From positions 1 to 31,364 of IMG/VR virus record IMGVR_UViG_3300017786_000075: a stretch of DNA of 31,364 nucleotides; one strand, 5' to 3'. Source of the DNA: a virus. How positions within the stretch are numbered: the stretch's first letter is position 1; each line of letters starts with the position of its first letter. Under the pieces are notes generated by a model, which was not told the DNA's origin, did not search any database, and was given only the letters and a program-made list of their open reading frames with translations. The translations under genes were made by a program, and so were the position numbers. Positions 1-31,364 of the stretch are shown piece by piece.

Positions 1-297
1 GGGTGTTTTTGCTTTGCCTAGTACATATTCATATACATTGATGTCTTTGTATTCATCAGGCATAAACCATTCACTTTGACATACACCGTCAAAAGTTTGT
101 TGATCTACATCTAATGGAATATATTTTTGTAGTTTATCAAAGCCTTGTTCTTCCATAGCGACATTGAACTTGTCTATATCGTCGTCTGCATCACAGAGAA
201 CTACATGGCACTTATCAGCATGACCTGTATAGATCATATCAATAAGATCTTTATTAGAGAATCGTGGAATACCTAGTTCGTCTGTTTTCATAATCAT
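1..297 (-). CDS. Hypothetical protein, N-terminal 99 residues (runs off window)
   Basis: The frame is open from the ATG at 297 to the window edge, giving 99 codons, so the C-terminus lies outside. The visible part is acidic, with a D-A-D-D-D-I-D-K stretch near residues 36-43, and it shows no motif I can assign. No Shine-Dalgarno is visible. The bases before this ATG (AAATACTTGT-ATGA) are identical to those before the ATG at 27008, which supports this start. A sigma-70-like promoter (304-332) ends about 7 bases before it, so the message could be leaderless. ATG 291 (Met3) is an alternative start. Function unknown; the gene itself is likely real because the frame is long and correctly placed in the operon. 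Confidence 0.7.
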   Translation of the reverse strand, partial: MIMKTDELGIPRFSNKDLIDMIYTGHADKCHVVLCDADDDIDKFNVAMEEQGFDKLQKYIPLDVDQQTFDGVCQSEWFMPDEYKDINVYEYVLGKAKTP

Positions 298-303
298 ACA
301 AGT

Positions 304-332
304 ATTTTAACTGATATTAATCAGATTGTCAA
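304..332 (-). promoter_or_regulatory. Sigma-70-like promoter, TTGACA-17-TAAAAT
   Basis: On the minus strand the -35 is TTGACA (327-332) and the -10 is TAAAAT (304-309), with a 17-base spacer. It lies inside the 3' end of the 81-codon gene and points at the gene starting at 297. The expected start site (about 297-298) falls on the ATG, so either the mRNA is leaderless or this is chance. The overlapping string TTAAAATA also resembles the late box used elsewhere in the window. Confidence 0.45.
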
Positions 333-552
333 GTGAATTATCGCCATCTTGGCTTTTTATTTTTGGTTTGGCTCTACGGCCTTCCATCTCTGCTTTATAC
401 ATGTCAAGGATGGCTGTAATTTGTTCTTTGACTTGTGGATTTTGTGTCATCCAGAATTTTTTATTTAGAGTAAGAATTTTTTCTTCTAATTCGTTATCAG
501 ATAATTCGTCAAAACTTTGTACTAATGGATTAAAGGACGGTATCGAACTCAC
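307..552 (-). CDS. Small hypothetical protein, 81 residues
   Basis: The start is GTG at 552, supported by GGAGA about 8 bases upstream. It overlaps the 3' end of the preceding virion gene (stop at 530) by 23 bases, so translational coupling is likely. The protein is predicted mostly helical and highly charged, with an E-L-S-D-N-E-L-E-E-K segment and a basic R-R-A-K-P-K-I-K patch near the end, and it has no cysteine. I recognise no domain. Its place at the end of the virion gene block suggests a small structural, chaperone-like or regulatory role, which is inference only. Confidence 0.7.
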   Translation of the reverse strand: MSSIPSFNPLVQSFDELSDNELEEKILTLNKKFWMTQNPQVKEQITAILDMYKAEMEGRRAKPKIKSQDGDNSLDNLINIS

Positions 553-1117
553 CTAAATATTCTCCGTAGACTGTTTGCCCGCCGTCAATTGTCCAAAATC
601 TATAGATATATGGATGTACATTATCGTCAATAGTTGCTGGATGTGCAAATCCTGTTGCTACCTTGATTGAACCACTATTTGCTGTAGAAAATGTTACAGT
701 GTCTGCTTGCCCACGTCCGCGTAGTTCTAACCATACTTCAGCATACTTACCACTTGCTGGCCAATCTGCAAGTTCTAATGTAATACCTGTACTATTAATT
801 GTATAAGAATGATATGTTGCTATTTCAAAACTTACTGGTCTAACACCTGCACTACTTAATACACCACCACTGTAAAACTTGCTTGTACCTCTAAGAAATG
901 TTACATTCTTAATAGTGTTTCCTTGCATGTCAGTTTCAGCATCATTATTCTTTACTGTATTTGTATCTAATGCTGTTAAGTCAGCATGGGTATTTGTTAG
1001 TTCTGCTTTAATTTTAGTGAAATTATCTCTAAAACCTTGCGAGTCGTTATCTTGTCCTGCAACAGGATAATCTGCATTAATTGTTCCAATATTAGAACTG
1101 CTTGTTGTAATGGCCAT
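530..1117 (-). CDS. Virion structural protein, 195 residues (short fibre/appendage type)
   Basis: The N-terminus (about residues 9-45) has G-x-D-N-D-S-Q-G-F-R-D-N-F-x-x-I-K. This is a divergent copy of the D-G-T-G-D-x-L-R-x-A-F-x-K-x-N-x-N-F module that opens three other proteins in this window. The rest is beta-rich, with Ser/Thr/Gly-rich strands, as in phage fibre or baseplate-appendage proteins. The ATG at 1117 has AGGAG 8 bases upstream, and a late box (GATAAATA, 1136-1143) sits before that, so expression is probably late. It ends inside the next small gene. The structural role is inferred from the shared module and neighbours; the exact virion part is unknown. Confidence 0.7.
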   Translation of the reverse strand: MAITTSSSNIGTINADYPVAGQDNDSQGFRDNFTKIKAELTNTHADLTALDTNTVKNNDAETDMQGNTIKNVTFLRGTSKFYSGGVLSSAGVRPVSFEIATYHSYTINSTGITLELADWPASGKYAEVWLELRGRGQADTVTFSTANSGSIKVATGFAHPATIDDNVHPYIYRFWTIDGGQTVYGEYLGEFDTVL

Positions 1118-1135
1118 ATCTTATTCTCCTACACA

Positions 1136-1143
1136 TATTTATC
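1136..1143 (-). promoter_or_regulatory. T4-late-type promoter box GATAAATA
   Basis: Matches the T4 late -10 (TATAAATA) except at the first base. It is followed 18 bases later by the ATG at 1117, with AGGAG between. The same geometry recurs before 4175, 20292 and 21078. Confidence 0.6.
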
Positions 1144-1147
1144 AGTG

Positions 1148-3619
1148 TTACGCATTATAATTATATTTTCCGAACACAATATATTGATCGTTTGAGTTAC
1201 CTACAACACTATCTACTATATATCTGTCAATTTCTATGTCTAAATCTTTGAAATCGTATGTTCTATTTCTTAAGTTAATCATTATTTCGTCACTTGTACC
1301 TGGCTTACAGTAACATAAAGGTATTGCTAGTGTAAAGCCTGTTTCTTGTTCTCCAGCAACTTGTGGAGTACGCATCCATAATGGTAAAAAGTCGTATTCT
1401 GTACGCCCTAATGCTTTTATACTATCTTGCATATTAGTTATATTACTAATATATTTTTTACCTTGACCCCCACTTGCTAATACAGCATCACTATCTGCTT
1501 TTACAACATTATCTTCACCAAATACAAACGGGTCTGAATCTGTGTTTGCTGTTGCTGTTAGTGTTTCATTTGTTGCTATTGTGTTTACAGTATCACCTAA
1601 ATCTAATTGTGTATCGTCAGTCATAAATTTATACTGTTCAGTATTTCTATTGACACTAGATCCATCAAGTAATGTTGGAGTTCCTTGTTTATGATTACTT
1701 CGCTGTGCTAAGTCTGCTTTTAGTTGCATTGAACCTTGTTGTACAAATGACTTTTTTGTTTCGCCTACTTTTGCTTTTGCTGGATCAATGAGTTCTACAT
1801 ATACAACTTCATATACTACTTCTTGTGTACCTGGTGTTTTTGCTACTGCACTTTTAAGAGCACCAAGATTAAATCTGCGTTTTCTATGCCATTTTTGACT
1901 TGCTATAGCAAAGTCGTTTATAGTTTTTGTTTCAATACCTGCATATGCTAAAATTTTAATATCACGTTGTATTCCAAAATTTGGATCATTTGGTCTATAT
2001 ATACTTGTTGGTGGAAAGTTTGCAGGATCACTTATAAATGCTTGATACTCTGATCGTTTAGATTCTTTTAAAAATGGTTTCATATACAAGTTACTATATT
2101 GTGTATCGTCATCATCAATTACTTCAATACTAAACTCTTTTGTGACTGCACTAAATCCAAACCTATCTTGTGCTTCAACAACAAATTTATAGATTCTATC
2201 AATACTTGTAGTATCATTATCAAATGTCATATCATCATTATCAAAGAATGTAAGACCTGTAATTACTGTAGGCGTTATTTGACCAAATTGTCTAACTGTG
2301 CCTGTAATTTCTCCATTGTATTCAAGTGTAAGTCCTGGAGGCAAACGTCCACTGACTAGTCTATAGAATAAAGGAGCATCAGGTACAGTAGTAGTACCTT
2401 GAACTTTAAATACACTTATTTGATTTGCAGGTATAGTTCCTAATTTTGTTTTACTAGTCCATGCAATGCTACTATCCACATCACCTAATAATTGTACTGT
2501 GAATGTTTTATCTTTGAATGTAGCAACAATGAGTTTATTATCTTGTCTAAGTAAAAGTTCTGCTCTTACTGTAAATTTGTACTGTGTTGTAATTGCTGGT
2601 TGGTATGCAACTCTTCCTGCTATTTCTCCAGTGTTTACATCAATTGCCATTCCAACTGGAACTTTACTAGTTGTACCATCATCATTAGTTGGCATTAATC
2701 TGTAATTTATTGCACCTTCTTGATTTTCGTTTTTTAGTACTTCTAAGAATAATGTAATATAGTTGTTTGCTCTACGGAATCCAAAGTCGCCTGGAGTAAT
2801 CCAAATTGGTGTTCTTATATAAGTGTTATCAGCAGTAAACACTCCTGTTGCAACTTGTACAACAATGTTATCCGCACGTAGGAAGTCTTCGCCTACAACA
2901 AATATAGTGAAATTTCTTTTTACAACTGCAAGTCCGTCACTTACACTAACTTTAAAATCATAATGTCTGTTTAATTTTTTTGGTGGATTGTATACATAAT
3001 TGTTTATAAGTTGCCCTTGATAAAATAAACTACTTTTGTTTGAAAAGTCATGTAAGTACATATCGTAGTTTGTTGTATCATATTGTCCTAGTTTTGATCT
3101 TTTATCTAATGCAAGTAAAGGTTCAACAACACCAGATAGTTTACCAGTTTTACTCATGCTTATTCCTGGTGGTAATTCACCGTCACCCTTATCAATCCAA
3201 AACTCTAAACTTTTGCCTTCCGGTAAATCAACGTCTGTTGCTACTAATTGAAAGTCAATTATCTCATTATCTAAAATAAAAAATCTATTGTTAATAGGAG
3301 AATTACCTACTGACAATCTTCCTTCTTTAGTTTTCCATAAAGGATCATCAGGTCCTTTAACTACAATTTTAAATGTTCTATCGTCAATTACATTATTAAC
3401 TGTTGCACGTAATACAAAAGTAAATGTACTTTCACGCTCAACTTGTTTTGGAGTGCCAATAATGTTATTTTGAAATATTCTAAGACCAGGAGGTAACGAA
3501 CCTGCTATAATAGATATAGTTGGACTTATACCTGAAGTAAGAGGTAATCCTACGGAAATAGTTTCTTCTTCATTAGTCGTAACTAAAGTTGTTCCAGATG
3601 CTTGTGTCCAATTAGACAT
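1148..3619 (-). CDS. Virion protein with Ig-like (He_PIG-type) repeats, 823 residues
   Basis: The motif (S/E/R)-L-P-P-G-(L/I) followed by a short loop and a G-x-(L/I)-x-G turn occurs near residues 42, 150 and 428, and a weaker copy (V-P-V-G-M ... G-E-I-A-G) near 322. This is the signature of putative Ig-like/cadherin-like repeats, so the first 500 residues look like a chain of beta-sandwich domains. The last 300 residues are different, polar and without recognised motifs. I chose ATG 3619 over the upstream in-frame ATG (3643) because it follows the stop of the preceding gene by one base, while the earlier start would overlap that gene. Likely a baseplate or tail surface protein; the role is inferred from domain type and location. 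Confidence 0.8.
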   Translation of the reverse strand: MSNWTQASGTTLVTTNEEETISVGLPLTSGISPTISIIAGSLPPGLRIFQNNIIGTPKQVERESTFTFVLRATVNNVIDDRTFKIVVKGPDDPLWKTKEGRLSVGNSPINNRFFILDNEIIDFQLVATDVDLPEGKSLEFWIDKGDGELPPGISMSKTGKLSGVVEPLLALDKRSKLGQYDTTNYDMYLHDFSNKSSLFYQGQLINNYVYNPPKKLNRHYDFKVSVSDGLAVVKRNFTIFVVGEDFLRADNIVVQVATGVFTADNTYIRTPIWITPGDFGFRRANNYITLFLEVLKNENQEGAINYRLMPTNDDGTTSKVPVGMAIDVNTGEIAGRVAYQPAITTQYKFTVRAELLLRQDNKLIVATFKDKTFTVQLLGDVDSSIAWTSKTKLGTIPANQISVFKVQGTTTVPDAPLFYRLVSGRLPPGLTLEYNGEITGTVRQFGQITPTVITGLTFFDNDDMTFDNDTTSIDRIYKFVVEAQDRFGFSAVTKEFSIEVIDDDDTQYSNLYMKPFLKESKRSEYQAFISDPANFPPTSIYRPNDPNFGIQRDIKILAYAGIETKTINDFAIASQKWHRKRRFNLGALKSAVAKTPGTQEVVYEVVYVELIDPAKAKVGETKKSFVQQGSMQLKADLAQRSNHKQGTPTLLDGSSVNRNTEQYKFMTDDTQLDLGDTVNTIATNETLTATANTDSDPFVFGEDNVVKADSDAVLASGGQGKKYISNITNMQDSIKALGRTEYDFLPLWMRTPQVAGEQETGFTLAIPLCYCKPGTSDEIMINLRNRTYDFKDLDIEIDRYIVDSVVGNSNDQYIVFGKYNYNA

Positions 3620-3620
3620 A

Positions 3621-4175
3621 TTATAATATAGTCCCCATATCACTACCGAATGTAACCGGTGCAGTTATTGTGCCGTAATCAAGATCAAAATTTAATTGTA
3701 AAAATTCTGCATGACTTTGAATGTTTGGAACAATATCTCCGAATTCAAGTTGTGTACTAAACACTTCACTACCTTGACTTGATGTGTCAGTAATTACTAG
3801 ATTGTTACCAGACATGCTAGTTGTAATACCTGCACCACCTATAATACGTAGTGTTTCACCATCGTCTACATTCAGACTACCACCGTCAGTGACTACTAAC
3901 ATGCCCTGTAGATCTGTGCTAATTTGTATGTCGTTTCCTGCAACTGCGGTAACAGACATTCCTGTACCTGCTGTAAAGTTTTTAAATGTTAATTGATCGC
4001 CGACTTTGCCTGCGAATACAGCAACGCCAGTTCCTATACCAGCGGCTGTTGTTGATTCTGGAGAACGTAAATCTAGTTCATCAAAGTTTTCGTTAACTTT
4101 GCGAAATGCTTCTCTTAGATCATCACCTGTTCCGTCGTTAGCAATATTACCTATGTTAATGTTTTGTATTGTCAT
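3621..4175 (-). CDS. Virion structural protein with shared N-terminal module, 184 residues
   Basis: Residues about 8-36 carry the module N-D-G-T-G-D-D-L-R-E-A-F-R-K-V-N-E-N-F, shared with the proteins starting at 12500 and 19918. The remainder is glycine- and threonine-rich beta structure with repeats such as G-T-G-M-S-V and G-G-A-G-I-T, typical of trimeric phage fibre shafts. ATG 4175 has AAGGAA upstream and a late box (AATAAATA) 18 bases before the start. The next gene starts one base after the stop. The common N-terminus suggests that several different fibre or appendage proteins dock to the same partner; that is inference. Confidence 0.75.
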   Translation of the reverse strand: MTIQNINIGNIANDGTGDDLREAFRKVNENFDELDLRSPESTTAAGIGTGVAVFAGKVGDQLTFKNFTAGTGMSVTAVAGNDIQISTDLQGMLVVTDGGSLNVDDGETLRIIGGAGITTSMSGNNLVITDTSSQGSEVFSTQLEFGDIVPNIQSHAEFLQLNFDLDYGTITAPVTFGSDMGTIL

Positions 4176-4193
4176 AATAGTTTCCTTATATTG

Positions 4194-4201
4194 TATTTAT
4201 T
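4194..4201 (-). promoter_or_regulatory. T4-late-type promoter box AATAAATA
   Basis: Lies between the stop of the glycine-rich gene (4203) and the ATG at 4175, with AAGGAA in the short leader. Same spacing as the other leadered late boxes in the window. Confidence 0.55.
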
Positions 4202-4202
4202 A

Positions 4203-5201
4203 CTATCCACCGTATGCAAAACGTACTGCACCACCGCCACCATTTTCTCCGGCACCTGCTAAAAACCAACGATATGTATATTGAGCACCGTAAGAATATA
4301 TAGTTTGATTTCTGATTTGTCCGCCGGCACCGCCGCCTCCACCGTAACCAAACGCTGATCCTGTTGCTGTTCCACCATCACCGCCGTCTCCTGCACCACT
4401 ATAGTTGTAATTACTAAAACCTAACGCTGGAGCATCTGTGCCAGTACTACCCACGTTAGTACCGCCATATAAACGCATGCCTCCGCCGTTGCCTCCATGC
4501 TGTGCTTTATAATAATTATATCCGCCTGTGCTTCTGTGAAAATCACCTATACCTTGGCCACCTTTACCGCCATAGCCGCCTCCACCACCGCCACCACTTG
4601 CTTTGGTAGAAGAAGGAGCAGATGAACTTGCACGAAGTACTGAACCTGTTCCAACATAACTTACACTATTATCAACAAACACTGTGTCTATACTGCTACT
4701 GCCGCCACCGCCGTTATTGTATCCACTTGCTCCACCGCCACAAAGTGCAGTGCCTAAATCGGTTCCGCTTCTAGTCCATGTAATTTGAGTGTTTCCTCCG
4801 CTAGTAGAATTAGTAATAGTTCCTGCTTGTGGATATTTTTGACTTGCACCGTTTACTGTTTCGAACGGAGAATTTGTACTACAAGACCCTGCTTGTCCTG
4901 CTCCGCCAACTTGTACTGTAAATACATCACCAGCCTGTACAGTTAAATCAGTTATTCCGTAATATGCTCCGCCTCCACCGCCTCTTCCTGAGCCTGATGA
5001 ATATTGTCCACACATTCCTCCACCACCGCCACCTACCATGGATATACTCAAGGTATTAACGTTTGCTGGAACAACAAATGATCCGTTGGATGTAAGTATT
5101 TGTTCTCCAGCCGCAGGTGTCTGACTTGTATCTACTATTGAAATACTTGCACTTATACTCGGATAATCATCTAAAGTTAATGTAAAAGTTTCGTTTGCCA
5201 C
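4203..5201 (-). CDS. Glycine-rich adhesin-like protein, 332 residues, with the C-terminal half of a Calx-beta domain
   Basis: The start is GTG at 5201, preceded by AGAGGGA. Residues about 3-27 (A-N-E-T-F-T-L-T-L-D ... I-V-D-T-S) are the closing strands of a Calx-beta domain. The missing first strands are at the C-terminus of the upstream 2,100-residue protein, in the same reading frame, with a TAG between them. Next comes G-S-F-V-V-P-A-N-V-x-x-L-S-I-x-M-V-G-G-G, the start of a Gly-rich domain, then many poly-Gly loops separated by short Tyr/Ser/Asn segments. Gly-rich loops of this kind form host-binding tips in T-even gp38-type adhesins. A tip adhesin is likely by analogy. It may work as a partner or an extension of the upstream protein. 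Confidence 0.8.
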   Translation of the reverse strand: MANETFTLTLDDYPSISASISIVDTSQTPAAGEQILTSNGSFVVPANVNTLSISMVGGGGGGMCGQYSSGSGRGGGGGAYYGITDLTVQAGDVFTVQVGGAGQAGSCSTNSPFETVNGASQKYPQAGTITNSTSGGNTQITWTRSGTDLGTALCGGGASGYNNGGGGSSSIDTVFVDNSVSYVGTGSVLRASSSAPSSTKASGGGGGGGYGGKGGQGIGDFHRSTGGYNYYKAQHGGNGGGMRLYGGTNVGSTGTDAPALGFSNYNYSGAGDGGDGGTATGSAFGYGGGGGAGGQIRNQTIYSYGAQYTYRWFLAGAGENGGGGAVRFAYGG

Positions 5202-5216
5202 TGTTGTTGATTCCCT

Positions 5217-8200
5217 CTAATCTGTTAAGTTATCTGCTGTTACATTAAATGTAACTGATGCACTATTATTAAGCACTGTAAAAATGCCTGTTAAAGATGC
5301 ACTATCAATGTCTGCACTTGAAACTCCAGTAATTGTATATGGAACGTTTGTACCATTGGCTACATTTGTTGTATCTAATGTAATTGAAAAACTTTGTCCT
5401 TCATTAATTGAAGATGCACTAGAAGTTAATGTATAAGTTGGAGTTTGTATTTCCGGCTCTGCATTAACACCAACATCAAGTACCATTTTATATTCAACAA
5501 AATTTGCTGTGCTTGTGCTTGTTGTACCGTTTACTAGTCCACCTGCTGTTGCTGTGCTATCATCAACAACCATTGCTGTATCGTGTGTTTGTAATGGTGA
5601 GTTGGCGTCTACACTTATTGTTCCGTGAACTTCGTATGACCAATCTTCTACAGTCAATGTATTCGTATTAGTATCAGATTCATTAATAGGAACACAAGCA
5701 ATTAATCCACCTACTCTACCTAAACTTGTCTTCTTACTTGAAACACCATATCCACTTACCCAAAGTCTGGTGTTTGGATCTAATGTATTATCTAAACTAC
5801 ATTTGTGAATGCCTACATTCAAACTAGCACTAGCACTTGTATGTAAATTTCTAAATTTAGATATACCTAAACCGTCACTAAATGAAAGCACTATGCCTCG
5901 TTTGTTTGAATTAGTGTTATCTTTATTTTGTTCACCAACAGCAAAAATTAGATTATTTACAGTATCAAATTCAACATCTCGTAATTTTGGTTTAGTTTCT
6001 CTGTAATCTGTTTCAATAGTTGCTTCGCCTATGTCATTTAATACCCAGTCAGTTGCAATAATACCAGTTGTTGGATTAAGTTTTAATATATGCGATTGTT
6101 CATATCCTGATTGTGGACTAGCAACATATCCTAGACCTATTATTGGATTATCGTTTTGGTCAACTGTTACGCCAGCAGGTTCAAATCCTGTACCTGTAGC
6201 ACTTGGCACATACCAACCTCTATTCCATTGTAATGTGAATGTGCTAGAATACTTCCATAATCTTACTGCTGTTTCAGTACCGTCTGATTTAATTTCAGTT
6301 CCGTAAACATATACATTTCCTGAAGAGTCTACTGCAACATCTTGTGCTTCACTTTTCTTCGCAGTTGGACTTGCTTTTCTTACAACTAATACATCTCCGT
6401 TTGTTATGTCAACTTTTAAAACCCATACTCCGCTATCTAAATTTTGTAAATAATTTGCACCTACTGCAATAATATTTCCATCACTAGTAAAAGCCATTGC
6501 TTTAATTGCAAGAGCATTTCCGTCTGTGTCTGAATAACTACGTTGCCACAATACTGTGCCTGCTGGATCTAATTTTGTAATATATGCATCACTTGGATAA
6601 TCTGCACTTGGAGTATTTGTTTCCCAATTCCAAGAACCGCTATAACCAACATACACATTTTCTCCACTGTCTATAATAGCACTTGATGCTATGTAGTTTG
6701 AACTTAGTGAACGTCTCCAAATCGGAGATCCTCTATCGGTGTATTTTATTAATGCACATGATTTATTAACACCGCTATCAATTTGTTCAATAACAACTGA
6801 ATCGCCACTTCCTGCATGTGCTACATATTGAAAAGTTGTATTTGCAGTACGTGCTGAAGTTTCACCGTAATGCGTTGTTGCCCAATGTTTGTCAGCAATA
6901 TAAATTTCACCATGCATATCATTGTGAATACTACATTGGTAATATTTACGTCCACCAACTGTAGGCGAGTAACTTATGATACTGTTTACTGTTCCTTGAT
7001 TTGTTACAGCATTTGTTTGGTTAAGTGTTCCACTACCTTGTACATCTTTAATATAAAAAGGATGTCCTGAAGCATTAATAGTCCAATTAATAGTATCGCC
7101 TCTATCGTAAACTACTCCTGGATTTGCTCCACTAATTGTTCCGTTTCTATCACTTCCTGTATTCCACACATAGCCACTTGCTCCACTATTAACTACTGAA
7201 CCACTGTATGATTCTTGTGTTCCGTCACTACTATCATTAATTGTAACTACTTTATTTTGTGCATTGTCAGACATAAATGGAAGATAGTGATCGTCATCAA
7301 CTTGTGTAGTTGCTGTAAGGTCTTCAATTAGTTTAAGATTAAACGTTTCTGCTCCATCAAATGTATCGTCTGCTGTAACACTAAACAATTTACTATTTGC
7401 AATTTGTGTAAATGATCCTCTAATATTTCCATATGTTGTTACTAGTCCAGACATATCAATATCACTTGAACTAACACCTGTAATTTCATATGGTATTAAA
7501 ACTTGTGGATCTGTTGTACTAAGGTTATTAGTTACTGTGACTGTAAATGTACTGCCTTCGTTTGCTGAGGTTTTATTACTTGTAAGAGCGTATATTGGCG
7601 GTTCAAATTTATCTCTACTTCCAGGATACATAATCCATATTCCGCCATCTTGTCCTGATTCTGCTCTTGTAGTATTACCAGATGTTGCAAGTCCCATTAC
7701 AAGCACACCACCAGCACCACCACCACATTCGTGACTTACTACTGCTGGAGTAACTGTGTCAGCACTATTACCCTTTTGCCCTGCTACTCCTGTGGTAACA
7801 GTTCCTGCTCCGCTTATTGTTAGTGTTGGTACTGTAGTTGAAGCATGTCCGCCTCTTAGTGCAGTCATCTCTCTAGTTAAAGTTGTACCGCCTCCTTGAG
7901 CGCCATAAGTAATGCCAGTACCACTTTGCCAATCTTGCACATAACCATGTCCACCACCTGTGCCTGCTGTTTGTTGTGGAAGTACAGCACTATTACCTTC
8001 TTGGAATAAGTTTATTTTTGCTAGTTGTGTTGTGTTTAAATCTGTTGCATCTGTAGCAACTCCACCTCTAAATTCTAAAATAGATATAAGTTCTGCCGCA
8101 TTATATCCAGTGTTTCTAGTATAAGTTATACCACCATATGATGTTGTTGATTCTATAGCAACTCCTGCACCTGTGCCAGCAAAACTATATTGAGCATTGT

Positions 8201-11200
8201 TAGCACCAATACCACCACCAACAGTCAATGATGTAACTGAATCAAAATCTTTTGCAAGATTTTTGTAAACCATTCTAGGTGTACCATCTACACCGTTTCT
8301 TAAAATCATATAATATGCATCATGGTTTGCCCAACCGTTTGAAGCATTTAATACTGAATCAATTTGATTTCTTAAATAATAAGCAAACTCAGTTCCAAAT
8401 GTTAAATTAACTACTTCTAAGGTTAATCGTATTTCTGTTGTGTAAAGTGATTCCATTAATCTTACAGTACCACTTGTTGCACTAGTCCAATTATATGGAG
8501 ACGTTGATTTATTAGGTCCACTCAACACTTGATTGTTTGGATAACCAGATCCGCCAACTGCACCAGCACCAGCACCACCGCCACCGCCACCTACAACTGC
8601 TTCTCCGTTATTGTGTCTATATGAATCTCCACCTTTACCGCCTGCTCTACTAATAGTCCATGCACCTGATGTTGTTCCGCCATCACCGCCAATTTTACGT
8701 TCATAGGTTGTATTACTTAATGTATTCATTGCTACAGCCGGACTTGCTTTTCCGCCACCTGCTGTATAATTTAATCCACCATATGATACTACAGTATCTT
8801 GTCCATTGTTATTACCAGCACCACCTTCACCTACTGTGTAAGTTATAGTTTGTCCTGGCGTTACTGCTAGGTTGTTAATAATCCCAAGTGCTCCAGCACC
8901 ACCACCGCCTGTGATTTGACCTGCACCTAATGCCGCTGTTGTTCCCGAACCAGCACCACCGCCAATGGCCATAATACTTACACTTGAAACGTTAGCAGGA
9001 ACAATAAATGATCCCGAACCTGTTGTTGAAACAACTTGATCACCTGCAACTAATGTTGTACTTGTATCGTTAAAAGTAACTGATGCAGTTACACCAGCAA
9101 CTGATGTTAATGACATTACAAATGTTTCTGCACCTTCTGTAGTAAAATCTTCTGCTACTACAAAACTTGCTCTTGTTGTAGTTCCTGTAACAAAATTTCC
9201 AGTTAATGTTCCTGTGCTTAAATCTGTTGAACTGATTCCTGTAATTGTATATGGTAATGTAACTCCAGGAATACCATTTTCAACAACTAAATCAATATAA
9301 AAAGCAGACCCTTCGTTAACTGAACCTGATGATGCAACTAAGTTATATGTTATTGGAGAATTACTTGTATCATTAATTTGAACAGTAATACTTTGACCTG
9401 TACCTGTTGCTGTAAAAACAAAATCTTCATTACCTTCTAATAATCCATCTGCTGTAACTACATATGTTCTTTCCACATCGCTACCTACAGTTAGTGTTCC
9501 AGTAAGTGGCTCGTCGGAAATATCTGCACTCGAAACTCCTGTAATTGTATATGGAATTGATGTGCCTGATAAAACGTTTGTTGCAGTAAGTGTGATTACA
9601 AATGTTTCACCTTCTCCTACACTATCTCTTGAACTAGTAATTGAATATACTGGATCTGGTTTACTTGTATCGTTAATTGTAACACTTACACTCTTACCTG
9701 CTACTTCATTAAGGCTTAACAAAAATGTTTCGTTTCCATCGTCAAAGAAATTGTCTTCGGTTACGTTGACTGTTAAGACTTGTGAAGTTCCAATAATAAA
9801 ATTACCAGTTAAACTTGCATCGTCTATATCTGATGATGCTACGCCTGTAATAGTATATGGAACAATAGTTCCGTTTACAAGACCTGTTGTGGTTAATGTA
9901 ACTGTAAAACTTCCGCCTTCGTCTACACTTGATGCACTTGCTGTTATTGCATAAGTTGCTTCTATTGCTCCTTGTGATGCTACAATAGTTTCGTCACCAG
10001 CAATAGTCAAAACATCTGCACTGTTATATGGTTGATGTGCGTATGCATTTGTACCACCCATTAAACTTCTATAATTTGTATAATCGGATCCAGTGTTACC
10101 ATTTTCATCAAGTTGTTCTTTGGCATTTGTTGTTACCCATGCTTTTTGTTGTGCAGGAGTTGAACTAGGTTGTATCTCTCCGTAGGTTGCAATCAGTCCT
10201 GCAATCTGAGGCGATGCCATAGATGTTCCACTTATGTTAGCAATTCTATATGCAGTATCTAAATACTGTCCGTCTGTAAATCTATTTGTTGTACTTGTTG
10301 AACTGAAAATATTTGTTCCTGGTGCATACACATCAACTCCAGGACCTTTTTCAGAACTTTGTGCTATTTGCTCATCACCTTGTGCATCTAGTGCTTGATC
10401 AATATTACCTACCATAATCGCGTTTGTTGAATAAGGAGATGAACCTCTGTGGTAATATTTTGTTTGTCCGAAACTGTTTGTGTAATAGTTGTTATAATCT
10501 GGATCGCTTGCTGTAGCAATTTTATGATAATTATTTCCAGCCGCAATACATACTGTTACACCTGCTTCAATTAATTCTTCTATGTCTGCATCTACTGATG
10601 CTACTCTTGCAGGATGTCTATAACCAGTCCCATCAAACGCACCTGTCATTCCATAGGCAGTAAGTTTAGCATTACCAGTCCAAGATGTTCCTCTATAGTT
10701 ACCACCTGTCACAGCAAGATATCTACTAAAGTATCCCCAACTCATATTAATAACAGTTGGACGTTTAACTCCTGTTAATACATCCGGAGTCTTTGCTTTA
10801 TGCCATTCTTTAACAACATCAAAGATATCACTAATAGGCATACCATTGTTTGGATCAGTTGAACCTTGCAGTCCTCCAATTTTGATTGAATAAATTTTTG
10901 AATTCTTTGCCCAGCCATATGTTTTTCCTGCGGCAATACCTGCACAGTGAGTACCATGTCCATCATAGTCTGTATAAAATCCTGGTGGTAATGTTCCACT
11001 CACTACTGACTGTGCTTGGTACCAATCAATTTCTTGTACTCTGCTGTTACCAAATGAATCTTGAAACTCTGGATGATCTGCTTGTATTCCTGAATCTTGT
11101 ACAATAAAATCAACACCTGTACCTGTAAGCGTATGTGTATATCCGCCAACAACTGCTCCACTTGAATTATAAGGATTGGATAACGCACTCATTCTACGTA

Positions 11201-11519
11201 ATCCCCAGTTTACATTATCACCAGTGGTTGCAGTAGATTTATTAAAATTACCTGTTTGTGTTGCAAATCTTTCAATACCAATATCGTCACGTAAGTCTGG
11301 TCTTAGTTCAACTGCTTCAACACGTTCATCATTTTGTAATTCAACTGCTTCTTCGTCAGTTAGTAAATAATGTGTGTTACGTGTTGATCCTGGTCTTTCA
11401 TTAGCAACTGTAACTGCCTTGGTCGGCACATATGGAAGCATATTATCAGCAACCATATCTTGTCTAAAAGCATTTGGATCTACACCTTGTCTTAGTGTTA
11501 CAATGTATTCTTTTTCCAT
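5217..11519 (-). CDS. Giant virion protein: subtilisin-like (S8) protease, Calx-beta repeats, Gly-rich, cupredoxin and propeller-like parts, 2,100 residues
   Basis: The ATG at 11519 (AAAGGA 8 bases upstream) is preferred over the in-frame TTG at 11522. Parts in order: an I9-like propeptide (about 3-75); an S8 protease (about 95-490) with Asp142 in Q-D-S-G, His188 in D-G-H-G-T-H, oxyanion Asn329 in A-A-G-N and Ser433 in S-G-T-S-M-A-S-P; three Calx-beta repeats with (P)-Y-T-I-T-G-(V/I) and I/F-N-D-T-S; a long Gly-rich domain; a fourth Calx-beta; a cupredoxin (about 6890-7210 in DNA); a region of repeated W-x-x-x-Y/D-x-x-G-N strands resembling a beta-propeller; and a fifth Calx-beta that stops midway at TAG. 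Calx-beta domains may bind calcium. The protease may mature fibres or digest host surface proteins. A virion location is inferred from context. Confidence 0.85.
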   Translation of the reverse strand: MEKEYIVTLRQGVDPNAFRQDMVADNMLPYVPTKAVTVANERPGSTRNTHYLLTDEEAVELQNDERVEAVELRPDLRDDIGIERFATQTGNFNKSTATTGDNVNWGLRRMSALSNPYNSSGAVVGGYTHTLTGTGVDFIVQDSGIQADHPEFQDSFGNSRVQEIDWYQAQSVVSGTLPPGFYTDYDGHGTHCAGIAAGKTYGWAKNSKIYSIKIGGLQGSTDPNNGMPISDIFDVVKEWHKAKTPDVLTGVKRPTVINMSWGYFSRYLAVTGGNYRGTSWTGNAKLTAYGMTGAFDGTGYRHPARVASVDADIEELIEAGVTVCIAAGNNYHKIATASDPDYNNYYTNSFGQTKYYHRGSSPYSTNAIMVGNIDQALDAQGDEQIAQSSEKGPGVDVYAPGTNIFSSTSTTNRFTDGQYLDTAYRIANISGTSMASPQIAGLIATYGEIQPSSTPAQQKAWVTTNAKEQLDENGNTGSDYTNYRSLMGGTNAYAHQPYNSADVLTIAGDETIVASQGAIEATYAITASASSVDEGGSFTVTLTTTGLVNGTIVPYTITGVASSDIDDASLTGNFIIGTSQVLTVNVTEDNFFDDGNETFLLSLNEVAGKSVSVTINDTSKPDPVYSITSSRDSVGEGETFVITLTATNVLSGTSIPYTITGVSSADISDEPLTGTLTVGSDVERTYVVTADGLLEGNEDFVFTATGTGQSITVQINDTSNSPITYNLVASSGSVNEGSAFYIDLVVENGIPGVTLPYTITGISSTDLSTGTLTGNFVTGTTTRASFVVAEDFTTEGAETFVMSLTSVAGVTASVTFNDTSTTLVAGDQVVSTTGSGSFIVPANVSSVSIMAIGGGAGSGTTAALGAGQITGGGGAGALGIINNLAVTPGQTITYTVGEGGAGNNNGQDTVVSYGGLNYTAGGGKASPAVAMNTLSNTTYERKIGGDGGTTSGAWTISRAGGKGGDSYRHNNGEAVVGGGGGGAGAGAVGGSGYPNNQVLSGPNKSTSPYNWTSATSGTVRLMESLYTTEIRLTLEVVNLTFGTEFAYYLRNQIDSVLNASNGWANHDAYYMILRNGVDGTPRMVYKNLAKDFDSVTSLTVGGGIGANNAQYSFAGTGAGVAIESTTSYGGITYTRNTGYNAAELISILEFRGGVATDATDLNTTQLAKINLFQEGNSAVLPQQTAGTGGGHGYVQDWQSGTGITYGAQGGGTTLTREMTALRGGHASTTVPTLTISGAGTVTTGVAGQKGNSADTVTPAVVSHECGGGAGGVLVMGLATSGNTTRAESGQDGGIWIMYPGSRDKFEPPIYALTSNKTSANEGSTFTVTVTNNLSTTDPQVLIPYEITGVSSSDIDMSGLVTTYGNIRGSFTQIANSKLFSVTADDTFDGAETFNLKLIEDLTATTQVDDDHYLPFMSDNAQNKVVTINDSSDGTQESYSGSVVNSGASGYVWNTGSDRNGTISGANPGVVYDRGDTINWTINASGHPFYIKDVQGSGTLNQTNAVTNQGTVNSIISYSPTVGGRKYYQCSIHNDMHGEIYIADKHWATTHYGETSARTANTTFQYVAHAGSGDSVVIEQIDSGVNKSCALIKYTDRGSPIWRRSLSSNYIASSAIIDSGENVYVGYSGSWNWETNTPSADYPSDAYITKLDPAGTVLWQRSYSDTDGNALAIKAMAFTSDGNIIAVGANYLQNLDSGVWVLKVDITNGDVLVVRKASPTAKKSEAQDVAVDSSGNVYVYGTEIKSDGTETAVRLWKYSSTFTLQWNRGWYVPSATGTGFEPAGVTVDQNDNPIIGLGYVASPQSGYEQSHILKLNPTTGIIATDWVLNDIGEATIETDYRETKPKLRDVEFDTVNNLIFAVGEQNKDNTNSNKRGIVLSFSDGLGISKFRNLHTSASASLNVGIHKCSLDNTLDPNTRLWVSGYGVSSKKTSLGRVGGLIACVPINESDTNTNTLTVEDWSYEVHGTISVDANSPLQTHDTAMVVDDSTATAGGLVNGTTSTSTANFVEYKMVLDVGVNAEPEIQTPTYTLTSSASSINEGQSFSITLDTTNVANGTNVPYTITGVSSADIDSASLTGIFTVLNNSASVTFNVTADNLTD

Positions 11520-11531
11520 CAACTAAATCCT

Positions 11532-12500
11532 TTAAAGTGCGGCTATACGTGTTTTGAAGTCTGCAAAGTCTGTGCTATTAGCAACTTCTGTTTTTAAAGT
11601 GGCTAAGGTTAGTGTTTCTACAACTGGTGCAACAAAAGCATAACCTGTTGCTGATTTAGCAAGCACATCTCCTAAGTTTCCTCCTGCTACTAAATCTCCT
11701 ATACTTGCTGGAATAGCGTTTGCGTTATCTGTAAGTTGTGATACGTCTGTTTTAATTAAACTAGTTGTATCTGTTAAGTCAGATAAATCTGCTGGTATAA
11801 CTCCGCCTGTGTCTGTAAGTTCTCCTACATCTTGTAGTGTCATTTTTCTAAATGCACCATTTACATATGCTTCTAAATGTCCTAGCGTTGTGTTTACAAC
11901 CATAAAACCTTCTGTTGTAAATCCTGCTCGTCCTGCTGTTGTATAACTTGGTGGAATAATTTTTTCAAATGCGTTTACGTTTAGTGTACCGTTAATGTTT
12001 ACACGTGAACTATTGTGGCCCATTTCAACATTACCACTGTTTGTATCATAACCAATGTGTATGTCTTGTCCTGATGTTCTTAGTGCAATATCTGAATTAG
12101 AATAAAGTACAACTCCGTTTGAACTAACTTGCACATAATCTTCTGCCGCACTTTCCTGTAGTGTAACAAGACCTTGTGCTTCGAGAGTGATGTTTGCATT
12201 TACACCTGTGTTTGTAGTTGTAATATCAATGTTGTTATCAACAACGTCCCAAGTTGTACTTGCAAGTGGTCCTGTAATTTTACCATTGTTGCCGTCAACA
12301 AGCAATGTACTGTCTGTTGCATGTACACTACCAATAGTATCAACAATAAGTGTGCCGCCTCCTGTTTGTGCTGACTTAACTTGTTTTAAATCAAGATATA
12401 ATTCGTCAAAGTTATCATTTACTTTATCAAATGCTGTACGTAATGGATCACCATCACCTTTGTTAGCACTTGTACCTAGGTTAACTACTTGTTTTGCCAT
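11532..12500 (-). CDS. Tail-fibre-like structural protein, 322 residues
   Basis: Residues about 10-36 carry the shared module (N-K-G-D-G-D-P-L-R-T-A-F-D-K-V-N-D-N-F-D). The middle is Asn/Thr/Gly-rich repetitive beta structure. The C-terminal third has repeated S-D-L-T-D / G-D-L / V-S-Q-L-T-D steps, as in triple-stranded fibre shafts, and ends in a helical segment (T-L-K-T-E-V-A). The ATG overlaps the stop of the preceding 2,472-residue gene by one base (TAATG), so translation is probably coupled. The next gene starts 12 bases after the stop. Probably a fibre or spike subunit; which one cannot be told from sequence alone. Confidence 0.75.
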   Translation of the reverse strand: MAKQVVNLGTSANKGDGDPLRTAFDKVNDNFDELYLDLKQVKSAQTGGGTLIVDTIGSVHATDSTLLVDGNNGKITGPLASTTWDVVDNNIDITTTNTGVNANITLEAQGLVTLQESAAEDYVQVSSNGVVLYSNSDIALRTSGQDIHIGYDTNSGNVEMGHNSSRVNINGTLNVNAFEKIIPPSYTTAGRAGFTTEGFMVVNTTLGHLEAYVNGAFRKMTLQDVGELTDTGGVIPADLSDLTDTTSLIKTDVSQLTDNANAIPASIGDLVAGGNLGDVLAKSATGYAFVAPVVETLTLATLKTEVANSTDFADFKTRIAAL

Positions 12501-15500
12501 TACACTTTCCCTACTACGATTTCAATTGTACCTTTGTCTGTACTGTCTTTGGCTTGCAATGCTTTACCAATTACTGTACCAACAGTTGGATTGTTGTCAA
12601 CTATTGCGTACCCTGCAATAGCACTTGACACTAAAATATCTCCCGGCTGTACTTTGCCAATTACTTTACACGGTACTCTACCAGTTAATGCAACTGGAGT
12701 AACAAACTCACCTTGTAGTTCACTGTTCATTAAGTATGCTGGTTTGTTACTAACAACACCAATTACTCTTGAATCGCCTTTAGTTGCTGTTGTTGTAATT
12801 TCTTTTGCACCACCTAGTACAATAACTGTACCTGGTTCGTGTTCTGCGTCTGCTGAATAGTTTTCTGCTAAGTCTGCGTACCTTGCTTTTGTTGCCGTGC
12901 CGTCAAATACTGTTGCATATACTGTATTATATTTTAATGTTGAACTACCAATGTTATATGTATTATTAACATCTGGTAAAACACCAGTTGAACTAAACTT
13001 AAATGGTACTGTTGAACCTCCTGAAACAATAGCAACTTCTCCTGATGCTGTTTTACCTGTACCAGTACCTATCGCAATACCTGTGCCTGCATCGTTTGTT
13101 GCTTCAAGAAAGTTTGTTTTAATCCATGCTGAACTTAAACGACCTTTGTTTGCAAATGTTGAGTTTGATTGAAGTGTGCTTTGAGTATCTGCACCTGAGC
13201 CATCAATATCAATACTTGCCGCATACTCTGCTGTAATAGCACTTGTACCTGTTGCTTCAAATATTTGTGCGCCACCAGGTGTAAGCATTTCAATTGTTGT
13301 TGCCGCACCTGACTTAGGTTGTAAAATTACGTTAGTATCTGCCGCACCAATGATTAAACCAGTTGTTCTAATCATACCATCGGACTTGGTCATTACAATA
13401 CTATCATTGCCACCAGTTGTGGTAATTGTTTGTGCAGTTGGACTTGCTGTTGCACCACTAATGTTTGTGAGTGCAGTGTTATTTGGAATTTCTTCAATGT
13501 CTGCTAAATCAACACTACCTGTTTTTAATGTTACCCAACCATCTGTTACTGTAAAGTCACTATCATCAAATGCCGCTAGTCCTAAGTCTACTTGTGCAAT
13601 ACCTGTTGCGTTTGCTCTTGTAGTAGCCGCTTGCATAGCAAGTTTGCTTTGTGCAATCGCCGCCGCTGGATTAACATCAGCATTTAAAATACTGTTGTCT
13701 TTAATATTATATGTAACTCTATATTCTGAAGAGAATCTTGTACCTACCCATTCAATTTGACTGCTGGTATCATATGTAGCGTTTGCAGTTTCATGATGTG
13801 GTCCACTTACTATTGTACCTATTGCATCTGTTGCTAGGCCTGTGTTTCCAGAAACAGTAAATGCTAAAATTGCTCCGTTTCCAGCAACTGATGTAATTGT
13901 AATTAATGCATCGTTAGCCGGAGTTACTCCTGTGCCTAATTGATCTCCTGGTATTGTAAATGTTTCACCATTTGCATATCCAGTACCTGCATTAAATGTA
14001 TAAGCAGTGTATGTAGTTCCTTTACCTATATTAAAACCAGCGTCAACACCTGATGCTCCTGAGTATACTACTCCTGTTGGATTTTTATAAGATAGCACTG
14101 TAGATGCATCTGCTTGTGTTAATGTTCCTGCTACTTCTCTATAAACAACTCTTTGCACTGCACCAAGAACACCATCTGTTCTTGATTCGATATCTTCAAT
14201 TTCACCAACGTTTGAGCCTTGTATAATTTTTCCGCCTGTTACTAAAGGACCGTCTTGGATAGTAGCACTGTCAAAGAATACAATTCTTTTACCTGTTCTG
14301 TGCATTAATTGATCTCTGTAGTAGTTTGCATCTGATTCAGCACTACCAGGATTTTTCTCAAGACTAAGATCTCGCATACCATCTAAGGTATTATACTGTT
14401 CTACAACATTATCAACATATGCTTTGTTTACTGCATCTGAATCTTGTGCTGGTGCTTCAACGTTAATAATTCTGTTACTTGACAAATTCAAGTTACCTGA
14501 CATTCCGATTGAGCCATCTCTTGCAACTGCACCGCCACCGATTACATTGTTAACTGGTAGACCGTTATGATCCCAACCTAAACGTCTGTTTACATATCCA
14601 CGTACTGCGTTTTGTGTTGGAACAATATCTGATCCATTTTGTGTCATACCATCGTCAGTACTAAATTCACTAACAACAACACCACGTTTAAATCCAATAC
14701 CGTCCAAGTTACTTAAAGCAATACTTCCTGCAAATGTAACTGTACCAGTACCTTGGTCAACTGTAAAGAATCTACCTACTCGGAAGAAACCATCTTGGTC
14801 TGTTGAAACATAGAATACTCTACCTTTGGAACGCTCTTGTACTTCGTATGATTGATTTGGTTGTCTTGGTGCACCTAGTAGTACGTTTGGATAGTTACTA
14901 GTGTTGTATGATCCTGTACCAATGTCTAAGAAGTCATGTCCTGTTGCTCTTGTAAGTGAAATATTAATTGTAATATCACCTGGAGCACCTTTCGGTAGAC
15001 CGATTCTAATTGTATTTGCTTGTCCACCACTTAGTACAACTGGAGCATGTAATCCTGTTGCATTGTTTGTTAAGTTATGATCAAGTTTACCACTTGGGTT
15101 TGTAGCATCAGTTATATCTTCAATTTTAATTACAGCATACCCAACAAAGTCTAAGTAGTCGACAACTTTGTGTGCTTTACCTTCCCATGTAAAGATCATT
15201 TCACCTCTACGTAGTCTTGCAATGTCTGAAACTTCTGTAAGTTCTGCAATAGCAATACCTACGTCACCTTTGGTTGCACCTAGTGTTGTACCTCCAAAGC
15301 CTACTGTTGGTGTATCACTTGTATGATTAGTATCTACAATAACTCTAACGTAATCGTAAGTAGCATCAAATCCCATTAAGATTTCATCACTTGGTAAATT
15401 TTCACCTGTAGTTTCTGTAGTTGTAAATTCTGTTGTTCTGTATGTATAGCCTGGACGTTCATCAAATTCAAACGCTGTACTTGGTCTAATTGTAAGTCTT

Positions 15501-18500
15501 TGTGTATCTAATACATTATCAACAATAACAACTTGGTTATGTCTGTATGATACAAAATGATTTTGTTCAAGTCCTTCAATTAATCCGTCGTTACTAAATC
15601 CTGCTGTTGCAGTACTAAAGTTTAGTTTATAAACCTGTCCATCATAAATTGGAGTGTCTAATAAAATATTAACTGTACCTGAAGCCGTTACAGTTAAAAT
15701 TTTACCATCGCCATCAACTGTAGCAACTGAAATTGTACAATCGTTTGTACTTGTAACACCATCTAATTTTGTACCGTCTACAACAAATGTATTGCCTACT
15801 GTATATCCTGTACCTGCTGAAATAACGTGTGCAACATATGTTCCGCCACTTTTTCTTGTTTTCTGCACATCAAATTTAGCACCAGTACCAGATCCTACTG
15901 CTGTATATGCAACATCATTGTGTCCATCTACTCTAAAATCTTTTACTTTTGCAACACTTGCTACTTCATATCTTCCGTAGTTTCCGTTTGTGTGCAAAAT
16001 ATTAATTTCACCTCTGTTTTGCGGTAATGATTCAAAGTCATATACATGAACACTTAATTGACCCGCTGAAAGTAAAAGTCCTGCTGAACTTACATCTGTC
16101 GGAACACCAAGGTTCACACTATCAACACTTGTAACTACACCTGATGTATTAAATGTACCTGTTACAGTTTTTAAATATAGAACTTTACCTGCTGTTTCAA
16201 AAACAACTTCACCTGATGCTCCTGACCCTGCTTGAGTAACTCTATGCCCTACAGCACTTGGTCCTGAACTACCTTCTTGAAGTTTTGCTATACCTAGAAC
16301 ATCTGAAAACGTTAGAATAGTTGCGGCTTCTGCAGTCTTAGCAACCTTAGCCATGTTATCACGCAATGTAACTGCGTCTGGAACTTCGTTTGGATCACTA
16401 CCATTAGCAACCAATCCATATTCACCATATGCGTTAGAACCGTTAAGTGATCTAATTTCACCACCGTTGTTTGCGTAATATGCTGTCCAACAATAGTAAG
16501 TAAACTGCGACACCATTTCTGATAACGCACCGTTTGTAACTACTAGTCCATAACCTAAGTCATTAACCTGTGTAAAGTCGTTACCAAGCATACTTCTGTT
16601 ACCAGCAGTTTGAACAGTAATTTCAACTGGGTTAATTGAACTTGCATTATCTAAAATAATACTTCCTGCAATGGTTCCAGTCCAACCAGACTTAGCATTT
16701 GAACTTGGATCAAGTATAAGTGTTGCTGTACCTAATGTAGGATCCCAATCTCTTACTGCGTTAACTTGGAAACGTCTACCTTCCATATAAAATGGAGCAG
16801 GTACTTGCGGTTTCTTAACAAATAAACCTTGTCCTGCTTGTGAACGCACATCAATTTTATAAGCAGTTTGTTTGTTAATAACTTCCATAGGTACGTTACC
16901 AACGAAAGCGTCAACAAACATACCACCTCTAAATGCTTGTCTGTTTAGTGATCTTGAAAAACTCGAACCTGTTTGACAGTATGGTGACTTAGTAAGAACT
17001 TGACCATCTGGATCAAGTACCATCATAAATCCACCGTGTCCTGTAACAGAACAGTTTCTTACAATAGTTCCATCGTTACACAAGAACACATCAAGTTCAT
17101 TATTGTTTCTAGGTGTGTTAATGCTTGCGTTAAATGCAAATGCTACACAATCAACAAGTGCATCTAAGTTTGTGTATGCTGTTGCTTCAGCAGTTAATGA
17201 TGGGTCAATGATTTGCGGTTCAATTGCTTGTGTTGCTGTGACTGTATTATTTTGTAAAATAGTATTTGCAAGTGTACTAATGTAACGTATTGCCGCTTCT
17301 GTTTCTGTTTCTTGTCCAGCAACTGCACCTTGATAATACATACCTTGGTTTGTTAATGAAGTCTCACGTCCACCATAAACTAAGTCTGCCGCTAGTCCTT
17401 TAACAATTAGTCTTGTATCTCTTCTACATTTTGTTGCATTGTAAACATGCGAAGGATATGTTGTGTTAACAAAACTTATAACTTCTTCAACTATAAATTC
17501 TATGTTATTTTTTAAAATCTTTGCGGCTTGTGAAAATTTACCTGGATTTGAAATACCAAAGTTACTTACGTTTGTATCTTTAGTTGGATCAGTTAAGTAG
17601 TGTTTACCAAACCAACCAATTGGGTTACCTGTTAATGGGTTAACATAACGTGAACCACTTAGTGGTATGTTTGTATCTGCTACTCCTGTTACACTAGTTG
17701 CCGCATCACCAGTTAGTCCATCAAAATTATCATCACGATAGAAGTATACGTTTGCCCATGGAGATTGTGAAGGACCTAATTTAGGTTTAATAATTACTCG
17801 TCTAAACTCATCACCTTTTAGTGATACGTTTGCAGGTAATCTAATTGGAAAATGTTCTTCGTACGTACCAGACTCAATTCTAATACTAATTTGATTAAAT
17901 TTAATTGTGTTTGCATATTCAAGTTGTTCGCCTGGAATAAATTCTACAGGTTCAAGTAGTTGTAATTCTAAAATATCTGTATTAGTTGGATTAGTTGGAT
18001 TTAAATTTTCACTAAGATATTCAACAACTCTACCTAGAGCACCTGATTCTTTACCACGTATAACTTTGCCTGGCAAAATATCTGTGTTGTCTGGATCACC
18101 TTGATCAACAAAACTGTTATCGTTACCGTTGCCCATTGTAATTTTGTATGTGCTACCATCAACAATAGCAGGCGCATCAAACACATTTCCATCATTGATA
18201 ATACTAACAATAATATCAAATTTAGCATCTACAGAATTTCTTGCTGTAGCATCTGTTGCAAATCCTGAATTAATATATTGTGTATAAACTGATTGGTATG
18301 TTGTGCCTGGACTAATATTTTGAAGGACAATATTAGTAAGTGCTTTTACAAATGCAATACCAGCAAGTGTTTCTGTTTTTTGTGTTGTAATTGCCGCTGT
18401 TGCACTTGCGTTAGCATAATATCTAATACCTGCTCGTCTTGATAAAAAGTTAGCGTTGTTACCAGTAAGAACATCAAGCACTACTGCATCAACCATTAAC

Positions 18501-19918
18501 CCGATGTCACGCTGACATATATCTTGATCGTATACAAAATTAGGGAATGTTTCATTTATATATGCAACAGTTTCAGCCTGTATAAATTTTTTATTTTCAT
18601 TTAATAATGATCTTACGTTTCCACGACCTGATGGAATAGTTTTAACATCAGCAGTTCCGACACTAGTTGGAGTAGAAAAAGGTCTTCCTCCTGTTGAATG
18701 TGTAATTGTTTGTGCATAGTTACCTAATTCAAATTTAGAAGCAATTTGTAATTCTTCTGCTCTACGTGCCGCCGCTCCTATCGAAGCAAACGCAAACGAT
18801 GCACTTCTACCTGCTTTGCCTGGATTGGTAGTTGCAAATCTATCATCACCGTTTGGCGAAACATATAAGTTAGATGAACTTATACCTTCTTGTTGATCAA
18901 CATATAATTTTGTTGCAACTTGTAGTGCTTCTGGATCTGCTGAAGTTACACCTGCTAATCCTCCTGGATGATCGCTTGCAAACAAAGGTCCAGTCATTGT
19001 ATCGCCTGCTCTGCGAACAGTACTCTTACGTGGTAATGCTTCGTTTGCTAGATAAAATCCTGCAAGAGTTGTATCTAATCCTTGATCAACAATTTTGTGT
19101 ACTCCTGCTACAACTGTACCAGTAATGTTAAGATCGTTTGTTTTGTTAATAGCATCTGCAGAACTATTATGTAAACTAATTGTATTGTCGTCAATAACAC
19201 TAACGTAATAAATTTGATCTTTTACAAGACCTGTTAATGCTGAGCCTGTTGATGTATATTTGTAACTTTGACCGTTACTTGCTCTGTCTAGTCCGTGTGC
19301 TAAAACTTGTAAATCTTGTGTTGATACAAGTCCTGTAATATCTAAAGTATATTCTGATGCATCTGCTGGTTCATCTCTTAGTCCGCCCATCTTACCAGGG
19401 TTCATTGCTTTTGCGTAACGCTGGTCAGTATATTCTTTATCCGGCACTAGGTCATGTATTGAATAATTACCACCATACTTACTAGTAAATGCCGCGGCAC
19501 TTGCTGTTGATATATCTAAGTTACCAATTGCATATCCGTCAGCATTAAGATGTCCGCCTAGTTGTGGACTAGTGTCACCTTTTACATTTGTTCTACCTGC
19601 TTGTATTAAAAGTTTGCCTGCTTGTGTAACATTAAACACAATAGTATCATCTGCTGGATCGCCTGTAATTGCTCCATTAGATACAAGTTCTAATGCTTCA
19701 ACACCTGTTTCGCTTGTATTAACAGCAAGTACTCTGCTTGCTAGTCCTGTGTAGTCATCGGGCGTATCACTTAAACTTCTAAAGTTAATTTGTCCGCCGA
19801 TACCAAATACTGCGTATAGTTCCTGAAAGTTTTCATTCGATTTACGAAACGATTCACGTAAACTATCACCGGTACCGTCGTTACCTTCTACACCAATATC
19901 AATAATTTCTCTTGCCAT
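12500..19918 (-). CDS. Giant tail-fibre-like protein, 2,472 residues
   Basis: It opens with the shared module (N-D-G-T-G-D-S-L-R-E-S-F-R-K-S-N-E-N-F, about 13-31). G-D-T-M-T-G-P-L (305-312) is a common phage-fibre repeat. From about 352, Y-V-S-P-N-G-D-D-R-F ... F-A-S-I-G-A-A and later G-T-Y-E-E-H-F-P-I-R-L-P suggest a right-handed beta-helix of the pectate-lyase type. A second fibre motif (M-S-G-N-L-N-L ... A-V-N-K-A-Y-V-D) follows further on. The last 128 or so residues, beginning D-L-A-E-N-Y, resemble C-terminal trimerisation or autoprocessing domains of other fibres. ATG 19918 has CGGAG at good spacing, and the upstream gene ends 11 bases before. A long host-recognition fibre is the likely role; the enzyme activity of the helix part is unproven. 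Confidence 0.85.
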   Translation of the reverse strand: MAREIIDIGVEGNDGTGDSLRESFRKSNENFQELYAVFGIGGQINFRSLSDTPDDYTGLASRVLAVNTSETGVEALELVSNGAITGDPADDTIVFNVTQAGKLLIQAGRTNVKGDTSPQLGGHLNADGYAIGNLDISTASAAAFTSKYGGNYSIHDLVPDKEYTDQRYAKAMNPGKMGGLRDEPADASEYTLDITGLVSTQDLQVLAHGLDRASNGQSYKYTSTGSALTGLVKDQIYYVSVIDDNTISLHNSSADAINKTNDLNITGTVVAGVHKIVDQGLDTTLAGFYLANEALPRKSTVRRAGDTMTGPLFASDHPGGLAGVTSADPEALQVATKLYVDQQEGISSSNLYVSPNGDDRFATTNPGKAGRSASFAFASIGAAARRAEELQIASKFELGNYAQTITHSTGGRPFSTPTSVGTADVKTIPSGRGNVRSLLNENKKFIQAETVAYINETFPNFVYDQDICQRDIGLMVDAVVLDVLTGNNANFLSRRAGIRYYANASATAAITTQKTETLAGIAFVKALTNIVLQNISPGTTYQSVYTQYINSGFATDATARNSVDAKFDIIVSIINDGNVFDAPAIVDGSTYKITMGNGNDNSFVDQGDPDNTDILPGKVIRGKESGALGRVVEYLSENLNPTNPTNTDILELQLLEPVEFIPGEQLEYANTIKFNQISIRIESGTYEEHFPIRLPANVSLKGDEFRRVIIKPKLGPSQSPWANVYFYRDDNFDGLTGDAATSVTGVADTNIPLSGSRYVNPLTGNPIGWFGKHYLTDPTKDTNVSNFGISNPGKFSQAAKILKNNIEFIVEEVISFVNTTYPSHVYNATKCRRDTRLIVKGLAADLVYGGRETSLTNQGMYYQGAVAGQETETEAAIRYISTLANTILQNNTVTATQAIEPQIIDPSLTAEATAYTNLDALVDCVAFAFNASINTPRNNNELDVFLCNDGTIVRNCSVTGHGGFMMVLDPDGQVLTKSPYCQTGSSFSRSLNRQAFRGGMFVDAFVGNVPMEVINKQTAYKIDVRSQAGQGLFVKKPQVPAPFYMEGRRFQVNAVRDWDPTLGTATLILDPSSNAKSGWTGTIAGSIILDNASSINPVEITVQTAGNRSMLGNDFTQVNDLGYGLVVTNGALSEMVSQFTYYCWTAYYANNGGEIRSLNGSNAYGEYGLVANGSDPNEVPDAVTLRDNMAKVAKTAEAATILTFSDVLGIAKLQEGSSGPSAVGHRVTQAGSGASGEVVFETAGKVLYLKTVTGTFNTSGVVTSVDSVNLGVPTDVSSAGLLLSAGQLSVHVYDFESLPQNRGEINILHTNGNYGRYEVASVAKVKDFRVDGHNDVAYTAVGSGTGAKFDVQKTRKSGGTYVAHVISAGTGYTVGNTFVVDGTKLDGVTSTNDCTISVATVDGDGKILTVTASGTVNILLDTPIYDGQVYKLNFSTATAGFSNDGLIEGLEQNHFVSYRHNQVVIVDNVLDTQRLTIRPSTAFEFDERPGYTYRTTEFTTTETTGENLPSDEILMGFDATYDYVRVIVDTNHTSDTPTVGFGGTTLGATKGDVGIAIAELTEVSDIARLRRGEMIFTWEGKAHKVVDYLDFVGYAVIKIEDITDATNPSGKLDHNLTNNATGLHAPVVLSGGQANTIRIGLPKGAPGDITINISLTRATGHDFLDIGTGSYNTSNYPNVLLGAPRQPNQSYEVQERSKGRVFYVSTDQDGFFRVGRFFTVDQGTGTVTFAGSIALSNLDGIGFKRGVVVSEFSTDDGMTQNGSDIVPTQNAVRGYVNRRLGWDHNGLPVNNVIGGGAVARDGSIGMSGNLNLSSNRIINVEAPAQDSDAVNKAYVDNVVEQYNTLDGMRDLSLEKNPGSAESDANYYRDQLMHRTGKRIVFFDSATIQDGPLVTGGKIIQGSNVGEIEDIESRTDGVLGAVQRVVYREVAGTLTQADASTVLSYKNPTGVVYSGASGVDAGFNIGKGTTYTAYTFNAGTGYANGETFTIPGDQLGTGVTPANDALITITSVAGNGAILAFTVSGNTGLATDAIGTIVSGPHHETANATYDTSSQIEWVGTRFSSEYRVTYNIKDNSILNADVNPAAAIAQSKLAMQAATTRANATGIAQVDLGLAAFDDSDFTVTDGWVTLKTGSVDLADIEEIPNNTALTNISGATASPTAQTITTTGGNDSIVMTKSDGMIRTTGLIIGAADTNVILQPKSGAATTIEMLTPGGAQIFEATGTSAITAEYAASIDIDGSGADTQSTLQSNSTFANKGRLSSAWIKTNFLEATNDAGTGIAIGTGTGKTASGEVAIVSGGSTVPFKFSSTGVLPDVNNTYNIGSSTLKYNTVYATVFDGTATKARYADLAENYSADAEHEPGTVIVLGGAKEITTTATKGDSRVIGVVSNKPAYLMNSELQGEFVTPVALTGRVPCKVIGKVQPGDILVSSAIAGYAIVDNNPTVGTVIGKALQAKDSTDKGTIEIVVGKV

Positions 19919-19929
19919 ATTTTACTCCG

Positions 19930-20292
19930 TTAAGCAGGTATTGCTAATTTGTCTATATCAAAATTTACACTAACGCCACATCCACAACTGCTTTTTGCGT
20001 TAGGGTTTATAAGTTCAAACATAGATCCCATAATATCTTTTTTATAATCAATTACTGTACCAAACAAAAACATTAAACTTGCTCCGCCTATTACAAATGT
20101 ACAACCTGTATCTGTTTTAAATACTTCGTCATCATCTAGTAATTCGTCTGGTTTTGCGTAAGTTCCCCATTCGTATTCGAATCCTGCACAACCACCACCT
20201 TTCATGTTTAGCGTAACTGCATAAACTTCATTTTCCTTGCAAATAGTGTCAATTTGCTGTTTTGCGGCATCTGTAAGTGTACAAATAGTCAT
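19930..20292 (-). CDS. iscA: A-type Fe-S cluster carrier (IscA/HesB family), 120 residues
   Basis: A-type carriers bind an Fe-S cluster or iron through three cysteines and pass it to target proteins. All three are present: Cys35 (G-G-G-C-A-G-F) and Cys103/Cys105 (S-C-G-C-G), close to the canonical positions, and the length is normal for the family. Start ATG 20292 has AAAGGAG at good spacing and a late box (GATAAATA) 20 bases before the ATG, so this gene appears to be transcribed late with the virion genes downstream. HesB-like genes are known from marine T4-like phages. The 3' end of an iscU gene lies at the other end of this window, so the phage carries both scaffold and carrier. Which apoprotein it serves is unknown. 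Confidence 0.85.
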   Translation of the reverse strand: MTICTLTDAAKQQIDTICKENEVYAVTLNMKGGGCAGFEYEWGTYAKPDELLDDDEVFKTDTGCTFVIGGASLMFLFGTVIDYKKDIMGSMFELINPNAKSSCGCGVSVNFDIDKLAIPA

Positions 20293-20312
20293 TGGAACTC
20301 CTTTATTAATGT

Positions 20313-20320
20313 TATTTATC
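20313..20320 (-). promoter_or_regulatory. T4-late-type promoter box GATAAATA
   Basis: Sits 20 bases before the ATG of the A-type carrier gene, with AAAGGAG between. It faces left and could also feed the giant fibre gene downstream. Confidence 0.6.
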
Positions 20321-20353
20321 TTAGCGTTTTGTAATCCGAATGTAAATATAGTT

Positions 20354-20644
20354 ATGTTCTTAGAAGAATTTAAAAAGAAAAGTCGGCATACAAGGAAGTC
20401 TAAAAACGGTACTGAACATCAGTATGTTAAGACAAAAACCTTTGCTAGATTACGCTGTGATAGTTGTAATACAGAGTTTGTACGTCCACGTGGAAGTATG
20501 GACCCTAAACGCCTAAATAACAACTATTTTCATGTATGTGGTGATTGTGATGCAAAGAGATTTGCACAGAAAGCAGGAGTAGACCAGAAGCAGAAATGGA
20601 ATAACCTCTCTGCTTCTAGTAATATTCCTATTGGTAAGTTATAA
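20354..20644 (+). CDS. Small zinc-ribbon-like protein, 96 residues, the only gene on the + strand
   Basis: Two C-x-x-C knuckles (Cys35/Cys38 and Cys62/Cys65), 23 residues apart, in a basic protein rich in K/R (N-terminus K-K-K-S-R-H-T-R-K-S-K) point to a zinc ribbon and possibly nucleic-acid binding. The frame stays open upstream, but that part is antisense to the carrier gene and unlike real protein, so ATG 20354 is the best start. No clear Shine-Dalgarno is visible; TGTAAATA just upstream is one base from the late box. It runs against all other genes and ends exactly where the leftward 54-codon gene ends (no gap). A regulator or DNA/RNA-associated protein is a guess. Confidence 0.8.
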   Translation: MFLEEFKKKSRHTRKSKNGTEHQYVKTKTFARLRCDSCNTEFVRPRGSMDPKRLNNNYFHVCGDCDAKRFAQKAGVDQKQKWNNLSASSNIPIGKL

Positions 20645-20809
20645 CTATTCTGATTTCCAGATAGTCCATGCACCATATGCTACTGCTAAACCAGCGGCAA
20701 TTTTTGCTAGTGGTGCAAGAAATAGTACCATAAGTCCTAGTAGTACTAAAGCGGCGCCATCCCATGATGTACGCTCTTTCATTCTTGAGTTAATCCATGA
20801 TTTAATCAT
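20645..20809 (-). CDS. Small membrane protein, 54 residues
   Basis: The ATG at 20809 has AAAGGAG 7 bases upstream. The longer reading from TTG 20827 would run through that ribosome site, so I reject it. A short basic and polar N-terminus is followed by one long or two short hydrophobic segments (about residues 20-50: A-L-V-L-L-G-L-M-V-L-F-L-A-P and I-A-A-G-L-A-V-A-Y-G-A), ending in W-K-S-E. This fits a small inner-membrane protein. No known holin or antiholin signature can be claimed. It follows the 84-codon gene by 14 bases and is probably cotranscribed with it. Confidence 0.7.
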   Translation of the reverse strand: MIKSWINSRMKERTSWDGAALVLLGLMVLFLAPLAKIAAGLAVAYGAWTIWKSE

Positions 20810-20823
20810 TGTTTTCTCCTTTA

Positions 20824-21078
20824 TCAACGTAGTGCTTGCTTAGCCTTTAAAGCGGCTCTTTTCTTTTCAGTTTCAATTGCTTGTCTAACTTTTCGTCCCC
20901 AAGGTAGTTTTATTTTATCTACTATTTCTTTACCTTTTTTACTAATGTATTCTACACTAATAAATCGGTCCTTGAAGTCACCTTGTACAGATTTTACTGC
21001 TCTATGTAGACTCAATTGTTCTGTGTCTTTTTCATCACCCTTTTCATTCCAGAAATGGAACTTTCTCATTTTTGGCAT
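20824..21078 (-). CDS. Small basic hypothetical protein, 84 residues
   Basis: Lys/Arg-rich (about one third charged residues), with no cysteine and a C-terminal helix rich in K-R-A-A-L-K-A-K. ATG 21078 has CGGAGG only 3 bases upstream; ATG 21069 (Met4) is 12 bases away, so either may be used. The start lies inside the 3' end of uvsE (35-base overlap) and behind its own late box (AATAAATA, 21096-21103). It can therefore be expressed late while uvsE is driven separately by an upstream sigma-70-like promoter. Nucleic-acid binding is possible from the charge alone; I recognise no family. Confidence 0.7.
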   Translation of the reverse strand: MPKMRKFHFWNEKGDEKDTEQLSLHRAVKSVQGDFKDRFISVEYISKKGKEIVDKIKLPWGRKVRQAIETEKKRAALKAKQALR

Positions 21079-22120
21079 AAGCCTCCGTTGTTACATATTT
21101 ATTGTATTGATCTAGCAGTTCTATGCTTGCTAAATTCTTCATCTTGCTCTCACACATAATATCAGCATATTGTAAGAACGAAAGTGCCCATGCATTTACT
21201 TTCTCGTTAGGGTAAAAGTCGCTATGGGCTCGTAATTTTGCTTTCTTGTAGCCTGCTTCGAGTAGTGCTGGCATATCAGGCATAGTATCATGTTTAAAGT
21301 CTGCAGGTAAATGTTCGTCTCTGCTGTAAGAGTAATGTATTACTGGACGTACACCACGCCATGAATCTATTACGCGAGAAAATCTATCGTCGGTGGGACG
21401 TATATACTCACCTTCACGGCACCAGTGATGGTGTATGTCGAGAACCAATGCGCAGGTGTCGACAAGTTCGAGACTGTGTTCGAGTCCCCACTTGTTCTCG
21501 TCGTTTTCGATCGTAATTGTGTTTCTCGCCTCCGGAGATAGTCTTGTGTCAACTGCGTGTTTAATACCGGCTGGACCTTGGCGACCGGATATGTGGACGT
21601 TGCATTTAAAGTCTTGGAACGATTGGCCATAGCCCATCCATCTGATGCAATCAACATGATATTCAAACTCCTCTATAGATCTTTCGACAATGTCTGGATT
21701 GTCGCTTGCAAGTACAGTAAATTGGCCTGGGTGCATCGAAAGTCGGACATCGAGGGCTCTTGCCGTGTCGCCGACTTTTGCGAATTCTCTTTCGCAGTAA
21801 ATTCTAACATCTGGCTTACGCCAAAAATAAGACCAAGTAGGCTCGGTATACACAGGAAGTACATCACTACCCAGTCTGACCATTCTAAGTTCGTTTGGAA
21901 GACCTCCAACATATCTAATCAATCTCATGTATGACGCTATGTTATGGACCATGATGTCCCATAAGCGTTGCTCTGCTACCTCAACAGTTTGTCTATTGAG
22001 CCATTGTACTGTTGTACTACGGGTATTTAGCGGTCGTTGAATTTCTTCTAGCAGTTTCTTCTTCTGCGTTTGATCTGCTGTCATATATTTACAAGCAAAG
22101 CCTATGCGTTTAGTTACCAT
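21044..22120 (-). CDS. uvsE: UV-damage endonuclease (UvdE/UvsE family), 358 residues
   Basis: UVDE enzymes are TIM-barrel metal-dependent endonucleases that nick DNA 5' of UV photoproducts and start excision repair. The barrel metal-site motifs are all present in order: R-L-S-M-H-P-G-Q-F (about 126-134), N-V-H-I-S-G (His176), I-E-N-D-E (Glu205), D-I-H-H-H-W (229-233), I-H-Y-S (His262) and A-H-S-D-F-Y (His299). The length is typical. The start ATG overlaps the stop of the 50-codon gene upstream (ATGGTAA), suggesting coupling. A TTGACA/TATACT promoter lies about 110-140 bases upstream, inside that gene. Such genes occur in sunlit-ocean phages, where they protect phage DNA. Confidence 0.93.
   Translation of the reverse strand: MVTKRIGFACKYMTADQTQKKKLLEEIQRPLNTRSTTVQWLNRQTVEVAEQRLWDIMVHNIASYMRLIRYVGGLPNELRMVRLGSDVLPVYTEPTWSYFWRKPDVRIYCEREFAKVGDTARALDVRLSMHPGQFTVLASDNPDIVERSIEEFEYHVDCIRWMGYGQSFQDFKCNVHISGRQGPAGIKHAVDTRLSPEARNTITIENDENKWGLEHSLELVDTCALVLDIHHHWCREGEYIRPTDDRFSRVIDSWRGVRPVIHYSYSRDEHLPADFKHDTMPDMPALLEAGYKKAKLRAHSDFYPNEKVNAWALSFLQYADIMCESKMKNLASIELLDQYNKYVTTEAYAKNEKVPFLE
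21096..21103 (-). promoter_or_regulatory. T4-late-type promoter box AATAAATA inside uvsE
   Basis: Lies in the 3' coding part of uvsE, 17 bases before the ATG of the 84-codon gene, with CGGAGG between. It would give late expression of the two small genes downstream. Confidence 0.55.
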
Positions 22121-22266
22121 TCTCTATAATTCCCATTGATTTCGTGTGTGCCTGAATTGTGTATTGCACACCAAAAACTTTGCCATATGCCATACTGCTG
22201 TCGTAATTTTTTGTACCATTGTCTGTATAGTATAACACGTTTTTTGAAGTTTGTCAAGACGTTCAT
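22114..22266 (-). CDS. Hidden small protein, 50 residues, aromatic-rich
   Basis: The ATG at 22266 overlaps the stop of the second 2OG oxygenase (ATGA). The stop TAA (22114-22116) overlaps the uvsE start (ATGGTAA). Perfect fitting into both neighbours, with 50 open codons, is strong evidence of a real coupled gene. The protein is basic at the N-terminus (F-K-K-R-V) and rich in Trp and Tyr (Q-W-Y-K-K-L-R, I-W-Q-S-F-W-C, N-Y-R-E-W), with W-C-A-I-H-N-S-G-T-H in the middle. I do not recognise it. The sigma-70-like promoter for uvsE lies within its coding region. Confidence 0.72.
   Translation of the reverse strand: MNVLTNFKKRVILYRQWYKKLRQQYGIWQSFWCAIHNSGTHEINGNYREW
22229..22257 (-). promoter_or_regulatory. 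Sigma-70-like promoter TTGACA-17-TATACT for uvsE
   Basis: -35 TTGACA at 22252-22257 and -10 TATACT at 22229-22234, spacer 17. The predicted start is near 22222, leaving about 100 bases of leader before uvsE. It is embedded in the coding sequence of the 50-codon gene, so uvsE can be made without the upstream operon. Confidence 0.7.
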
Positions 22267-22853
22267 TTTAGATAGTTTGTGTTAAAACTAATTGTTACCC
22301 TATTGTCAGTAGTATTATCATCTGTATAATGTTCTAACCAACTAGGAAAAAGAACAAGAGTTCCTTGCTCACAAGGTGTTTCCATCATAGCCGCATTATA
22401 AAATGTTTCTTGTGCAGTATATTCAAACATCTTATATACTTGCAATGGACTTTTAAATACTAAAGGTGTACTACCTTTATCTGCTATTGGATAAAAAGCA
22501 CCACTTAGCACACTAACTTCGTGTCTGTGAGCCTTTACTGCGCCACCTTTACCTACTCTATTCATCCAACTGTTGCCAATAGTTAATTTAGGAAGACCAT
22601 ATTCTAAACAATAATCTTGTACACAGTCTTCTAAAGTTTGTTTAAACTCTACTAATCCTAATTTATCTAACCATCTGTTTCCTGTACTTTCGTCATATGT
22701 ACTTTCTGCATCTTTCATTATAGCATGCCAACTTGTTTTTGTTTTGTTTACAACATCAAGCATTCTACTGTAATGTGGGTGTTTACTTAAATCAAATCTC
22801 ATAATTGTTGTAGGAAAGAGTTTTTCAATACTACAAGGATAATGTTCACGCAT
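22263..22853 (-). CDS. 2OG-Fe(II) oxygenase-like protein B, 196 residues
   Basis: ATG 22853 has AGAGG 7 bases upstream. The frame is open further up, but that part overlaps the preceding gene and is not homologous to it. Residues 109-118 (H-R-H-E-V-S-V-L-S-G) and F-P-S-W-L-E-H (His175), followed by N-R-V-T-I-S-F-N (Arg185), match the phage family of putative 2OG-Fe(II) oxygenases, in which the His residues hold iron and the Arg binds 2-oxoglutarate. It overlaps its paralogue upstream by 8 bases and the 50-codon gene downstream by 4. Substrate unknown; nearby sugar- and pterin-type enzymes suggest small-molecule or surface modification, which is inference. Confidence 0.8.
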   Translation of the reverse strand: MREHYPCSIEKLFPTTIMRFDLSKHPHYSRMLDVVNKTKTSWHAIMKDAESTYDESTGNRWLDKLGLVEFKQTLEDCVQDYCLEYGLPKLTIGNSWMNRVGKGGAVKAHRHEVSVLSGAFYPIADKGSTPLVFKSPLQVYKMFEYTAQETFYNAAMMETPCEQGTLVLFPSWLEHYTDDNTTDNRVTISFNTNYLK

Positions 22854-23469
22854 TGTCTTGCCTCTGATATACAGGATATGCTGTATTAAAACTAATTGTT
22901 GTTCTGTTATCACAGTCAATAGTAGGAACAAAATGTTCCATCCAACTAGGATACAGTAATAAATCTCCAGTTTCAACTTCTTCTAAATGTGCATATGTTG
23001 TGCTAGGGTTTGTAGCATTTTGCCTTTCCATCATTCTATAAGGAATAGTAGGATTAGCAAATGCAAGTCCGTGACTGCCTTTTGGTGCGTTTACATAAAG
23101 TGTCCCGCTCCATACACTATTTTCATGTCTATGTCTTTGTATTCTACTACCTTTGTGCATAATAGTATACCAACTGTCGTCTATAATAACATTTTCAATA
23201 CTATTAACAAAACAAAAGTTTGTAGTACATGATAAAAGTAAAGACTTCAAATCAGGAAATTGATCTAATACAAAACTACGTTTATCCCAATCTTCAATAA
23301 AACTAGTTTGTCCAGATCCTTCTAGTATAGACTTTTCTGTTTGTTCTGCATCAAGAAGCAAATTCATAACATTATCCCAATGGTCGTAATGATCAAATAA
23401 TTTAAACTTCATAATGTTAGTAGGAAATAATCCTGTAACTTTTGCTCCTGTAAATATTCCGCCTGCCAT
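22846..23469 (-). CDS. 2OG-Fe(II) oxygenase-like protein A, 207 residues
   Basis: Tandem paralogue of the next gene. Q-R-H-R-H-E-N-S-V-W-S-G (111-122), Y-P-S-W-M-E-H (His179) and N-R-T-T-I-S-F-N (Arg189) are the same iron and 2-oxoglutarate motifs in the same order. Both proteins also begin with a similar L-F-P-T-x-I-M-x-F segment (about 14-21). The start ATG 23469 overlaps the stop of the glycosyltransferase (TAATG). The TTG at 23478 is not needed. The two copies differ strongly between motifs, so they probably act on different substrates or form a heterodimer. The substrate cannot be read from the sequence. Confidence 0.8.
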   Translation of the reverse strand: MAGGIFTGAKVTGLFPTNIMKFKLFDHYDHWDNVMNLLLDAEQTEKSILEGSGQTSFIEDWDKRSFVLDQFPDLKSLLLSCTTNFCFVNSIENVIIDDSWYTIMHKGSRIQRHRHENSVWSGTLYVNAPKGSHGLAFANPTIPYRMMERQNATNPSTTYAHLEEVETGDLLLYPSWMEHFVPTIDCDNRTTISFNTAYPVYQRQDNA

Positions 23470-24419
23470 TAGTACCAATTCTCCTTACACCACGGGTCTA
23501 CACAATTATGCGGATTAGGTTCACCGTGAAATACTGCTATACTTGTATCTGGTGCAATCTCAGGTACTCCTGGTGTAGCAAAATTTCTTACTCCGTCTAA
23601 TCGTGTCATCGTTGGTTTGTTTCTCATTTCCCATTTGTAACTTTGTAACCATTCATCTGGCCAAAATACATAATTGTCCTTAACTTGGTCATATAACCAA
23701 TCTTGGTCTCCGTGAAACTTTCTACTATTTACAACTGGATTTTGCATAAAGTTATTGTATACATAATCATGTTGTCCTATTTCTAATCTAAAACAACTGC
23801 TGTTAAATTTATTCCATGAAGGATTATTTTTTCTGTTAAAGTCTCTAATTACACAAAACTGTCCTGGTTGGTATGTAAACAATTTATCAATGTTTCTAAA
23901 TATAATTACATCTAAGTCTATAAACAATACTGTTCCTTGTAATACAAGATCAGGATTGAAGAACATAGGCTTGTACCACCAACCTTGTAAACCTACGTGT
24001 TGCGGTAAAGGCTCTACTCTAATGTCTTTATCTAAGTCTGTTGGATTTTCTGTAAAGCAAACAAATTCAAAAGGCAGTGTCATATTTCTTTTACACATGT
24101 TAAACAATGTGTTTACATAAAGTCCGTCATATTTGTTACCATGTTTCAAACAAGCAATATACCTTTTCGCTTGTGGTTCAAAACCTTTGCTCCATCTGTC
24201 AGGATCACCTAAATCAGTCTTATCTGCAATAGGTGGAATAACTTTAGGTTCCGGCTGTATTAAAGGAGGCTTTGGTGTAGGTGGCGGAGACTTTTTAGGC
24301 TCCCGCACTGTTGTTGTCTTAGGGAAAGGCATCTTAACTTTTTTGCCTGTAGTCTTTTCTGCGAGTTTACGTGCTTTACGTTGCTCTTTAGACTCTCCTG
24401 GATAATATTTTTTAACCAA
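23469..24419 (-). CDS. Glycosyltransferase-like protein (GT-A fold), 316 residues
   Basis: The start is TTG at 24419, 2 bases after the queD stop, with GAGG 7 bases upstream; there is no ATG nearby until residue 30. Residues 1-70 are a basic then proline-rich tail (S-P-P-P-T-P-K-P-P), probably a flexible linker. From about 85 (R-Y-I-A-C-L-K-H-G-N-K) the protein looks like a GT-A glycosyltransferase. L-F-I-D-L-D-V-I-I-F at 165-174 holds the D-x-D that binds the metal and sugar nucleotide, and D-Q-D-W-L-Y and F-H-G follow. A sugar is probably added to a phage or host surface molecule or to DNA; acceptor unknown. Confidence 0.75.
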   Translation of the reverse strand: MVKKYYPGESKEQRKARKLAEKTTGKKVKMPFPKTTTVREPKKSPPPTPKPPLIQPEPKVIPPIADKTDLGDPDRWSKGFEPQAKRYIACLKHGNKYDGLYVNTLFNMCKRNMTLPFEFVCFTENPTDLDKDIRVEPLPQHVGLQGWWYKPMFFNPDLVLQGTVLFIDLDVIIFRNIDKLFTYQPGQFCVIRDFNRKNNPSWNKFNSSCFRLEIGQHDYVYNNFMQNPVVNSRKFHGDQDWLYDQVKDNYVFWPDEWLQSYKWEMRNKPTMTRLDGVRNFATPGVPEIAPDTSIAVFHGEPNPHNCVDPWCKENWY

Positions 24420-24421
24420 TG

Positions 24422-24868
24422 TTATGCCTCATAGATTGCTGAATTGGCACCATGCTCTGAACATTCAACACTTACACAATAACAACGATTATTTGTTTTT
24501 TCTCTAATTAAATCGTTCGCAAAGTTAAATGCATGTTCTGCAAACTTCTCTGCTCCGACACCATCAAACTCTCTTACTTCACACAGGTCTTTGTCTTGCA
24601 AGTCATAGAAGTCTTGCTTGTGTGGATCGTTAACGTCTACACATGTTTTGTGATCAAAACTATCTTCAAGCCATGCTTTCAACGGCTTTAGTCCGCCAAA
24701 GTCAACTGCCCAGTTTTTATTATCTAAATCAATACATCCAAATGTAAATTTAAATGCTAGGCTGTAACCATGTAGTAAATGACAATGCGAATGATCCGCA
24801 TTGGGTTGACGGAACACCGCTGATAGTCCGATGTTGTGTCCGTATGTTTTAGTGCTATAATAAGCCAT
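24422..24868 (-). CDS. queD: QueD/PTPS-family protein (6-carboxytetrahydropterin synthase-like), 148 residues
   Basis: QueD makes 6-carboxytetrahydropterin, an early step to preQ1 and 7-deazaguanines. The family core is visible: H-S-H-C-H-L-L-H-G-Y (26-35), V-D-F-G-G-L-K (about 55-61), F-D-H (about 71-73) and V-E-C-S-E-H near the end. The site is variant: the usual F-S-A-A-H is L-S-A-V-F, and H-G-H is H-G-Y, so two of the three standard zinc His are replaced, perhaps by His26/His28/His30. The start ATG has AGGAG upstream. A consensus promoter (24933-24961) and a folded leader that resembles a preQ1 aptamer precede it. No queC, queE or dpdA is in the window. Confidence 0.8.
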   Translation of the reverse strand: MAYYSTKTYGHNIGLSAVFRQPNADHSHCHLLHGYSLAFKFTFGCIDLDNKNWAVDFGGLKPLKAWLEDSFDHKTCVDVNDPHKQDFYDLQDKDLCEVREFDGVGAEKFAEHAFNFANDLIREKTNNRCYCVSVECSEHGANSAIYEA

Positions 24869-24926
24869 ATTTTCTCCTATATAATAGCGGCAGAATTAGG
24901 AGGGTTGACGCTAAGTCCTCTTGTTT
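24869..24926 (-). promoter_or_regulatory. queD leader RNA, preQ1-riboswitch-like with possible ribosome-site sequestering
   Basis: From the predicted transcript start the RNA reads A-GAGG (24917-24921), CUUAGC in the loop (24910-24915), CCCUC (24900-24904). This parallels the 5' half of the preQ1-I aptamer as I remember it (AGAGG ... CUAGC ... CCCUC). Loop UAGC (24910-24913) can pair with GCUA (24885-24888) to make a pseudoknot. Alternatively CUCCUA (24897-24902) can pair perfectly with UAGGAG (24874-24879), the queD ribosome site. The two folds share bases and exclude each other. The A-rich tail of classical preQ1-I is absent, so this may be a divergent class or a different regulator. Confidence 0.45.
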
Positions 24927-24932
24927 ATACTT

Positions 24933-24961
24933 ATTATACTATATATTATTGATGCTGTCAA
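24933..24961 (-). promoter_or_regulatory. Perfect sigma-70 promoter TTGACA-17-TATAAT for queD operon
   Basis: -35 TTGACA at 24956-24961, -10 TATAAT at 24933-24938, spacer exactly 17. The -35 lies in the last codons of the upstream gene. It would drive queD, the glycosyltransferase, both oxygenases and the small gene as an early-type operon. Confidence 0.85.
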
Positions 24962-25505
24962 CTGAAACATTTGGCAATTCCCACTCTTTTGGCAACTTCC
25001 AGTCTGTTTGATATATGGTGAAATGCTTTTGCGGATATATTTTCATCAGTACACCTATCTGATGTATCCAATATCTTGGGTCTATAAAATGATGATCACT
25101 TTTATTATAGTTTTGTGTATCTTTGTATATATTATTCATATACTGATCTTTACTATGTAAATCAAAACCTATCATTTTTATTTTATTGCTTAGATTACAT
25201 GCAAGTAAAACTGCATACGGGCCGCTACCCCATTGAAAGGGTTCGTCTGGTCTTTCTTTGCCTTTGTAAGGAAGTTCCGGCACAGTCATAACTCCATATG
25301 CCTTGAATTCATCTATCCAATTATTGCGTGTGTATATGTTTGATTTATATTTTGCTGTAATTGCTTCTCGCACCATCTTGCGATCTACACATATCAAATG
25401 CTCAACAAGATAATCACGTAATATTGCATTACATCCTATCTTTGTATCGTTTATTGCATCAACATCAATGTGTTTACGACTTTCACCGTTTCCAATTACT
25501 AACAT
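24939..25505 (-). CDS. MptE/GT42-like Rossmann protein, 188 residues
   Basis: It starts M-L-V-I-G-N-G-E-S-R, then I-G-C-N-A-I-L-R-D (about 22-30), C-V-D-R-K-M-V (about 39-45), G-S-G-P-Y-A-V-L-L-A-C (about 93-103) and M-I-G-F-D-L (about 111-116). G-N-G-x-S near the start, G-C-N, and G-F-D-L are the pattern of sialyltransferase-like and MptE-like/DUF115 nucleotide-binding folds, so a sugar- or pterin-nucleotide enzyme is plausible; this is a resemblance by eye. No ribosome site precedes ATG 25505, and a late box (AATAAATA, 25511-25518) ends 5 bases before the ATG, suggesting a leaderless late transcript. Neighbours include a glycosyltransferase and queD. Confidence 0.7.
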   Translation of the reverse strand: MLVIGNGESRKHIDVDAINDTKIGCNAILRDYLVEHLICVDRKMVREAITAKYKSNIYTRNNWIDEFKAYGVMTVPELPYKGKERPDEPFQWGSGPYAVLLACNLSNKIKMIGFDLHSKDQYMNNIYKDTQNYNKSDHHFIDPRYWIHQIGVLMKIYPQKHFTIYQTDWKLPKEWELPNVSVDSINNI

Positions 25506-25509
25506 AAAT

Positions 25510-25836
25510 CTATTTATTAGGTTTAGTGTCGTGTACTTCTCTACTAATTTGTTTGAACTCTTCTCTGACTTCGTGTAAATTTTTACTTGCCCTATGTAGT
25601 GTATGTACTAAGTGCCTTATAGTATAAATTGTCCAGAACCACCAAGTTACTGCTGTTACAGCAAAAACTCCTAGTGCCGTCCAGAATGCCTGTTTATAAT
25701 CAATCACGCCTAAGCATATTAACACTAGAGAAATCCCTAGAAATACTATTGGAACGATTCGTGCGAACCAATCCCAGCGTTCGACTTGCCTTTCAACTTT
25801 TTGTATGTTTGCCTGTTTTTGTTTTTCGTTTGTCAT
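25510..25836 (-). CDS. Membrane protein with two TM segments and a C-terminal coiled coil, 108 residues
   Basis: ATG 25836 is 5 bases from AAAGG; ATG 25839 is only 2 bases away and less likely. A charged N-terminal helix (about 1-25) is followed by two hydrophobic segments (about 26-45: I-V-P-I-V-F-L-G-I-S-L-V-L-I-C-L-G-V; about 51-72: F-W-T-A-L-G-V-F-A-V-T-A-V-T-W-W-F-W). Then comes a heptad-like helix (about 75-104: L-V-H-T-L-H-R-A-S-K-N-L-H-E-V) likely to form a coiled coil in the cytoplasm. The layout would fit a spanin-, antiholin- or superinfection-related protein, but nothing decides between these. A 16-base inverted repeat lies just upstream. Confidence 0.7.
   Translation of the reverse strand: MTNEKQKQANIQKVERQVERWDWFARIVPIVFLGISLVLICLGVIDYKQAFWTALGVFAVTAVTWWFWTIYTIRHLVHTLHRASKNLHEVREEFKQISREVHDTKPNK
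25511..25518 (-). promoter_or_regulatory. Late-type box AATAAATA, 5 bases before ATG 25505
   Basis: It overlaps the last codons (N-K-stop) of the membrane protein gene. The distance to the ATG is exactly 5 bases, as at 27014-27021. The expected start site is at or next to the AUG, and no ribosome site is present. Confidence 0.45.
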
Positions 25837-25849
25837 CATAACCTTTCAA

Positions 25850-25865
25850 GTGTAAATTTTTACAC
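25850..25865. repeat. Perfect inverted repeat GTGTAAA-TT-TTTACAC
   Basis: Arms of 7 bases with a 2-base centre, placed 11 bases before the ribosome site/start of the membrane protein gene and just after a weak late-like box (ATTAAATA at 25868-25875, minus strand). It could be an operator half-site pair or a small RNA hairpin in the leader. Confidence 0.45.
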
Positions 25866-25904
25866 AATATTTAATGTCTTTACTATTTGAATTAAATTGG
25901 ACTA

Positions 25905-27008
25905 TTATGAACTAATTTGTCCGAAGGCTTTCCACAAGCCTGGTGTACCGTCTCTTGTACACACCCAACCTACATACCCTGTTGGAACAGGACTTGTATT
26001 CCATACAATATCGCCTACTGCATAAACACCTGCTGTAGGTGCCGCCGCTCCGTTTTCCATTTTTCGTCCATCAAACTTAATTGGTCCTGAAGCACTTAAA
26101 CTAACGTCTGAATCAATGTTTGCTACACCAACTCCTAGTTTACCATGGATATGTACTCTTGCATTATCACTGCCTTGTGTGCCAACAATAATATTTCCAT
26201 TTGCTTTTACAGTCAATCTTGTTGTATCATCTGTTACTACTTGTAAATCATCGTTTGTCCAAGTACCAATTCTAATACCACTATCGTGTTCGCTATCGAT
26301 AATAAATTCTGCATCTAGGTTTGCAATAGAAAGTGTAGCATTTGGTGTTTGTGTTCCTATGCCTAGTCTATTGCTTTCTGCTTCCCAGAATAAGTAACCG
26401 TCAAAATCAACATTACCTACAACTGACAAGTTATCTAATACACCTAAATTAGTTAGGCTACTGTTAATAATAGTAGAACCTAAATCTGTTTCCGTAATTA
26501 CAGGAACAGTACCAATACTAAGATGTTTTGTACGAGCGATATCAATGTTTTCTGATGAAAACATTCTGTGTGGATTTTCGTGATAAACAAACTGTCTCGA
26601 TACTTCAGAAGTTCTCCACACTAATCCTTTACCAGCAACACTATCACCTTCAAATTCTAAACTAGTTGAACGTTCGTTTCGTATATCTGCTGTAAGTTCA
26701 TTTACATGTAAACTTTTTGCAGTAATACTACCTGCTACATCTAAGTCGCCTGTTGTAGAAACATTACCTTGAAGTGTATCAACATCAATAGTGTCTACTG
26801 TAATACCATCATCATCAACCATTAGTATCATACGTGATGCTTGGTCGCTTATTCCACTACTTGTGAAATTAGTAATTAATCCACCATTAATTTTATTACC
26901 ACTTAAACTGCGGTCATTTATAACAGGTGCTGGCGCCTCACGGTCTGCAAGGTTTTGTATTGCTGTACCTAGTCCATCTAGGCTGTTTTGAAGATCTTCT
27001 GTGCTCAT
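25905..27008 (-). CDS. Fibre-like virion protein, 367 residues
   Basis: ATG 27008 is the natural start (M-S-T-E-D-L); the open frame above it begins with TTG. An N-terminal helix (about 1-25: L-Q-N-S-L-D-G-L-G-T-A-I-Q-N-L) is followed by Ser/Thr/Asp-rich beta repeats. S-R-L-G-I-G-T-Q-T-P-N-A-T-L-S-I (about 215-230) and L-G-V-G-V-A are the (R-L-G-I-G-T-x-x-P) repeats of phage tail-fibre shafts. The C-terminus has A-V-G-D-I-V-W-N-T and G-Y-V-G-W-V-C-T-R-D-G-T-P-G-x-W, a small tip domain seen in other fibres; I see no S74 chaperone domain. A late box ends 5 bases before the ATG and there is no Shine-Dalgarno. Confidence 0.75.
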   Translation of the reverse strand: MSTEDLQNSLDGLGTAIQNLADREAPAPVINDRSLSGNKINGGLITNFTSSGISDQASRMILMVDDDGITVDTIDVDTLQGNVSTTGDLDVAGSITAKSLHVNELTADIRNERSTSLEFEGDSVAGKGLVWRTSEVSRQFVYHENPHRMFSSENIDIARTKHLSIGTVPVITETDLGSTIINSSLTNLGVLDNLSVVGNVDFDGYLFWEAESNRLGIGTQTPNATLSIANLDAEFIIDSEHDSGIRIGTWTNDDLQVVTDDTTRLTVKANGNIIVGTQGSDNARVHIHGKLGVGVANIDSDVSLSASGPIKFDGRKMENGAAAPTAGVYAVGDIVWNTSPVPTGYVGWVCTRDGTPGLWKAFGQISS

Positions 27009-27013
27009 ACAAG

Positions 27014-27021
27014 TATTTATC
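27014..27021 (-). promoter_or_regulatory. Late-type box GATAAATA, 5 bases before ATG 27008
   Basis: The box is followed by CTTGT and the ATG of the fibre-like gene; no ribosome site is present. The same string AAATACTTGTATGA precedes the gene at 297. Confidence 0.5.
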
Positions 27022-28312
27022 AAACAACTTTGAGAAGCACAGTTTCAGGATTACAGCGACCGTTTAATTTAGTATCTGTAGTCTTGATATCATCTAAGAA
27101 TGTACGCAATTTTACCTTACCTGAATCTTTGAACTCTTTGATTTGATCTAACGGTTTGCGTAGGGTTTTCTGCATACTTAATTCTTCATTATATCCTATA
27201 ATTGTAGTACCTTTAACACTAAGACCACTGCCTTCTCGCATCATTCCTTTCGGATCAATGTTCTTTGCAATGTATTTTCCTAATTTACGTGTTTTTGTAT
27301 TGAATACCCAAAGTTCATTTGCACCAACTATGTCAGTTGGATTAATACTTGCAAGTTTAAACTTGTCATCAGTTACACAATACTTTAATTTAGATACTAT
27401 TTTATCTGCACTATAAACTTTAGGTTTACGTGGTTTACGTGTTGCCTTTGCACTATCAATCACAAAATCTAATGCTATCATAAGTTCATCAATAGCAGTG
27501 GTAAAGTTTTTTATATCTGCTTTTTTAAGATGTGCATATCCTTCTTTAAGTTGAGCCCACATATCTTGTTCATGTTCGCTCATCTTCTTTAACTGTCCGG
27601 CAGTAGGAAAGCGTTCTAATGCTTTAAAATCATCTAGTTCATGTTCGTAAAAAGTTTTTAGTTTTCTAGCATGTGCCTGTGTTACATTCATTTCACGGAA
27701 GTGTGTCTTAAAATCAAACCCTTTAGGATCAAAGTTTTTCTTATCACTAACAAATCCATCAAGCCATTCTTCTAGTTTTTCGCTTTGCTTATATGCTTGA
27801 TCTCTAATACGTTCTTGGATAGTAGGAACGTATACATCTTTCTTTTCTTCTGCTATTTCTGCTTTTTCTTCTACAATTACTTTGCCTGCGACTATACAAT
27901 CTTCAATACGTTTTCTAAGGAATACATCTGCTGATTGTGTTGTACCCATTGTTCCAGGTAAACTTTGCCAGTATTCATCTTCTTTGGGATTGTAAAGCGG
28001 CATTCCGCAAAGCAACATCTTTGCAGTAATTGCGGCTGTAACACTTAATGTAAAGCCAGGTGCGGCTTTTGCTTGTTTAATTTGTTCTTTAGTATAACCA
28101 TTTTGTCCCATCCAAGTCCAAGTATATTGGTATAGGTCTGCTGGTTTAAAATTTTGATAATAAAATTCTCTAGTTGCTGATGCAAAACGGTGATATCTTT
28201 GACCATCCCATTCTTCCCAACCATCCCAACTGGGATCAGCAAGTTTGCCGCCTCGCTTAATGCGTGGAGCCGCTCGGACCGTCTTCTTTTTAGTTCTTTT
28301 CGGTAAAGCCAT
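27020..28312 (-). CDS. Conserved-type hypothetical protein, 430 residues
   Basis: ATG 28312 has GGAG 9 bases upstream and follows a sigma-70-like promoter by about 25 bases. The N-terminus is strongly basic (P-K-R-T-K-K-K-T-V-R-A-A-P-R-I-K-R). A Trp/Tyr-rich part follows (about 28-70: W-D-G-W-E-E-W-D-G ... Y-Q-Y-T-W-T-W-M-G), then a long charged helical region (about 140-300) and a mixed beta C-terminal third. No cysteine pattern, nucleotide-binding loop or catalytic motif stands out. It ends 11 bases upstream of the ATG of the fibre-like gene. The basic tail could bind nucleic acid. Function unknown. Confidence 0.8.
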   Translation of the reverse strand: MALPKRTKKKTVRAAPRIKRGGKLADPSWDGWEEWDGQRYHRFASATREFYYQNFKPADLYQYTWTWMGQNGYTKEQIKQAKAAPGFTLSVTAAITAKMLLCGMPLYNPKEDEYWQSLPGTMGTTQSADVFLRKRIEDCIVAGKVIVEEKAEIAEEKKDVYVPTIQERIRDQAYKQSEKLEEWLDGFVSDKKNFDPKGFDFKTHFREMNVTQAHARKLKTFYEHELDDFKALERFPTAGQLKKMSEHEQDMWAQLKEGYAHLKKADIKNFTTAIDELMIALDFVIDSAKATRKPRKPKVYSADKIVSKLKYCVTDDKFKLASINPTDIVGANELWVFNTKTRKLGKYIAKNIDPKGMMREGSGLSVKGTTIIGYNEELSMQKTLRKPLDQIKEFKDSGKVKLRTFLDDIKTTDTKLNGRCNPETVLLKVV

Positions 28313-28338
28313 CTCATAAATCTCCTACTGTTTTACTT

Positions 28339-28367
28339 AATATATAGCAAAGGTTGTAATTTGTCAA
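28339..28367 (-). promoter_or_regulatory. Sigma-70-like promoter TTGACA-17-TATATT
   Basis: -35 TTGACA at 28362-28367, -10 TATATT at 28339-28344, spacer 17. The predicted start near 28332 gives a 20-base leader with GGAG before ATG 28312. Confidence 0.75.
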
Positions 28368-28377
28368 GTATTAATGA

Positions 28378-29037
28378 TTAATTATACTTCTTTTTCTTGT
28401 GGAATAAATCTTTATAACGCAATTCTTCAGTCATTGCAGGGGTGTAAGTTTCTGTAAACTCCATTGACATTTTCCAGTCGTCTCTTTTAAAAGGTATCAC
28501 TTGTATCAAAGGATCGCCTGCTTTTATGATATGGTCTTTAACAATCCATCCTGGAAATTCTACAGGTAAGTCAAACGTATCTGTATCAACAATGCCTGAT
28601 AATAATCTTAGGTTAGGATTAAATTCATATATAGGTTGTATAAACAAACAACTATAACCGGGCGGTGTTCTTACTAACCAAGGATTCTTAAGTTTTATCC
28701 AATGTTGTTTATCTGGATTTTTTACAGGACACATTTCAAATCTATGTGCTTCAGGTGCATATGTATTATTTTTAACCTTAAGTTTATTTTCAACAAAGTT
28801 GCCTGCACCTTTTTGTTGAATTACATCAATGTCCGTTGGATTTTGTATAATGTATCCACTAGTAAACATAACTATCACTGGCATAAATTTTTTGATAGGT
28901 GGTAATGTAGAGCCTAATGGATAAACAAACTTCTCTGCAGGTAAGTCTTTAAACCATTTAGGCAATGACTTCTTGGCTGGAAGAACAGGATAGTTATCTA
29001 TAACATCCTGATCCATTGATATGAACTTTATGTTCAT
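28378..29037 (-). CDS. Hypothetical protein, 219 residues (P-A-K-x-x-x-P-x-W-F-K type)
   Basis: Features: N-Y-P-V-L-P-A-K-K-S-L-P-K-W-F-K-D-L-P (about 15-33), F-T-S-G-Y-I-I with N-P-T-D-I-D-V (about 58-73), T-P-P-G-Y-S-C-L-F-I-Q-P (about 123-134), F-P-G-W-I-V and L-I-Q-V-I-P-F-K-R-D-D-W (about 176-188). This is a compact beta-rich protein of a type often seen as a conserved hypothetical in marine T4-like phages; I think it may be the DUF6065 group but cannot confirm that. The start overlaps the ligase stop (ATGA), so it is coupled to the ligase. Function unknown. Confidence 0.75.
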   Translation of the reverse strand: MNIKFISMDQDVIDNYPVLPAKKSLPKWFKDLPAEKFVYPLGSTLPPIKKFMPVIVMFTSGYIIQNPTDIDVIQQKGAGNFVENKLKVKNNTYAPEAHRFEMCPVKNPDKQHWIKLKNPWLVRTPPGYSCLFIQPIYEFNPNLRLLSGIVDTDTFDLPVEFPGWIVKDHIIKAGDPLIQVIPFKRDDWKMSMEFTETYTPAMTEELRYKDLFHKKKKYN

Positions 29038-30365
29038 ATCTTTTCGCCAGCATCAAATCCGCGAAATGTTTTGAATCTTGGAAAACGCAAACTGTATGTA
29101 TCACTGTCTTGTGATTTAGTTCTTGCGTCTGCTCTTATTTCAATTAACTGACCAACGAGATCAGCACGTTTAGTCCAGAACTCATCACGTTGAGAGTCAG
29201 TGAAACCGCTCCCACAGTTAAGGCGATAATTGTATCCATCGTCTTCTCCTTCTACTATTACGGCACCTAGTCTTCCCGCATTACGTCCAGTGCCTTCCTC
29301 GACGTCAACGACTTTTAATGTAATTTCAATAAAAGGTTTTGCTTTAAGCCAAGCATGTGTACGTTTACATTCATATGGTGCATCAATGTCTTTGATCATT
29401 ACACCTTCGTAACCACCGTCTACAGCCGCTTTATTCAGCCCTACAAAGCGTTCTTGTCCTTCAGTAGTACTTAGGTCTACCTCTTCCCAATCTAACGCTT
29501 GTACGTGCTTTAAAATGCTTGCATGTTGCTCTACCCAAGCCTTTGTTGCCGCACTTCTAAATGACTGTGGTTTGTCCCACTTACCTAGTTTGAAATCAGA
29601 TAGTGGACAAATATCAAACAAGTGTAGTACTGCGTCTGTTGATTGCTTACCATCTTTACGATGTACTTGCTTCATAAGGTCTTGAAAGTTAGCACTCATT
29701 ACTTCTCCATCTAACACTAGGTCATATGGTGCTTGGTTGTCTTTTAGTACCTCTTCGATCTCCGTAATAATATGTCCGAAGTTATGAAACTGTTTACCAT
29801 TACGTGAAAACATTTCTACTTTTTTGCCACGTATAATTGTTAGTACCCTTACTCCGTCTAATTTAATTTCAATTTGCTTTTTGCCTACCATCTTCTTTTC
29901 ATGGTTAGCACTGTCATGTGCAAGTGAACAATTAAAAACAGGTATGCTATATTTGCCGTCGAACTTTTTAGAAACTTTGTTTACAGTCTTTTCACTACAA
30001 CCACAACGTAAATCTTTAATTAAGATACGTCTATAAAAACCATTCCATTGCTCTGCGGTAGCAGTATTCATAACAAGTTCAATTGCATCACGTGCCGCAT
30101 GTCCTGTAAGTTCTCTTGCAATTAATTTGTCTGCAAGTTCTTTAAATACTGGCCAAGCACATCCTTGTGCTGACAATACTTCATTCTCTGCTTTCTCTGG
30201 GACTTGCTTTACACCAAATGTTACAAGTGGGTCGAGTGCCATTCGCACTCCTTCAAAAAATTCGTCTAGCCCTTCTTCCATAGCACCGTACAGGATTTCT
30301 TCTTTGTCTAATCGACTGTTGTGTGCTTCTAACTGCTTAATTACTTCTTGTGGTTGTGTTCTCAT
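29034..30365 (-). CDS. lig: ATP-dependent DNA ligase (T4 gp30 type), 443 residues
   Basis: It seals nicks in DNA using ATP, forming a ligase-AMP. The nucleotidyltransferase motifs are complete: motif I E-I-K-L-D-G-V-R with Lys168 as the AMP-carrying residue, motif III F-S-R-N-G-K-Q-F (186-193), motif IV L-D-G-E-V-M (218-223), E-G-V-M-I-K-D (320-326) and motif V W-L-K-A-K (339-343). An OB-fold part follows. The helical first 150 residues match the DNA-binding domain of gp30-like ligases. ATG 30365 has AGAGG 6 bases upstream and its own TTGACA-16-TATAAT promoter. It probably joins Okazaki fragments and completes repair, perhaps together with uvsE. Confidence 0.95.
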   Translation of the reverse strand: MRTQPQEVIKQLEAHNSRLDKEEILYGAMEEGLDEFFEGVRMALDPLVTFGVKQVPEKAENEVLSAQGCAWPVFKELADKLIARELTGHAARDAIELVMNTATAEQWNGFYRRILIKDLRCGCSEKTVNKVSKKFDGKYSIPVFNCSLAHDSANHEKKMVGKKQIEIKLDGVRVLTIIRGKKVEMFSRNGKQFHNFGHIITEIEEVLKDNQAPYDLVLDGEVMSANFQDLMKQVHRKDGKQSTDAVLHLFDICPLSDFKLGKWDKPQSFRSAATKAWVEQHASILKHVQALDWEEVDLSTTEGQERFVGLNKAAVDGGYEGVMIKDIDAPYECKRTHAWLKAKPFIEITLKVVDVEEGTGRNAGRLGAVIVEGEDDGYNYRLNCGSGFTDSQRDEFWTKRADLVGQLIEIRADARTKSQDSDTYSLRFPRFKTFRGFDAGEKI

Positions 30366-30394
30366 GTTTGCCTCTATTGCCTAATTATATATAC

Positions 30395-30422
30395 ATTATA
30401 GCATAATTATTTACTTTGTCAA
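30395..30422 (-). promoter_or_regulatory. Sigma-70-like promoter TTGACA-16-TATAAT for the ligase
   Basis: -35 TTGACA at 30417-30422 and -10 TATAAT at 30395-30400, spacer 16. The predicted start is about 22 bases before the ligase ATG. It begins 6 bases after the CCA end of tRNA-Arg. Confidence 0.8.
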
Positions 30423-30428
30423 GCATTT

Positions 30429-30505
30429 TGGTGGACCCGAAGAGATTCGAACTCCTGACCTCCGGTTCCGCAAACCGGCGTTCTATCCTGCTGAACTACG
30501 GGTCC
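30429..30505 (-). tRNA. tRNA-Arg, anticodon GCG (reads CGC/CGU)
   Basis: The full cloverleaf is present: acceptor GGACCCG/CGGGTCC, D-stem GTTC/GAAC with A20 (an Arg identity base), anticodon stem CCGGT/ACCGG with loop TTGCGGA, T-loop TTCGAAT, discriminator A and encoded CCA. A G at position 34 is unusual for this box in bacteria, which normally use ACG with inosine. It lies 4 bases after a structured RNA and shares its promoter. Confidence 0.9.
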
Positions 30506-30509
30506 ATGT

Positions 30510-30598
30510 ATAATAAGGGCCGACACTTGGTACGCAACTGTTCGGTGTCTGGTTTAATGCAACGTTGCCTAGGACTAACCATTCACAACCCTTATTAT
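30510..30598 (-). ncRNA. Candidate structured RNA, 89 nt, directly before tRNA-Arg
   Basis: A perfect 10-bp closing stem (AUAAUAAGGG at 30589-30598 with CCCUUAUUAU at 30510-30519) encloses arms GGUU/AACC and GACAC/GUGUC. GCAAC (30564-30568) can pair with GUUGC either next to it or at 30534-30538, so a pseudoknot is possible. The sigma-70-like promoter at 30605-30633 puts its start site at about 30598, the first base of the closing stem. The 3' end abuts tRNA-Arg, where RNase P would cut. T4 also carries stable non-tRNA RNAs in its tRNA cluster. It is not a normal tRNA fold. A 28-codon ORF also runs through it. Confidence 0.55.
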
Positions 30599-30604
30599 CT
30601 TTAC

Positions 30605-30633
30605 AGTATATAATAGTTTATGAACTTTGTCAA
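30605..30633 (-). promoter_or_regulatory. Sigma-70-like promoter TTGACA-17-TATACT for the structured RNA and tRNA-Arg
   Basis: -35 TTGACA at 30628-30633 and -10 TATACT at 30605-30610, spacer 17. It starts 6 bases after the CCA end of tRNA-Cys, so the Arg tRNA is separated from the other four tRNAs. Confidence 0.8.
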
Positions 30634-30639
30634 GTGTTT

Positions 30640-30713
30640 TGGACACGTAGGCCGGAATCGAACCGGCATAAACGGAGTTGCAGTCCGTCGCATAGCCATT
30701 CTGCCACTACGTG
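30640..30713 (-). tRNA. tRNA-Cys, anticodon GCA
   Basis: Acceptor CACGTAG/CTACGTG, anticodon stem ACGGA/TCCGT with loop CTGCAAC, discriminator U73 (a Cys identity base) and encoded CCA. It is 2 bases from tRNA-Pro, so it is cotranscribed and cut from one precursor. Confidence 0.93.
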
Positions 30714-30715
30714 AT

Positions 30716-30793
30716 TGGTCGGGGATGCAAGATTCGAACTTGCGATCTTCTGCTCCCAAAGCAGACGGATTAACCAGACTTTCCTAATCCCCG
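30716..30793 (-). tRNA. tRNA-Pro, anticodon TGG
   Basis: Acceptor CGGGGAT/ATCCCCG with the C1-G72 pair typical of bacterial tRNA-Pro, anticodon stem TCTGC/GCAGA with loop TTTGGGA, T-loop TTCGAAT, A73 and encoded CCA. Confidence 0.93.
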
Positions 30794-30795
30794 TT

Positions 30796-30870
30796 TGGTG
30801 CGCCCGGAAGGATTCGAACCTCCAACTTAACCGTTATGAGCGGTTGGTTCTACCATTGAACTACAAGCGC
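30796..30870 (-). tRNA. tRNA with CAT anticodon (Ile2 reading AUA, or elongator Met)
   Basis: Acceptor GCGCTTG/CGGGCGC with two G-U pairs, anticodon stem AACCG/CGGTT with loop CTCATAA, A73, encoded CCA. The normal G1-C72 pair excludes initiator tRNA. Ile2 needs C34 changed to lysidine by host TilS; sequence alone does not decide. Three AUA codons in the leader ORF upstream favour Ile2 if that ORF is a true sensor. Confidence 0.9.
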
Positions 30871-30876
30871 CAAATT

Positions 30877-30950
30877 TGGCACAGGTGAAGGGAATCGAAC
30901 CCCTATCTTCAGTTTTGGAGACTGACGTGTTACCATTACACCACACCCAT
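30877..30950 (-). tRNA. tRNA-Trp, anticodon CCA
   Basis: Acceptor ATGGGTG/CACCTGT with A1-U72 and two G-U pairs, D-stem GTGT/ACAC, anticodon stem TCAGT/ACTGA with loop CTCCAAA, G73 (Trp identity) and encoded CCA. Its first base follows directly after the T-run of the terminator at 30951-30987. Confidence 0.92.
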
Positions 30951-30987
30951 AAAAAAAGCCCCTAATAAAATTAATTACTAGGGGCTT
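30951..30987 (-). terminator. Intrinsic terminator abutting tRNA-Trp
   Basis: A 13-bp stem AAGCCCCTAGTAA/TTATTAGGGGCTT (one G-U) with loop TTAATT, followed by 7 T (two of them in the stem). It ends exactly where tRNA-Trp begins, so the four-tRNA operon is only made when transcription passes it. Its 5' arm CCCC can also pair with GGGG in the leader ORF upstream. Confidence 0.88.
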
Positions 30988-31005
30988 GTCTAAAATAACT
31001 TTTGT

Positions 31006-31080
31006 TTATAAAGTCATGTCAAAACATACCCCGGGACCTGGTGGCCAACATATTATACATATTGTGTTAGTTTTGATCAT
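31006..31080 (-). CDS. 24-codon leader ORF of the tRNA operon
   Basis: ATG 31080 has AAAGGA 8 bases upstream and lies about 20 bases after the predicted transcript start. Codons 7-14 are ATA TGT ATA ATA TGT TGG (Ile Cys Ile Ile Cys Trp) then CCA CCA (Pro Pro), followed by another Pro (CCC, 16) and Cys (TGT, 19). These are the amino acids of the four tRNAs encoded just downstream; there is no Arg codon, and tRNA-Arg is in a separate unit. The stop lies 18 bases before the terminator stem, a suitable distance for attenuation. The product could instead be a small Cys-rich peptide in its own right. No homologue is known to me. Confidence 0.6.
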   Translation of the reverse strand: MIKTNTICIICWPPGPGVCFDMTL

Positions 31081-31105
31081 GTTAAAATTCCTTTATTGTC
31101 TTTAC

Positions 31106-31134
31106 AGTATACTACAGTTATTTAGTAGTGTCAA
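31106..31134 (-). promoter_or_regulatory. Sigma-70-like promoter TTGACA-17-TATACT for the leader ORF and tRNA operon
   Basis: -35 TTGACA at 31129-31134 and -10 TATACT at 31106-31111, spacer 17. The predicted start is near 31099. The -35 lies in the 3' end of iscU. It is the only promoter I can see for the Trp-CAU-Pro-Cys tRNAs. Confidence 0.82.
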
Positions 31135-31364
31135 CCACTTTTTTAGATTGATAATCTTTTATTGCAGATTTAATTGCATCTTCGGCTAATACACTGCAAT
31201 GTATTTTAACTGGAGGTAATGCAAGTTCATCTGCAAGATCCATATTTTTTATTTCACCTGCTTTATCAAGTGTCATGCCTTTAACCATTGTAGTTAATAA
31301 ACTTGAACTTGCTATTGCACTACCGCAACCGTAAGTTTTAAATTTTGCATCTTTAATGATTCCA
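31118..31364 (-). CDS. iscU: IscU Fe-S cluster scaffold, C-terminal 81 residues (runs off window)
   Basis: IscU builds 2Fe-2S clusters from sulfur given by IscS and passes them on. The visible part holds T-Y-G-C-G-S-A-I-A-S-S (second active Cys), the E-I-K-N-x-D-(I/L)-A-x-E-L segment, and L-P-P-V-K-I-H-C-S (the HscA-chaperone site plus the third active Cys), so it should be functional; the first Cys is outside the window. It ends with a short extra tail V-V-D-T-T-K. The next genes are phage tRNAs, so it belongs to the phage. Together with the A-type carrier at 19930 it suggests that the virus supports Fe-S cluster supply during infection. Confidence 0.9.
   Translation of the reverse strand, partial: GIIKDAKFKTYGCGSAIASSSLLTTMVKGMTLDKAGEIKNMDLADELALPPVKIHCSVLAEDAIKSAIKDYQSKKVVDTTK

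Follow-up and report, generated by a model that had tools for sequence, protein, structure and literature searches.

Architecture of the leader and its tRNA operon

The window analysed here is the whole of the 31,364-base virus record IMG/VR IMGVR_UViG_3300017786_000075. Four features lie on the minus strand at its right end: part of an iscU/NifU-like gene, a tRNA operon, a solitary tRNA-Arg and the gene for an ATP-dependent DNA ligase. The operon is preceded by a sigma70-type promoter (TTGACA-N17-TATACT, 31106..31134, minus, 11/12 matches) and by a Shine-Dalgarno motif found in the sequence (AAAGGA, 31089..31094, minus), with an ATG 8 nt downstream. This ATG opens a leader peptide ORF of 24 codons, MIKTNTICIICWPPGPGVCFDMTL (31006..31080, minus), which is present in the ORF listing and has homologous leader ORFs in relatives. 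Codons 7-14, ATA TGT ATA ATA TGT TGG CCA CCA (31039..31062, minus), are named the sensor codons on the basis of the codon/tRNA covariation described below.

Three regions of this strand are involved in alternative pairing. Region 1, TCAAAAC (31070..31076), is the 5' arm of a protector hairpin and pairs with 31025-31019, as supported by folds and pair counts. Region 2, GGGGTATGTTTTGACATGACTTT (31010..31032, with GGGG at 31032-31029), is common to the protector and an antiterminator, and region 3, AAAAGTTATTTTAGACAAGCCCC (30981..31003), serves as both the 3' arm of the antiterminator and the 5' arm of the terminator; these two regions were defined by folds. The intrinsic terminator (30951..30987, minus), formed by a 13-pair stem (30987-30956) and a T-run to 30951, abuts tRNA-Trp(CCA) (30877..30950, ARAGORN and Rfam). 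Further downstream on the minus strand, ARAGORN identified a tRNA(CAU) (30796..30870), most likely a tRNA-Ile2 reading AUA as judged from the AUA codons of CAU-only operons, followed by tRNA-Pro(UGG) (30716..30793), tRNA-Cys(GCA) (30640..30713) and, behind a second promoter (30633-30605), tRNA-Arg(GCG) (30505-30429).

The first-pass annotation, made from sequence alone, had proposed this promoter, the AAAGGA motif, the 24-codon ORF, the terminator and the Trp, CAU, Pro and Cys tRNAs, all of which held at these positions. Its reading of codons 7-14 held as well, with all eight read by the downstream tRNAs if the CAU tRNA is Ile2, and so did the separate promoter of tRNA-Arg. It had further assumed that such codons make up about 8% of usage and that a run of eight has a chance of order 1e-9. 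The codons for the Trp, Ile2, Pro and Cys tRNAs account for 7.57% of the 9,568 codons in 19 window ORFs, so the assumed share was sound, and the chance of such a run at a fixed site is about 1.1e-9, a post hoc figure for one site. The fold of the leader RNA beats 200/200 dinucleotide shuffles (z -3.3).

Another structured element with its own promoter lies 5' of tRNA-Arg (30517-30600, minus; fold z -2.4), where an inverted repeat, ATAATAAGGG...CCCTTATTAT, encloses about 60 nt. A relative, L003, retains this stem via two compensating changes (GTAATAAAGG...CCTTTATTAC), and the overlapping 28-codon ORF loses its ATG there; this favours an RNA over a second leader peptide. It has no Rfam match at gathering. 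The phage also carries two Fe-S assembly genes, one for the IscU/NifU-like scaffold (31118-31363) and one for a 120-aa protein (19930-20292) that we take to be of the HesB/IscA type (PHROGs gives no function).

Conservation of the leader among relatives

Searches with the ligase and IscU gave at least 159 loci, and many of these share the promoter, the Shine-Dalgarno motif, a short ORF, the GGGG motif and a terminator 5' of a tRNA-Trp-led cluster. Pattern scans of IMG/VR for the core motif returned 88, 23, 3 and 4 stretches, some of which overlap the earlier loci; the core pattern had no match in GTDB genomes, and two further viral patterns gave no hit either. The R1 search covered 88 loci and then 86 others, many of them known carriers, with the remaining loci not included; among the first 88, the sole real match was L067, a cut-off element.

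Elements were counted as distinct when they differed in peptide plus tRNA set. The final set held 71 elements, which after removal of 4 on short contigs gave 58 distinct ones, and 57 after removal of L130, a false positive without any tRNA that is still inside the relaxed 58-leader counts. The covariation analysis used 63 of 67 elements (L201, L214 and L257 were too short and L207 had no start), representing 54 distinct leaders, and 53 of these 54 were aligned, with L179 omitted for containing N. The 57 elements, on IMG/VR contigs of uncultured phages, had to contain the core motif, the terminator and a leader ORF that includes a Trp codon. These features are therefore no evidence by themselves; tRNAs were not a criterion. 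The first downstream tRNA identified by ARAGORN is Trp in 57/57 distinct elements. TTGAC occurs in the 90 nt preceding the ORF in 55/57, and a clear Shine-Dalgarno motif (AGGA, GGAG, AAGG or GGAA before the ORF) is found in 53/57 and missing from 4/57. This conservation meets the attenuator criterion of an ORF with a ribosome-binding motif between the promoter and the first gene, though translation is inferred and not shown.

Two leader classes can be distinguished. Class A leaders start with ATG and follow the pattern MIKTNTxxIxCWPP..GMS, mostly with a TGA stop; class B leaders start with GTG and mostly read VLRTxQQSSxQNWCPP..GMS with a TAA stop. The ORF frame relative to GGGGTATG is common to 53/57 elements, from which the window departs: in the window, L001 and L211 the frame is shifted after the Pro codons, so that the window ORF runs past the usual TGA to a TAA at 31008-31006. 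L018, L022 and L184 are also off the common frame, and the ORFs of L018 and L022 stop at a TAG just 5' of GGGG.

In 11 loci, some of them near-identical, tRNA-Trp occurs without a leader and the promoter lies directly 5' of the tRNA (L019, L020, L021, L028, L037, L039, L044, L046, L049, L080 and L109). The leader is thus not required for tRNA-Trp in every lineage, and with the promoter placed next to the tRNA these lineages differ from the others by gain or loss of the attenuator.

Between the attenuator terminator and tRNA-Trp, about 85-90 nt of additional structured RNA were observed at L048:4697-4787, with closing stem ACTACACTA/TAGTGTAGT and fold z -2.5; similar RNAs occur in L051, L061, L060 and L224, and this type has no Rfam match above threshold. 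Some candidate relatives were rejected. The match in Pelagibacter phage HTVC010P covers the terminator hairpin only, with no such leader before tRNAs nearby, and the record named 'Acinetobacter phage MD-2021a' resembles a bacterial isc operon. Phage C48C1 (Kyanoviridae) has iscU; the 8.2 kb examined showed no tRNA feature and the R1 search no match. A tblastn search with a neighbouring protein gave matches in phages of several proteobacteria, at about 30-34% identity among the hits inspected.

Competing hairpins and ribosome geometry

Folding of 13 elements revealed three competing hairpins, the protector, the antiterminator and the terminator. In the protector, TCAAGAC/TCAAAAC of the first codons pairs with GTCTTGA/GTTTTGA 3' of GGGG, and CCACC pairs with the G run. 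The antiterminator consists of GGGGTATGTCTTGACRTGACTTT paired with AAAGTTATTTTAGACAAGCCCC. Across the alignment, 95.3% of cells are paired for the terminator, 91.6% for the antiterminator and 85.1% for the protector, against at most 66.1%, 60.6% and 48.1% in slid controls. Double-sided changes in the terminator and the protector exceed all 500 shuffles (protector, 15 cells, 0/500). Compensatory changes in the antiterminator, whose bases serve several roles, are few (6 cells) and were equalled by 155/500 shuffles.

The protector is present in 57/57 nascent RNAs folded up to region 2, and the terminator in 56/57 full RNAs. With a ribosome stalled on Trp, for which we assumed Trp in the A site and a leading edge at +12, the antiterminator forms in 56/57 elements with a median of -20.5 kcal/mol, and the terminator median is -19.1 kcal/mol; in L196 a ribosome waiting at Trp would hide some of GGGG. 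These folding predictions meet the attenuator criterion that terminator and antiterminator be mutually exclusive. In untranslated RNA before the 3' arm of the terminator is made, the antiterminator is the minimum-energy fold in 52/57, so that untranslated RNA would terminate only if the order of folding lets the protector form first.

For a ribosome at the stop codon, the footprint was assumed to extend 17 nt upstream and 11 nt downstream of the first A-site base. Such a ribosome covers GGGG in 56/57 elements. The exception is the window itself, where the rest of region 2 is covered and GGGG is exposed behind the ribosome; it can pair with region 3 until the 3' arm of the terminator is made, after which the terminator wins. 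The window may leak more than its relatives because of this exposure. Apart from the window, and within the assumed footprint, the criterion that a stalled ribosome frees region 2 and a ribosome at the stop covers it is met.

Leader codons follow the tRNA set of each operon

The association between leader codons and downstream tRNAs was spotted by eye and tested afterwards, so all p-values are post hoc, and the sequences are related. The codon zone was defined as six codons before to five after Trp. Among the 54 distinct leaders, AUA is found in 13/13 operons with an Ile2(CAU) or Ile(UAU) tRNA vs 5/41 without (p = 8e-9), Ser UCN codons in 10/12 with a Ser tRNA vs 6/42 without (p = 2e-5), and Gly before Trp in 3/3 with a Gly tRNA vs 0/51 without (p = 4e-5). 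Cys codons occur in all 31 operons with tRNA-Cys and in 16/23 of the others (p = 0.001). For Gln the counts are 7/7 vs 14/47 (p = 7e-4), confounded by most class B leaders having Gln regardless. No signal was obtained from these leaders for the presence of Pro codons (23/23 with tRNA-Pro vs 31/31 without), for Lys (1/2 vs 11/52) or for Arg(ACG) (0/1 vs 7/53). The relaxed 58-leader set, which includes L130, agrees (AUA 14/14 vs 7/44); for Gly the 54-leader counts are preferred, as the zone in the relaxed set takes in fixed GGG codons.

Two controls confirmed the excess of matched codons. When tRNA sets were permuted within class, 114.2 decoded codons were expected (sd 5.6), and the 155 observed were reached by 0/5000 permutations. 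In the frame control, the ORF frame gave 155 matched codons vs 111.5 expected (sd 5.5); neither of the remaining frames showed an excess (11 matched codons vs 22.3 expected in one, 11 vs 13.4 in the other). In nearest-relative contrasts, the partner was picked by the flank outside the codons and differed in tRNA, with some pairs up to 37% different. The concordant/discordant/tied contrasts were 12/0/1 for Ile, 13/2/8 for Cys, 9/1/2 for Ser, 7/0/0 for Gln and 3/0/0 for Gly; Pro contrasts showed no trend (6/5/12). The covariation is thus shown in counts, frame controls and contrasts, and the attenuator criterion that regulatory codons match the downstream function is met, without a signal from the presence of Pro codons.

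Individual leaders illustrate the rewriting. L198 (Trp-Pro-Ser-Cys) contains ...TNITCWPSRKW, L236 (Trp-Pro-Cys-Ser-Ile) ...TSIICWPSRKW, L206 (Trp-Pro-Gly-Ser-CAU-Ile) ...TSIIGWPSRKW and L197 (Trp-CAU-Pro-Gly-Ser) ...IGIIYWPSRKW. L265 (Trp-Cys-Ile) and L260 (Trp-Ser-Gln-Cys-Ile) are one residue apart, CWCPP becoming CWCPS. Other cases were seen after the rule had been formed. L277 (Trp-Tyr-Cys, ..YYRWC..) reads TAT TAT CGT TGG TGC CTA TCA, in which both Tyr codons, Trp and Cys are matched and Arg, Leu and Ser are not; L177 (Trp-CAU) has ATA, and L275 repeats L018 (Trp-Cys, CW). TAT occupies -4 and -1 in L199 and L203 (Trp-Tyr), a weak case because it also stands there in leaders that lack a Tyr tRNA (e.g. 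L232). Matching is incomplete: all 8 Trp-only operons keep WP and 6/8 keep CWP, L162 keeps three AUA codons with only Trp and Cys tRNAs visible, and Ser codons appear in L264, which has no Ser tRNA.

Isoacceptor resolution and identity of the CAU tRNA

The match extends to individual isoacceptors. Where the operon encodes Ile2(CAU) or Ile(UAU), Ile codons near Trp comprise 32 AUA, 0 AUU and 0 AUC, vs 7 AUA, 32 AUU and 2 AUC where no AUA-reading tRNA is encoded. Ser codons are UCA, UCG or UCU in 25/26 cases with tRNA-Ser(UGA) vs 13/30 without.

The first-pass annotation had left open whether the CAU tRNA is Ile2 or Met. In each of the five scored CAU-only operons the codon zone holds between one and three AUA codons but lacks AUG, from which we infer that the CAU tRNA of the window is most likely an AUA-reading Ile2. 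C is found at position 4 in 6/7 distinct CAU tRNAs, with A in the exception, L177; C4 is part of the recognition site of lysidine synthetase.

The UAU-anticodon tRNA is 92-94 nt long with an apparent long variable arm, which is unusual for an isoleucine tRNA. It is carried by L003, L185, L206, L213, L224, L236, L260 and L265, and leader AUA codons track it, though the synthetase that charges it is unclear.

Spacing between the Trp codon and GGGG

We infer from the geometry that the distance from Trp to GGGG sets which codons can be sensed. Leaders were called stall-competent when a stall at the codon after Trp would leave GGGG free. The codon after Trp is decoded by the operon's own tRNA in 23/29 stall-competent vs 5/25 non-competent leaders (p = 1.4e-5). 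In class A, the Trp-to-GGGT distance is at least 16 nt in 12/16 leaders with tRNA-Pro vs 5/25 without (p = 7e-4), and nearest-relative contrasts of class A spacing gave 8 for, 1 against and 7 ties. No difference in this distance was seen in class B (6/7 vs 6/6). For the window, the antiterminator reaches -18.7 kcal/mol with a stall at Trp, -18.5 kcal/mol at the first Pro and -8.2 kcal/mol at the second Pro; seven of the eight codons look sensed, since the stall at the second Pro gives a weak antiterminator.

A proposed self-limiting tRNA operon and its alternatives

These observations are likely explained by a ribosome-mediated transcription attenuator that makes the phage tRNA operon self-limiting. 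There are no expression data, and stalling, termination, read-through and the physiological trigger are all inferred. In the proposed mechanism, RNA polymerase would start at 31134-31106 and a ribosome would follow on the leader ORF. A shortfall of tRNA-Trp, Ile2, Cys or Pro would make the ribosome wait within codons 7-14, breaking the protector hairpin and leaving GGGG of region 2 free; region 2 would then pair with region 3, no terminator would form and the tRNA genes would be transcribed. When these tRNAs are plentiful, the ribosome would reach the stop and cover region 2 (in the case of the window, the greater part without GGGG), the terminator would form, and transcription would end before the first tRNA. 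What the leader reads would be isoacceptors and not amino acids, and evolution would rewrite its codons as the tRNA set changes.

Several claims of the first-pass annotation bear on this mechanism. The attenuation reading is supported by the relatives, and the proposed change of leader codons with the tRNA set was borne out. Its GGGG/CCCC antiterminator also held, forming in 56/57 elements with a ribosome on Trp. Its statement that the sensor codons are all read by the downstream tRNAs carries over to the relatives only in part, as Trp-only leaders keep WP, and the evidence for Pro sensing lies in spacing and not in the presence of the codons. The trigger it named, host shortage or a tRNA-cutting defence, remains an inference, with phage demand as a further possibility.

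A sensor of amino-acid starvation, reading the charging of Trp, Cys, Pro and Ile tRNAs like trpL or ilvL with the tRNA output incidental, would be mechanically identical. Uncharged and missing tRNAs both stall ribosomes, and such a sensor could explain the Cys codons in 16/23 operons without tRNA-Cys. Against it stand the switch from AUU to AUA in operons that encode an AUA-reading tRNA (32/0/0 vs 7/32/2 for AUA/AUU/AUC) and the preference for UCA, UCG and UCU in Ser(UGA) operons (25/26 vs 13/30 elsewhere). This match to isoacceptors makes the explanation unlikely, because an amino-acid sensor would have no need to favour the isoacceptor encoded downstream. Alternatively, the leader could respond to slow translation or the loss of ribosomes in general, with the Trp and Pro codons as only a fixed pause site. 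This would fit WP in 8/8 Trp-only operons and the lack of a signal from Pro presence; CCACC pairs with the G run of the protector, so structure alone could conserve it. This alternative does not predict the covariation of Ile, Ser, Gly and Cys codons or the effect of spacing, and we regard it as very improbable.

The terminator could also be a plain one that insulates the tRNA genes from transcription coming from upstream or marks a processing site, the ORF being incidental and inherited with the operon. It is indeed strong and directly 5' of the tRNAs, and related operons share leaders by descent. However, the promoter sits between iscU and the terminator, the frame (53/57) and the antiterminator are conserved, and the codon matching is specific to the frame and tracks tRNA changes between nearest relatives, which together leave this explanation almost no room.

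Attenuation by tRNA supply is thus the reading we prefer. We also lean towards a bolder version, in which the element is a virus-encoded tRNA thermostat with a reprogrammable leader that checks the downstream tRNAs isoacceptor by isoacceptor. Only a shortage of these tRNAs, whether through low host supply, demand from late genes or a host defence that cuts tRNAs, would release the tRNA genes, and phages swapping tRNA genes would rewrite the sensor codons and the spacing to match. If true, this would be the first case, within the literature searched, of tRNA genes under ribosome-mediated attenuation. It would imply that tRNA supply is limiting in infection often enough to merit sensing, and the leader would be a readable record of the tRNAs that each phage monitors. 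The leader codons support the assignment of the CAU tRNA as AUA-reading, and the leader may offer a ready-made isoacceptor-specific biosensor.

Comparison with known regulatory systems

Phage tRNAs replace missing host tRNAs and counter tRNA-cutting defences (PMC10264068, PMC11555353), and their expression level matters, as rescue was promoter-dependent (PMC11555353). Regulation of tRNA genes by tRNA supply is not described in the relevant sections of these papers, and the string 'attenuat' is absent from both. A leader-peptide attenuator of tRNA genes had no precedent in the open-licence PubMed Central literature searched, and none was found in the relevant sections of PMC10264068, PMC11555353, PMC8079986, PMC4046766 and PMC4117421. 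T-box riboswitches likewise sense the state of tRNA and act by antitermination; unlike the present leader they have no translated peptide, and the tRNA binds the RNA. No T-box match was found in Rfam at gathering, nor at E up to 5 over 30380-31150. The known Rfam amino-acid leaders (Thr, His, Phe and the trpB motif) gave sub-threshold scores only, such as 17.4 vs 55 for Thr_leader and 24.4 vs 49 for His_leader.

Leader-peptide attenuators of aminoacyl-tRNA synthetase genes, described for leuS, alaS, trpS and thrS of Streptomyces lividans (PMC8079986), resemble the phage leader in restoring the supply of aminoacyl-tRNA rather than of an amino acid. The pheST genes are also under leader-peptide attenuation. 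These leaders differ in being cellular, in having a synthetase as output and in addressing one amino acid each, and no tRNA-gene output appears in the relevant sections of PMC8079986. The amino-acid attenuators (trpL, hisL, pheL, the multivalent thrL and the ilv leaders) share a short ORF with regulatory codons, alternative 1:2, 2:3 and 3:4 hairpins, an intrinsic terminator and several codon kinds per leader. Unlike them, the present leader is found in phages, has as its targets the tRNAs that read its own codons, chooses codons at the level of isoacceptors and is rewritten as the tRNA set changes. The proposed mechanism is a known one of the trpL/ilvL type, and what is new within the literature searched is its tRNA-gene target, its isoacceptor resolution and its reprogramming with the tRNA set.
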